64,000 nt of DNA, from assembly GCA_030674185.1 (NCBI GenBank), contig JAPXFY010000031.1, positions 39,027,532-39,091,531 of the forward strand, read 5' to 3'. The translations under genes and the position numbers were made by a program. The stretch is from Monoplex corrugatus. Taxonomy: Eukaryota > Mollusca > Gastropoda > Littorinimorpha > Ranellidae. Every line of letters begins with the position of its first letter. The stretch's first letter is position 1. Below, one piece after another: positions 1 to 64,000 of the stretch. Below the pieces are notes generated by a model, which did no database searches, was not told the DNA's origin, and saw only the letters and a program-made list of their open reading frames with translations.

Positions 1-66
1 GAACTGTGGACTGTTATATTTGGTGTTAAGCTGTGTGCATTCTGGATACTTTTGTTTTACAGCTTT

Positions 67-68
<2 letters not shown>

Positions 69-131
<63 letters not shown>

Positions 132-177
132 GTGTGTGTGTGTGTGTGTGTGTGTGTGGTAGTGAGGTGGTGTACGT

Positions 178-217
<40 letters not shown>

Positions 218-340
218 TGTGTGATGTGTGTGTGTGTGTGTGTGTGTGTGGTTGTGGGGTGTGTGTTGTGAGGGGATGTAAGTGGTGTGATGTGGTCTGT
301 GTTTGTTGTGTGTCATTGGGTGTTTAGTTGTGTGTGTGTT
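69..340. repeat. (TG)n microsatellite, interrupted
   Basis: Long TG dinucleotide tract broken by short interruptions such as GGGG and a module reading tagtgaggtggtgtacgtgg near 159-178. The same kind of module recurs beside TG tracts at about 2419 and 2537. Apparent Val-Cys or Thr-His reading frames here are only translated microsatellite. Confidence 0.95.
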
Positions 341-341
341 G

Positions 342-345
<4 letters not shown>

Positions 346-375
<30 letters not shown>

Positions 376-602
376 CTGCCTGTTAACAAAGACTTGGATA
401 GAATGTATTGGGGCTATTTACTAATTTATCATTCTTGATCTGGGGGAGAGAGGGAGAGGAGAGAGAGAGAGAGAGGAAGAGATTCATGTCAAGGAAAGTA
501 CAATGACTTGCACAGAATTGTTTGTTGATTTGAAAAAAAATTATTTAGACCTATTTATTCATTCATTCATTTATTTGAGAGAGAGAGTGAGAGAGAGAGA
601 GA
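346..602. repeat. Three short (GA)n tracts
   Basis: GA-rich runs lie at about 346-373, 442-479 and 575-602, separated by AT-rich single-copy sequence. No coding signal is seen between them. Confidence 0.85.
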
Positions 603-1606
603 GTTGGGGAGGCAGGTATGCGCACCCCTCTGTTTGGGCAAACGCATTTTCCACGGCTCCGCAAAGCCCGTCGAGCACATAGTATTTTTAGTAGTAAGCT
701 CGCCCGTCGTGGGGTGAGCAGGTCTACACAGCGACATGCAAATTAGCATGACCTCGGGGAGGAAATGGTTGACGAATCTAGCTTCGGCTGACAACTCCGA
801 ATCGAGTTCAAACGCAGTTGTCCTTTTCTTCAAAAATACAATGTTACAGATAAAACAGAACTTGATCTGTTAGTTGCTAGTCTTTTGTCTGACAACGCGA
901 AACTTGCCGAGGTGAAACTTGCACACTGTTCTGTTCCGCGCAGTAGGCCTATGGCGTCGGCACATTGCGACGTTGTTTTGCTACTGATCTGGTATAGATC
1001 CTCATGTAAAAAGTTGCCGTACGGCCGTATTTTACATCAAATTGATTTCATATTACACATGCATATAGAAAAAAGCATGTAAAATCGAATGCCGCTGACG
1101 ACAAGTTCAAAAAATGGCGACTTACCTGCAAACTTTTCCGATGAAAAAAAAGCAAAACTTTGGAAGCGTCGATCTCGGTTCAAAACTGGCACACATAGCT
1201 GTCGTCGGGATATATCATTCTGTTACATTAATTCTCATTGGCTGTAAAATTACAGTGTGATTGGTTCACAAATATAGCCGTACCGACCGAAATAGTGAAG
1301 CATCCCAAACAAACTTCGATTCTAAACGCATACCGTCACCGCGATTGCGCCTGAAACGCGGATTTTCGACTTTCTCATCAAATAACTAATTCCATTTTCG
1401 CTCTAAGTATATAAAAAGGCAATCATTCAAGTCTTTATTCATTTCTTATTCACATAAGACAAAAAATAAGAATGAAACACCGATTAAAGAGGCAGTAATA
1501 CTTGATTGAACTGAAGACCCCCCCCAGTTTTGCGGCCGGCCCCGGTTTTCCCCAGTGTTTTGGTACCACAAATTTGACGTCGCGTTTCGGTTCGCACGGC
1601 ATTGCT
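603..1606. other. Unassigned AT-rich stretch
   Basis: About 1 kb with no convincing exon, RNA gene or recognisable repeat. Reading frames are short and lack conserved motifs. A TATA-like site near 1408 is listed separately. Confidence 0.5.
1237..1419 (+). promoter_or_regulatory. Possible core promoter: ATTGG boxes plus TATA-like site
   Basis: ATTGG (inverted CCAAT) occurs at 1237-1241 and 1260-1264. A good TATA-like string, TATATAAAAAGG, lies at 1408-1419. No supported transcript begins just downstream: the next 200 bases run into a TG microsatellite. This may be chance or a relic of a mobile element. Confidence 0.15.
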
Positions 1607-1638
1607 AGTGTGTGTGTGTGTGTGTATGTGTGTGTGTG

Positions 1639-1710
<72 letters not shown>

Positions 1711-1724
1711 ACGATGGCTGTGAG

Positions 1725-1758
<34 letters not shown>
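1607..1758. repeat. (TG)n microsatellite
   Basis: Nearly uninterrupted TG tract with one internal ggacgatggctgtgagatg interruption at about 1708-1726. The same interruption occurs in the TG tract at about 2600-2618. The tract ends in gtgtag, which is also the target duplication of the element that follows. Confidence 0.95.
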
Positions 1759-1893
1759 CATGGGTGAAAGTAGTTCCGGAGTGTTCCGGAATTCCGGAAT
1801 GAACCGATTGACAAAAGTTCTTTTCCGGAATGGCAAACTTGACTTCAGGAAAATGCCAATGCAAAAAAAAAAAAAAAAAAAAAAAAAAAACGA

Positions 1894-1939
<46 letters not shown>

Positions 1940-2416
1940 GAGAGAGAGAGTCTTTCACACTATCAGCTCGGCTTATCTGCATAATTCAATTATCTATATT
2001 ATTTTTCCATTAGTCTTCGTTTGTATCGAACGGCGATTCTTCACTGGTGCTTGGCAACACAGAAAGGGTTTAAAGTTACTTCCCTTCCTTTTCATTCTTG
2101 CTCATGCGCATTCCGAGTCTAAACCGGGGGGAAAAAAAAGTTTGCGAGCGAAGATTTGTATCGACAGCAAATTTAGGCCTAACACATGCGATAGCAACAA
2201 TGAAGGACGTGCCTGTTAATGCAGAGGTTTCTGCAATAGACAAATCAGTAAAAAACAAGTGGCGATGGCTCTGGCTAGAAGAAGAAGAAGATGGCGATTG
2301 TTTCGAAATGTTTCCATTGCTTCAGGAATGGATGCAGGTTTTCAGGAATGGGAACATTTAGAGGACATGGAAATTTAAGGTTTCAGGATTGGGAGATTTT
2401 TTCACTCTCACCCATG
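1759..2416. mobile_element. Non-autonomous DNA transposon with 6-bp target duplication
   Basis: The left end reads CATGGGTGAAAGT and the right end reads ACTCTCACCCATG, so the 13-bp terminal inverted repeats differ at one base. Direct repeats gtgtag (1753-1758 and 2417-2422) flank it, giving a 6-bp target duplication. Subterminal ATTCC(G/T)GAA-type repeats occur near both ends, as expected for transposase binding regions. The 658-bp interior holds a poly-A run (about 1862-1890), a (GA)n tract and no transposase, so it would depend on an enzyme encoded elsewhere. The superfamily is uncertain: CA-starting termini could suit a hAT-like group, but hAT duplications are usually 8 bp. The flank is TG-rich, so the 6-bp match is somewhat weaker evidence than at the other two elements of this kind. 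Confidence 0.6.
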
Positions 2417-2422
2417 GTGTAG

Positions 2423-2445
2423 TGAGGGGGTGTACAGTGGTTGTG

Positions 2446-2529
<84 letters not shown>

Positions 2530-2652
2530 TGTGTATAGTGAGGGGGTGTACAGTGGTTGTGATGTGGTGTGTGTGTGTGTGTGTGTATGTGTGTGTGTGT
2601 GGACGATGGCTGTGAGATGTGTGTGTGTGTGTGTATGTGTGTGTGTGTGTGT
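2423..2652. repeat. (TG)n microsatellite with repeated flanking module
   Basis: TG tracts alternate with two near-identical modules (agtgagggggtgtacagtgg at about 2421 and 2539, each followed by ttgtgatgtg) and one copy of the gacgatggctgtgagatg module shared with the tract at 1607-1758. The module duplication suggests unequal exchange or conversion between microsatellites. Confidence 0.9.
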
Positions 2653-3264
2653 CACGGCAGGCGAATCGGCCCTTTTTCCTCCTATTTAGTAAGGTGCGCC
2701 GCCAGCATCTTGATAGCACTGGCTGAACCCCGCTTGGCCTCTGACCCCATTTCTCACGTTCCCTAGCCCCTGCAGGCCTTCCGCATTCCTTCTTTGTTCT
2801 CACTAGAATTGAGCTCGGTGCCAGAATTTTTTCCACCACTTTAACTGCTCTTGTTTCAATTGCGCTCTTTCTGTCTGAATGACTGTTAAGCATAGCTTGT
2901 AGGGAAAAGTGTGTAGATCAGTTCTGTGGTTATTATTTGAAAGGGACAGAATTTGTACCGTGTGATTTGTTTGTATTTCTGTGCAAAGTATTTTCTTTGA
3001 TTTTGTTATCATGGAGACGATGTTCACTCATTCTTACAATGAGCATATCGACCGTTTGAATTGTTTGTGTCGACTGTGTGGTGAAAGAGTGAAAAGATAA
3101 GTGAAAGACAAACAATTTAAGGTGAAACTGTGTGCCAATGACGCTGGGGATTTATCTCTACTTCATGACATAGACGTCAGCCGGGATTTGGAAAGCAAGC
3201 ATCCGAAAGGGTAATTGCCATCATACATTGACTCACTGCAAAAAATATTCCGAAGCTTGAAAAA
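2653..3264. other. Unassigned stretch upstream of a decayed coding remnant
   Basis: No clear exon or known repeat. It runs directly into the coding-like remnant at 3265-3778, so part of it may belong to the same old element. Confidence 0.4.
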
Positions 3265-3778
3265 ATGCTGTTTTACAAAATGCAGCCGAAAAGATCAGAA
3301 GAAATTTTAGAGAACATCACTGAAAATGATGCCACCAAAGTGCTGATATCAGAGAGCAGGGACGGTTGTCAGAAATATAGACAGCTGGATACACTTTTCT
3401 CACAAGTAGGCCTACATGACAAAATTTTACACCAACGGCCAATGACCCAGACAGACATAGATGAGCTAGAAATCAGCTCGTATCACTGCCTACATGTCTT
3501 TCTTTCGTACACACTTTGGACAGAAGAGTCATTCCAAATCAATACAACACCTGTTGGAATGCCACTGCATCCCCTTTATTCAGACACACAGATTTAGGCT
3601 GGTTCAGCACGGAGAACAGGGGGATGAAGAAATGCATGCAACAGTTAACAAATTGAAACGTAGAATTTGGGGAATGAAGAGTGAAACACACAAACTTCGT
3701 TTTCTGCTCTCTGAACTTGTGCTGGTGGTGTCACCTGCATATCATGGTGGCTGCCCTCTGCTTGCAGAGTGTCAGTAA
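3265..3778 (+). pseudogene. Decayed unknown coding remnant, probably mobile-element derived
   Basis: One frame is open at 3265-3597 (110 codons, starting MLFYKMQPKRSEEI) and a second, shifted frame continues at about 3590-3778. In the second frame the segment HGEQGDEEMHATVNKLKRR is followed by a Leu-rich stretch and then a stop. This pattern of Glu-Gln-Gly, a short spacer, a His-Ala-x-x-Asn helix and a basic run resembles uncharacterised proteins that occur in many near-copies in invertebrate genomes. That points to a transposon-associated protein. The frame change between the halves and the lack of splice signals at the join suggest a broken copy. No function is assigned. Confidence 0.3.
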
Positions 3779-3901
3779 AGATTTCATGAAGTACTGATGT
3801 CCCCTCCATCCCCACTCCTATTTTACCCCTCTCCTCCCCCGCTTCTTTGTCTTTTCTTTTTTTATATTTTGCCGTCATTTGTATTTGCTTACTTGGTGTA
3901 C

Positions 3902-3902
3902 A

Positions 3903-3974
<72 letters not shown>

Positions 3975-4012
3975 GTGTGTGTGTGTGTGTGTATGTGTAT
4001 GTATGTTGTTAC
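3902..4012. repeat. (CT)n followed by (GT)n microsatellite
   Basis: A TCTC tract (about 3902-3935) passes directly into GT repeats, with a small TATG-rich end. Confidence 0.95.
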
Positions 4013-4822
4013 TATTGTTGTTGATGTTGATAACTTTAAGTCATTGAAACATAGCGCATTTATTGAAACGTTAGTTATGTATATGGTGGATAAAAAATGA
4101 GTGCTAGTGAGAAAAAATTGTTCGTTGTGTGGAATATGTGAAAACTCAGTACTGTTCTTTGCCCTTTACACCTACATTACGGCACCGCCTCTTGCTATTT
4201 ACAGGAAAGTGTCCTTGCGATGTTTCTTTCAGCATGGCATCATGCATTTATGCACCTTTCATCACATGTACAGATTAACGGCAAGAAAAAGAAACTGCTT
4301 ATTACACCACGAGTTAAAAATGCATGTGTTTTGCATCGTGACAGCGAGTTTCTTCACTTATTGTTTTTTTCATTAACTTTCAATGTGTTGCATGCGTGGC
4401 TGTGCTGTTAAAGTACTACTAGTGTTTGGTATCAATAGAAACCTCAGCTTCTTGACTTTAACGCTACTGTGGTTTCAAAAGATTGTAGAGAAGCATTTTA
4501 ACGTTATAACAGAATTTATTAAAAAATAAATGTACTCCGCGTATTCCACAAGCCTCCGGCTGACCGACAGTAAGTAAAAAAGAAAGGGTAGGGACTGATC
4601 GCTGCTGCAGAGCGAGCTGGAAGAGCACATCCAAGTTTTGCACGGGAAGCTCTTCCAGCCGTGCGCTGTAGTGTTAGTGAGCAGGCGGTGTGTTTATCTT
4701 TTCACAACTGCCTTTCCCCTTGCTGCCTAGCGCCTGACCTCCAGGTCACGTTTGCTGGGTCAAACAACTTAATATCTGGCAGGGAGCAGGCGTGGTGTAG
4801 TGATGCATGTGTGCATGCATCT
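4013..4822. other. Unassigned AT-rich stretch
   Basis: About 800 bases with only short reading frames and no splice-bounded coding signal. An imperfect short inverted pair involving AGCTCTTCCAGC-like sequence is seen at about 4615-4665. Nothing else is recognisable. Confidence 0.4.
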
Positions 4823-4845
4823 TGTGTGTGTGTGTGTGTGTGTGT

Positions 4846-4876
<31 letters not shown>

Positions 4877-4962
4877 TGTGGTGTGTGTGTGTGTGTGTGT
4901 GTGGTGTATTGCATGCGTGCATGCATGTGTGCATGCATTTTGTGTGTGTGTGTGTGTGTGTT
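4823..4962. repeat. (TG)n microsatellite with TGCATGCA interruptions
   Basis: TG tract broken by gcatgcatgtgtgcatgcat segments that are themselves palindromic. Alternating purine-pyrimidine sequence throughout. Confidence 0.95.
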
Positions 4963-5128
4963 TTGAAATATGGTAATTCACACAAATTTTCAAAGTGTCT
5001 TCGTGTGCATGTATGTGCACATGTACACTATACAATATGCTTCCTGTGATTTTGTTTGTTTCTGATAAGGTGTGTTTATTGTCTTTGTTTATTTTTTGAA
5101 AAACACTCACGCGTGTGGTGTAGTATAT

Positions 5129-5251
5129 TTAACCTTTTGATTCCCACACCCTGTCCACCAACTGCTAAAACTTAACCCTTTGACTCTCGCACCCTATCCA
5201 CCATCTTCCTGTAGGAAACTCGTGGATAGGGTGAGGGAGTGAAAGGGTTAA
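5129..5251. mobile_element. Pal-TTAA MITE copy a (short form)
   Basis: Bounded by TTAA (5129-5132 and 5248-5251). The outer half-module is followed by an internal TTAACCCTTTGACTC arm whose reverse complement (GAGTGAAAGGGTTAA) ends the element. The centre is the hairpin turn near 5206-5222. The right outer module is missing, so this copy is asymmetric. Confidence 0.8.
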
Positions 5252-5315
5252 GTTATGTACACCTGTCTGTATACAGTTATATGCCACATAACTATGTGTT
5301 CTATTTTATTCAAAG

Positions 5316-5491
5316 AATCAGAACCAGCCGCTAGTGAAGGCAAATAAAAAAAGGGGATCGTACTCCAGCAGCATGTCTCTGGCCTCCTCCAACTCTCAGA
5401 TGTCTTTGACCTCTGGCCGTCAGCTTCAAGGAACCCAGGTCACGACCTTTAACCCTGCAAGGTCACAGCAGAATCTACGAGGTCGAAGAAG
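5316..5491 (+). CDS. FYTTD1: UIF/FYTTD1-like gene, internal exon A
   Basis: The frame is open across 58 codons plus two bases. It is preceded by a pyrimidine-rich tract ending caaag at 5315 and followed by the donor GTAAAG at 5492. The translation is Ser/Gln/Asn-rich and basic (SSSMSLASSNSQMSL, then SQQNLRGRRR at the end) with no globular domain visible. It joins in phase to 6510 through a split Arg codon. UIF is an mRNA-export adaptor that binds the helicase UAP56 and delivers mRNA to the export receptor in the nucleus. Such adaptors are largely disordered and Arg-rich, which fits here. The UAP56-binding N-terminal motif is not in the window, so the start of the protein lies upstream. The family call rests mainly on the next exon and the last exon. 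Confidence 0.5.
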
Positions 5492-5862
5492 GTAAAGTTG
5501 AGATAGTTTGTTATCAGGCATGGTGATCTGTCTGATAAGCTTATCAATTTTATTGATTTCTTTTGGTCAACTGATCGATTTATTTTTTATCGTGTGACTA
5601 TCCATGGCTGTTATAGCATTTCATAGACTGAGTTAGAGTAGTCTGTGCGATATTCAGACTTTTGTGGTTTGGTTGTTATATATTCTGTTGTATTTGATTT
5701 ATTTAGATAAAAGTTCTCCCTTAACCCTCAGGTCATAGGGGAGCGTGGTGATAAAGACTTGTAACTTTTCTCTGGGATCAGCACCACAAGTTTGATGCTA
5801 GCTCTTTCTGCTGCTACCTTCCGAATTTGAAGATGTCAGATCATTTACCGTGGGTAGACTGG

Positions 5863-5950
5863 AGATGTATGCATAATATTCAGGTATCCATTTATAGTAG
5901 GTAGACTGGAGACCATGTGCATAATTATATCAGGTATCCATTTATAGCTA
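5863..5950. repeat. Short tandem duplication (about 55 bp, two copies)
   Basis: The string gtagactggaga...gcataat...caggtatccatttatag appears twice in direct orientation in the intron after exon A. Confidence 0.75.
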
Positions 5951-6045
5951 GTAGGAGTTACCTCAGACTCATGTGTATTGGAAGCTGTGGTCACAAGTGT
6001 TTGAGAAACTCTGTAGCCATGTATGGTAAGTCAGGATTTTAGAAA

Positions 6046-6486
6046 TGATTATTTGCTTTGCATTTAATCGTAGTAATGTTTACTGAATGGAGATTTAAAA
6101 AGATTATTTGCTTATGCATTTAATCGTAGTAATGTTTACTGAAATGGAGATTTAAAAAGATTATTTGCTTATGCATTTAATCGTAGTAATGTTTACTGAA
6201 ATGGAGATTTAAAAAGATTATTTGCTTATGCATTTAAACGTACTAATCTTTACTGAAATGGAGATTTAAAAAGATTATTTGCATATGCATTTAATCGTAG
6301 TAATTTTACTGAAATGGAGATTTAAAAAGATTATTTGCTTATGCATTTAATCTTACTAATGTTTACTAAAATGGAGATTTAAAAAGATTATTTGCTTATG
6401 CATTTAATCTTACTAATGTTTACTGAAATGGAGATTTAAAAAGATTGTTTGCTTATGTATTTAATCTTACTAATGTTTACTAAAAT
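6046..6486. repeat. 57-bp intronic minisatellite, about 8 copies
   Basis: Unit runs from gattatttgcttatgcatt through aatggagatttaaaaa, period 57 (unit starts about 6102, 6159, 6216). Copies differ at a few positions (cgtag versus cttac). The array ends about 25 bases before the splice acceptor of the next exon, so length change here could alter the distance between branch point and acceptor. Confidence 0.9.
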
Positions 6487-6509
6487 GGTGGTTGTGTGAT
6501 GTTGTTCAG

Positions 6510-6593
6510 GTGGCGTCCCCAGCCCCAGGGCGTGAACTTGGCCAACACAACCAGTACGCTCACCATCAGCATAGACAACACCTCACCTTTCAG
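6510..6593 (+). CDS. FYTTD1: UIF/FYTTD1-like gene, internal exon B (SIDN segment)
   Basis: 84-base exon between acceptor ttgttcag (ending 6509) and donor GTAATG (6594). The first base completes an Arg codon from exon A, and the last two bases start a Ser codon finished in exon C. It encodes WRPQPQG, then TSTLTISIDNTSPF. As I recall vertebrate UIF, it has a Trp-Arg segment followed by a close LTVSIDN match in its C-terminal half, in the same order. This is the best family evidence after the last exon. Phase agreement on both sides supports it being a real exon although it is short. Confidence 0.6.
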
Positions 6594-6804
6594 GTAATGC
6601 CACATGGGTGTAATGTACACAACACTTGTCAGTAATCATTTTTTTTCTATTGCCCCATGTTCTGTCACTTGAGTAATGTTTAAACATCAAATATTGATAA
6701 TAATAATAACGATTACTTATGCAGACCTCATTTCACAAGACCCCTAAGCACTTCACCAAAGCATATGTGACAGAGGCAGACCTAGAAACATGTCAACCCC
6801 CACC

Positions 6805-7006
6805 GCTATAACAAAAAGGGACAAATCACAAAGCACACTCACCTGTCTCACCTCATCTGTCGACATCACCAGGTTTGGTGTGGGCCACTGCACACCCAGA
6901 CACCAGCTATAACAAAAAGGGACAAATCACAAAGCACACTCACCTGTCTCACCTCATCTGTCGACATCACCAGGTTTGGTGTGGGCCACTGCACACCCAG
7001 ACACCA
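6805..7006. repeat. 101-bp direct tandem duplication
   Basis: Two nearly identical 101-bp units begin at gctataacaaaaagggacaa (6805 and 6906). The near-identity indicates a recent duplication inside the intron. Confidence 0.95.
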
Positions 7007-7235
7007 CCACCTCCCTCCAGGCCGCTCTGTCTTGACTTTTGTGGACAATTTCTTGAATATTTATGCCACTAATGTACAGAGCATGTAGTGTTTTAAAAAG
7101 CAACAAAAGATGAATCATAACAAGATATCTACAGTGTGTTTATGAGTCTGCTGTCTACCTATGAGTCAAACATCTGTCTGTGTGCAAGTCTTTCTGTCCG
7201 TGAGTTGAATGTCTTTTTTCTGTCTCTTCTTTCAG

Positions 7236-7431
7236 CTCAACCGACTTCTCAGCGCCCCAGGTCACCATACCAGCACCAGCCGCCCCACAGCCACCACGAC
7301 AGAGACGACGACCTTGGAGACGACCCAACATCTCCAGCAACAACAACAACAACAGCAGCAACAGCAATATCACCTCTGACAATCTCGATCTCAGCACAGG
7401 AGCAAGTCCAGGGTTTACACAACAGTTGGTA
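7236..7431 (+). CDS. FYTTD1: UIF/FYTTD1-like gene, internal exon C
   Basis: Acceptor ctcttctttcag ends at 7235 and the strong donor GTAAGT begins at 7432. The exon is 196 bases: one base completing a Ser codon and 65 full codons, ending in phase 0. The product is Pro/Ala-rich, then strongly basic (PPRQRRRPWRRP), then an Asn/Ser homopolymer-like run encoded by an (AAC)n tract at about 7334-7360, then an acidic-polar end. Arg-rich blocks of this kind are typical of RNA-contacting export adaptors. The Asn run is a trinucleotide repeat inside coding sequence and probably varies in length between individuals. Confidence 0.6.
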
Positions 7432-7469
7432 GTAAGTCTTTACAAGTCGCTTGTTCCTTGTTTGGAGTT

Positions 7470-8014
7470 GCCCCCTGTGGGGATGCCGGGGGCTCTTTCA
7501 GTATAAATAGTATCCACACCTTCTGGACATTCTGTGCTAGAAATGTCTTCTTTTCTGTCACTCTCTTTGTTTGTTTCTTCCTCCTTTGCTTTCTGTCATT
7601 TCTTCCTATCATTTTCTGCCTTACTGGTCCACTCACTGTATGTTTTCCATAAAGTCTTACGTATTTTTTCTTAGAATTGATAATTGGGTACATGTATTAA
7701 GTGCATTTTTGGCTCTAGGGAGGTGAGATATGTGAAATCAGTTTTAGGTAATTTGGCCCGGTTTTGTATGTTTTGGTGTCCTTAGGTATGCTTAAATTTG
7801 TATTCAGGTGTGTTTTTTTAAATCCTTGTGTGATAAACTGGATGGAATGGTCAACGCCAGGGCATGTCCTTAGATTATGTGCGCGAATGCATTGATATGT
7901 GTACTTAATTTTTTTTTTTTTTTTTTTTTTCCTTTGAAGTTTTGTATGTTTTGAAGCGGTTATAGCCCTGATATGGCTGTACGCAGTCAGCTGGGCTTTA
8001 AACAACAATAACAA
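7470..8014 (+). mobile_element. R540 retroposon, near full length
   Basis: The 5' end begins at a CCCCTGTGGGG hairpin and the 3' end is CCTGATATGGCTGTACGC...AGCTGGGCTTTAAACAAC followed by an (AACA/ATA)-rich tail. A 10-bp direct repeat, gtttggagtt, flanks it (7460-7469, 8015-8024), which supports retroposition. No coding frame, and no tRNA A/B boxes at the 5' end. The 3' AGCC-loop-GGCT stem is conserved in all copies in the window and may be the reverse-transcriptase recognition site. It lies in the third visible intron of the UIF-like gene. Confidence 0.8.
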
Positions 8015-8310
8015 GTTTGGAGTTTGTTCAGGAAGATTTCATCCCACTCAGACCATATGCACCTCACACAAGTCTGTCAGTAATTGTCTGGCTGACAACT
8101 CGTGCATGTGCAAAACCGTATGCGTTGTTAACGTCCTGATATGGGGAGGCAGGAGAAGATGACACATGAAACACCGTCACCACCAGAATGATTAGAGCTT
8201 TGTGAGGGGCAAAAAATTGACTGTTTTTTATGTTTTTGGCTGGGAATGAACTCGAAAACATCAGATATTCAAATCCAAATTAAGTGTGACTACCCGCGTT
8301 CAAGCAAACA

Positions 8311-8492
8311 GGAACTGAAAAAACATGAAAAAAGAATAAGAACGCGTATTAAATACAACAAGACAAGACAGGCGCAAATTTTCAGCCAGTTGGCCTTTGT
8401 CAAACGTAAGATCACAAACAAACAAACACCAGATACAAAAATTAAGAGAAAAAGACTGAAACTTCCTGCGCTCCGTCCAGTGTGAGAAAAGA
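8311..8492. repeat. Dispersed repeat, copy 1 of 2
   Basis: About 180 bp from aaaaaacatgaaaaaa to ccagtgtgagaaaag, closely matching 30138-30315 in the same orientation. The shared core includes tttgtcaa(a/g)cgtaagatcac and a caaacaaacaccagatac string. Its class is unknown. The region between 8025 and 8310 is unassigned. Confidence 0.85.
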
Positions 8493-8645
8493 TATTCAAT
8501 CAGATTTCAGTCCACGATGTTATGAAAAGACTCAGATATTCAATCCACAATGGTATGAAAAGATCCAGCCAACGCTTTTGTCAACAGAGATTCCAGTCAG
8601 AAACATGATAAAAGAGTACAATCACATACTGAAATTACCTCTGTC

Positions 8646-8962
8646 ATTATCATCATCATGTGCCCTGCCGGGTGGCTTTGGTGATCATGGCCCTCCATAT
8701 GCATCTATCCTTTGTCGCCGCAAGCACATCTTCCTCCCTCTCTGTTCACAAGCCACCCTGCAAGTCCGTCCAGTATTTTCTCTCTGGGTCTACCTGGTGT
8801 TCTTTTTTCCTCTAGCTTTCCTGTTGTGACCAGATGCTCTAGTTCCCCTGTCTTCATAAAATGGCCTATAAATGTTGCTTGTCTTTTCCTAATCTTCCTT
8901 GTCAATGATCTTCTTGTCTCTGCCTCCCTCAAGACTGTTTCGTTTGTTTTCTTTGCTGTCTA
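8646..8962 (-). mobile_element. RTE-like LINE, 3' end fragment
   Basis: The - strand encodes RKIRKRQATFIGHF, LEHLVTTGKL and GRPREKILDGLAGWL in one frame, the C-terminal region downstream of the reverse transcriptase domain in RTE-type LINEs. The frame is disturbed near its end. A (TGATGA)-like tail (8646-8658 on the + strand as cattatcatcatcat) marks the 3' end. It is the same family as 42246-42590, 5'-truncated, and lies in an intron of the UIF-like gene on the opposite strand. Confidence 0.75.
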
Positions 8963-9447
8963 AAAGAGACAGTTTCTGTAGGCTATGAATACACCTTACA
9001 GAAAAATTGTTGCTGCCACCTGGCTTCGAGTTTATATATATCGATAGTGACAAAACTCAAACTTTTGTTTATATCAAAAAGAGCTGCCCTGGGAACTAAC
9101 AACCCTATATTGTTTGCAAGTAAAAGACCTCACCTATTTTATTGACTGAATTCTCTGTGATTGGAAATGAAAACAAATTTAGAAAGGGAAGTGAGGTGTG
9201 CTTGTTGTTTCTTTTCATGCCTGTTCACCTTTGTGCATTTTGACTACCAAATTATTTGATTTTAAAAAGTGATATAAAATGTGTATGTGAAGGTATATTT
9301 TGAAGTCGAAAAGTCTTGTGCTATATTCAAATATTATTGAAAAATGAGAGGTCTTGTGCTATATTCAAATATTAATGAAAAATGAGATGAACGAACAGTT
9401 AAACGAAAAACATTTTTTTGCTGTGCAATAATCTGGTTTCATCAGTT

Positions 9448-9469
9448 GTATGTGTGTGTGTGTGTGTGT

Positions 9470-9543
<74 letters not shown>

Positions 9544-9895
9544 GGTGTGTCTGTGTGTGTGGTGGTCTTTTTGTATGTGGTGTGTGTATGGATGTGTTCA
9601 TGTTTGTGTGTGTGCATGTGTGTATGTATGTGTGTGTGTGTGTGTGTATGCATGTGTGTGTGTTTGTGTGTGTGTGTGCACATGCATGTGTGTATAGTTA
9701 CTGTCTGCACCCCAGCTGAGGTGAAAGGGTGAAAATGAATGTTTAAATGTTCAGATGTGTTTGTGTACATGAATGCATATGTGTGCATATGTGTGTGTAC
9801 ATGTAGCACACACAACACACACACACACACACACACACCCAACACACACACAACACACACAACATATATATATATCATATATATATGTATATGTA
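9448..9895. repeat. (TG)n, then (CA)n, then (TA)n microsatellite
   Basis: TG tract about 9448-9700, single-copy spacer, CA tract about 9808-9862, then TATATA tract to about 9893. The CA block is the only long CA-oriented run in the window. The opposing TG and CA blocks could pair in a transcript. Confidence 0.95.
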
Positions 9896-9970
9896 TGGCA
9901 TGTGTGCTTCCATGCATTTTGTTTAGTCGCAGAATAACACTAGAACAAATAAAAATGTGTGTTTTTTCAG

Positions 9971-10033
9971 AATTTGAAGCCAACTGTGTCAACAAAATAT
10001 ATATTCCAGAAGAAGGCTTTCTCCACAGCAAAT
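9971..10033 (+). CDS. FYTTD1: UIF/FYTTD1-like gene, internal exon D
   Basis: 63-base exon (21 codons, phase 0 at both ends) between acceptor gttttttcag (ending 9970) and donor GTGAGC (10034). It encodes NLKPTVSTKYIFQKKAFSTAN. It fits the preceding and following exons in phase, but it is short, so transcript support would be decisive. The following intron starts in single-copy sequence for only about 30 bases before the 4.9-kb minisatellite. Confidence 0.45.
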
Positions 10034-10065
10034 GTGAGCCCTTGTCATCTTTTCTTTAATTTTCT

Positions 10066-13000
10066 ATAGGATTACTAAAGGGTTGTTTTTATTCACTGTT
10101 GATGTTGATTATCTATAGGATTATCAAAGCATTGGCTTCATTTCTGTGATTTTTGTTGATTTGTTTTCATTTCTTGTTGTTGTTGATTATCTATAGGATT
10201 AGCAAAGCTCTTGTCATTTCCTGTTGTTGTTGATTATCTATAGGATTAGCAAAGCTCTTGTCATTTCTTGTTGTTGTTGATTATCTATAGGATTAGCAAA
10301 GCTCTTGTCATTTCTTGTTGTGTTGATTATCTATAGGATTAGCAAAGCTCTTGTCATTTCTTTGTTGTTGTTGTTTATCTATAGGATTAGCAAAGCTCTT
10401 GTCATTTCTTGTTGTTGTTTGATTATCTATAGGATTAGCAAAGCTCTTGTCATTTCTTGTTGTTGTTGATTATCTATAGGATTAGCAAAGCTCTTGTCAT
10501 TTCTGTTGTTGTTGTTGATTATCTATAGGATTAGCAAAGCTCTTGTCATTTCTTGTTGTTGTTATTGTTGATTATCTATAGGATTAGCAAAGCTCTTGTC
10601 ATTTCTTGTTGTTGTTGTTGTTGATTATCTATAGGATTAGCAAAGCTCTTGTCATTTCTTGTTGTTGTTGATTATCTATAGGATTAGCAAAGCTCTTGTC
10701 ATTTCTTGTTGTTATTGTTGATTATCTATAGGATTAGCAAAGCTCTTGTCATTTCTTGTTGTTGTTGTTGTTGATTATCTATAGGATTAGCAAAGCTCTT
10801 GTCATTTCTTGTTGTTGTTGATTATCTATAGGATTAGCAAAGCTCTTGTCATTTCATGTTGTTGTTGTTGTTGATTATCTATAGGATTAGCAAAGCTCTT
10901 GTCATTTCTTGTTTGTAGTTCGATTATCTATAGGATTAGCAAAGCACTGTATTTCATTTCCTGTTGTTCATTATCTATAGGATTAGCAAAGCACTGTTAT
11001 CATTTCTGTTGTTCATTATCTATAGGATTAGCAAGCATGTTTTCATTTCCTGTTGTTCATTATCTATAGGATTAGCAAAGCACTGTTTCATTTCCTGTTG
11101 TAGTTATATCTATAGGATTAGCAAAGCACTGTTATCATTTCCTGTTGTTCATTATCTATAGGATTAGCAAAGCACTGTTATCATTTCCTGTTGTAGTTAT
11201 CTATAGGATTAGCAAAGCACTGTTATCATTTCTGTTGTAGTTCATTATCTATAGGATTAGCAAAGCACTGTTATCATTTCCTGTTGTAGTTATTATCTAT
11301 AGGATTAGCAAAGCACTGTTATCATTTCTGTTGTATTATCTATAGGATTAGCAAAGCACTGTTATCATTTCTGTTGTTCATTATCTATAGGATTAGCAAA
11401 GCACTGTTATCATTTCTTGTTGTAGTTCATTATCTATAGGATTAGCAAAGCACTGTTATCATTTCCTGTTGTAGTTATCTATAGGATTAGCAAAGCACTG
11501 TTATCATTTCTTGTTGTAGTATTATCTATAGGATTAGCAAAGCACTGTTATCATTTCCTGTTGTTCATTATCTATAGGATTAGCAAAGCACTGTTATCAT
11601 TTCCTGTTGTATTTATCTATAGGATTAGCAAAGCACTGTTATCATTTCCTGTTGTTCATTATCTATAGGATTAGCAAAGCACTGTTTCATTTCCTGTTGT
11701 AGTTTATCTATAGGATTAGCAAAGCACTGTTATCATTTCCTGTTGTAGTTCATTATCTATAGGATTAGCAAAGCACTGTTATCATTTCTTTGTTGTTCAT
11801 TATCTATAGGATTAGCAAAGCACTGTTATCATTTCCTGTTGTATTATCTATAGGATTAGCAAAGCACTGTTATCATTTCCTGTTGTTAGTTATTATCTAT
11901 AGGATTAGCAAAGCACTGTTATCATTTCCTTGTTTTTATTATCTATAGGATTAGCAAAGCACTGTTTATCATTTCCTGTTGTGTTATTATCTATAGGATT
12001 AGCAAAGCACTGTTATCATTCTTGTTGTTCATTATCTATAGGATTAGCAAAGCACTGTTATCATTTCCTGTTGTAGTTATCTATAGGATTAGCAAAGCTA
12101 CTGTCATTTCTTGTTGTAGTTTTATCTATAGGATTAGCAAAGCACTGTTATCATTTCCTGTTGTTCATTATCTATAGGATTAGCAAAGCACTGTTATCAT
12201 TTCCTGTTGTATTTATCTATAGGATTAGCAAAGCACTGTTATCATTTCCTGTTGTAGTTATTATCTATAGGATTAGCAAAGCACTGTTTCATTTCCTGTT
12301 TGTTATTATCTATAGGATTAGCAAAGCACTGTTATCATTTCCTGTTGTTCATTATCTATAGGATTAGCAAAGCACTGTTATCATTTCCTGTTGTTCATTA
12401 TCTATAGGATTAGCAAAGCACTGTTATCATTTCCTGTTGTAGTTATCTATAGGATTAGCAAAGCACTGTTATCATTTCCTGTTGTTCATTATCTATAGGA
12501 TTAGCAAAGCACTGTTATCATTTCCTGTTGTATTATCTATAGGATTAGCAAAGCATGTTATCATTTCCTGTTGTGTTCATTATCTATAGGATTAGCAAAG
12601 CACTGTTTATCATTTCCTGTTGTTCATTATCTATAGGATTAGCAAAGCACTGTTATCATTTCCTGTTGTTCATTATCTATAGGATTAGCAAAGCACTGTT
12701 ATCATTTCTTGTTGTTCATTATCTATAGGATTAGCAAAGCACTGTTATCATTTCCTGTTGTAGTTTATCTATAGGATTAGCAAAGCACTGTTTCATTTCC
12801 TGTTGTGTTATCTTAGGATTAGCAAGCCTGTTCATTTCTTGTATGTGATTATCTATAGGATTAGCAAAGCACTGTTATCATTTCCTGTTGTTCATTATCT
12901 ATAGGATTAGCAAAGCACTGTTATCATTTCCTGTTGTTTTTATCTATAGGATTAGCAAAGCACTGTTATCATTTCCTGTTGTAGTTATCTATAGGATTAG

Positions 13001-14937
13001 CAAAGCACTGTTATCATTTCCTGTTGTAGTTATCTATAGGATTAGCAAAGCACTGTTATCATTTCCTGTTGTAGTTATCTATAGGATTAGCAAAGCACTG
13101 TTATCATTTCTTGTTGTAGTTGATTATCTATAGGATTAGCAAAGCTCTTGTCATTTCTTGTTGTAGTTATCTATAGGATTAGCAAAGCACTGTTATCATT
13201 TCCTGTTGTAGTTATCTATAGGATTAGCAAAGCACTGTTATCATTTCCTGTTGTAGTTATCTATAGGATTAGCAAAGCTCTTGTCATTTCTTGTTGTAGT
13301 TGATTATCTGTAGGATTAGCAAAGCTCTTGTCATTTCTTGTTGTAGTTGATTATCTATAGGATTAGCAAAGCTCTTATCATTTCTTGTTGTTGATTATCT
13401 ATAGGATTAGCAAAGCACTGTTATCATTTCCTGTTGTAGTTATCTATAGGATTAGCAAAGCTCTTGTCATTTCTTGTTGTAGTTGATTATCTATAGGATT
13501 AGCAAAGCTCTTGTCATTTCTTGTTGTAGTTGATTATCTGTAGGATTAGCAAAGCACTGTTATCATTTCTTGTTGTAGTTCATTATCTATAGGATTAGCA
13601 AAGCACTGTTATCATTTCCTGTTGTAGTTGATTATCTATAGGATTAGCAAAGCACTGTTATCATTTCTTGTTGTAGTTGATTATCTATAGGATTAGCAAA
13701 GCACTGTTATCATTTCCTGTTGTTCATTATCTATAGGATTAGCAAAGCACTGTTATAATTTCTTGTTCATTATCTATAGGATTAGCAAAGCACTGTTGTC
13801 ATTTCCTGTTGTTCATTATCTATAGGATTAGCAAAGCACTGTTATCATTTCCTGTTGTAGTTATCTATAGGATTAGCAAAGCACTGTTATCATTTCCTGT
13901 TGTTCATTATCTATAGGATTAGCAAAGCACTGTTGTCATTTCCTGTTGTAGTTCATTATCTATAGGATTAGCAAAGCACTATTATCATTTCTTGTTCATT
14001 ATCTATAGGATTAGCAAAGCACTGCTATCATTTCCTGTTGTAGTTATCTATAGGATTAGCAAAACACTGTTGTCATTTCCTGTTGTAGTTCATTATCTAT
14101 AGGATTAGCAAAGCACTGTTATCATTTCCTGTTGTAGTTATCTATAGGATTAGCAAAGCACTGTTGTCATTTCCTGTTGTAGTTCATTATCTATAGGATT
14201 AGCAAAGCACTGTTATCATTTCCTGTTGTAGTTGATTATCTATAGGATTAGCAAAGCACTGTTGTCATTTCCTGTTGTAGTTGATTATCTATAGGATTAG
14301 CAAAGCACTGTTATCATTTCCTGTTGTAGTTGATTATCTATAGGATTAGCAAAGCACTGTTGTCATTTCCTGTTGTAGTTGATTATCTATAGGATTAGCA
14401 AAGCACTGTTATCATTTCCTGTTGTAGTTGATTATCTATAGGATTAGCAAAGCACTGTTGTCATTTCCTGTTGTAGTTATCTATAGGATTAGCAAAGCAC
14501 TGTTATCATTTCCTGTTGTAGTTGATTATCTATAGGATTAGCAAAGCACTGTTATCATTTCCTGTTGTAGTTGATTATCTGTAGGATTAGCAAAGCACTG
14601 TTGTCATTTCCTGTTGTAGTTATCTATAGGATTAGCAAAGCACTGTTATCATTTCCTGTTGTAGTTATCTATAGGATTAGCAAAGCACTGTTATCATTTC
14701 CTGTTGTAGTTGATTATCTATAGGATTAGCAAAGCACTGTTATCATTTCCTGTTGTAGTTGATTATCTGTAGGATTAGCAAAGCACTGTTGTCATTTCCT
14801 GTTGTAGTTGATTATCTATAGGATTAGCAAAGCACTGTTATCATTTCCTGTTGTAGTTGATTATCTATAGGATTAGCAAAGCACTGTTGTCATTTCCTGT
14901 TGTAGTTGATTATCTGTAGGATTAGCAAAGCACTGTT
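10066..14937 (+). repeat. 4.9-kb intronic minisatellite, about 38-47 bp units
   Basis: Every unit carries ttatctataggattagcaaa. Two main variants follow it: gctcttgtcatttcttgttg (mostly 10.2-10.9 kb and again around 13.1-13.5 kb) and gcactgttatcatttcctgt (mostly 10.9-13.1 kb and after 13.5 kb). Roughly 110 copies are present by length. Unit length changes through gain or loss of GTT/TAG steps between the variable part and ttatctatag. From about 13.8 kb to 14.9 kb units with gttatc and gttgtc alternate, a dimeric higher-order pattern. The array fills much of the last intron of the UIF-like gene. An R540 copy splits off a small remnant at 15496-15650. Confidence 0.97.
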
Positions 14938-15495
14938 CCACATGGGGATGCTGGGGCCTCTTCAGAATAAATAATATCCCTACCTTCTGGAAATTCTGTG
15001 CTAGAAATTTACTCTATTGTGTCGTGCTATTTTGTTTCTGCCTTGTTTCTTTGCTTTCTGTCATTTTTCCCCTATCATTTTTGCTTTGTTGGTCCCTTCA
15101 TCTGTTTGTGTTTGATAAAGTCGTACATACTTTCTCTTAGGATTGATGATTGGATACATGTATTGACTGGGTTTTTGGCTCTAGGGAAGTGAGATATGTG
15201 AAAGCAATTTTAGGTAATTTAGGCCTGTTTTTTATATATGTTTTAGTGTCCTTAGTTATGTTTCAATTTGTATTCAGGGTATGTTTTTAAATCCCCTGTG
15301 TGATAAATTGGATGGAACAGTCAACGCTAGAGACATCTCCTTAGATTATATGTGTGAATGCGTTGATATGTGTACTTAATTTTTTTTTCCTTTTTATTTT
15401 ACCTATTGAAGTATTGTGTATGTTTTGAAACTGTAAATAGCTGTGATATGGCTCTAAGCAGTCAGCTGGGCTTTGAACAAAAAGAACAACAGCAA
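14938..15495 (+). mobile_element. R540 retroposon inserted in the minisatellite
   Basis: Starts at CACATGGGGATGCTGGGG and ends at GCAGTCAGCTGGGCTTTG plus an AACAAAAAGAACAAC tail. The array string agcaaagcactgtt is present on both sides (14924-14937 and 15496-15509), consistent with a target duplication, although the array would repeat this string anyway. Full length, about 550 bp. Confidence 0.8.
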
Positions 15496-15650
15496 AGCAA
15501 AGCACTGTTTTTATTTCCTGTTGTTGTTGATTATCTGTAAGATTAAAAGCACTGTTCTAATTCCCTGTTGCTGATTATCTACAGGATTAGCAAAGTGCTT
15601 TTCTAATTCCTTGTTGATTATTTATAGGATTAGCAAAGCATTGCGTACAT
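15496..15650 (+). repeat. Diverged remnant of the intronic minisatellite
   Basis: Three to four degenerate units (gattatctacaggattagca and relatives) lie on the far side of the R540 insertion. They are more diverged than the main array, as expected for array edges. Confidence 0.85.
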
Positions 15651-15659
15651 TCCCTGCCA

Positions 15660-15850
15660 GTGGGCATGATAGCCAAGTGGTGAAGACATGTAATTTCCAA
15701 TTGCACAGTCTGGGTGGACTGGGCTGGTGAGTTCAAGCCAGGATACAGACTGGTCACCTGTTCATTTGGCCACCAATGCTGGCTCATGCTTAACCTTAGG
15801 TTTTAGGGGCATGTGTCTTGCCACCATGTATCCCCGCCTCTCCCACTTCC
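15660..15850 (+). mobile_element. tRNA-headed SINE (partial)
   Basis: An A-box-like tgatagccaagtggt (about 15666) and a B-box-like gagttcaagcc (about 15730), about 55 bases apart, resemble an internal RNA polymerase III promoter. The sequence then continues as a diverged SINE body. The end is not clear. Confidence 0.45.
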
Positions 15851-16435
15851 TCCTGCTGATTACCCTGAAATAAAAATCAGAATATTGTATCGCATTTTTC
15901 ATGCATTTTTCAATAACATTACCATAACACTGCAAAATGTACTGCTGTGAGAGCAGGACTACATACTGACCACGCATTGTACTGCTGGAGCAGTTCCACC
16001 AAAGATGTCTACGCAAAATTATAATATGTGACACATGAGCGTCCAACTGTCCACTTCTGAAGAAATGTGGCTTGTCAGTTGTAGTGTCTGCCCATCAAAT
16101 GTTAGCTTTGTTGGACAGGACACATTGTCTGTATTGAAGACATCCCAGAGATGCTCGTCTATGAGGAATTAGAGCAAGGACACCACAAGCTGTGAAGACT
16201 GCTAAAGCAATACCAAACTCTCTGAATGCCGCCTCGTCAGCTGTGGTATCCACATCACCAACCGCAAACACATAGCCTGAACAAAGTGCGCTGAAGACAG
16301 CAATGTGCTGGGACACAGTCACATTTTAACAGCACCGAACAGCTGCTGTTCAACAGACCAGGGACTAACAGAAGTAAGGTTCTTTTCCATGCAATAGTTA
16401 CTGAAATGTGTGTCCAGGATTGGCCTCAATCTCAC

Positions 16436-16606
16436 TTACCTTTGACTCCGCACCTATGCATCAACTGCAAAAACTTAACCTTGATTCCTCACCTGTCCAG
16501 CTTCTGCAGGAAGCTGGTGGATAGGGTGAGGAAATCGAGGTTAAGTTTGCTTGCTAGCATGTTGGAATTGCTGGATGCTGGGACAGGTGCGGAGTCAAAG
16601 GGTTAA
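16436..16606. mobile_element. Pal-TTAA MITE copy b
   Basis: Begins TTAC (16436-16439, degraded TTAA) CTTTGACTCC and ends GGAGTCAAAGGGTTAA (16603-16606). Internal TTAA steps lie either side of a central palindrome built on agcttctgcaggaagct. The left outer arm is the short type (aactgcaaaaacttaa) and the right is the longer ttgctagcatg type. Confidence 0.85.
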
Positions 16607-16871
16607 GACTCACACCAGGCACTGAAGACTAGTATGCCTACTTATCCATCAGATTGAGCCCACCATCACCATAACCTTGTTAATTTCATTGCTGCAATGC
16701 ATTGCCATTGTTTGTCCCATTTCAGTCCCGTGATCAGGGTATCCGCAAAAATTGCTTATATTGGTGAATTGAAGATAAAGTAACGTTTGGGCCAAAAGGA
16801 TATATTCACTCAGATTTCACAACAACAAAAAATTGTCAGTTTTGGAGAGTTTAAGCTAAATGTCGTCAGGA

Positions 16872-17018
16872 TTAACCCTTTGACTCCCGCACCTTGTCCA
16901 CCAGCAGTCCTGTACTGTCCACCAGGCTAGCGAAGCGAAAATTTAATCTTTTGACTCCCTCACCCTAACCACCAGCTTTGTGCAGTTACTGGATTTGGTG
17001 TGGGAGTCAAAGGGTTAA
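16872..17018. mobile_element. Pal-TTAA MITE copy c
   Basis: TTAA at 16872-16875 and 17015-17018 with CCCTTTGACTCCC and GGGAGTCAAAGGG termini. The central palindrome is eroded: one arm of the inner hairpin is incomplete. Confidence 0.85.
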
Positions 17019-17126
17019 TATAGAAGATATTCACCCAGATTTCACAAGAACTGCCAGTATTGGGCTGTTAAAAATGTTCACCCAGATATTGCATCATTTG
17101 TCTCATGGTTGGCTTTCGGCCTTCGC

Positions 17127-17284
17127 TGTTTCAGTTTCAGTTTCTTAAGACGACGTCTCCACGCTTGGGACGAATTCCATATGCGCTAACGTCACAGGTG
17201 CCATTAGTATGGTGATCATGGCACAAGCCTTTAGCCTGCACATAAACCCATGAGCTGGCCAGGTCCTGAGGTCCTACCTCGACT
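17127..17284 (+). repeat. Left arm of inverted SINE-like pair around the last exon
   Basis: About 155 bp from gtttcagtttcttaagacg to tgaggtcctacctcg, matched in inverted orientation by 17893-18050 at an estimated 85-90% identity. A related - strand copy occurs within 41529-41850. Confidence 0.85.
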
Positions 17285-17576
17285 ATGTTGTATCTAGTCT
17301 ATATTTTATACTGGTATTTTATCAGCCTACCACTGGAATATTCTTGGTTACATGCAAATGACATGTGTATCGTACCTTCAAAAAAGGAGCATATATTATT
17401 ATTTAAAGTGAATAAATAGATAATTAAAGGTCTGAATCGCAACACAACTAACTGTCCTGTGTAAACTCATCAGACATGACAGAAACACCCACCCCACCAC
17501 CCCTAAAGTCAATGCCCAAATGCTCAGCTGTCTGTCAACCAGGTGAAGACAATATTTTCTTAATCATAGATAGGTA

Positions 17577-17646
17577 TGTAAGTGAGTAAGTAAGTACGTA
17601 AGTAAGTCAATAAATAAGCAAGTAAGTAAGCAAGTAAGTCAGTCAG
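17577..17646. repeat. (AAGT)n-type microsatellite
   Basis: Degenerate tetranucleotide run (taagtaagtacgtaagtaag) about 75 bases upstream of the final exon. Confidence 0.9.
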
Positions 17647-17717
17647 TACTCACATGAGGAAATTGACCTATGACAGCTGGGGATGTTTTTCATAATTTTC
17701 TGTTTCTACTGTTTCAG

Positions 17718-17792
17718 ACTTCCTTCTCGCTGAACGACAGATTTTCTGGGACGTCGGCCGAGAGTTTGATGGGACGCAAAGTGTTTCTGTGA
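17718..17792 (+). CDS. FYTTD1: UIF/FYTTD1-like gene, terminal exon (LNDRF motif)
   Basis: A pyrimidine-rich acceptor (tttctactgtttcag, ending 17717) is followed by 24 codons and a TGA stop at 17790-17792. The peptide is TSFSLNDRFSGTSAESLMGR plus KVFL. The LNDRF motif matches the C-terminal LNERF-type motif that I recall in UIF and related UAP56-binding export adaptors. It enters in phase 0, matching exon D. Inverted SINE-like arms lie on both sides (17127-17284 in the intron and 17893-18050 in the 3' UTR), so the unspliced transcript could fold around this exon. The identification is moderately sure: the motif is short but correctly placed at the C-terminus. Confidence 0.6.
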   Translation, partial: TSFSLNDRFSGTSAESLMGRKVFL

Positions 17793-17892
17793 AGAAGGAA
17801 TCTCCGTCTTGTCTTGTTTTTACCTGGCGCCCATACTGTGCCTTAATCTCTGGTATTGTACTCTTAGTGTTTGAATCTGGAATTTTGTGCTG

Positions 17893-18050
17893 TCTAGGTA
17901 GGGCCTCAGGACCTGGCCAGCTCATGGGTTTACGTGCAGGCTTAAGGCTTGTGCCATGATCACCGTACAATGGCACCTGTAACGTTAGTGCATATGGAAT
18001 TCGTTCTGAGCGCGGAGACGTCGTCTTGAGAAACGGTAACTGAAACTGTG
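17893..18050 (-). repeat. Right arm of inverted SINE-like pair, in the 3' UTR
   Basis: Reverse complement of 17127-17284, starting about 100 bases after the stop codon of the UIF-like gene. Confidence 0.85.
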
Positions 18051-18299
18051 CTGTCTGGTATGAAGTGAAAACAGTCCGCATCAGATTTATGAAATGCGAA
18101 TAGTCCATGTGAAATTTATGAAATGAAACAGTCCATGTCATTTTTATGAAGTGCAAATAGTCATGTCAAAAAGCTTACTTATTGCCTTTCATGGTAACAG
18201 AACATTACTAGATATTAAACATGCATCAACAGATTTTAACGAAAGACAAGGTAGAAGTTTTAAGAACCGCTAGTTACAAAGAACATAGGCGAGCAATGT

Positions 18300-18305
18300 A
18301 ATAAA
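18300..18305 (+). terminator. Candidate polyadenylation signal
   Basis: AATAAA about 510 bases downstream of the UIF-like stop codon. It is the first canonical hexamer seen after that stop on the + strand. No direct proof that it is used. Confidence 0.35.
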
Positions 18306-18769
18306 CACATGATTACAAGTGTCCATATTGAGATTTTTTCCTCATACGAATACAGAAAGTGCAGTGCTGTAAATTTCATTGATAGATTAAACATTACTCC
18401 CAAGTCTTTGATCATGATTTTATGGCCTTAGGATTCACACACAGTTTTAAGCATACACCATGACCAAGGTTGGTGTGACATGGAAAAGTACCAGGCACAT
18501 ATGGGCAGTCCTGACCTGAATGATATACCAGTGGCCGGTTTGTTGATATGAGTTGTGGCTGTGTTGACTGTAAAAGAGTTAGGCATTTTTTGTTGTTGGT
18601 TGTTTTGTTCTTTTAAAAAGTTACGGAGAAAGAAGAGAGAGATGTGTAAATGGAGAGAATGTTTTGAGTTTTCCCTTTCTTTGTTGTGTGTGTGTGTGTT
18701 ACTGAAATTAGTTCTACTTACTGTTGCAAAATGTTAACAGAATGGCCTGCTGACTGGGAAGTGGTGTCT
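18306..18769. other. Unassigned stretch
   Basis: AT-rich, with a short TG tract near 18685 and no coding or repeat identity recognised. Confidence 0.4.
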
Positions 18770-19460
18770 TTGGACTGACATCAGAATTTTTTTGCCCTGA
18801 CCAGCTCTTACCAAGAGTTGAGCGTTATGTGGGCTTTTTGGGGAGACTGGAACCACACAGTTGAGTCTGATTCACTTTACAGATGTGTAGTTATGGAGGA
18901 TGTTGCTTATCACCTGACCAACACCGCAGGTGTTCATCTCTCTCAGGTGTGGTTGCCGCCAGGATACAGAGGGGTGCAAAAGTAGGTATACAGTAAGTAT
19001 CACATCATTATTATAATGCTTAATTCCACTCTCGATTAGAGGAGTGTGTGAATACCGTCGGCAAGCAGTTTGAGTATCTGAGGGATTAAGGCTGTGCTTG
19101 TTATTACATGTATATGCAGTATTCATTTGTTTGTATGATAAATGCAATGAGTATTGTATATGTTTTCTTTTTTCATAACTGTATACCTACTTTTGCACCC
19201 CCCTGTATATTTAAAAATGTGCGTAGAATTGGTATTGCTTAACCACCTGACCAACACCACAGGTGTTTATCTCTCTCAAGTGTGGTTGACGGCAGGATAT
19301 ATGATAAAAGCATGTGTAGAATACTGTCCTGTCATGTGTTGGCAGTTTGAAACGGAACTGCATAGCATCAGCACCGTCATCTCCATTTCATTATCACAGC
19401 ATTGTCTAAAATTGTCCCAGTTCCTTTGGCCCTTTATGCCCTGCTGTCCTGGAGACCTTG
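18770..19460 (+). mobile_element. Two tandem partial SINE bodies with a MITE between them
   Basis: 18783-18966 and about 19230-19455 each match the body of the full SINE at 21627-22139 (for example caccgcaggtgttcatctctctc against caccacaggtgtttatctc, then a ggttg-c-gcaggata step). The tRNA-like head is absent in both. A 239-bp MITE lies between them. Confidence 0.7.
18967..19205. mobile_element. Tc1/mariner-type MITE, 239 bp, TA target
   Basis: The termini CAGAGGGGTGCAAAAGTAGG and its near-perfect inverse CCTACTTTTGCACCCCCCTG form inverted repeats of about 27 bp. TA dinucleotides flank both ends (18965-18966, 19206-19207). No coding capacity. TA duplication and CAG termini fit a Tc1/mariner-mobilised element. 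Confidence 0.85.
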
Positions 19461-19639
19461 GTTTTGGAGGGTGTTAGTTGAAGTGAGCAACGTGGGGGTA
19501 GTGGCACACAAATGGTATAGAAGATAAGGAAAGGGTGGGGGGGGGGGGGAGAATTAACAGTTGGTGAAAATGTTGTGTTCTTTAAGTTCTGCCCGTTGAC
19601 ATAGACATTAGCTTTCAGCCTTTGGGGTGAGAGATTTTG

Positions 19640-19663
19640 TGGGGTTTGTGTGTGGTGTGTTGT

Positions 19664-19712
<49 letters not shown>

Positions 19713-19756
19713 TGTGGTGTGTTGTTGTGTGTGTGTGTGTGTGGTTTGTGTGTGTG

Positions 19757-19792
<36 letters not shown>

Positions 19793-19885
19793 TGTTGTGT
19801 GTGTGTGGTGTTGTGTGTGTGTGTGGTGCGCGTGCGTGTGTGTGTGCGTGTATGTGTGTGTGTGTGTCTGTGTCTCTGTGTGTGT

Positions 19886-19940
<55 letters not shown>

Positions 19941-20287
19941 TGTGTGTGTGTGTGTGTGTGTGTGCTTTTTTTGTGTGTGGTGTCTTTTTGTTTCCTTTTG
20001 TTGTAGTTTTTGGTTATTTTCATCTCCTGTGTTAAGAAGGACAGAAAGGGGTGGGTGAGATTGTTTCATATTGACGAGGGAGCTGTGTGTGTGTGTGTGG
20101 TGTGTGTGTGTGTGGTGTGTGTGTGTTGTGTGTGTGTGTGTGCTTTTGTGTGTGTGTTTTGTGTGTGTGTGTTCTTTTTGTTTCCTTTTGTTTGTAGTTT
20201 TTGGTTATTTTTTTCAATCTCCCATGTGTTAAAGAAAAGGAACAAGAAAGGGGTGGGGTGAGATTGTTTCATATTGACCAGAGGGAG

Positions 20288-20324
<37 letters not shown>

Positions 20325-20332
20325 GTTGTGTG

Positions 20333-20375
<43 letters not shown>
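19640..20375. repeat. (TG)n complex with duplicated 115-bp spacer
   Basis: Long TG tracts (19650-19965, 20087-20185, 20290-20375) are separated by two near-copies of a spacer. It begins ctttttgtttccttttgtt, continues tagtttttggttatttt, and ends agattgtttcatattgac before ...gagggagctg. The TG tracts and spacer seem to have duplicated together. Confidence 0.95.
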
Positions 20376-20377
<2 letters not shown>

Positions 20378-20399
20378 GAGAGAAGAGGCGAAATGTATT

Positions 20400-20720
20400 G
20401 GCAAAGTTTTCTGTTTTGGGGGTGGATCTTTAACTAATTTGGGTTAAAGATATGGACTCAAGAGTTTTGAATTCATGAGTTAGGAAGGCATGATGCCAAG
20501 GTCATGGTCTCATGGATAAAAAGTTGCCTGAAATCAGCATTTGTCCAGGAAGGTTTGTGAATAATTTAAAAATGTCTGATTATTTGTAATGTGCAGTGAG
20601 TTTATATGAGTATGGAGGTAATGCTTACGAAAATGATTTGATAATAATATTAAGTTTTTCTCAGGACCCTCTGATACTACTTGAATTCCATTTTCCTTGT
20701 GACAATCTACCATGTCCATT
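20400..20720. repeat. Dispersed repeat, copy 1 (matches 32310-32690)
   Basis: Shared strings include ggatctttaac/ggatctttacc, gttgggtcaaag-like sequence, ttcatgagttaggaa and ccaaggtca(t/a)ggtc.catgga. The family seems to continue past later insertions: its tcacagtgacc...aaatctggattt part is at 21600-21626 and 22140-22200. Its class is unknown. Confidence 0.65.
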
Positions 20721-20797
20721 GTCCTTCATTTGGACAGGGCTGTTTCTGCGGAATCATCTGCCCTTTGATCTAAGAAATTTGCCTGACCTATCCTCTT

Positions 20798-20984
20798 TTA
20801 ACCCTTTCACTCCCGCACCCTATCCACCAGCATCCTGCATTGCCAACCGTGCTAGCAAAACCTTAACCCTTTGATGCCCTCATCTTATCCACCAACTTCC
20901 TACAGGAAGCTGGTGGATAGGGTGAGGGGTCAAGACTTAAGTTTTTGCAGTTTGGTGGAAAGGGTGCAGGAGTCAAAGGGTTAA
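20798..20984. mobile_element. Pal-TTAA MITE copy d
   Basis: TTAA at 20798-20801 and 20981-20984. Left outer long arm (catcctgcattgccaaccgt, tgctagcaaaacc), internal TTAACCC, central hairpin at ttcctacaggaagc, then a right outer arm of the short (gttttgcagtttgg) type. The arms are of different types, so the copy is a mosaic. Confidence 0.9.
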
Positions 20985-21068
20985 AACCCAGTCTGAAGCC
21001 CGTCTTCTCCGTGAAGCCTTCTGTTTGAATTAACTTTGTTCATACTGACCCTGTCCCGTCCTGTCCTG

Positions 21069-21376
21069 TTAACTCTTTGACTCCCGCATCCAGTCCACCA
21101 ACTGCAAAAACTAAACCCTTTGACTTCCTGCACGCTGTCCACCAACTGCAAAAACTGAACCCTTTGACTTCCTGCATGCTGTCCACCAACTGCAAAAACT
21201 TAACCCTTTGACTCCTGCACCTGTCCACCAACTGCAAAAACTTAACCCTTTGACTCCCTCACCCTATCCACCAGCTTCTTGATAGGGTGAGGGAGTCAGA
21301 GGGTTACGGTTTTGCTTTGCTAGCATGGTTGACAATGGAGGATGCTGGTGGACAGGGTGCGGGAGTCAGAGGGTTA
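21069..21376. mobile_element. Pal-TTAA MITE copy e with repeated outer arms
   Basis: TTAA at 21069-21072 and TTAC at 21373-21376. The left side holds four successive short outer arms, each ending ccaccaactgcaaaaact and each restarting with (T/A/G)AACCCTTTGAC. An inner palindrome with one arm partly deleted and one long right arm follow. The arm repetition at TTAA-like joints is the clearest sign of modular growth. Confidence 0.9.
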
Positions 21377-21626
21377 CAGTGCGTTCTTGTGATGTTGTGT
21401 CAGGATGTTAGTGAGAGTACGTGCATGATGGTAAATAAGTGAAAATAGTGAGTATGTGTTACATGTATATTTCATCTATTTATTTCTGTACTGTAGAATT
21501 GTAAATGCTCAGAGCACTGTTAGGTGCATTATAAATGTACATTACGATTAGTAGGCCTATTGTTCTGTTTCTGCACTTCGTATCAAGTTTTGTTTTATCT
21601 GATGCTGAATTAAGGTCACAGTGACC

Positions 21627-22139
21627 ACCAGTGGCCGTGGTGTTACTGGTAAACGCAACGGACTACCAACTGGAAGGTTGTGGGTTTGAATCCCCATCAG
21701 TCCCTTCAAAATTATCATTGTGGGATTTTTCGGCTCTAACCGGCTCCTACCCAGAGTTGGGTGTGCTACGGGCTCATCGGGAAGATTGGGACCACGCAGT
21801 CCAGTCTCATCTACTTCACAGATGCGTCATTGAGGGTGTTGCTCAAATCTTCTGATTAGCACTGCAGGTGTCTGTATCTCTCGGGGGCCTGGTTGACGCC
21901 AGGATACATTATGATAGTGAGCGTACAGTACAGCCCTGTCAATCCTAGATGGAACTCCATGGCATCACGATTATCATCCTCATTGACAACTTCATCATCA
22001 CATTGTAAAAACTTTGCCAACTTCTGTGGCCATTAAAGATGGCGTAGAAAATGGGACGAAAAAAAAAAAAAAAAAAGGTGAGCACAAAGATAACCTCCTT
22101 GGGTTCGATGATCCTTACAAAAAAGAAAAAAAGATGAAA
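21627..22139 (+). mobile_element. tRNA-headed SINE with 12-bp target duplication
   Basis: The head has an A-box-like gtggtgttactggtaaacgc and a B-box-like gttgtgggtttgaatcc with normal tRNA-like spacing. The body runs to about 21990 with a TCATCATC-rich zone, then a poly-A run (22059-22077) and an A-rich end. GTCACAGTGACC flanks it on both sides (21615-21626, 22140-22151). The target lies in an older dispersed repeat that also occurs near 32590. The short frame inside is not a gene. Confidence 0.85.
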
Positions 22140-22509
22140 GTCACAGTGACCGTGACAAGTACAAAATCTGGATTTTTCTGTAATTCTGTTTGAATGGGGA
22201 GATTGTAAGGATGGCTTGGCCATCTTGGGTATTTTGTTGTTTTATTCGCATTTATTTTGTGTGTTTGAATGACCAAGAAACGGTCTTCATGCTGATGTTG
22301 TCCAAAATATTTATTGAGCAAAGTGACAGGGTTGATTTGTGTATGTGTCTATGGACTTTGTGATGATGGTTCTTGGTGTGTGCTGGGGACTTGTGTAGTG
22401 GAGGGGGAGGGAGAGAGAGTATGGACATTAGTGGGTATGGAGGTGAGGTACTTAGTATCTGTAGTAGGGAAAGTGTGTTTGTATGTGTATTTTATGACAA
22501 TTTATGGTT

Positions 22510-22748
22510 TCTCTGTATGTGTGTGTGTACAGGCATCGTATGACGGTTTGAGATTTCTGTGTGTGTGTGTGTGTATGTGTGTGTGTGTGTGCGCGCGCTG
22601 TGTTTGTGCATGCATCTTATGACAGTTTTAGGCTTCTCTGTGTGTGTGTGTGTTGTGTGTGTGTGTGGCATCATGACAGTTGAGGTATGTGTGTGTGTGT
22701 GTGTGTGTGTTGTGTGTGCGCATCATGACAGTTTGAGGTATGTGTGTG

Positions 22749-22789
<41 letters not shown>

Positions 22790-22866
22790 GCATCATGACA
22801 GTTTGAGGTATGTGTGTGTGTGTGTGTGGTCTGTGTGTGTGTGTGTGTGCGCATCATGACAGTTTG

Positions 22867-22940
<74 letters not shown>

Positions 22941-22957
22941 ATCATGACAGTTTGAGG

Positions 22958-23024
<67 letters not shown>
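22510..23024. repeat. Composite VNTR: (TG)n plus a gcatcatgacagtttgaggt core
   Basis: Seven to eight copies of a gcatcatgacagtttgaggt-like core are each separated by a TG tract of different length. The first copies are more diverged (gcatcgtatgacggtttgag, gcatcttatgacagttttag) and the last nearly identical. Confidence 0.95.
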
Positions 23025-23025
<1 letters not shown>

Positions 23026-23874
23026 TGTATTTTTTCTCTACTTAGTGATTTTTGTGTGTATGGCCAGTCCAAGTTTGTACAGAAGGTTTGTTTTAATCGA
23101 CGTTCTGAAATATTTGAAAAGCAGTTACAGCTTTGTTTGCCTTCGTTTTTTTTTTTTTTTTCATGTTTAGGTGTTAATACTTTAGGCGAAAACTGAATGA
23201 ATTGGTATGTGTGACGATCTGATGTAGAACAGTGAAAAACTTGTTCAGGGCAGGACACAAAAAAGTTTTTGCTTGTCAGAGTGCTGCATATCGTTGCTGG
23301 CTTGTATCATCCACAATCACTCGCTGCTGAAAGAGATAAGCGTGGAAAAAGCAGATTGAGAAACTCTCCCCAGGTCCGCAGATTTCCCCGAGATGTCGTA
23401 CTTGACCTCAGCAGGAGGGATAACAGTCATCCGAGAAAAGTAAAGATCCGTCACTTCAAAAGTATGTTCTGCCGAGATCCGTTGACTCTCCAGCCCAGTC
23501 CTCATCCCCTCCCCACAAAAAGTCCTGAAGCTCTTGATCACTCTGCATGTATTACTGTGTCCGTTTTTTCCGATCCATGTTTCCATGCTTCTTTGAAGGC
23601 GTGTACTGCTTCATAGAGTTATCTATACAGAGTGTTTCTTCTGTATGCGTTAATTATATCAATGCATTGGCAGGTGAATCTGATGGTGAATGCGGTTTTT
23701 CTCACCTGTTTTCTTAGAAACAAAAGATTTCATCTGAGGCAGACAAAGACTTTGTGGTTTGATAGTTTTGTGTATGTCATGCATCGCTAGTTGTTGTGGT
23801 AATTTACATATCGAGGAAGACCAAAAAATTCTCAAATTCAATTTTGGCCACACTCTGCCCCCACGCCACAAACA
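23025..23874. other. Unassigned stretch with an acceptor-like open frame
   Basis: From 23269 a + strand frame is open for 115 codons after ttgcttgtcag. It contains basic segments (RDKRGKSRLRNSPQVRRFPR) but no recognisable domain and no good donor. It may be chance. The rest shows nothing recognisable. Confidence 0.3.
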
Positions 23875-23880
23875 CATACT

Positions 23881-24399
23881 CAGGGCTTAAAATGTTCCGC
23901 GTCTGGGCGGAATTCCGCGCTTTCGGTTTGTCAACAAAACAACAACAAACAAACAAACAAAAAAACCCGAAAGGAGCAAAGCATCCGTGATCAGTTTGCA
24001 AGGTTCATAGCAATGGCGCGCAAGTTATGGCCCCTGATTTTTCTTGGAAGAAGTTGCCGGTGGGACTTCTTGGAAAAAACAAAATGGCGGAGCGCGCAGA
24101 CATTGTTCAGGCGGGTCAGACTTTTGACGACTCTTTAATTAAAAACACTGAAGTTAAAGGGTGAGTGTTCATTTTATTATTATGTTTTTAACCCCTTCTC
24201 CCCTTTTCCCAAATATATCTTCCTGTAATAATTATGTGTTTACAGCAATTTTCATGCACTAAATATCTCTTGAAATTATGTCCAGACAGCGCGAAATGGC
24301 ATAGATTTACACTTGGTTTTTAAAAAATTTTCCCGGGGGAGCATGCCCCCGGACCCCCTTAGTTTCAGTGTATTTTTCCTCCTCCTGTTTTAAGCCCTG
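23881..24399. mobile_element. Non-autonomous DNA transposon, 519 bp, 6-bp target duplication
   Basis: The ends CAGGGCTTAAAA and TTTTAAGCCCTG are perfect 12-bp inverted repeats. catact flanks both sides (23875-23880, 24400-24405). The interior is non-coding and includes an A-rich tract and a gggggagcatgcccccggac hairpin near the right end. An 8-bp duplication does not fit the flanks, so a standard hAT assignment is doubtful. Confidence 0.8.
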
Positions 24400-24619
24400 C
24401 ATACTAAGTTGACCTCCCACCAAGGCCTAAGTGCCCACTGAACCCTGCCCTTTCTTCAGAGGTTGTTTGTTTTCTTTTTGTTTGTTTTGTTTTGTTTTTG
24501 AGTCAGCTGGTCCCCAGAGAGAAGAAAATGTCCACTCTTAAATTGAAACTCTTGTCTGACAAGTCACACACAAAAACACTGATACTGTGGTAAGTGCCTC
24601 GCCCTGGTTTGTGTACACA

Positions 24620-24825
24620 CATGCATATGTGTGTGTTTTATTTGTTGTTCTGCATACAGGCATACATTTGTGTGTGTTTGTTTGTGTGTGTGCGCGCGCA
24701 TGGGTGTGTGTGTATGTATGTGTGTATGCAAAGTGTTTGTGTGTACATGGATACATGTGTGTTTATGACTGCGCATACATACATGTGTTTGTGTTTGATT
24801 GTGTATGCGTGTGCATAGTCTGCAT
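24620..24825. repeat. Degenerate TG/CATA-rich microsatellite
   Basis: Irregular TG, TATG and GCGC steps. Frames here are low complexity. Confidence 0.8.
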
Positions 24826-24872
24826 AAATGAAAACATTAATGATAAGTTAAACGATTTTGCTGCTTTCTTTA

Positions 24873-25110
24873 GGATAACAAGTTGTATATGAACAAAATG
24901 GTACAACAATGGACATTAAAGCTGATATTTGCCATGTCAATGCGCTGGGTCATATTGCCTCTTATGGAAACACTTTTCTGTTGTTTTAGGATAAAAAGGT
25001 TGTATGTTTGAAAACAAAAATGTGGTACAACGATGGAAATTGATCTGATATTTGCTGTGTCAATACACTAGGTCATGTCATGTCTTGTTGAAGTGCTTAG
25101 CTGCTATTTT
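24873..25110. repeat. About 120-130 bp direct duplication
   Basis: Two diverged copies from ttaggataacaagttgtat and ttaggataaaaaggttgtat, each continuing through tggtacaac(a/g)atgg, ctgatatttg and a (g/a)ct(g/a)ggtcat step. Confidence 0.8.
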
Positions 25111-26040
25111 AACCTGTACTGGAGATCATCTTCATGCAAGAGACAGAACCATACGTTACTATAACGATGTAATCTTTGTCAAGTGTTGTTGATGTAAACT
25201 AATGATGATGAATAGACACGATTCTTCAAGGCTTTTTAGTTTTTGATGGTGGTGCTGTGCAATTCCAGTGTGCTGTTGTGTTTGTTAACCCCTTCCCTTC
25301 CACAGTATTTGTGGCCTTTTGCACTGTTGTCTGCCGGGACAAAATCTTGCATACAGAAAGACATCTTTTCAGTTTTTGGCATGTTTTTTTCCTTATACCC
25401 TTGGCTATGGTTTGATGTCATAGATGTTTGGTTTGGTTGAAAAACAGTATGATTAGAGCTGATATTATGAGCCTTTTTCTAAAAAAAATGCTTTCAGAAC
25501 ATACATACACACACAGTAGCACATAAAACCACACAAAACAGAGCAAATTTTGGTTTTTGTGTGTGATAAACATCAAGTGAAAAAGTTTTCTTACCATTAT
25601 TACTCTCTGTGAATGTTTTTCTGTGCAACAGTCAGTAAGTTCTTGGGTGTAGCACAGAGACAGAATAGGTAGTTGTTCCGCCATCTTGAATCGCATTGTC
25701 GTTACTTTCTAATGCTAATTAGACTAATATTTAATTCTCTAAACGGTCAAAGGGAAAAAACTGCACTTTGACATCTCCACAAGAGGTTGGCCAAGTTTCT
25801 TGTGTTATCTCCCATTTCCCCCCAAAAATTTCGATGACGAAAATCCCCCGTGGCAGACATGGTTACGGGCGTATGAACATGTCAAAACTGCCCCATAGTA
25901 GATAAGGCGTACGGCATAAGCAGGAAAGAGGTCAAGAGTGTGTTGCTGTTTGTTTTTCCTGTGTTTAGTTTCTGTAACCCTGTGGCTTAAAAGGGAATGT
26001 TTGGTTTTAAAGGAAATCTAATGTTCCAAAATAAGAATTG
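25111..26040. other. Unassigned stretch
   Basis: No coding frame of interest, no array and no recognised dispersed repeat. Confidence 0.4.
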
Positions 26041-26600
26041 GAATGGCAAGGCAGAAAATGGTCCAATTCAACAACATGTGGAAAGACAGAGGCATACCAA
26101 ATGGCCTGAAAGTTAGACTTCTAAAATGTTTAATCTGGCCAGTCATGATTTATGGCTGCAAAGCCTGGACTCTGAGAACAAATGATTGAAGAAGAATTGA
26201 GGCAGTAGAGATGTGGTTTTATCGGAGACTACTGTGTGTCAAATGGACAGACAGAAGAACTAATGAAAGTGTCCTGGAAGAACTTGATACCACCAGAAAA
26301 CTACTAGCAGACATCATCAAGAGAAGACTAAAATACACTGGCCATGTGTCACGCAACAAGAACACAGACCTCATGGCAACCACTTTCAAGGAAAAACAGT
26401 GGCAAAAAGGAAGAAAGGCAGACCTCCAATCTCGTACATGGAGAACATAACCAACATCAGTGGCCTAAATATTCAAGAAATTGTCCACAAAAGTCAAGAC
26501 AGAGCGGCCTGGAGGGAGATGGTGGTGACAAAGTGTGCAGCGGCTCACACGGAACCTGTTGACCCCGACAGGTGAGACCCCCACCAATAAAGTGGTCAAT
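26041..26600 (+). mobile_element. RTE-like LINE, C-terminal and 3' fragment
   Basis: A degenerate frame encodes GLKVRLLKCLIWPVMIYGCK, a stop, EMWFYRRLLCVKWTDRRTNE, then RRLKYTGHVSRNKNTDL. A frameshifted end carries a DRAAW-like ending near 26500-26570. This is the post-RT region of RTE-type retrotransposons. An in-frame stop (about 26188) and a frameshift near 26400 show that it is inactive. It lies directly upstream of the CR1/L2-like element. Confidence 0.75.
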
Positions 26601-26856
26601 CTTTTTTCAGGAGTGTACACACTGTACGTTTTTTATGTTTCCATAAGCCGCTGAGCTCTGATAGGGCATATAGGATCTTTATTGTGTGTATTGGACAATC
26701 TGCCCTCTGGCTCACTCATGAGATTGCCTGTGCAAAACGTGCCCGCCGCAGATCAGAGCGCCGCTGACGCAAATCCAAACTCACTGTACATAGGCAACTT
26801 TTCCAAGCCTCTAAAACAAAAGTATCCACCCTCATTGCATCTGCAAAAAGAAGCTA

Positions 26857-27367
26857 CAGTGGAAACCTGATATAACAGGGATGATGGGACCAAATCAAAA
26901 TCCCTGTTATATCAGATCCCTGTTATATCAGATATCAAGGGAAATAAGGACTGATCAACTAACTCTTGATCTAGGCCTAGATCTGGTCTGGTGTAAGTGT
27001 GCAGTAAGCTTACAAACTGAATGATGGCGCAGTCAGTCACTGACTCAGTGGCCTCAGGCCTACACGCTTGCGCGCGCATCACGCTCGCATTGCGAAGCGT
27101 TCTTTCAGTGTACAGTACACAGTATACTAAGGCTAGCCTAGATCTAGATCTAGGCCTACTGCGTGGCGTGCTGAGTCTAGGCCTAGGCCTTTCTGCTGCA
27201 GAGCCCGTCTCGGCATCCCTGCTATAACCGATCGAGCCCTCTTGTCTCCCTGTTATTGCCGATAAGTTTTAATAGAGACAAAGAGGAAGAAAAAATGGGG
27301 ATTGAAAAAAGCCCTGTTATATCCGGATTCCTGTTATAACCGGTCCTGTTATAAATGGTTTCCACTG
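26857..27367. mobile_element. Tigger/pogo-like MITE, 511 bp, TA target
   Basis: The left end CAGTGGAAACCTGATATAAC and the right end GTTATAAATGGTTTCCACTG are inverted repeats. TA flanks both sides (26855-26856, 27368-27369). Subterminal CCCTGTTATA(T/A) strings repeat near both ends. Removing the insert with one TA restores the reading frame of the surrounding LINE, which confirms the boundaries. The interior carries palindromic GATCTAGGCCTAGATC-type sequence. Termini of this CAGTGGAAcC type are known from Tc1/mariner-superfamily (pogo/Tigger) elements. Confidence 0.88.
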
Positions 27368-29173
27368 TATTTCCAAACCAAAATCCTGAATGCCTCTTCT
27401 TCAAGAGAACTCTTTACAACCATGAATCATCTCCTTGGCACACGAAAAGATTTACCTCTCCCAACAAAACACACAAATGAAGAACTCCCATCTGTATTCT
27501 CCAAGTATTTCACCACCAAAATACAAACTCTTCGTGACAGGCTTGACAGGACACCCTGTCAACCATGCCCACCTGACCCTTCCTTCTCTGGCACACCTCT
27601 TACTACTTTTACCCCAGTCTCACAAGAAGAAATTCTCAACACAATCAGATCCATGTCGTTCAAAACCTGCGAACTGGATCCTCTTCCAGGTTCTCTCTAC
27701 TCTGACTGTCTCCCTACTCTCCTCCCATTCATCACTGACATCATCAACACTTCTCTTCAAACTGGAACTGTCCCAGATTCTTTCAAGTCTGCTATTGTTC
27801 ACCCTCTCCTCAAGAAATACAATTTAGACCCAAATGAACTGAAAAATTACCGGCCTATCTCTAATCTCTCTTTCTTGTCAAAACTCATCGAAAAAGTTGT
27901 CCTCAACCAGCTGAACTCTCACCTGTCTGCCAACAATCTTCTCAATCCTTTCCAGTCAGCCTACCGCCAGTGCCATAGCACTGAAACTGCCCTGCTACAC
28001 ATTCTCAACAATCTCCTCCTTGCAACTGATACTGGCAAAGTCTCTCTCCTCACACTCCTTGATCTGTCTGCAGCCTTTGATACCATTGATCATGGTATTC
28101 TCCTTTCTAGACTTCATCATACTTTTGGCATCTCTGACATTGCTCTCTCCTTTTTCACTTCATATCTGTCAAACAGAAAACAAACTGTTCTCATTAATGG
28201 CACTTACTCTCAACCTGCATGCCTGACCTGTGGTGTTCCACAAGGATCTGTCCTTGGCCCTGTTCTTTTCACTCTTTACACCTCCCCCCTGTCCACCATC
28301 ATCAACTCCCACTCTACAAAACACCACTTCTATGCTGATGACACCCAACTTCTAGACAGTGACACACCAGACAATATACAGCGCCTCTTGACTCGCACCA
28401 CTGAGTGTTACTCGGACATTAAGAACTGGATGACGTTCAACAAACTTCAGCTTAATGATGACAATACAGAAGCTATCCTCATTGGCACCTGTCAGAAACT
28501 TTCTCAGCTGCCTCCTCTTTCTCTCCCATTATGTAACACATCAGTCCCAATTTCTGATTCAGCTAAAAACCTTGGTGTCTGCATTGACTCTACCCTCTCC
28601 ATGAACAACTTTGTTTCTCAAACTGCCAGATCTTGCTACTATCACCTCCATCGTATAAGCTTGATCAGGAAGTATCTCTCTGTGGAAACAACTGCAAAAC
28701 TCGTTCTCTCCTTCATAATGTCTCACATTGACTATTGCAATTCACTCCTGTCTGGTCTTCCTGCCTCCACCATTCACATCCTACAGCGCATTCAAAACAA
28801 TGCTGCACGCCTTGTACTCAAAAAGAAAAAAGCTGACCACATATCTCCTCTCCTGGCACAACTTCACTGGCTCCCTGTATCAAAGCGCATACAGTACAAA
28901 CTAGACACCATGTGCTACAAAAGCCTCAATAACGCAGCCCCCGATTACCTGTCAAGCCTACTTGAGATCTATGTTCCCTCACGTATCCTCCGCTCTGCCT
29001 CCGATCCTCTGACTTTTCGCTTTCCACGCACCAAGCTCAATACCTATGGTCCACGAGCCTTCTCTGTTTCTGGTCCACTTTCCTGGAACAAACTTCCTCT
29101 CTCTGTCCGTCAGCAACCTACTTTTGTCTCCTTCAAGTCCGCTCTCAAAACTCACCTTTTCTCCTCTGCATAA
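27368..29173 (+). CDS. LINE reverse transcriptase (CR1/L2-like), 3' part of ORF2
   Basis: About 600 codons without a stop. Conserved RT blocks appear in order: NYRPISNLSFLSKLIEK (about 27845), the catalytic aspartate block DLSAAFDTIDH (from 28061), GVPQGSVLGP (28232) and the FYADDTQL active-site block (YADD from 28331). After them come an HIDYCNSLLSGLP region and an HWLPV plus LSWNKLP C-terminal region typical of CR1/L2-group elements. In life the protein nicks target DNA and reverse-transcribes its own RNA at the nick. The endonuclease part is missing here, so this copy cannot move by itself. The upstream coding part is separated by the MITE at 26857-27367. Confidence 0.93.
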   Translation, partial: YFQTKILNASSSRELFTTMNHLLGTRKDLPLPTKHTNEELPSVFSKYFTTKIQTLRDRLDRTPCQPCPPDPSFSGTPLTTFTPVSQEEILNTIRSMSFKTCELDPLPGSLYSDCLPTLLPFITDIINTSLQTGTVPDSFKSAIVHPLLKKYNLDPNELKNYRPISNLSFLSKLIEKVVLNQLNSHLSANNLLNPFQSAYRQCHSTETALLHILNNLLLATDTGKVSLLTLLDLSAAFDTIDHGILLSRLHHTFGISDIALSFFTSYLSNRKQTVLINGTYSQPACLTCGVPQGSVLGPVLFTLYTSPLSTIINSHSTKHHFYADDTQLLDSDTPDNIQRLLTRTTECYSDIKNWMTFNKLQLNDDNTEAILIGTCQKLSQLPPLSLPLCNTSVPISDSAKNLGVCIDSTLSMNNFVSQTARSCYYHLHRISLIRKYLSVETTAKLVLSFIMSHIDYCNSLLSGLPASTIHILQRIQNNAARLVLKKKKADHISPLLAQLHWLPVSKRIQYKLDTMCYKSLNNAAPDYLSSLLEIYVPSRILRSASDPLTFRFPRTKLNTYGPRAFSVSGPLSWNKLPLSVRQQPTFVSFKSALKTHLFSSA

Positions 29174-29423
29174 AATCCTGACCTCACTCAATCCCCTCTG
29201 CAGCCTGTCTCCACTCGGAGGGGAATCACATTGTAATATATATTTGTATATAATATGCTCTCTATAATTTTCCATTGCTTTTATTCTTTTTCCCCATTTA
29301 TAGCCATGTGTAAGTGTGTGTGTGCGCACGTGCGTAAGTGTATGTTCGGCGCTTAGATTTGATTTTTATCAAGATTTTGCGCTATATAAATATTGTAATT
29401 ATTATTATTATTATATTATTATG

Positions 29424-29975
29424 AGGATGCCAGGGGCTCTGTCATATATGAATAGTATTCCCACCTTCTGGAAATTCTGTGCTAGAAATTTCTTCATTTC
29501 TGTCATTCTCTTTTGTTTCTGCCTTGTTTCTTTGCTTTCTGTCATTTCTTTCTATCATTTTCTGCCTTGCTGGTCCATTCACCTGTGTGTGTTCGATGAA
29601 GTCTTGCATACTTTCTCTTAGGATTGATAATTGGGTACATGTATTAAGTGCATTTTTGGCTCTAGGGAAGTGAGATTAGGGAAGTGAGATATGCGGAAGC
29701 AAATTTAGGTAATTTAGGCCAGTTTTTGTATATGCTTCAGTGTCCTTAGTTATGTTTAAGTTTGTGTTCAGGTATGTTTTTAAAATCCCTTTTGTGATAA
29801 ATTGGACAGAGTGGTCAATGCCAGGGGCATCTCCTTAGATTATGTGCACAAATGCATTGATATGTGTACTTAATTTTCGTTTTCTTTTTTTTTTTCCCTG
29901 TTGAAGTATTGTGTGTTTTGAAATGGTTATAGTCTTGATATGGCTGTACACAGTCGACTGGGCTTTAAACAGTAA
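29424..29975 (+). mobile_element. R540 retroposon inserted at the LINE (TTA)n tail
   Basis: Begins ATGAGGATGCCAGGGGCTCT right after the LINE's ATTATT tail and ends GCTGGGCTTTAAACAGTAAC. Full length. The insertion into or beside the A/T-rich LINE tail suggests a preference for such targets, or template continuation. Confidence 0.8.
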
Positions 29976-30137
29976 CAGGAATTTTGTTGTAAAAACTGAG
30001 CAGTTTGTTCAAGGCAGCATGTGTCGTGTCTTAAACGTATGGGCACCTGGTACCTGACTCTATCTTATGTTCAGCAGATTGGACTGGTTGTGATGCAGTC
30101 ATCTAAAAATTAATGTCTGACATTAACCCTGTGAACC

Positions 30138-30315
30138 AGAAAAAAACATGAAAAAAATAAGAACGCATATTTAATACAGCAAGACAGGACAGGCGCAAAT
30201 TTTAGGCTAACTGGCCTTTGTCAAGCGTAAGATCACAGACAAACAAACACCAGATACAAAAATTAGGAGAGAAAGACTGAAATTTCCCTGCTGTTCTGTC
30301 CAGTGTGAGAAAAGG
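30138..30315. repeat. Dispersed repeat, copy 2 of 2
   Basis: Partner of 8311-8492. Both copies lie about 150-300 bases downstream of an R540 3' end in the same orientation. Confidence 0.85.
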
Positions 30316-30467
30316 AATAAAGGATTTCGTATTAACCCTATGACTCAGAATAAGAAAAAGGCAATTTTGAAAAAGCGATGTGCGTATGAGGCCAGGCACT
30401 CCCCCTTCTTCTGATTGCATAGGTAAGAATCTCCCATTGAGTAAAGTTGTGTATATGTGACCTCCAC

Positions 30468-30805
30468 TCTACCTGACTGTGAACAGGTACCTAACTTACT
30501 TCACAGTCATGGAAGGTAAAGCAACGAGGGAGAGGAGGTGAGTACCGCTCATTCAACCCTTAGACTCCCGCACCCTATCCACCCACTGCAAAAACTTCGC
30601 TCTTTGATCCCCTGTCCCTATACTGCAGGAAGCTGGTGGATATGGTGAGGGAGTCAAAGAGTGAAGTTTTTGCTTTGCTAGCATGGTTGACAATGCAGGA
30701 TGTTGGTGGACAGGGTGCGGCAGTCAAAAGGATTAACGCTGACCCTTGGAGAACAGTTGAGGTCTCTACCACCTCACTCCCTGACAACCTCAGGATTATA
30801 TGACA
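30468..30805 (+). mobile_element. Dispersed SINE-like repeat split by a Pal-TTAA copy
   Basis: The left part (gaacaggtacct...ggaaggtaaagcaacgaggg) and right part (gttgaggtctctaccacc) match the uninterrupted relative at about 33220-33370 and partly 44820-44880. The Pal-TTAA element lies exactly between them. Confidence 0.7.
30552..30736. mobile_element. Pal-TTAA MITE copy f, nested in a SINE-like repeat
   Basis: Left end TTCA (30552-30555) ACCCTTAGACTCCCG and right end GTCAAAAGGATTAA (30733-30736). The inner palindrome is reduced, and the right outer arm is the long ttgctttgctagcatggttg type. Confidence 0.85.
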
Positions 30806-30898
30806 ACCTTTACTTTTTTTTTAATGTGTATATATCTATGTATATATCTATGTATGTATCTATACCTGTTTTATGTTTTGAAGTCGAATATTTCAGTT

Positions 30899-31453
30899 AC
30901 CCCCCGGGGATGCCAGGGTCTTTTTCAGTATAAATAGTATCTCCACCTTCTGGAAATTCTGTGCTAGAAATTTCCTCTTTTCTGTCACTCTCTTTGTTTC
31001 TTCCTTCTTGCTTTGCTTTCTGTCATTTCTTCCTATGATTTTCTGCTTTGCTGGTCCATTCATTTGTATGTGTTTGGTAAAGTCTGATATACTTTCTCTT
31101 AGGATTGATAATTGGGTACATGTATTGAGTGCACTTTCAGCTCTAGGGAAGTGAGATATGTGGAAGCAGTTTTAGGTAATTTAGGCCAGTTTTTAATGTA
31201 TGTTTTGGTGTCCTTACATATGTTTAAATTTGTCTTCAGGTATGTTTTTTAAATCCTCTGTGTGATAAATCGGACGGAGTTTTCAATGCCAGGGGCATGT
31301 CCGTAGATTATGTGCGCGAATGCATTGATATGTGTACTTAATTTTCTTTACCTTTTTTTTCCTGTTGAAGTATTGTATATGTTTTGAAACGGTTATAGCC
31401 CTGATATGGCTCTACACAGTCGGCTGGGCTTTAAACAAAAATAACAATAACAA
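30899..31453 (+). mobile_element. R540 retroposon flanked by a 48-bp direct repeat
   Basis: Starts at CCCCCCGGGGATGCCAGGG and ends GTCGGCTGGGCTTTAAACAA plus an AATAACAATAACAA tail. The flanks 30851-30898 and 31454-31501 are 48-bp direct repeats with four mismatches, much longer than the 10-bp duplication at 7460. Confidence 0.85.
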
Positions 31454-31591
31454 TGTATGTATATGGACCTGTTTTGTGTTTTGAAGTCGAATATTTCAGT
31501 TTTGTTTTGTTTGAAATTGTTTTCGTGTTTTATGAATGTTGGCAGTTTCTTGAATGTAAAAGTATTGTAATTACTATATACTTGTATTCAG

Positions 31592-31871
31592 AGCTGTGGA
31601 CTCAAGATCTGATATCTCAAGTTCAATCCTAGCCAACAGCATTAAGAACTGGCCAGTTTGCTGCCGGTCTTAATGTTGCTATCATTCTGGTGGCGTCTGC
31701 ATGGTGTTTCATAGGTCCCTTCTCTCTCTCCCCCTCCTGTTTCAAGACCACGGCAGCACGTAGGGTTTTGTGCATGTTCAAGTCTGTCAAATAATTGCTG
31801 GCAGATTTGGGTATAGTACTTATGGAATTGTCCAAGAGTGATGAATCCCTCTCGGAACAAATTCCAAACTC
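31592..31871 (+). mobile_element. SINE-like family copy 1 (partner 35768-36054)
   Basis: A gtggactcaagatctgatat string is followed by a B-box-like agttcaatcc, then a body with gaactggcc, ctggtggcgtc and gttttgtgca strings, ending ccaaactcc. The A box is not visible, so the copies are probably 5' truncated or derive from a diverged tRNA head. Confidence 0.7.
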
Positions 31872-32200
31872 CGGACTCCTTGTATCAAATTTATTCTAGT
31901 GGCTTTGATTTTTTTGTAAATATGTACACTGATATTGTGTTGTGATGAGAAATAGAGGCACACTGATGTTTCATTAGATACACATACATTGTATTAAGAT
32001 GAAAGTAGGCGCAGTGATTTTGTGGATGATATGTCTGAAGTTTGTTTGTTTTGTTTGTTTGCGTTCTCCACCAAAGAAATGAGTTGTTAATGCCTGGTGC
32101 GCTGTTTAGAGAGTTGCATGTTAACTGGATATTGCATGTATGACTTTTTCTTTCAATAGCCATTGCAGGTACAATTTTTTTAAACAATCTCTGTCAAGAG

Positions 32201-32201
<1 letters not shown>

Positions 32202-32283
<82 letters not shown>

Positions 32284-32290
32284 GTGAGTG
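32202..32290. repeat. (TG)n(AG)n microsatellite
   Basis: About 32 bases of TG pass directly into about 46 bases of GA, then a few GAGT steps. Confidence 0.97.
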
Positions 32291-32309
32291 ACTGTGACAA
32301 AAAGGCGTT

Positions 32310-32690
32310 GGCAAGATTATCTCTGGTTTTCTAAATGGATCTTTACCAAAGTTGGGTCAAAGTGTGTATCGTTCATGAGTCAGGAATGTGTACATTTGAA
32401 AATGGTAGTACCAAGGTCAAGGTCGCATGGACCAAAAAATACTTAAAATTAGCATTTTCTGAGAAAGATGCCTGAACAGCATTTTCTGAGGAAGTTTTGA
32501 CAATGATTGTTTAATTTTGTTTTCATGAGTGTGAAATTCTACCATTGTCCCTCACTTCAAGTATTATTTTGTCTGATGCTTCTTCAAGGTCACAGTCAGC
32601 TTGAAAAATACAAAGTCTGGATTTCTGTCATATTTTTTTGCATTTCATGGAAGAGAGGTTCTTGATTTAGGAATGATTCAGGAAGATATG
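32310..32690. repeat. Dispersed repeat, copy 2 (partner 20400-20720)
   Basis: Carries aaggtcacagtcagcttgaa and tacaaagtctggatttctgt, also found around 21610 and 22150. This shows what the 21.6-22.2 kb target looked like before the SINE inserted. Confidence 0.65.
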
Positions 32691-33000
32691 GGTGGTTTGG
32701 ATTGTCAAAATGGCTTTTTTTGTCTTGTTAATATTTTGCTTTCCTAATTTTTTCATAAGAGGGGAGGTTGACCATCTTGTTACTGTTGTTGATTTAGGAA
32801 TGACTGAAAATGGAATTGATGATTTAGATTGTCAAAACGGCTTGATTGTCTTGTTGGTGTGTTACTTTCATAATTTTTGTATTGAAGGGGAGGTTGATCT
32901 TGTTAATGTTGTTGATTTAGGAATGATTAAAAATGAAATGGATGATTCAGATTGTCAAAATGGCTCGACTGTCTTTTTAATGCTGATTATGGGAATGACA
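32690..33000. repeat. About 120-bp degenerate tandem repeat, 2.5-3 copies
   Basis: Repeated gattgtcaaaa(t/c)ggct, ctttc.taattttt, aggggaggttga and ttgttgatttaggaatga. The open frame across it follows from the repeat and is not supported as a gene. Confidence 0.8.
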
Positions 33001-33219
33001 GAGGAGGTTCTTGGCACCATTGGAGACCTGGGCCTGAGGTCACAACGCTAGAAGAATATGTATGTAAAATTGAAATAAGAGCTAGATTTATGCAGTGCAT
33101 CCGGGTCCTGGTTGGTGTAGGGATGTTCGAGAGGTTCCACTTTCTAAACTTATTGCATTTATTTGCACTGTTGCATGTCTTGTTCTAGAAAATCTTTGTG
33201 CGCCTGGAGCCTGCTGTCT

Positions 33220-33375
33220 ACCCGCTGTGAAATCGTTCCTTTCCCTGTTCAGGGTCAGGGAAGTAAAAGCAGTGAGGGAGAGGAGATGAGCACCGCTCTC
33301 ATAATGCTGGACTCTGAAAGAAGTTGAGATGTCTACCACCTCACTCCTCTACATTGTCCAAGTTATGGGACAACC
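33220..33375 (+). mobile_element. Dispersed SINE-like repeat, uninterrupted relative of 30468-30805
   Basis: Strings ggaagtaaaagcagtgaggg, gagatgagcaccgctctcat and tgtctaccacctcactcc match the split copy and give the approximate pre-insertion sequence. Confidence 0.65.
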
Positions 33376-33676
33376 ATTGCCCCCTGTTACAGATATAACA
33401 AATGAGGAGTGTTGTTGATAATTCTATGCCTTTTAGCACTGCATTTATCTTATGTTGTGTTTCAAAATCATTTGGTTATTCTTAACAACATTTGACTTAT
33501 GAATGGACGGACGAGTTGCATTTATTTTTCTGTTTGATAATGACTTGAATGTACTGCTGTGTTTTATTTTAGTTCCGTTGAGTAATGATTTGGATGGTTC
33601 GTAAACATTTAGATGTCTGTTTACTGGTAAGATGATGTTTAATGAAGAGAAATATTATGTACATGCTCAGTCAGTC

Positions 33677-33679
<3 letters not shown>

Positions 33680-33716
<37 letters not shown>

Positions 33717-33752
33717 GTGTGTGTGTGTGTGTGTGTGTGTTATGTTGTATGT
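33680..33752. repeat. (TG)n microsatellite
   Basis: TG tract with one TTG interruption. Confidence 0.97.
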
Positions 33753-34614
33753 TAGATTGTTGCTGTTGTTTTTTGTCAGTTTATGATGTGGGTGTGTGTA
33801 ACTCTGGAATCTAGAAAAACAAAAGGGAAATAGTAAAAAAGCTTATAAATTAAACGACAACGTGGCAGTCTTCCTTTTGGCTGCACACATGTGTATATTG
33901 CAACACACAAACATACATCATTAAGGATAACTGGTTTTCATTTATATCATGCACACACATACGCACACACACACACATACAAACAAAAACAATCCAAGAA
34001 TACAAAGGTTTTGGTCAGTATTACTTTAATACAGAACGAAATGTCTGCTTTAAAACATTGTGCATATGTATACATAATCCAACTTCCAAGTGTCGTACAC
34101 TATACAATAAGTAATGTCGGCTATAAAATATTGTGTTTGTATATACATATGTAAAAAGGACATCCATTATTCAGTACCAATACCTCACTGTAGTCCACAT
34201 CTTCAAAAAAATCAACATTTTAAAAACAGCCTGATGGGCCTACTTAAATTGGAAATTCATTCTTTGATACACAGTAACAATAACCTCCAAAACTCAAAAT
34301 ATGAAAATTATTCAGAATTCAAACTACCCTTTCAAAACGTCTCTATAACTCATATCTGACTAGAAAATTATTTAGAATTCAAACTATCCTTTAAATATGA
34401 AACACACACAACTCTTGAAACAGAACTTGTTATTTTGATACCCATTAACAATAATTCACTCGTCTTACAAAAAAATAATAAAAAAGATTATCCAGAACCC
34501 AGACTAGCATTCAAAAACAAAACAATAGTTGAACCAGAACTTGACTTTTTTTCACTTGCAGAAACACACACACAAAAATAAAATGAATATATGAAAAGAA
34601 ATCTTTTGGAAAGA
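33753..34614. other. Unassigned AT-rich stretch
   Basis: Contains short CA-rich strings near 33950 and two weak copies of an attcaaacta.cctttaaa-like phrase (34316, 34376). No coding signal. Confidence 0.4.
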
Positions 34615-35176
34615 ACAGAACAAAAATAAAATAAATATATAGAAAGAAATTGTTGGAAAGAACAGAACAAAAATAAAATGAATATATAGAAAGAAATGTT
34701 GGAAAGAACAGAACAAAAATAAAATAAATATATAGAAAGAAATTGTTGGAAAGAACAGAACAAAAATAAAATGAATATATAGAAAGAAATTGTTAGAAAG
34801 AACAGAACAAAAATAAAATAAATATATAGAAAGAAATTGTTGGAAAGAACAGAACAAAAATAAAAATGTATAGAAAGAAATTGTTGAAAAGAACAGAACA
34901 AAAATAAAATGAATATATAGAAAGAAATTGCTGGAAAGAACAGAACAAAAATAAAATGAATATATAGAAAGAAATTGCTGGAAAGAACAGAACAAAAATA
35001 AAATTATAGAAAGAAATTGTTGGAAAAACAGAACAAAAATAAAATGAATATATAGAAAGAAATTGCTGGAAAGAACAGAACAAAAATAAAATGAATATAT
35101 AGAAAGAAATTGCTGGAAAGAACAGAACAAAAATAAAATGAATACATAAAAAGAAATTGTTGGAAAGAACAGAACA
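34615..35176. repeat. About 46-bp minisatellite, about 12 copies
   Basis: Unit contains agaacagaacaaaaataaaa, tgaatatatagaaagaaatt and g(c/t)tggaa. Copies differ by aaatgaat versus aaataaat and by small deletions. The long - strand frame (Phe/Ile/Ser-rich) is an artefact of the repeat. Confidence 0.95.
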
Positions 35177-35574
35177 ACTGTGACCACTTAACTCAAATCA
35201 AAGTGTTTTGTAAAATCCAAATGGCTTAGAATTATTGAAAACCACTTAACCAGCTATATACCTGTTTACAAACAACAACAAAAGCAACTGCACTGATATA
35301 AACATCTTATTTGGAAATGCTGACAACTTTTATGACTGTTTAAAAACCAGTTAACTGGATACAATTATCCTGAATATAAATGCAGATGACTACTAATTAT
35401 TTAAAAACCAGCCAGCTGGCTATAATTATCTTGAATATTGATGTAAAAACAAGTGAACAGGTAACAGTCCATGAATAGTTAATAACAACCATTTTATCAG
35501 TAAAGCACAAACCCTCCATGTCAAAGCAAGTTTGTTGGACTTTGCATGAGTCAAGTCCGAGCTGGTTGGTTCTT
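35177..35574. other. Unassigned stretch with weak ~70-bp phrases
   Basis: Loosely repeated attatttaaaaaccag.caactgg-like phrases at about 35330-35460. No gene signal. Confidence 0.35.
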
Positions 35575-35767
35575 TTAACCCTTTGACCCCTGCACCTTAT
35601 CCACCAACAGCAAAAACTTAACCCTTTGATTCCCTCACCTTATCCACCATCTTCCTGCAGGAAACTGGTGGACAGGGTGAGGCAATCAAAGGGTTAAGTT
35701 TTTGGTTTGCTAGCATGGCTGGCAATGCTGAATGCTAGTGGACACGGTGCGGGAGTCAAAGGGTTAA
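35575..35767. mobile_element. Pal-TTAA MITE copy g
   Basis: TTAA at 35575-35578 and 35764-35767. Short left outer arm, inner palindrome around ttcctgcaggaaact bounded by TTAA steps, long right outer arm (tttgctagcatggctggcaa). It abuts the SINE-like copy that follows. Confidence 0.92.
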
Positions 35768-36054
35768 TACAGCCGTGGACTCAAGATCTGATATCTCGAG
35801 TTCAACCCCAGCCCGCAACATTAAAAACTGGCCTATTCGCTGCCCATCTTAGTGTTTCCATCATCCTGGTGGTGTCAGCTGAGTGTTTCAAAAGACCCTC
35901 CCCCCATCTTCCGCAATTTCAAGACCTTGCCAGAGCACAGGGTTTTGTGCAGGCTTAGGGAGTCTGCCAGATAATTGTTGGCAGATCTGGGTGGAGCACA
36001 TATGGAATTGTCCGAGTGCGATGAATCCCTCTTGAACAAACTCCAAACTCCATA
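35768..36054 (+). mobile_element. SINE-like family copy 2 (partner 31592-31871)
   Basis: Matches copy 1 over its length, with gtggactcaagatctgatat, a gagttcaacccc B-box-like string and the same ccaaactcc end. Its first base follows the right TTAA of Pal-TTAA copy g by a few bases. Confidence 0.7.
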
Positions 36055-36060
36055 ATGTTT

Positions 36061-36835
36061 AAAAATACAAAGAAAAAAATTGTCAGTACATACAGAACAT
36101 GGCTGACTTGGCCACTGTTATCTTTATACATAAAAACAAAAACATATTTCAAGAATAAACAAAAAGCCATGTTGTTTAACAGATTAAAAGAAAACCTCAA
36201 TTACTTCATTCACTCACTACTCACTCCTGTCACTGTAATATTAATTCATTCATTCATCAAGGACTTAATTAATTAAACAAAAAAACAAAACAAGAAAATC
36301 AAAATTCCAAGCAATGCCCCATAAAGGATTTAGCAAAATCACCACAGAAGGGGAATTCTGAGTAATTTTCTCTTATTCAACTTGGTTTATTCATGTTCTT
36401 TCTTAACACAGACATCATGAACAACATTTCCATTACATATATTTACAAAGTGCATGTGGACACACACAATATGTCCATTACATATATCATCTACAACATT
36501 CATGTCGATATCAAACATCAATTCTCAGGTGAGTACATATTCCTGTTCAAATTTGCTGGTTGTTGTCCTTTCACCTTTTTTCTTTTTTGTTGTTTTTGTT
36601 TTCGTTTTTTGCCATACAAATAAATAAATCCATATGTTCATACAGTCTCTCAAACACCAATTTAGGCAGTTCTATCAGACACAATCGAGGGGCAGGCAGC
36701 GACATCAAGAACATTCTCAACAGACAGAAAGACCTTCAGAATCCTTAACAATCTGTGGTCCCTTCCATACAACAAAAGTAAACAAAGGAAGCTGAGACTG
36801 TGCCAGAGCTGTGACCTGTCCACCCTACTTTCCAC
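36061..36835. other. Unassigned AT-rich stretch
   Basis: No coding or repeat identity recognised. A short palindrome-like aattaattaa string lies near 36268. Confidence 0.4.
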
Positions 36836-36839
36836 TTCA

Positions 36840-37205
36840 GAATGCAGAAGGATGAGAGAAAATGACCTCATCATGACAGAGAATGACCTCATCATGACAA
36901 TGACCACATCATGACAGAGAATGACCTCATCGTGACTGACCTCGTGACAATGACCTCATTGTGACAATGACCTCATCATGACAGAAAATGACCTCATCAT
37001 AAAAGAATGACCTCATCGTGACAGACGTGACAATGACCTCATCATGACCTCATCGTGACAATGACATCATCATGACAGAAAATGACATCATGACAAAATG
37101 ACATCATGAAAGACAATGACCACCGTGACAGACAATGACCTCATCGTGACCGACAATGACATCATGACAGACAATGACATCATCATGACAGACAATGACC
37201 TTATC
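36840..37205. repeat. Irregular TGACCTCAT-rich minisatellite
   Basis: Variable units built from tgacctcatcatgacagaga-like words with deletions and g/t changes (catcgtgac, catcatgac). At least a dozen TGACCTCA or TGACATCA words are present. Confidence 0.9.
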
Positions 37206-37379
37206 AAGCTTTCTACCTTTAACACAAAAAATATCCAAAATAAGTCGTGGAATATTCTGACCCATCACCATCTCAAGCACACAACTACTTGCCCAACACA
37301 GTCAAGAGAGCATGGGCGTTACCATCATGAAAAGACGGTGGAGATGGATTTAGACACACCAACCAGAACTGTATAACAT

Positions 37380-38460
37380 CAAAGGATTAGACACATCCAG
37401 AAAGCTGGATAACATCATCAGATTAGACACATCATCCACAGACAGGAGGATAACATCATCAGATTAGACACATCATCCACAGACAGGAGGATAACATCAT
37501 CAGATTAGACACATCATCCACAGAAAGCTGGATAACATCATCAGATTAGACACATCATCCACAGACAGCAGGATAACATCATCAGATTAGACACATCATC
37601 CACAGACAGCAGGATAACATCATCAGATTAGACACATCATCCACAGACAGCAGGATAACATCATCAGATTAGACACATCATCCACAGACAGGAGGATAAC
37701 ATCATCAGATTAGACACATCATCCACAGAAAGCTGGATAACATCATCAGATTAGACACATCATCCACAGACAGCAGGATAACATCATCAGATTAGACACA
37801 TCATCCACAGACAGCAGGATAACATCATCAGATTAGACACATCATCCACAGACAGGAGGATAACATCATCAGATTAGACACATCATCCACAGAAAGCTGG
37901 ATAACATCATCAGATTAGACACATCATCCACAGACAGCAGGATAACATCATCAGATTAGACACATCATCCACAGACAGCAGGATAACATCATCAGATTAG
38001 ACACATCATCCACAGACAGCACGATAACATCATCAGATCAGACACATCATCCACAGAAAGCTGGATAACATCATCAGATTAGACACATCATCCACAGACA
38101 GCAGGATAACATCAGATTAGACACATCATCCACAGACAGCACGATAACATCATCAGATCAGACACATCATCCACAGACAGCAGGATAACATCATCAGATT
38201 AGACACATCATCCACAGACAGCAGGATAACATCATCAGATTAGACACATCATCCACAGAAAGCTGGATAACATCATCAGATTAGACACATCATCCACAGA
38301 CAGCAGGATAACATCATCAGATTAGACACATCATCCACAGAAAGCTGGATAACATCATCAGATTAGACACATCATCCACAGACAGCAGGATAACATCATC
38401 AGATTAGACACATCATCCACAGAAAGCTGGATAACATCATCAGATCAGACACATCCAGAA
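37380..38460. repeat. 42-bp minisatellite, about 25 copies
   Basis: Unit: cagataacatcatcagatta-type core followed by gacacatcatccacag and a variable trinucleotide pair (acagcagg, acaggagg or aaagctgg). The variants recur in a non-random order, suggesting higher-order blocks of several units. It passes into the next array by a truncated unit near 38455. Confidence 0.97.
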
Positions 38461-38461
38461 A

Positions 38462-40092
38462 GCTGGATAACATCCAAAGAGAGAAGGACATCAAAAGAGA
38501 GGACATCCAAAGAGAGGACATCCAAAGAGAGAAGGACATCCAAAGAGAGGACATCCAAAGAGAGAAGGACATCCAAAGAGAAGGACATCCAAAGAGAGGA
38601 CATCCAAAGAGAGAAGGACATCCAAAGAGAGAAGGACATCCAAAGAGAGGACATCCAAAGAGAGAAGGACATCCAAAGAGAGAAGGACATCCAAAGAGAG
38701 GACATCCAAAGAGAGAAGGACATCCAAAGAGAGAAGGACATCCAAAGAGAGGACATCCAAAGAGAGAAGGACATCCAAAGAGAGGACATCCAAAGAGAGA
38801 AGGACATCCAAAGAGAGAAGGACATCCAAAGAGAGGACATCCAAAGAGAGAAGGACATCCAAAGAGAGAAGGACATCCAAAGAGAGGACATCCAAAGAGA
38901 GAAGGACATCCAAAGAGAGGACATCCAAAGAGAGAAGGACATCCAAAGAGAGAAGGACATCCAAAGAGAGGACATCCAAAGAGAGAAGGACATCCAAAGA
39001 GAGAAGGACATCCAAAGAGAGGACATCCAAAGAGAGAAGGACATCCAAAGAGAAGGACATCCAAAGAGAGGACATCCAAAGAGAGAAGGACATCCAAAGA
39101 GAGGACATCCAAAGAGAGAAGGACATCCAAAGAGAGAAGGACAATCCAAAGAGAGAAGGACATCCAAAAGAGATAAGAAGGACATCCAAAGAGAGAAGGA
39201 CATCCAAAGAGAGGACATCCAAAGAGAGAAGGACATCCAAAGAAGAAAGGACATCCAAAGAGAAGGACATCCAAAAGAGAAGGACATCCAAAGAGAGAAG
39301 GACATCAAAAGAGAGAAGGACATCCAAAAAAGAAGGACATCCAAAGAGGAGAAGGACATCCAAAGAGAGAAGGACATCCAAAGAGAGAAGGACCAATAAC
39401 CAAAGAGAGAAGGACATCCAAAGAGAGAAGGACATCCAAAGAGAGGACATCCAAAGAGAGAAGGACATCCAAAGAGAGAGACATCCAAAGGAGAGGACAT
39501 CCAAAGAGAGAAGGACATCCAAAGAGAGAAGGACATCCAAAGAGAGGACATCCAAAGAGAGAAGGACATCCAAAGAGAGGACACCAAAGAGAGGACATCC
39601 AAAGAGAGAAGGACATCCAAAGAGAGGACATCCAAAGAGAGGACATCAAAGAGAGAGGACATCCAAAGAGAGAAGGACATCCAAAGAGAGGACATCCAAA
39701 GAGAGAAGGACATCCAAAGAGAGAAGGACATCCAAAGAGAGGACATCCAAAGAGAGAAGGACATCCAAAGAGAGGACATCCAAAGAGAGAAGGACATCCA
39801 AAGAGAGAAGGACATCCAAAGAGAGAACATCCAAAGAGAGAAGGACATCCAAAGAGAGGACATCCAAAGAGAGAAGGACATCCAAAGAGAGAAGGACATC
39901 AAAAGAGAGGACATCCAAAGAGAGGACATCCAAAGAGAGAAGGACATCCAAAGAGAGGACATCCAAAGAGAGAAGGACATCCAAAGAGAAGGACATCAAA
40001 AGAGAGGACATCCAAAGAGAGAAGGACACGAAAGAGAGGACATCCAAAGAGAGAAGGACATCAAAAGAGAGAAGGACATCAAAAGAGAGGGT
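38462..40092. repeat. 33-bp higher-order polypurine minisatellite (18 + 15 bp)
   Basis: Two subunits, gacatccaaagagagaag (18) and gacatccaaagagag (15), alternate as 18-15 or 18-18-15 blocks for 1.6 kb. The + strand is about three-quarters purine. All subunits are multiples of three, so several frames stay open for hundreds of codons (Ser-Leu-Trp-Met and Leu-Asp-Val repeats). That explains the very long - strand frames without a gene. Copies around 39140-39420 are more mutated. Confidence 0.97.
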
Positions 40093-40117
40093 GACCCATG
40101 AACATCTGGCGATGAAC

Positions 40118-41083
40118 AACAAAAGGAGACTGCTATTACTATTGTCGTTTACAGTCCAGCTGACTGTGCAGAGCCATATCAGGGCTATAAGCCTTTCAAA
40201 ACATACACAGTACCCCATTCAAAAAAAGAGGACACCTGGAAAAGAAAATTAGAAAAGTACACATATCAATACATTTGTGCACATAATCTGAAATAGGCCC
40301 CTGGCATTGACCATTCTGACCAATTTATCATCATCAGAAGGTTTAAACAAATAAACCTGAATACAAATGCAAAGATAACTAACAACACTAAAACATGTAA
40401 AAACTGGTCTAAATTAACCCATAGCTTCACATTTCCTTAAAGCCAAAAAACACTTTATACGTGTACCAAATGATCAATCCTAACGGACGCATGTGAGACT
40501 TATTGAACACATACAAGTGAACGGACCATAACAACACTAAAACATGTAAAAACTGGTCTAAATTACCAAAAATAGCTTCACATTTCCGCCAAGCCAAAAA
40601 TGTACTTTACATATGTAGGCCTACCCAATGACCAATCCTATCAGAAGCATGGAAGGCCTTTACAGAATACATGCAGGTAAATGGACCAGCAAGACAGAAA
40701 ATGATAGGGAAGATGACAGAAAGCAGAAGAGCATGGTAGAAACAGAATGACAGAAAAGAGGAAATTTCTAGCACAGAATTTCCTGAATGGGGGTTGGGGT
40801 ATATTATTTGTCCTTTTGACTCCTGCACCCTATCCAACCAACTGCAAAAACTTAAAGCCTTAGACTCCTTCATTCTATCCACCAGCTTCCTGCAACCCTT
40901 TGACTTCCTCATCCTATCCACCAGCTTCCTGCAAGAAGCTGGTGGATAGGGTGATGGTGTCAATGGATTCAGTTTTTGCTTAAATAGCATGGTTGATAAT
41001 GTAGGATGCTGGTGGACAGGGTGCGGGGCAGGAGTCAAAGGGTTATGTTGAAAGAGTCCCCAGCATCCCCATGGGGGTAACAG
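40118..41083 (-). mobile_element. R540 retroposon, - strand, interrupted by Pal-TTAA copy h
   Basis: The 3' end (tttacagtccagctgactgt, then agccatatcagggctataag) is at the left. The interior was partly duplicated: two versions of the aacactaaaacatgtaaaaa and agcttcacatttcc segments occur at 40385-40440 and 40530-40585. The 5' end is at about 41083 (ccccatgggggt). Copy h splits the 5' part. Confidence 0.8.
40807..41046. mobile_element. Pal-TTAA MITE copy h, nested in R540
   Basis: Left TTTG (40807-40810) TCCTTTTGACTCCTG, right GTCAAAGGGTTAT (TTAT 41043-41046). Other R540 copies read tactatttatactgaaagag at this place, so the target was TTTA/TTAT rather than exact TTAA. Inner arms are duplicated (two ttcctgcaa-type arms). 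Confidence 0.85.
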
Positions 41084-41340
41084 AAAGACTTCATGGCCCT
41101 GAAATACACTTAGAGTACTATGAACAGGCTGGCCCAGACAGAAGGAACCCTCCCCCCCCCCCCCCACCCATGCTGTCCATCATACAGATGGCATAATACC
41201 CTGTGAGCAAGTCAAACACAGAAAGTCATTGACGAGAAAAAGAGACAGGGGTGGAGGAGGACTGACAAAGAAACATCCCATAAAGCTCAAAAAGCATGCC
41301 CGAACAATGCTCCACAATTCAATCCTGAATCACAGATAAA
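41084..41340. other. Unassigned stretch with a poly-C run
   Basis: A run of about 15 C lies at 41151-41165. Otherwise nothing recognised. Confidence 0.4.
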
Positions 41341-41475
41341 TGATAGTTTTCAGACGAAGGCTAAATTTCATTACTGTAGGCAATATACAATCAAAACTTT
41401 TGTTTTTTTAGTTTTCAGATGAAGGCTAAATTTCATTACTGTAGGCAATATACAATCAAAACTTTTGTTTTTTGG
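41341..41475. repeat. 67-bp tandem duplication
   Basis: tagttttcaga(c/t)gaaggcta through caatcaaaacttttgttttt occurs twice with one difference. Confidence 0.95.
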
Positions 41476-41528
41476 AATAAGCAAAAATGGTGCAGCAGCA
41501 AGGGTTATGCAGGTCCATTAAAATATGT

Positions 41529-41850
41529 CCATTTCAGTTTCAGTTTCACGAAATAACATCTCTGCACTTGGAATAAATTCAATATGCACTGTCGCCTTGT
41601 TATTCCTTTTTGTTGTTGTTTAAAGCCCGGTCGACTGCGTACAGCCATATCTGGGCCATAACAGTTTCAAAACACACACAATACTTGTCACTACTGACGG
41701 CATATGATGGAGTAAGATCCAAAATGATCACAGCATATGCCTTAAAGCCTGCACATAAAGCCATATAAACTATTTAACCATGGCCTTCCCAAGGATTCAA
41801 CCCACAACCCCTGATTTACGAGCAAGGCCCTCAAACACCTCAGCTAACAG
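41529..41850 (-). mobile_element. tRNA-headed SINE, - strand, with truncated R540 inside
   Basis: Read on the - strand, a head with A-box-like tagctgaggtg and B-box-like ggttgtgggttgaatcc (41798-41850) is followed by a body related to the inverted arms at 17127 and 17893. About 80 bases of R540 3' end (41612-41692, gtttaaagcccggtcgactg) interrupt the body. That shows 5'-truncated R540 insertion, as in target-primed reverse transcription. Confidence 0.7.
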
Positions 41851-42245
41851 GCCAATAAATAATGATGTCAAAAAGTGAATTAACAAGTCAGGTTCTTAGA
41901 AATGAGTACAGTACAGACTCCAATGACAGGTCGGACAGTAAAAGATGAACAGCACCAATGTGCAAACACAACAGCACTAGACAAAATAACAATTTATATC
42001 CAGAATGTTGACTTCAAACAAATGCAAAAGAACAAAAGTGTTTAACCTGAAACATGTCAGACAAATGTATAAGAAGCAATGTATAAATTTGAAAAAAAAA
42101 AAAGTGTAAATGAAGAAACTGCAGTAGTTGGTTACCACTAGATGGACGCCAACAATTTGCGTGAAGGTGCACTAGACAAATGTGTAACAGTGGACAACAG
42201 TAGACAGATCAAATGTAAACATGAACTGTGTAAATATACATGCTG

Positions 42246-42590
42246 ACTCATCATCATCATCATCAGGTGCCCTGCCGCATGGCGTTGGCGACCATGGACT
42301 TCCAACCATCTCTATCTCTCGTTGCCCCCAGCATCTCCGCCACCCTCTTCATCCCCAGCCACTCTGCAAGTCCGTCCAGCATTCTCTCCGTGGGTCTACC
42401 TGGTGCTCTCTTTCCCTCCAGCTTTCCCGTTGTGACCAGGTGCTCCAAATCCCCCTTCCTAATAAAATGGCCTATAAATGTTGCTTGTCTTTTCCTAATC
42501 TTCCTTATGAGTGATCTATTTATGTCTGCCTCCATCAAGACTGTCTCGTTTGTTTTCTTTGCTGTCCATGGAACTCTCAACACATGCTGA
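42246..42590 (-). mobile_element. RTE-like LINE, 3' end fragment
   Basis: The - strand frame encodes RKIRKRQATFIGHFIRKGDL, LEHLVTTGKLEGKRAPGRP, MLDGLAEWLG and ends DRDGWKSMVANAMRQGT stop, followed by a (TGA)n tail (42246-42262). The frame is undamaged over about 105 codons. This is the region after the RT domain; the RT itself is absent. It is longer and better preserved than the copy at 8646-8962. Confidence 0.85.
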
Positions 42591-42754
42591 CTACATGAAA
42601 CAAATGCCAATATGTAAACTTGCACTAGACAGACAGAAGTAGACCAGTGTGCAGTCTGAAAATGTGTATGTTCAACAACAGCACTAGACAAATTGTTCAT
42701 GTATCAATGTACAATAAAATGTATAAACTTGATACAAGGTAATGTTACTGCCTA

Positions 42755-43215
42755 TTTTTATGCCAGACAAAAAGTTAATGTGTATACTCAACACTAGGGA
42801 AAAAAAAAAAAAAAAAAAAAAAAAAAAGCATTAAATGAACACCAGACAAATTGTTAATGTGTAAACTAAATGTGAGACAAAATGTTATTGTGTCAATTTA
42901 CCACTACACAACATTTCAATGTGTTCGTTTAACATTGCACAAAATGTTAATGTGTCAATCTAACATTTGACAAAATGTCATTGTGTCAATTTTACATTTG
43001 ATAAAATGTTAATGTGTCAATTTTACACAACACAAAAAGTCAGTGTATAAACTGAACATGAGACAAAATGGAAATGTGTCAATTTAACATCATACAAAAT
43101 GTTAATGTGTCAATTTTACATTTTACACTACTTAAGATCTTAGCATGTCAACTTAACGCTAGACAAAATATTAATGAGTAATTTTAAGACCAGACAAAAT
43201 GTTAATGTGTATAAT
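42755..43215. repeat. Degenerate ~35-bp tandem repeat with poly-A block
   Basis: Repeated aaaatgttaatgtgtcaatt / taacatt.gacaaaatg phrases, about a dozen, strongly diverged. An A homopolymer of about 27 bases lies at 42800-42828. Weaker relatives (cactagacaaa) reach back to about 41960, interrupted by the LINE fragment. Confidence 0.85.
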
Positions 43216-43262
43216 TCAATAATCACTCTCTCTCTCTCTCTCTCTCTGTATATATATATATA
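43216..43262. repeat. (CT)n(TA)n microsatellite
   Basis: ctctctctctctctctct followed by tatatatatat. Confidence 0.95.
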
Positions 43263-43475
43263 TGCAGAGTTAAGCAAATGCACAAATGTTACAATATTCT
43301 AAAACACAGACCAGTCATCTATGATATAATATAGTATTCACTGTATATCTGATAGACATTGAACCATTAGTGCATATATTTTGCTACTGTCATGTTCACA
43401 TTGAAAAAGCTAACCTTCTGATCATGAATAAGTAAAAAAGAAACTTAACAATTTAAAAAACAACACTTATGCACC

Positions 43476-43667
43476 TTAACCCTTTGACTCCCACACCTGT
43501 CCACCAGCATCCTGCTTTTCCAACCATGCTAGCAAAGCAAAAACTTAAGTCTTTGGCTCCCTCATCCTATCCACCAGCTTCCTGCAGAAAGCTGGTGGAC
43601 AGGATGTGGGAGTCAAAGGGTTAAGTTTTTGCAGTTGGTGGACAGAATGCGGGAGTCAAAGGGTTAA
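43476..43667. mobile_element. Pal-TTAA MITE copy i
   Basis: TTAA at 43476-43479 and 43664-43667. Left outer arm long (ccatgctagcaaagcaaaaa), right outer arm short (tttttgcagttggtgg), inner palindrome around ttcctgcagaaagc, with TTAA at the right inner joint. Confidence 0.93.
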
Positions 43668-44036
43668 AAGGACACAGTCAAAATGCCGATTTGAATAAAC
43701 GACCTGAATAAACTTAACACAAAAAGGAGATTCATGAAATTTAACAAAAAAAGGAGATTCGTGACTTTTTCTGGACTGCTCTATTTCCATGGCAAAATGT
43801 CCAAATAATCTATGTTTAATTATAATTATGTAAGTCGAAATAATCTGTTTAATTATAATTATATAAATCATAAATCAATCTTGTATAGCTGTATTCTCCA
43901 AACCCCCCCAAAATTATATGTCATTCTTGTATACTGCTGTTCTCCAAACTCATTTGGAGTCAATGTGCATTGCAGATAATCAGACTTTTAGGTGAGGCAT
44001 GCACAACTCAAGCTGATAGGCGAGTTGTCCACACTC

Positions 44037-44337
44037 CACTATGTTGTTGCACAGTCTACATCTTGGGTGGGCGTGCACGCTGCATGTTTTCATATTTCCA
44101 CAAGCCACCAGACACTCACGTGACTTACAGGATCTGTAACCCTTTGACTCCCGTACACTATCCACCAGCTGCAAAAAAACTTAACCCTTTGACTCCCTCA
44201 CCTTATCCACCAGCTTCCTGAAACTGCAGGAAGCTGGTGGATAGGGTGAGGGAATCAAAGGGTTACAATTTTTGTTTTGCTTTCATGGTTGGCAATGCAG
44301 GATGTCGGTGGACAGGGTGCAGGAGTCAAAGGGTTAA
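44037..44337 (+). repeat. Left arm of a 300-bp inverted repeat
   Basis: Comprises about 100 bp of unrelated sequence (cactatgttgttgcacagtc...gacttacaggatctgtaa) plus Pal-TTAA copy j. Matched in inverse by 45026-45326 across its full length. Confidence 0.9.
44136..44337. mobile_element. Pal-TTAA MITE copy j
   Basis: Left GTAA (44136-44139) CCCTTTGACTCCCG, right GTCAAAGGGTTAA (44334-44337). The inner hairpin has an extra gaaact between its arms. Right outer arm is long. Confidence 0.92.
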
Positions 44338-44344
44338 TGTGCAA

Positions 44345-44900
44345 ATGTGATACCTTGCATACGCACACACATATACAGGGTTTAGGTACTGGCAGGTCTG
44401 CACGTGCTGACCAGAGAGATGGGAAAAATCTCCATCTTTAACCCTCCAGGGAAGGTTAAGGGTGGAATTTCCACTCAGATGGGATCCTTGTGACTATCCC
44501 AACCCTCACAGAACGTCTTGCAGACCTTCCTCAATTTGTTGAATTTATTCAAGAAGGATTCACAGCTCTCAAAGAATCTCATACACGCTCTAGCCAAATC
44601 TACAGACTGGGGTTGAACTCAAGACATTCAGGTCTTAAAGGTCCATGGCTCTGTCAGCTCGCATGGATTCTCCTGACCATTTCTACAGTACTTTTTCCTT
44701 TTTATATTTTGTGTTTGTACTGTGTCAGACTTGACCCCGTGCGATCGAATTAGAAAGTGGGAGCTAAACCTTACGCCAACCAAGCCTCAGAAAACACTTG
44801 CACATGCAGTCTCCCGTCCACCCGTTTGTGAATGGGTACCTGACCCTCTTCAGATTTGGGGAAGGTAAAGCTGAAATAGACAGAACATGGGTGCTATCCT
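44345..44900 (+). mobile_element. SINE-like dispersed repeat between the inverted arms
   Basis: Includes cacccgtttgtgaatgggtac and ggggaaggtaaagc, shared with 30468-30550 and 33230-33260. No coding capacity is supported. A 15-base poly-A lies at 44919-44933. Confidence 0.5.
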
Positions 44901-44984
44901 TATTCTGTTTCAATCGAAAAAAAAAAAAAAAGGATTTTTATCACCTGATCCTTCTGTGACCCTTCAGCTATAGGACAAGTTTTA

Positions 44985-45437
44985 GTTATTTTTTCTCCCG
45001 CACCCTATCCACCAACTGCAAACAGTTAACCCTTTGACTCCCTCACCCAATCCACCAGCTTCCTGCATTGCCAACCATGAAAGCAAAGCAGAAACGTAAC
45101 CCTTTGATTCCCTCACCCTATCCACCAGCTTCCTGCAGTTTCAGGAAGCTGGTAGATAGGGTGAGGGAGTCAAAGGGTTAATTTTTTTGCAGCTGGTGGA
45201 TAGTGTACGGGAGTCAAAGGGTTACAGATCCTGTAAGTCCTGTCAGTGTCTGGTGGCTTATGGAAACATGAAAACACGCAGCTTGCACGCCCACAAAAGA
45301 TGTAGACTGTGCAACACAACATAGTGCAGGAAGCTGGTGGATAGTCTGAGGGAGTCAAAGGGTTAAATTTTGCTTTGCAAGCATGGTTGACAATACAGGA
45401 TGCTGATGGACAGGGTGTGGGAGTCAAAAGGTTAAAA
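44985..45437. mobile_element. Pal-TTAA compound copy k
   Basis: Several modules in series: a partial short outer arm, TTAA (45026-45029) with a long arm, an inner palindrome with cctgcagtttcagg centre, then short arm and gggttac. About 95 bases of foreign sequence follow (45230-45326), then another set of right-hand modules ending GTCAAAAGGTTAA at about 45435. The foreign block is the inverse of the flank at 44037-44135. Confidence 0.85.
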
Positions 45438-45729
45438 TGTCTCTGGCAAGTGCTTTCATAATACCCTCAAAAGTGAAATGAATTAAAAAAATGCAACAGA
45501 TGTATTCAACGAGACACAATTTCTTTTGTCAAATTTCATATCACATTTTATACATATACACAATATTTTCAAAAATGTACCACAGTATTATTTAAAGTAC
45601 AAATATGTCACAGACCTCTTCAACTTTTTAAGGAATAACATGGGAATCTTTGGGAAAGCATTATGAATAATAAGCAAGTAACAGACTATTCAGTTTTAAG
45701 AGAATATTGTATAACATCTGGGGAAACGG
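45438..45729. other. Unassigned AT-rich stretch
   Basis: Nothing recognised. Confidence 0.4.
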
Positions 45730-45922
45730 TTAACCCTTTTGATTCCCTCATCCAGTCCACTAGGTACAAAAACTTAACCCTTTGACTCCCTCACCCTATC
45801 CACTGGTTTCCTTCAGGAAGCTGGTGGATAGGATGAGGGAGTCAAAGGGTTAAGTTTTTGCGTTGCTATCATGATGACGATGCAGGATGCCAGTTGATAG
45901 GGTGAGGGAGTCAAAGGGTTAA
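45730..45922. mobile_element. Pal-TTAA MITE copy l
   Basis: TTAA at 45730-45733 and 45919-45922, plus internal TTAACCC and GGGTTAA joints either side of the hairpin at ttccttcaggaagc. One of the clearest examples of the nested layout. Confidence 0.94.
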
Positions 45923-46185
45923 AACACATATCCACAAAACATATAACAGATCTGTGAGATAAACCAGAATGAATAGTACATGAAGTATAGCAAATGGAAT
46001 GATTTGACAGTTCATTACGTACCATAAGCTTGCACCAAACAGCACCAATCTATCACATGCCACAATTCACAACCTTTAAATCAAAGTCATGACTGTAAAA
46101 ATATACATCTTACTATATATTATCTTATTCTATGTTGATAATTTATGTAAAAATACATGTCTTACTTTCACGACATTCAAATTTG

Positions 46186-46701
46186 AGCCCAGCCAACTGC
46201 GTAGAGCCATATCAGGGCTACAGCAGTTTCAAAACATACACAATACTTAAAACAGGAAGAAAAAAAAATGAAAAGAAAATTAAGTACACATATCAATGCA
46301 TTTGTACACATAACCTAAGGAGACACCTCTGATGCTGACGAATGTCTGATTTATCATATAGGGGATTTAAAAAACATATCTGAATACAAATTTAAATTTG
46401 ACTAAGGACACTAAAACATACATAAAAATGGGCATAAATTACCTAAAATAGCCTCCGCATATTTCATTTCCCTAGAGCCAAAAATGCACTCAATACATGT
46501 ACCCAAGTATCAATCCTAAGAGAAAGTATGTAAGACTTTATCGAACACATACAGATGAATGGACCAGCAAGGCAGAAAATGATAGGAAGAAATGACAGAA
46601 AGCAAAGGAGAAAGACAGTGACAAAAAAGAGGAAATTTCTAGCACAGAATTTCTAGAAGATGAGGATACTATTTATACTGAAAGAGAACCCCCACAGGGG
46701 T
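46186..46701 (-). mobile_element. R540 retroposon, - strand, full length
   Basis: 3' end at left (gagcccagccaactgcgtag, agccatatcagggctacagc), 5' end at right (ctgaaagagaacccccacag). Uninterrupted copy; at the site corresponding to Pal-TTAA copy n it reads cactcaatacatgtaccc. Confidence 0.85.
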
Positions 46702-46769
46702 GATTGCTCATTTAGACTCACTCCACAACTAGGCAATTACTATTGTCAGTTGGGAGCTTATTAGGCAGT

Positions 46770-47078
46770 GTCCTGTATAAGTTGGATCTACACAGACATT
46801 AGGCAGTGTCCTGTATAAGTTGGATCTACACAGACATTAGGCAGTGTCCTGTATAAGTTGGATCTACACAGACATTAGGCAGTGTCCTATATAAGTTGGA
46901 TCTACACAGACATTAGGCAGTTTTTGTGTTGCTCACCCTATATAAGTTGGATCTACACAAACACTAGGCAGTGTCCTATATAGGTAGGATCTGCACAGAC
47001 ATTAGGCAGTGTCATATATATGTTGGATCTACACAGACATTAGGCTGTGTCCAATATAAGTTGGATCTGCAAAGACAC
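46770..47078. repeat. 38-bp minisatellite, about 8 copies
   Basis: Unit: acattaggcagtgtcctgta followed by taagttggatctacacag. The first four copies are nearly identical and later ones are diverged. One copy has an insertion (tttttgtgttgctcaccct). Confidence 0.95.
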
Positions 47079-47223
47079 TGTTCAAATCTGCTAGAAGGAA
47101 CTGGCAATAGTGCAGTGTCTCCTCTGGTGTGTGGCCCCACAGAATCTCAACATCACTGGTTCCCACGGGCTTCCTGATATGGGGACTTCAACTGAGTGAA
47201 CATGGGTTTTGGGGGGTTGGGTG

Positions 47224-47392
47224 TTAACCCTTTGACTCCTGCACCCTGTCCACCAGCATCCTGCACTGTCAAACAAGCTAGTAGAGCAAAAAACTGAACC
47301 CTTTGACTCCCTCACCTTATCCACCAGCTTCCTGCAAGAAAAGAGTTAAGTTTTTGCAGTTGGAGGACAGGGTGGGGGAGTCAAAGAGTTAA
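47224..47392. mobile_element. Pal-TTAA MITE copy m
   Basis: TTAA at 47224-47227 and 47389-47392. The inner palindrome has lost its right arm (ttcctgcaagaaaagagttaag), so the hairpin is broken. Confidence 0.88.
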
Positions 47393-47829
47393 GTAGCCAC
47401 AATAAGCAACATGGGATCAACACTACTGAAATGGCACAGAAAAGACAGGACCAAAAAAAGGTCAACAACAAAAAAACAACCAAACAAAAAACAAAAACAA
47501 ACAAAAAACCCCCACCATTTCCACCTTAATTCGCTTTTACTAAGGCAAATAGATGACAGTAGTATTGTAAACATCAAAAAGATTGCACAAGGGAGATTTT
47601 CTTGAAAAAAATGCAGATGAAAGAACCAGTAATCACTAAACACACACAAAAACAGAGAGGACAAAATAAACAACACAAAATGTTTGTAAAAATATACACA
47701 GTTGTCTCATTACAAAAATGTCTGTTTCTACCATTCTGTTTGATACCAATTAAAAAGATTTAAATTCTCAATATTATACAGATACGCAAACCGTAATTCT
47801 ATCAGTTTCAAAATACCCAAAACCCAATG
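47393..47829. other. Unassigned A-rich stretch
   Basis: An AAC/AAA-rich block lies at 47455-47520. No feature recognised. Confidence 0.4.
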
Positions 47830-48550
47830 GCTTGGTGTAGTATGTGGCCTAATGGATAGAGCACCCAAATAATATGCAAGAAACCCCAGTTCGGTTCTAG
47901 CCAAACAGGGATCTTTTTAACCCCATCAACTACACTCTGTGCGGTGGTCTGGGCGCCAATCTTTCAGATTAGATGATAAAGGGTGGTCCCTAATGCAGCT
48001 CGCACTTTGTGCATGTTAAAGAACTCATGGCAACAAAGAAGTTTCTGGGCAGGGATCTTTTTAACCCCTTTAACTAGACTCTGTGCAGTGGTTTGTGTGC
48101 CAGTCTTTCAGATCAGCTGATAAAGTGTGGTCCCAAATGTGTGGTCTTAATGCAGCACACACTTTGGGCATGTTAACCCTTTGAACCTGGCTGGCCGATG
48201 CAGCGGCCAGCGCGATTAATACCTCTGTACCCGGCAGGTCGCTCCAGCGGCCTGACATGTCAATTGACCTGGCCTGGTATGGTGCTGGTGTGCGGTATGC
48301 GACCTACCGCACCTACTCTCCTCTGCCACATCCTGTTTATATTACCGAATTCCAGACACCCTATACTTTCTTCCTGGCAAATTTTTAAGCATTAAAGGAT
48401 TTATTCTGAGACACCGATTTTGCTAGAATTTCTCTAAAAATACTCAGGGTTGAGGGTATCAGGGTCTAGAAATACTTAGGGCTGAAAGGGTTAAAGAACT
48501 CATAGCAAAAAAGAAGTTGTCCTTGGCAAAATTCTGTAAAAACGTTTAAA
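47830..48550 (+). mobile_element. tRNA-headed SINE with duplicated body and nested MITE
   Basis: Head: A-box-like gtggcctaatggatagagca and B-box-like cagttcggttctagcc. The body occurs twice in tandem (about 47907-48035 and 48050-48180), each with gggatctttttaacccc, ctctgtgc(g/a)gtgg, ctttcagat and a cactttg-gcatg string. The second body is cut by a TTAA MITE and resumes ttaaagaactcatagcaa, ending at ttctgtaaaaa. Confidence 0.8.
48177..48490. mobile_element. Second TTAA MITE family, 314 bp, with internal empty site
   Basis: Left end CCCTTTGAACCTGG, right end AGGGCTGAAAGGG, flanked by TTAA (48173-48176, 48491-48494). The first SINE body just upstream shows the empty site gcatgttaaagaactcatgg at 48012-48031. 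CCCTTT-starting termini and exact TTAA duplication are hallmarks of piggyBac-mobilised elements. The interior is non-coding and unlike Pal-TTAA. Confidence 0.9.
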
Positions 48551-48917
48551 AACTTCTACTCTCAATAAGCAAGAAACACATGCAGACAGAAGAAAAGAAA
48601 AAAAAATGTGGGTGATAGCACATTCTCCCAAACAGACAAACCCAAAACAATGTGGCACTGTATACTATCTTCACATGTAATTGTAATCCATTGTAATAAA
48701 AACAAGTAAAATACAAATCCCAAGCTGCATTTTCAAATCATAAAGCTATAGATGATCAAGATGTCGTTCTTATGCTTTTTTTCTCAGTATATAAACAGAA
48801 ATATAGACATCACAGTGGAGCGAGTTTGGTATGATACACAACTGTGCGATTTTAAGTCATTTATCAAGTTGCATTGAATTAAGAGATCACTTTTTTGTTC
48901 TTCTTCATTTTTTCATC

Positions 48918-48920
<3 letters not shown>
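48551..48920. other. Unassigned AT-rich stretch
   Basis: Nothing recognised. Confidence 0.4.
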
Positions 48921-48970
<50 letters not shown>

Positions 48971-48990
48971 GTGTGTGTGAGTGTGATGTG

Positions 48991-49029
<39 letters not shown>

Positions 49030-49050
49030 TGTGAGTGTGTGTGTGTGTAA
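48921..49050. repeat. (TG)n microsatellite
   Basis: TG tract with GAGTGTG interruptions. Confidence 0.97.
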
Positions 49051-49430
49051 AACGCATTCTCATAAAATCACCGGTAAGTTACATTGTGCACAATTTCAGT
49101 TTTACAAACCAGAAAATTACAAAGACTTTACAGTTTATACCAAAAAAAAAAATCAAATTTATTTCTCTTACATATCTATTTCTCAGATATGGTGTTTTAA
49201 AGTCTGTAAATGCAGAATCAGCTATTTTGAGAAAACAAGCTCCATAGATTTAGAACACATGGCTAATCAAATTCTTCACCAACAGGTCTAGATCTCAACA
49301 AAACTTACTGTAACTTGGTAGTTAATTAAGATACAACATAATTGGCAATTTTCATGCATTCAAACAATTCTGATGCCCTTTGCTGGCTTATTTTCAGGTA
49401 TCAAAATTGTATGATTATAGGCACTGAAAA
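49051..49430. other. Unassigned AT-rich stretch
   Basis: Nothing recognised apart from short low-complexity frames. Confidence 0.4.
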
Positions 49431-49431
49431 C

Positions 49432-50517
49432 AGCATAGTAAGCACCAGATCTTATTAAACTATTCATATTCTTTTTTTTTCCAAGTAAACAATAAAAGGA
49501 AATGACAAAATAACAATCACCAGACCTTCTTTAACTACTCATATTCTTTTTTTTCTCAAATAAGTAATAAAAGGAAATGACAGAATAGCAAGCACCAGAC
49601 CTTTACCTATTCATACTCTTCTTTTTTCCCAAATAAGTATTAAAAGGAAATGACTGAATAGAAAGTACCAAACCTTCTTTAACTATTCACACTCTTTTTT
49701 TTTTATTCAAATAAAAGGAATTGACAGAATAGCAAGCACCAGACCTTCAACTATTCATACTCTTTTTTTCTCAAATAAGTATTAAAAGGAAATGACAGAA
49801 TAGCGAGCACCAGACCTTCAACTATTCATACTCTTTTTTTTTTCAAATAAGTATTAAAAGGAAATGACAAAATAGCAAGCACCAGACCTTCAACTATTCA
49901 TACTCTTTTTTTTTTCAAATAAGTAATAAAAGGAAATGACAGAATAGCAAGCACCAGACCTTCAACTATTCATACTTTTTTTTTTCAAATAAGTATTAAA
50001 AGGAAATGACAGAATAGCAAGCACCAGACCTTCAACTATTCATACTTTTTTTTTTTCAAATAAGTATTAAAAGGAAATGACAAAATAGCGAGCACCAGAC
50101 CTTCAACTATTCATACTCTTTTTTTTTCAAATAAGTAATAAAAGGAAATGACAGAATAGCAAGCACCAGACCTTCAACTATTCATACTCTTTTTTTTTTC
50201 AAGTAAGTATTAAAAGGAAATGACAAAATAGCGAGCACCAGACCTTCAACTATTCATACTCTTTTTTTTTTCAAGTAAGTATTAAAAGGAAATGACAAAA
50301 TAGCGAGCACCAGACCTTCAACTATTCATACTTTTTTTTTCAAGTAAGTATTAAAAGGAAATGACAAAATAGCGAGCACCAGACCTTCAACTATTCATAC
50401 TCTTTTTTTTCAAGTAAGTATTAAAAGGAAATGACAAAATAGCGAGCACCAGACCTTCTCTAGCTATTCATATTCTTTTTTTTTCTTCAAATAAGTATTA
50501 AAAGGAAATGACAGAAT
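49432..50517. repeat. About 69-bp minisatellite with internal poly-T, about 15 copies
   Basis: Unit: agcaccagaccttcaactat, tcatactc, T(7-10), caaataagtattaaaaggaa, atgaca(g/a)aatag. The T run varies from copy to copy. Variants caagtaag and gcgagcacc cluster in the right half. Confidence 0.97.
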
Positions 50518-50674
50518 GGGCAGCTGTGCAAGTCACACACCAAAATTCTTAATTTTCACCATCTGACTCCTGATCGCTTTAATGAGCTTCTAGCTGAACT
50601 CGCTCTGTCTGCCTTATACAGAATTTGGAGACAATAGGCTACACCTACCCACTCACCCACCCCCACATACACTT

Positions 50675-51192
50675 ATTATTATTTTTGTTTGAAGCCCAGC
50701 TGACTATGTACATACACTTCAACAAATAAAAAAAGGAAAGAAAATTAAGTACACATATCAATGCATTCACATACATAATCTAAGGAGATGTCCCTGACCC
50801 TGACCACTCCATCCAATTTATCGCACAGGGGATTTACAAAAACATACCCGAATACAAATTTAAACATAACTAGGGACACGAAAACATATATCAAAACAGG
50901 CCTATATTACTTAAAATTGCTTCTGCATATATATCTCGTTTCCCTAGAGCCAACAATGGACTTAATACATGTACCCAATTATCAATCCTAAGAGAAAGTA
51001 CGCAAGACTTTATTGAACACATACAGGTGAATGAACCAGCAAGGCAGAAAATGATAAATAGTAAATGACAGAAAGCAAAGGTAGAAGAAAGAAACAGAGT
51101 GACAGAAAAGAGGAAATTTCGAGCACAGAATTTCCAGAAGATGGGGATACTATTTATATTAAAAGAGCCTCCGGCATCCCCACAGGGGGAAA
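50675..51192 (-). mobile_element. R540 retroposon, - strand, full length
   Basis: 3' end tttgaagcccagctgactat at left, 5' end ggcatccccacagggggaaa at right. Contains the intact TTAA empty site ggacttaatacatgtaccca (about 50958-50977) corresponding to Pal-TTAA copy n. Also contains gaatacaaatttaaacataac, the single-copy ancestor of the array at 52992-54085. Confidence 0.88.
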
Positions 51193-51795
51193 CCCCACAT
51201 ACAATACAAAATATTGTATATTATTATTATTACAGACGTCACAGAAGGTTCAAATTCCTGTTATACATTTTGTACTGTGGATATCATTTGAATTAAAAAG
51301 TTGTAATGAAATTTATTCTCATGTGTCTGAATTTTTTCAATTTATATGAATCCTTTCATAAATGACAGTGAATATATAATATATATACATATACAAGATA
51401 CTATATACAAAACATACAGTTCCAGCTTTTCATTATGGCATCTCCAAGCTCATATCTACAGATACATCAGTAACATATAATCAGATTAACCATTAATACA
51501 TACATATGCTAGTAACATACACAATTTCATGAGCAGAATACACCATTCACAGTAACAATGTAAATGCATTAACAAGTATAATAACAATGCAAACACATTA
51601 ACAAGTATAATAAGTATATATTCATAAAATATATATTCACATGGATAACAAACTAAACATACCTATTATCACATACAATATATACATATAAAAGAATTTA
51701 TCATAAAATCTATACAAACATACTGTCATCATAATCTCCATATACCGGTATATTAAAACAATAACCTCAACTACAACATTAATCATCATCTTAAA
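51193..51795. other. Unassigned AT-rich stretch
   Basis: TATA-rich words and one small direct repeat (aacaagtataataa..at near 51570 and 51600). No gene signal. Confidence 0.4.
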
Positions 51796-51799
51796 TGAA

Positions 51800-52286
<487 letters not shown>

Positions 52287-52991
52287 TGCCTGTGTACACA
52301 TGTACTTGTGGGTATATACACTTATATGCATATCAGAGAGAAACAGGCAGGCAGGCAGACACAGACAAAGACAATGATACAAAGCAAGAGAATACAATGA
52401 TATGAACAGTAAAACATTTCATTCTTTCTCTGTAAACTTCAAATTATCATGCACATAATCTAAACATTATTCTGTACATTTGACTTTGAGAGAATAATCA
52501 CCTGATCATTTCAAATGTATATGCCCATATTTATATAGACTATCAAGGACACAGAAATGATACAATTCATACATTACATAATTCACTTTTTTACATTTGA
52601 GGAAGTCCACATCCACATACAATGTATTTACAATTACACACATACATAAATACATACATATATACATACATACAAATATATTGTCATAATTGTCATCATC
52701 ATTATTATTATTATTGTTATTATTACCATCATCATCATCATATCTTCATCATCATTGTTTAAAGCCCAGCTGAGTGCTCAGAGCCTATATAAGTTGAGTA
52801 TGACCATCTTGAAACTAACACAAGACCTCACTGAAAAAACAAAAAACAAACCAAACCCACCAGGAAAAGAAAATTAACCACAAACATCAACGCATCTGAG
52901 CACAAGATCAAAAGATAAGCCCCTAGCATTGACCATTCCGCCCAATTCATAACCAGGGAGATTTTAGAAAAACAACCCTAACCTGAAATAC

Positions 52992-54085
52992 AAAAATGGT
53001 TACAACATAACAAGAAAGAGGACATTGAACACAATGAGATATACAAGCTGATGAATACAAATGTTAACATAAGAAGGGACATTGAACACAATGAGATATA
53101 CAAGCTGACGAATACAAATGTTAACATAAGAGGGACATTGAACACAATGAGATATACATAGCAATGTATGAAGGATAACAAATGTATAACAAACAAGTAA
53201 CAAGGGGTCATTGAACACAATGAGATATACAAGCTGATGAATACAAATGTTAACACTAAGACGGGACACTGAACACAATGAGATATACAAGCTGACGAAT
53301 ACAAATGTTAACATAAGAAGGGACACTGAACACAATGAGATATACAAGCTGACGAATACAAATGTTAACATAAGAAGGGACACTGAACACAATGAGATAT
53401 ACAAGCTGACGAATACAAATGTTAACATAGAAGGGACATGAACACATGGATATAAACTGACGAATACAATGTTAACAAGAGGGATTGAACACAATGAGAT
53501 ATACAAGCTGACGAATACAAATGTTAACATAAGAAGGGACATTGAACACAATGAGATATACAAGCTGACGAATACAAATGTTAACATAAGAAGGGACACT
53601 GAACACAATGAGATATACAAGCTGACGAATACAAATGTTAACATAAGAAGGGACACTGAACACAATGAGATATACAAGCTGATGAATACAAATGTTAACA
53701 TAAGAAGGGACATTGAACACAATGAGATATACAAGCTGATGAATACAAATGTTAACATAAGAAGGGACACTGAACACAATGAGATATACAAGCTGATGAA
53801 TACAAATGTTAACATAAGACGGGACACTGAACACAATGAGATATACAAGCTGACGAATACAAATGTTAACATAAGAAGGGACATGAACACAATGAGATAT
53901 ACAAGCTGACGAATACAAATGTTAACATAAGAAGGGACATTGAACACAATGAGATATACAAGCTGACGAATACAAATGTTAACATAAGAAGGGACATTGA
54001 ACACAATGAGATATACAAGCTGACGAATACAAATGTTAACATAAGAAGGGACATTGAACACAATGAGATATACAAGCTGGATCAT
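52992..54085. repeat. 57-bp minisatellite born from R540, about 19 copies
   Basis: Unit: gacgaatacaaatgttaaca, taagaagggaca(t/c)tgaaca, caatgagatatacaagct. It aligns to the single-copy R540 segment gaatacaaatttaaacataa, ctagggacacgaaaacatat at 50849-50890. One irregular unit lies at 53155-53215 and one degraded unit at 53420-53480. Because 57 is a multiple of three, long hydrophobic frames are open on the - strand without being genes. Confidence 0.95.
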
Positions 54086-54137
54086 ATCTCCTACAATGGC
54101 TCCTGCATATCACATTTCCTCAGAGCCAAAAAGACAC

Positions 54138-54334
54138 TTAACCCTTTGACTCCCGCGCCCTCCCTGTTTACCAGCAACCTGACTGTCAACCATGCTAGCA
54201 AAGCAAACAGTTAACATTCTGACTCCCTCATCCTATCCACCAACTCCCTACAGGCAGCTGGTGGATAGGGTGAGGGAGTCAAAGGGCTAAGTTTCAGCAG
54301 TTGGTTGATAGGAAGCGGGAGTCAAAGGGGTTAA
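54138..54334. mobile_element. Pal-TTAA MITE copy n, nested in R540
   Basis: TTAA at 54138-54141 and 54331-54334, in the sequence gacac-TTAA...TTAA-tacatgtaccc. The empty version ggacTTAAtacatgtaccc is present in the R540 copy at 50675-51192. Left outer arm long, right outer arm short, inner hairpin around actccctacaggcagct. Confidence 0.96.
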
Positions 54335-54784
54335 TACATGTACCCAATTATCAATCCTAACATAAAGTATATAAGACTTTGTACAACACATACAGGTGAA
54401 TGGACCAGAAAATGAGAAAGGAAAAACATGACAGAAAGCAAAGAAGAGAGGCAGACACAAAGAGAGTGACAGAAAAGAGAAAATCTCTAGCACAAAATTC
54501 CCAGAAGGTGGGGATACTGTTTATACTGCTAGTCCCCAGCATTCCCACTGGAGATGTTAGAAATAATACAATATCACATAAAATATTACAATAGCACAGA
54601 TTACTTACAGAATGAAGTATCTGCCTTCTATAATCCTTTCGTAGTGCACCGTTCAGGCTGATGGTCTTTGATTACGATAAATACGATAAAATTTATATTT
54701 TGTGAATTATCTATTAATCAGACAATTAGAATATAGCCAATTTAAGAGAGAATGTGCATGTATGGCTCATACATATTTGTTTCC

Positions 54785-54960
54785 ATGTGTGTGTGAGTAT
54801 GAGAGACAGAGTATGTGTGTATGTGTAGTGTGTGTGTGGTGGGTGTGTGTGTGTGTGTGTGTGTATGAGAAACAGAGAGTATGTATGTGTATGAGAGACA
54901 GAGAGTATATGTGTATGTGTGTGTGTACATGTGTGTGTGTTAAAGAGAGTGTGTGTGTGC

Positions 54961-55037
<77 letters not shown>

Positions 55038-55039
55038 TG

Positions 55040-55114
<75 letters not shown>
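54785..55114. repeat. TG/GA compound microsatellite
   Basis: Mixed TATG/TG and GAGAGACAGAG zones, a (GA)n block at 54963-55006, then a long TG tract to 55113. Confidence 0.96.
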
Positions 55115-55117
<3 letters not shown>

Positions 55118-55216
55118 ACAATAATCACTCTGTTCTTTCTTCTTTAAAACTGAGTTCGCTGCCAGTTCTTCTCCTCCTTTCCCTGGGATTTCTTCTCTTT
55201 CACTAACTGCTTCAGA

Positions 55217-56510
55217 CATTAATTATCAACAGACTGGTAAACTGCTTCAGAGGTCTGATCATGATTGTGACATTAATTATCAACAGATTGGGTGACATTA
55301 ATTATCAACAGACTGGGTGACATCAATTATCAACAGATTGGGTGACATTAATTATCAACAGATTGGGTGACATTAATTATCGACAGACTGGGTGACATTA
55401 ATTATCAACAGCTTGGGTGACATAATAATCAACAGATTGGGTGACATTAATTATCAACAGATTGGGTGACATTAATTATCAACAGATTGGGTGACATTGA
55501 TTATTGAAAGACTGGGTGACATTAATTATCAACAGCTTGGGTGACATTAATTATCAACAGATTGGGTGGATGACATTAATTATCAAAAGACTGGGTGACA
55601 TTAATTATAAACATGTCGGTAAACTGCTTCAGGTGTCTGATCTTAATTGTGACATTAATTATCAACAGACTGGCAAACTGCTTCAGGCGTCTGATCTTAA
55701 TTGTGACATTAATTATCAACAGACTGGGTGACATTAAAATTAATTATCAACAGATTGGGTGGTTTGAGACATCTGATCTTGATTGTGACATTAATTATCA
55801 ACAGACTGAGTGACATTAATTATCAACATACAGGTAAACTGCTACAGACATCTGATCTTGATTGTGACATTAATTATCAACAGACTGAGTGACATTAATT
55901 ATCAAGAGACTGGGTGACATTAATTATCAACAGACTGGGTGGCTTGAGACATCTGATCTTGATTGTGACATTAATTATCAACAGACTGGGTGGCTTGAGA
56001 CATCTGATCTTGATTGTGACATTAATTATCAACAGACTGAGTGACATTAATTATCAACAGACTGGGTGACATTAATTATCAACAGACTGGGTGACATTAA
56101 TTATCAACAGACTGGGTGGTTTGAGACATCTGATCTTGATTGTGACATTAATTATCAACAGACTGAGTGACATTAATTATCAACATACAGGTAAACTGCT
56201 ACAGACATCTGATCTTGATTGTGACATTAATTATCAACAGACAAGTAAACTGCCTCAGAGGTCTCTGATCTTGATTGTGACATTAATTATCAACGGACTG
56301 TGTGACATTAATCATCAACAGACTGGGTGACATTAATTATCAACATACTGGTAAACTGTTTCAGACGTCTGATCTTGATTGTGACATTAATTATCAAGAG
56401 ACTGGATGACATTAATTATCAACATACTGGTAAACTGCTTCGGACATCTGATCTTGAATATGACATTAATTATCAGCAGACTGGTTAACTGGTTCCCATG
56501 TCTATCTTGA
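55217..56510. repeat. 25-bp minisatellite mixed with longer units
   Basis: Basic unit acattaattatcaacagact + gggtg. From about 55610 rightwards, longer composite units add gtaaactgcttcag, acatctgatcttgattgt. Copies with both layouts are interspersed. Confidence 0.95.
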
Positions 56511-58372
56511 GTGTGGTGTTGGTTGTCAAAAGACTTTGGTAAACTGCTTCAGATGTGTAACCTTGTGTGTGGCATTTGTTAGTTATCAACAGACTTTAGA
56601 TGTCTGATCTTGTGTGTGGCATTGGTTAGTTATCAACAGACTTTAGTATTTTAGATGTGTAACCTTGTGTGGCATTGGTTAGTTATCAACAGACTTTAGT
56701 ACTTTGGATGTGTAACCTTGTGTGTGGTATTGGTTAGTTATCAACAGACTTTAGTACTTTGGATGTCTGATCTTGTGTGTGGCATTGGTTAGTTATCAAC
56801 AGACTTTAGTACTTTGGATGTCTGATCTTGTGTGTGGTATTGGTTAGTTATCAACAGACTTTAGTACTTTGGATGTGTAACCTTGTGTGTGGTATTGGTT
56901 AGTTATCAACAGACTTTAGTACTTTGGATGTCTGATCTTGTGTGTGGCATTGGTTAGTTATCAACAGACTTTAGTACTTTGGATGTGTAACCTTGTGTGT
57001 GGTATTGGTTAGTTATCAACAGACTTTAGTACTTTGGATGTCTGATCTTGTGTGTGGCATTGGTTAGTTATCAACAGACTTTAGTACTTTGGATGTGTAA
57101 CCTTGTGTGTGGTATTGGTTAGTTATCAACAGACTTTAGTACTTTGGATGTGTAACCTTGTGTGTGGTATTGGTTAGTTATCAACAGACTTTAGTACTTT
57201 GGATGTCTTATCTTGTGTGTGGCATTGGTTAGTTATCAACAGACTTTAGTACTTTGGATGTGTAACCTTGTGTGTGGCATTGGTTAGTTATCAACAGACT
57301 TTAGTACCATGGATGTGTAACCTTGTGTGTGGTTTTGGTTAGTTATCAACAGACTTTAGTACTATGGATGTGTAACCTTGTGTGTGGTATTGGTTAGTTA
57401 TCAACAGACTTTAGTACTATGTATGTCTGATCTTGTGTATGGCATTAGTTAGTTATCAACAGACTTTAGTACTTTGGATGTGTAACCTTGTGTGTGGTTT
57501 TGGTTAGTTATCAACAGACTTTAGTACTTTGGATGTGTAACCTTGTGTGTGGTATTGGTTAGTTATCAACAGACTTTAGTACCATGGATGTGTAACCTTG
57601 TGTGTGGTATTGGTTAGTTATCAACAGACTTTAGTACTTTGGATGTCTGATCTTGTGTGTGGTATTGGTTAGTTATCAACAGACTTTAGTACTTTGGGTG
57701 TCTGATCTTGTGTGTGGTATTGGTTAGTTATCAACAGACTTTAGTACTATGGATGTCTGATCTTGTGTGTGGTATTGGTTAGTTATCAACAGACTTTAGT
57801 ACTTTGGATGTGTAACCTTGTGTGTGGTATTGGTTAGTTATCAACAGACTTTAGTACTTTGGATGTGTAACCTTGTGTGTGGTATTGGTTAGTTATCAAC
57901 AGACTTTAGTACTTTGGATGTGTAACCTTGTGTGTGGCATTGGTTAGTTATCAACAGACTTTAGTACTATGGATGTGTAACCTTGTGTGTGGTATTGGTT
58001 AGTTATCAACAGACTTTAGTACTTTGGATGTGTAACCTTGTGTGTGGTATTGGTTAGTTATCAACAGACTTTAGTACTATGGATGTCTGATCTTGTGTGT
58101 GGTATTGGTTAGTTATCAACAGACTTTTGTACTTTGGATGTGTAACCTTGTGTGTGGCATTGGTTAGTTATCAACAGACTTTAGTACTATGGATGTGTGA
58201 TCTTGTGTGTGGCATTGGTTAGTTATCAACAGACTTTAGTACTATGGATGTGTGACCTTGTGTGTGGCATTGGTTAGTTATCAACAGACTTTAGTACTTT
58301 GGATGTGTAACCTTGTGTGTGGTATTGGTTAGTTATCAACAGACTTTAGTAAACTGCTGTGGACGTCTGAAC
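56511..58372. repeat. 55-bp minisatellite, about 33 copies
   Basis: Unit: ggttagttatcaacagactt, tagtactttggatgt, then either gtaaccttgtgtgtgg or ctgatcttgtgtgtgg. It shares ttatcaacagact and ctgatcttg with the composite units to its left, so it is derived from them. The two unit variants alternate in irregular blocks. Confidence 0.96.
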
Positions 58373-58574
58373 TTGTGTGAGGCAGTGATTTATCAACACA
58401 CTCAACCCAGTCACCCCAGTGGCCATCTTCAGACTGATAGAACATTTCTATATCAGCTTTCATGTTTGATAGATAGGTTACATCATACATGTCACTGTGT
58501 TTGTTTACTGTATCACTTGGGTGAGCATGATTTTTAACTGTTGTCTTTTATCTTTACCGGCTTGTTGTTTTTGA

Positions 58575-58640
58575 CGTGGCGTTAGCCCTGATATGGCTCT
58601 AGAAGTCGGCTGGGCTTTAAGCAATATGAACTTGACCCTG
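58575..58640 (+). mobile_element. R540 3' end fragment
   Basis: Only the terminal tagccctgatatggctctag...gtcggctgggctttaagcaa is present: a severely 5'-truncated + strand copy. Confidence 0.8.
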
Positions 58641-58779
58641 GATCATAACTTGCAAAATTTAACATACAATCACAAATGAAGTAATTGGATGCACTTTTTC
58701 CTTCCTACTTTCCATGCATCCAAGCAATATATTCATGAAGTTTGAGTCAACTAATCATATTTACATACATGCAGGGTTC

Positions 58780-58905
58780 AAAGGGGTGAACAGTCGCTAC
58801 AGTTAACTGTTAGTAGTGTAGGGCCAAAAGGATTAACAGTCTATAGAGTGAACTGTCAATATATGTAGAGCCAAAAGGGTTTAAGTCTTTAGAGTGAACT
58901 GTTGG
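58780..58905. repeat. Degenerate ~50-bp repeat, about 3 copies
   Basis: Repeated agtgaactgt(c/t), gtagggccaaaaggatt / gtagagccaaaagggtt phrases just before the next large array. Confidence 0.7.
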
Positions 58906-61565
58906 TACAGCCATCATTAACACATAACATCCTAACAAGGCCAAGAATGATGTCATCAGACAGCCATCATTTACACATTACATCCCAACAAGGCCAAGAA
59001 TGATATTATCAGATGGCCATTTTACATATAACACTAGCCTCACAAGGCCAAGAATGATGTCATCAGATGGCCATCATTTACAAATAACACCCTAACAAGG
59101 CCAAGAATGATGTCATCAGACGGCCATCATTAACACATAACACCCTAACAAGGCCAAGAATGATGTCATCAGACAGTCATCATTTACACATAACACCCTA
59201 ACAAGGCCAAGAATGATGTCATCAGATGGCCATCATTTACACATAACACCCTAACAAGGTCAAGAATGATGTCATCAGACGGCCATCATTTACACATAAC
59301 ACCCTAACAAGGCCAAGAATGATGTCATCAGACGGCCATCATTTACACATAACACCCTAACAAGGCCAAGAATGATGTCATCAGACGGCCATCATTTACA
59401 CATAACACCCTAACAAGGCCAAGAATGATGTCATCAGATGGCCATCATTTACACATAACACCCTAACAAGGTCAAGAATGATGTCATCAGACGGCCATCA
59501 TTTACACATAACACCCTAACAAACCAAGAATGATGTCATCAGATGGCCATCATTTACACATAACACCCTAACAAAGCCAAGAATTATGTCATCAGACAGT
59601 CATCATTTACACATAACACCCTAACAAGGCCAAGAATTATGTCATCAGACAGTCATCATTTACACATAACACCCTAACAAGGCCAAGAATTATGTCATCA
59701 GACAGTCATCATTTACACATAACACCCTAACAAGGCCAAGAATGATGTCATCAGATGGCCATCATTTACACATAACACCCTAACAAAGCCAAGAATGATG
59801 TCATCAGACAGTCATCATTTACACATAACATCCTAACAAGGCCAAGAATGATGTCATCAGATGGCAATCATTTACACATAACACCCTAACAAAGCCAAGA
59901 ATTATGTCATCAGACAGTCATCATTTACACATAACACCCTAACAAGGCCAAGAATGATGTCATCAGATGGCCATCATTTACACATAACACCCTAACAAAG
60001 CCAAGAATGATGTCATCAGACAGTCATCATTTACACATAACACCCTAACAAGGCCAAGAATTATGTCATCAGACAGTCATCATTTACACATAACACCCTA
60101 ACAAGGCCAAGAATGATGTCATCAGATGGCCATCATTTACACATAACACCCTAACAAGGTCAAGAATGATGTCATCAGACGGCCATCATTAACACATAAC
60201 ATGCTAACAAGGCCAAGAATTATGTCATCAGATGGCCATCATTTACACATAACACCCTAACAAGGCCAAGAATGATGTCATCAGATGGCCATCATTTACA
60301 CTATAACACCCTAACAAGGCCAAGAATGATGTCATCAGACGGCCATCATTAACACATAACATGCTAACAAGGCCAAGAATTATGTCATCAGACAGTCATC
60401 ATTTACACATAACACCCTAACAAGGCCAAGAATGATGTCATCAGATGGCCATCATTTACACATAACACCCTAAACAAGGCCAAGAATGATGTCATCAGAC
60501 GGCCATCATTTACATGTAACATCCTAACAAGGCCAAGAATGATGTCATCAAACGGCCATCATTTACACATTACATCCCAACAAGGCCAAGAATGATATTA
60601 TCAGATGGCCATCGTTTACATATAACACTAGCCTCAAAAGGCCAAGAATGATGTCATCAGATGGCCATCATTTACACATAACATCCTAACAAGGCCAAGA
60701 ATGATGTCATCAGACGGCCATCGCTTAAATATGACATCCTCACAATGCAAATAATGATGCCATCAGATGGCCATCATTTAACATAATATCCCAACAAGGC
60801 CAAGAATGATGTCAACAGATGGCCATCATTTACACATAACGTCCTAACAAGGCCAAGAATGACATCATCAGATGGCCATCATTTACACACAACATCCTAA
60901 CAAGGTCAAGAATGATGTCATTAGACAGCCATGACTTACACATAACATCTCAACAAGGCCAAGAATGATGTCATCAGATGGCCATCATTTACACACAACA
61001 TCCTAACAAGGCCAAGAATGATGTCATCAGACAGCCATGACTTACACATAACATCTCAACAAGGCCAAGAATGATGTCATCAGACGGCCATCATTTACAC
61101 ACAACATCCTAACAAGGCCAAGAATGATGTCATCAGACAGCCATAACTTACACACAACATCCTAATAAGGTCAAGAATGATGTCATCAGACAGCCATCAT
61201 TTACACATAACATCTCAACAAGGCCAAGAATGATGTCATCAGACGGCCATCATTTACACACAACATCCTAACAAGGTCAAGAATGACGTCACCAGACAGC
61301 CATGACTTACACATAACATCTCAACAAGGCCAAGAATGACGTCACCAGACAGCCATCATTTACACATAACATCTCAACAAGGCCAAGAATGATGTCATCA
61401 GACGGCCATCATTTACACACAACATCCTAACAAGGCCAAGAATGATGTCATCAGACAGCCATGACTTACACATAACATCTCAACAAGGCCAAGAATGATG
61501 TCATCAGATGGCCCTCATTTACACACAACATCCTAACAAGGCCAAGAATGATGTCATCAGACAGC
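58906..61565. repeat. 53-bp minisatellite, about 50 copies
   Basis: Unit: catcatttacacataacacc, ctaacaaggccaagaatgat, gtcatcaga(c/t)(g/a)gc. Variants form local blocks: gacagtcatc with gaattatg (59.6-60.4 kb) and acataacatctcaac alternating with acacaacatcctaac (60.9-61.55 kb), the latter a two-unit higher-order repeat. Confidence 0.97.
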
Positions 61566-62158
61566 CATCATTTACCCATGACACCATCCTCACAATACAA
61601 ACAATAATGTCATCAGACAGCCATCATTTACGCATGACACCATCCTCACAATACAAACAATAATGTCATCAGACAGCCATCATTTACCCATGACACCATC
61701 CTCACAATACAAAGAATAATGTCATCAGACAGCCATCATTTACACATGACACCATCCTCACAATACAAAGAATAATGTCATCAAACAGCCATCATTTACG
61801 CATGACACCATCCTCACAATACAAACAATAATGTCATCAGACAGCCATCATTTACCCATGACACCATCCTCACAATACAAAGAATAATGTCATCAGACAG
61901 CCATCATTTACCCATGACACCATCCTCACAATACAAAGAATAATGTCATCAGACAGCCATCATTTACCCATGACACCATCCTCACAATACAAAGAATAAT
62001 GTCATCAGACAGCCATCATTTACCCATGACACCATCCTCACAATACAAAGAATAATGTCATCAGACAGCCATCATTTATGCATGACACCATCCTCACAAT
62101 ACAAACAATAATGTCATCAGACAGCCATCATATACCCATGACACCATCCTCACAATAC
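61566..62158. repeat. 56-bp derivative of the 53-bp minisatellite, about 11 copies
   Basis: Unit: cagacagccatcatttaccc, atgacaccatcctcacaata, caaa(g/c)aataatgtcat. It keeps catcattta and aatgtcatcaga from the 53-bp unit while the middle is replaced. It continues after the transposon at 63178-63230. Confidence 0.96.
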
Positions 62159-63177
62159 CAGCCCTTGCCAAATCCATTAGCCCGTTAGCCAATGCTAATA
62201 AAACTCGTGTCGGGCTAATAGAAACTTCGTAAGCGTTAGCCCAAATCGGCAAATGGCTAATAAAAATTCCTAGATGTGTATGCGCTCAGTAGACTGTCCG
62301 CTATCTCAACACACGCACGCTTCGTATGTCGTCTGCTACTGCAAGCCTCGAAGTGACGCATACATCCGGCAGAGGTGAGGCGCATTCAGCAAAAGGTATA
62401 ATTATATCTAGGTCGAAGAGCTAGTGAAGAGAGATCCGACTTTATCTATGCCGGTGGCTTGCTTCCGCTGCGCATTGTTGCGTGACTGAACCGCTCTGCT
62501 GGTAGCGAACTGAACGCACCTCAGAGATCAGCTGGGTTTGTGCGCATGTGTTCCGAAAGTACCGCTGTCTTTCTCCATGTGAATCGTCTGCGACCGAGGT
62601 CATTATATCATAAAAATTAATTTATGTCAATTACTTTATTTTACTTGTGTTGTTACAGACCTGACACACAGTCCTTTCATTTTCATGTTCTTTTAGATGC
62701 ATTGGTGCTTAGCCAAAAAGACAGTTATGTCAATGTTGCTGTTATTTCATTGGTGCTGTTAGGACCAGACATGCAGTCCTTTTGTTTTTAGAAATAAATC
62801 AGCCTGTTAAAGAAAGTATTTATTCTTTTCTTCAAATTTTGGATGTGTGACCTTTTACAACCAACCCTGACAGCAGAACTAGACACTTTGTTTCCATTTA
62901 ATGTAAGATGGTAGGAACAGTGATCCCCTAGTACTTTAAACAGTATTTAGCAATAGATGTTCACAGCCATACATTACAAGTAAACAACAAATTACATGAA
63001 TTTGAACACAGGACACAAAATCACACCCTCGTGTCAGCGAACATAGATACAATATTACATAGTAAAATAAATTATGCCAAATGATTTTGGCTAATGATTT
63101 CTCTTCCGGGCTAATAAGGTTTCAAAAGTTATTAGCCCAAATGGCTAATAGGGTCCTTCTGGATTTGGCAAGGGCTG
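62159..63177. mobile_element. Non-autonomous DNA transposon, 1019 bp, inserted in the array
   Basis: Perfect 17-bp inverted repeats CAGCCCTTGCCAAATCC and GGATTTGGCAAGGGCTG. caatac is duplicated on both sides (62153-62158, 63178-63183), and the flanking array unit (ctcacaatacaaacaataat) confirms the empty target. Many subterminal TTAGCC / GGCTAA words lie within about 120 bases of each end. The interior shows no transposase. Confidence 0.9.
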
Positions 63178-63230
63178 CAATACCAACAATAATGTCATCA
63201 GACAGCCATCATTTACCCATGACACCATCC
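63178..63230. repeat. Last unit of the 56-bp array, reaching the stop codon
   Basis: Continuation of the array after the transposon. The unit words catcatttacccatgacacc and atcctcaca run directly up to the reverse-strand stop codon at 63231-63233. Confidence 0.9.
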
Positions 63231-63409
63231 TCACACGACCACTTCCTGCTCCGGTTCAACACTTGGGAGCAAGCGGAATCGTTCTGGTCGTCGGTACTCT
63301 AATCTGAGGGCGAGGGGGTACGAAAGCAGCACCACACCCCCTAACAGGGAACTCAGCGCACAGATGGCCATCACTGACTCGAAGGAACCTGTTGCGTCTT
63401 TCACTCCCC
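63231..63409 (-). CDS. SLC16/monocarboxylate-transporter-like, terminal exon (partial gene)
   Basis: Read on the - strand, a good acceptor (tgctctgtgttatttcaacag, its final G at 63410) is followed by a 179-base frame ending TGA at 63233-63231. The peptide begins GGVKDATGSFESVMAICAL, continues as a hydrophobic helix (LLGGVVLLSYPLAL), and ends in a short charged tail, EPEQEVVV. MFS monocarboxylate transporters carry a G-x-x-x-D-x-T-G-S-(Y/F) motif before the last transmembrane helix, and this matches it. Upstream exons would lie right of the window. The first base of the first codon comes from the previous exon. The 3' UTR would start inside a minisatellite. Another MFS family is possible. Confidence 0.5.
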
Positions 63410-63427
63410 CTGTTGAAATAACACAGA

Positions 63428-64000
63428 GCAATGCAATCTCAAAAAAACGTAATAGGTGTAATAGTCAAACAAACAAATTACAATATTAGTACAATACAAT
63501 ACAGTAAAATGACAGGTGTAATACTAATAGTCAAACAAACAAATTACAATGACAGGTGTAATACTAATAGTCAAACAAACAAATTACAATATTAGTACAA
63601 TACAATACAGTAAAATGATAGGTGTAATAGTCAAAACAAACAAATTACAATATTAGTACAATACAATACAGTAAAATGACAGATGTAATAGTCAAACAAA
63701 CAAATTACAATATTAGTACAATACAATACAGTAAAATGACAGGTGTAATAGTCAAAACAAACAAATTACAATATTAGTACAATACAATACAGTAAAATGA
63801 CAGGTGTAATAGTCAAACAAATTACAATATTAGTACAATACAATACAGTAAAATGACAGGTGTAATAGTCAAACAGATTACAATATTAGTACAATACAAT
63901 ACAGTAAAATGACAGGTGTAATAGTCAAACAAACAAATTACAATATTAGTACAATACAATACAGTAAAATGACAGGTGTAATAGTCAAAACAAACAAATT
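63428..64000. repeat. About 60-bp minisatellite leaving the window
   Basis: Unit: aatagtcaaacaaacaaatt, acaatattagtacaatacaa, tacagtaaaatgacaggtgt. About nine copies, some with internal deletions. It begins about 15 bases upstream (in gene sense) of the acceptor of the terminal SLC16-like exon, so this exon is bracketed by arrays on both sides. Confidence 0.96.

Follow-up and report, generated by a model that had tools for sequence, protein, structure and literature searches.

A 64-kb stretch of the Monoplex corrugatus genome (the window: contig C31, 39027532-39091531; genome 3.018 Gb) contains 14 copies of a 193-bp element in which an inner palindrome (I) lies between two unequal, inverted outer arms (S and L). 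Our preferred reading, held with moderate confidence and drawn from sequence comparison, is that this is a non-autonomous MITE of the piggyBac superfamily with a composite build, in which I was placed at the TTAA of the outer element by transposition, that is, by nesting.

The copy that drew attention to the family, at 45730-45922, has the order TTAA-S-TTAA-inner-TTAA-L-TTAA over 193 bp. The majority consensus of 15 rows aligned in one orientation is TTAA-S(39)-TTAA-I(72, a palindrome)-TTAA-L(66)-TTAA, likewise 193 bp. An earlier sequence-only reading had listed 13 further positions with this layout. All 13 proved to hold copies, complete or damaged, but several depart from the plain layout: 5129 lacks L, 16872 and 47224 keep part of I, S is present four times in 21069, an inner arm is duplicated in 40807, and 44985 is a copy within a copy. 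The copies, with the modules of the flagged one, are as follows.

45730-45922, + strand: flagged composite, S-I-L, 193 bp, TTAA at both ends.
45734-45773, + strand: S arm of the flagged copy, 40 bp, between TTAA 45730-45733 and TTAA 45774-45777.
45778-45849, no strand: I of the flagged copy, 72 bp, between TTAA 45774-45777 and TTAA 45850-45853.
45854-45918, + strand: L arm of the flagged copy, 65 bp, between TTAA 45850-45853 and TTAA 45919-45922.
5129-5251, + strand: S and I without L, TTAA at both ends, followed by GTT and then unrelated DNA.
16433-16606, + strand: S-I-L copy with a shortened inner part.
16872-17018, - strand: L plus a fused I/S remainder, the inner right arm lost.
20798-20984, - strand: composite (reads L-I-S on the + strand).
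21069-21377, + strand: S repeated four times in tandem (period 43-44), followed by I and L.
30552-30736, + strand: composite, with a diverged paralogous empty site near 33300.
35575-35767, + strand: composite, 193 bp, TTAA at both ends.
40808-41046, + strand: composite with a duplicated inner arm, flanked by TTGT and TTAT (copy 40807).
43476-43667, - strand: composite, TTAA at both ends.
44136-44337, + strand: composite whose left flank is shared, inverted, with 45226-45315.
44985-45435, no strand: older composite broken at the centre of its inner palindrome, holding a second composite at 45026-45225; the piece 45316-45435 is part of this locus.
47224-47392, - strand: composite with most of the inner right arm lost.
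54138-54334, - strand: composite inside a dispersed repeat, TTAA on each side.

The copy at 5129-5251 has either lost L next to a TTAA or used an inner tip as a working end. Copy 16872 is bracketed by two occurrences of a 25-bp flank sequence, 92% alike: 16802-16826, 45 bp ahead of the copy, and 17027-17051, 8 bp beyond it.

The piggyBac-type tip CCCTTTGACTCCC is common to S, I and L, and both ends of the consensus carry it, so that the element has terminal inverted repeats with a CC[C/T]T tip. The three modules are homologous to one another over their first ~28-36 bp (CCCTTTGACTCCC[G/T]CACCCT[A/G]TCCACCA); in the consensus, S resembles an internally shortened L, whereas I looks like a mirrored version of the initial 36 bp of L and has two complete tips, each adjoining a TTAA. 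A 17-nt version of the tip, TTAACCCTTTGACTCCC, has 50 matches in the window at up to 3 mismatches against 0.08 expected from shuffles, a frequency far above chance; 49 of the 50 lie within copies and one (30332) outside. The inner hairpin had been described as perfect. This is true of the consensus, whose inner 80 bp, both TTAAs counted, form a perfect palindrome, but single copies differ at 2-7 of 34-36 arm positions (8 copies with a complete inner part), the flagged one at 5 of 36. The outer arms, once joined, were likewise expected to form a palindrome. Perfect complementarity does extend 8 bp to each side of the central TTAA and resumes at the shared outer tip, but the arms are unequal, S being 39 bp and L 66 bp, a difference of 27 bp. 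Folded as single-stranded DNA, two copies gave z values of -12.2 and -14.4.

A protein search with the reading frame through copy 40807 gave two candidates, both with E above 1, and an Rfam search gave no match at gathering scores. One of the tip 13-mers occurred in two open-licence papers, which to judge from their titles deal with other subjects. An exact tip match in one viral contig was dismissed as chance; the stretch around it resembles a bacterial recombinase gene. No sign of gene conversion between the inner arms of one copy was seen in 8 copies: arms of the same copy differ by 0.144 on average and arms of different copies by 0.147 (permutation 0.38).

The composite moves as a unit and duplicates TTAA where it lands. 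Copy 54138 has TTAA on both sides, and seven paralogous empty sites have one tetranucleotide at that place (3 TTAA, 3 TCAA and 1 TTTA). In the window, empty sites paralogous to this insertion with a single TTAA are found at three positions.

50962-50965, no strand: empty site, single TTAA.
29644-29647, no strand: empty site, single TTAA.
7697-7700, no strand: empty site, single TTAA.

Copy 40808, inserted at a different place in the same dispersed-repeat family, corresponds to a single TTAT in six of seven empty paralogues, so that one window copy used TTAT; for copy 30552, the one diverged empty paralogue has ATAA. Of 23 simple composites outside the window, 22 are bounded by TTAA on each side and one by ATAA and TTAA; these 23 were kept from 40 loci as simple, with both arms full and both ends unmasked. 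Divergence from the consensus is 10.3% for S (52/505), 8.1% for I (71/874) and 9.2% for L (78/847), counted in 14 of 15 copies (row 40807 dropped) with gapped positions excluded. Such near-equal values argue that one old structure was copied as a unit. Independent self-insertion at each locus was ruled out by the similar divergence of the three modules together with the neighbours of the inner centres described below, all 39 of which are flanked by L and S. We have very little doubt that the element moves by piggyBac-type TTAA mobility, and the whole S-I-L composite is almost certainly the main moving unit.

The dispersed repeat itself, about 450-500 bp long, occurs at 7463-7949, 14943-15412, 29422-29907, 30896-31380, 40241-40792, 46260-46686, 50707-51197 and 54024-54525, and several of its copies adjoin long minisatellites with differing units. 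The 57-bp units of the array at 53020-54079 match a 38-bp segment of the repeat, as though the repeat had given rise to the array.

Genome-wide, a 28-bp pattern for the centre of the inner palindrome matched 36,547 places at up to 2 mismatches, its reversed control 0, and the 40 best full-length places are spread over 25 contigs. The surroundings of the centre were determined for the first 40 exact matches along contig C1 (0.6-9.1 Mb), of which one was masked on the left. At all 39 informative places the centre has L on one side and S on the other; in 36 this is plain (at L097, S is recognisable by its tip alone), and in three extra inner-like units precede S. Thus, a self-nested element whose inner member also stands alone in other DNA was not what we saw: the sequence-only reading had looked to solo inner palindromes for support, and there was none among these 39 centres or in the 64-kb window. 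Neither S-I-S nor L-I-L occurred among the 39.

The other form that this reading called for, an uninserted outer palindrome, does exist. The outer-only centre (S-TTAA-L) was found at 612 places at up to 2 mismatches over 20 bp, against 3 for the reversed control. Among 20 places fetched, comprising all 15 exact ones and five with one mismatch, 18 join oppositely oriented S and L at TTAA (15 of 15 exact, 3 of 5 one-mismatch), with additional units next to the centre in L055 and L056. The two other places are an S-S join (L068) and a member of a related family with the tip CCCTTTGGCTGCCGGCAC (L067, G000:C9:6674569-6674868), in which two tandem arms, TTAA and two tandem inverted arms follow one another. 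Eight of the 18 S/L joins have TTAA at both outer ends, the others being altered or truncated at one end at least. The reading had also held that, if neither uninserted outer palindromes nor solo inner ones occurred anywhere, the unit would be one fixed element with internal TTAA motifs; with outer-only copies present, that case does not arise. Two of them, L050 and L053, are 96.6% alike in different flanks, which argues that an outer-only form has moved independently. In a tree built from the outer arms (16 outer-only elements and 36 composites, short-arm copies left out), the outer-only labels require 14 changes against 13.8 when shuffled, and 36 of the 48 inner branches are unsupported; this scatter on a weak tree suggests that some outer-only copies may be composites minus I. 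The outer-only copies may therefore be survivors of the old host, products of a clean loss of I from composites, or perhaps both. Inner centres far outnumber outer-only centres, in counts made with patterns of different length (28 and 20 bp). A random sample of 20 x 10 kb (80,616 of 200,000 bases N), too small for an estimate of copy number, contained five clusters: one was degraded and the other four were composites or arrays, and neither an outer-only element nor a solo inner palindrome was among them.

Several loci carry composites with repeated arms, (L)n-I-(S)m, in which each repeat ends at TTAA or a near variant. The array loci were drawn from 19 genome matches picked for score or visible repeats, plus the region of the flagged copy, a choice under which their share is not a genome frequency. 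L010 has eleven L units followed by I and S units, L011 has four L units and L017 at least six; L014 and L015 have four S units each, as does window copy 21069, and, being 99% alike, the two loci are perhaps alleles or a duplicate contig. A second L was present in 6 of the 40 loci picked by inner centre. Units are more alike within an array than between loci (L, 0.89 versus 0.82; S, 0.90 versus 0.83), where the within-array set includes L008, which is several separate pieces and not one array; L017 alternates two unit types. The higher likeness within arrays and the alternation in L017 point to local duplication as the likely cause of the arrays.

The palindrome is also prone to damage. Part of it is lost in copies 16872 and 47224, and at 44985-45435 the DNA that interrupts the centre of the inner palindrome is an inverted copy of the 44.04-44.31 kb stretch. 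At the joint of this locus, the first 38 bp of L fit the inner type better (37 of 38 positions versus 34), with TCCTGCA common to both at the switch; we read the joint as a switch between inner-type and L sequence. Seen over 44040-45435, the locus contains an inverted duplication of about 260-310 bp at the exact centre of the older inner palindrome, possibly left by a broken hairpin whose repair copied a neighbouring stretch.

In the account that we prefer, the central TTAA of a related MITE with unequal arms (S-TTAA-L) would have received I, a palindromic member of the family with TTAA on each side, once or a very few times and long ago. Since then, S-I-L would have been moved whole by a piggyBac-type transposase supplied in trans, which would use the outer tips, cut at TTAA and paste into a new TTAA, duplicating it at each landing, while the inner tips would normally go unused as ends. 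The arms would later multiply in tandem and in TTAA phase to give (L)n-I-(S)m, and the inner part could be lost, sometimes exactly at TTAA. Nesting is supported by the excess of outer-only centres over the control and by the two complete TTAA-adjoining tips of I, which make it look like an inserted family member. It is weakened by the lack of solo I at the places surveyed, by the great excess of inner over outer-only centres and by the tree scatter, which looks as if I had been lost many times; in addition, the common TTAA-phased tandem duplication could itself yield layouts of the kind TTAA-tip-TTAA-tip. The proposal of self-nesting thus keeps its core, namely that I sits exactly at the central TTAA of an outer element that also exists uninserted, but solo I was not found at the places surveyed, and what spread is the composite.

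A first alternative is an origin with no transpositional nesting at all. TTAA-phased duplication of an end, followed by fold-back mirroring at the self-complementary TGCA in CCTGCAGG, would produce the 193-bp unit, and the outer-only copies would represent later loss of the hairpin, for example by slippage between the flanking TTAA direct repeats. Tandem arm arrays are common in the examined loci, with units more alike within arrays, and such an origin would also fit the 0 of 39 count for solo inner palindromes, the scatter of outer-only copies on the tree and the frequent palindrome damage (16872, 47224 and the centre of the 44985 locus). Against it, L050 and L053 show that at least one outer-only form has multiplied on its own, and the 15 exact 20-bp centres with intact TTAA would demand many exact losses, an argument tempered by a bias, given that the search pattern itself demands TTAA. 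We regard this origin as a real possibility, though not a likely one.

The genome is rich in candidate sources of transposase. At least 116 matches to PF13843, all above the cut-off, were scored from 4,338 first-look candidates, mostly with open frames of 500-700 aa and several in near-identical copies, so piggyBac elements may be recently active here. Because of the TTAA footprint and these many genes, we propose that a piggyBac-type transposase acts in trans. The single-tetranucleotide empty sites, the TTAA at both ends in 22 of 23 composites and the PF13843 genes all bear out the piggyBac-type mobilisation suggested from the termini, whereas the search for a transposase source with matching termini came back empty: none of 10 transposase loci checked (flanks of about 1.6-1.9 kb per side) has the element's tip on both sides, which weakens the account of a nested piggyBac MITE. 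At three of the ten a one-sided tip site lies within 3 mismatches (at the C23 locus within 2, adjoining TTAT), and two have good TTAA-bounded tips of other kinds. The window also contains, at 27266-29173 (+), a 635-aa open frame, probably that of a LINE, in which a reverse transcriptase domain (PF00078) is recognised; its best organism-named match is a protein of the periwinkle Littorina saxatilis (58% identity), and other matches reach 83%.

Alternatively, the four tips might be inherited from an autonomous piggyBac whose ends each contain a pair of transposase sites (S followed by I at the left end, L followed by I at the right), comparable to the multi-site ends of piggyBat, the MITE consisting of both ends joined mid-way. 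The many piggyBac genes would suit this origin, as would what is described of known ends: those of piggyBac are unequal, 35 and 63 bp, and both needed (PMC7351741), and the left end of piggyBat has three sites at a spacing of 44 bp (PMC11707139). An added site is reported to bring piggyBac a roughly two-fold gain in activity (PMC7351741), and piggyBat to be inactive when its ends are made equal (PMC11707139). The S and L arms (39 and 66 bp, 27 bp apart in length) and the 43-44-bp repeat of S resemble these figures in spacing only. However, matching tips on both sides are found at none of the 10 transposase loci checked, the internal units repeat TTAA and the very tip, neither of which a binding site needs, and there are outer-only elements with single tips. 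We consider inherited tips quite improbable.

Spread as a palindromic satellite or by segmental duplication is hardly credible for the bulk of the copies, given the scatter over 25 contigs, the unrelated flanks and TTAA-bounded ends of 22 among 23 simple composites and the paralogous empty sites, even though the local clustering in the window, the inverted duplication and the tandem arrays have that look.

The closest precedent is CMITE-IN of Acropora corals, a piggyBac-type MITE that occupies the central TTAA of another element bounded by TTAA and forms with it a composite that is itself mobile (Wang et al. 2010, PMC2872659); the same source reports tandem MITE arrays and CCCTTT tips. In both cases the TTAA at the middle of the host holds a MITE and the composite moves, and CMITE-IN is a true precedent for a TTAA MITE in a central TTAA moving as one. 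Its outer parts are given as 23-bp direct repeats unrelated to the insert, whereas S and L are unequal, inverted and homologous to I, and its copy number is estimated at ~70, in contrast to 36,547 inner centres here. The insert here is, moreover, a full palindrome, and the arms multiply on both sides in TTAA phase. What sets our element apart from CMITE-IN is the relatedness of insert and host, a host made of an unequal inverted pair, the huge amplification and the two-sided, TTAA-phased arm multiplication. We found no report of a self-nested TTAA MITE family like S-I-L in the open-licence literature searched.

According to PMC10813416, CCCTT is the commonest tip of animal piggyBac elements and TTAA their usual duplication. 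PiggyBac/TTAA MITEs in general share with our element the TTAA duplication, the CCCTT tip, the short non-coding sequence and the many copies, here a uniform 193-bp consensus with 36,547 inner centres; they have two tips, whereas the element here has four, together with internal TTAAs. An excised piggyBac can insert into its own TTAA sites (PMC3952818), so self-targeting is chemically possible, but as reported there autointegration within one molecule yields inversions or deletion circles and not a member nested in a member.

A broader reading, tentative and in our view rather unlikely, is that of a TTAA-cassette transposon, in which TTAA-jointed modules would be stacked, swapped and dropped, extra tips by the unequal ends would act as added transposase sites, and self-nesting and arm multiplication would have made the MITE successful. 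More sites are not always better, since removal of the third left site of piggyBat is reported to raise activity about six-fold (PMC11707139). If the cassette reading is true, the element would be a natural counterpart of engineered multi-site piggyBac ends. Because the nested form, the uninserted host form, tandem-armed derivatives and many piggyBac genes occur in one genome, each step can be counted and tested, and the family bears on how MITEs with new structures arise. It also provides natural variants for a question raised by engineered piggyBac and piggyBat, namely how unequal ends and added sites affect transposition.
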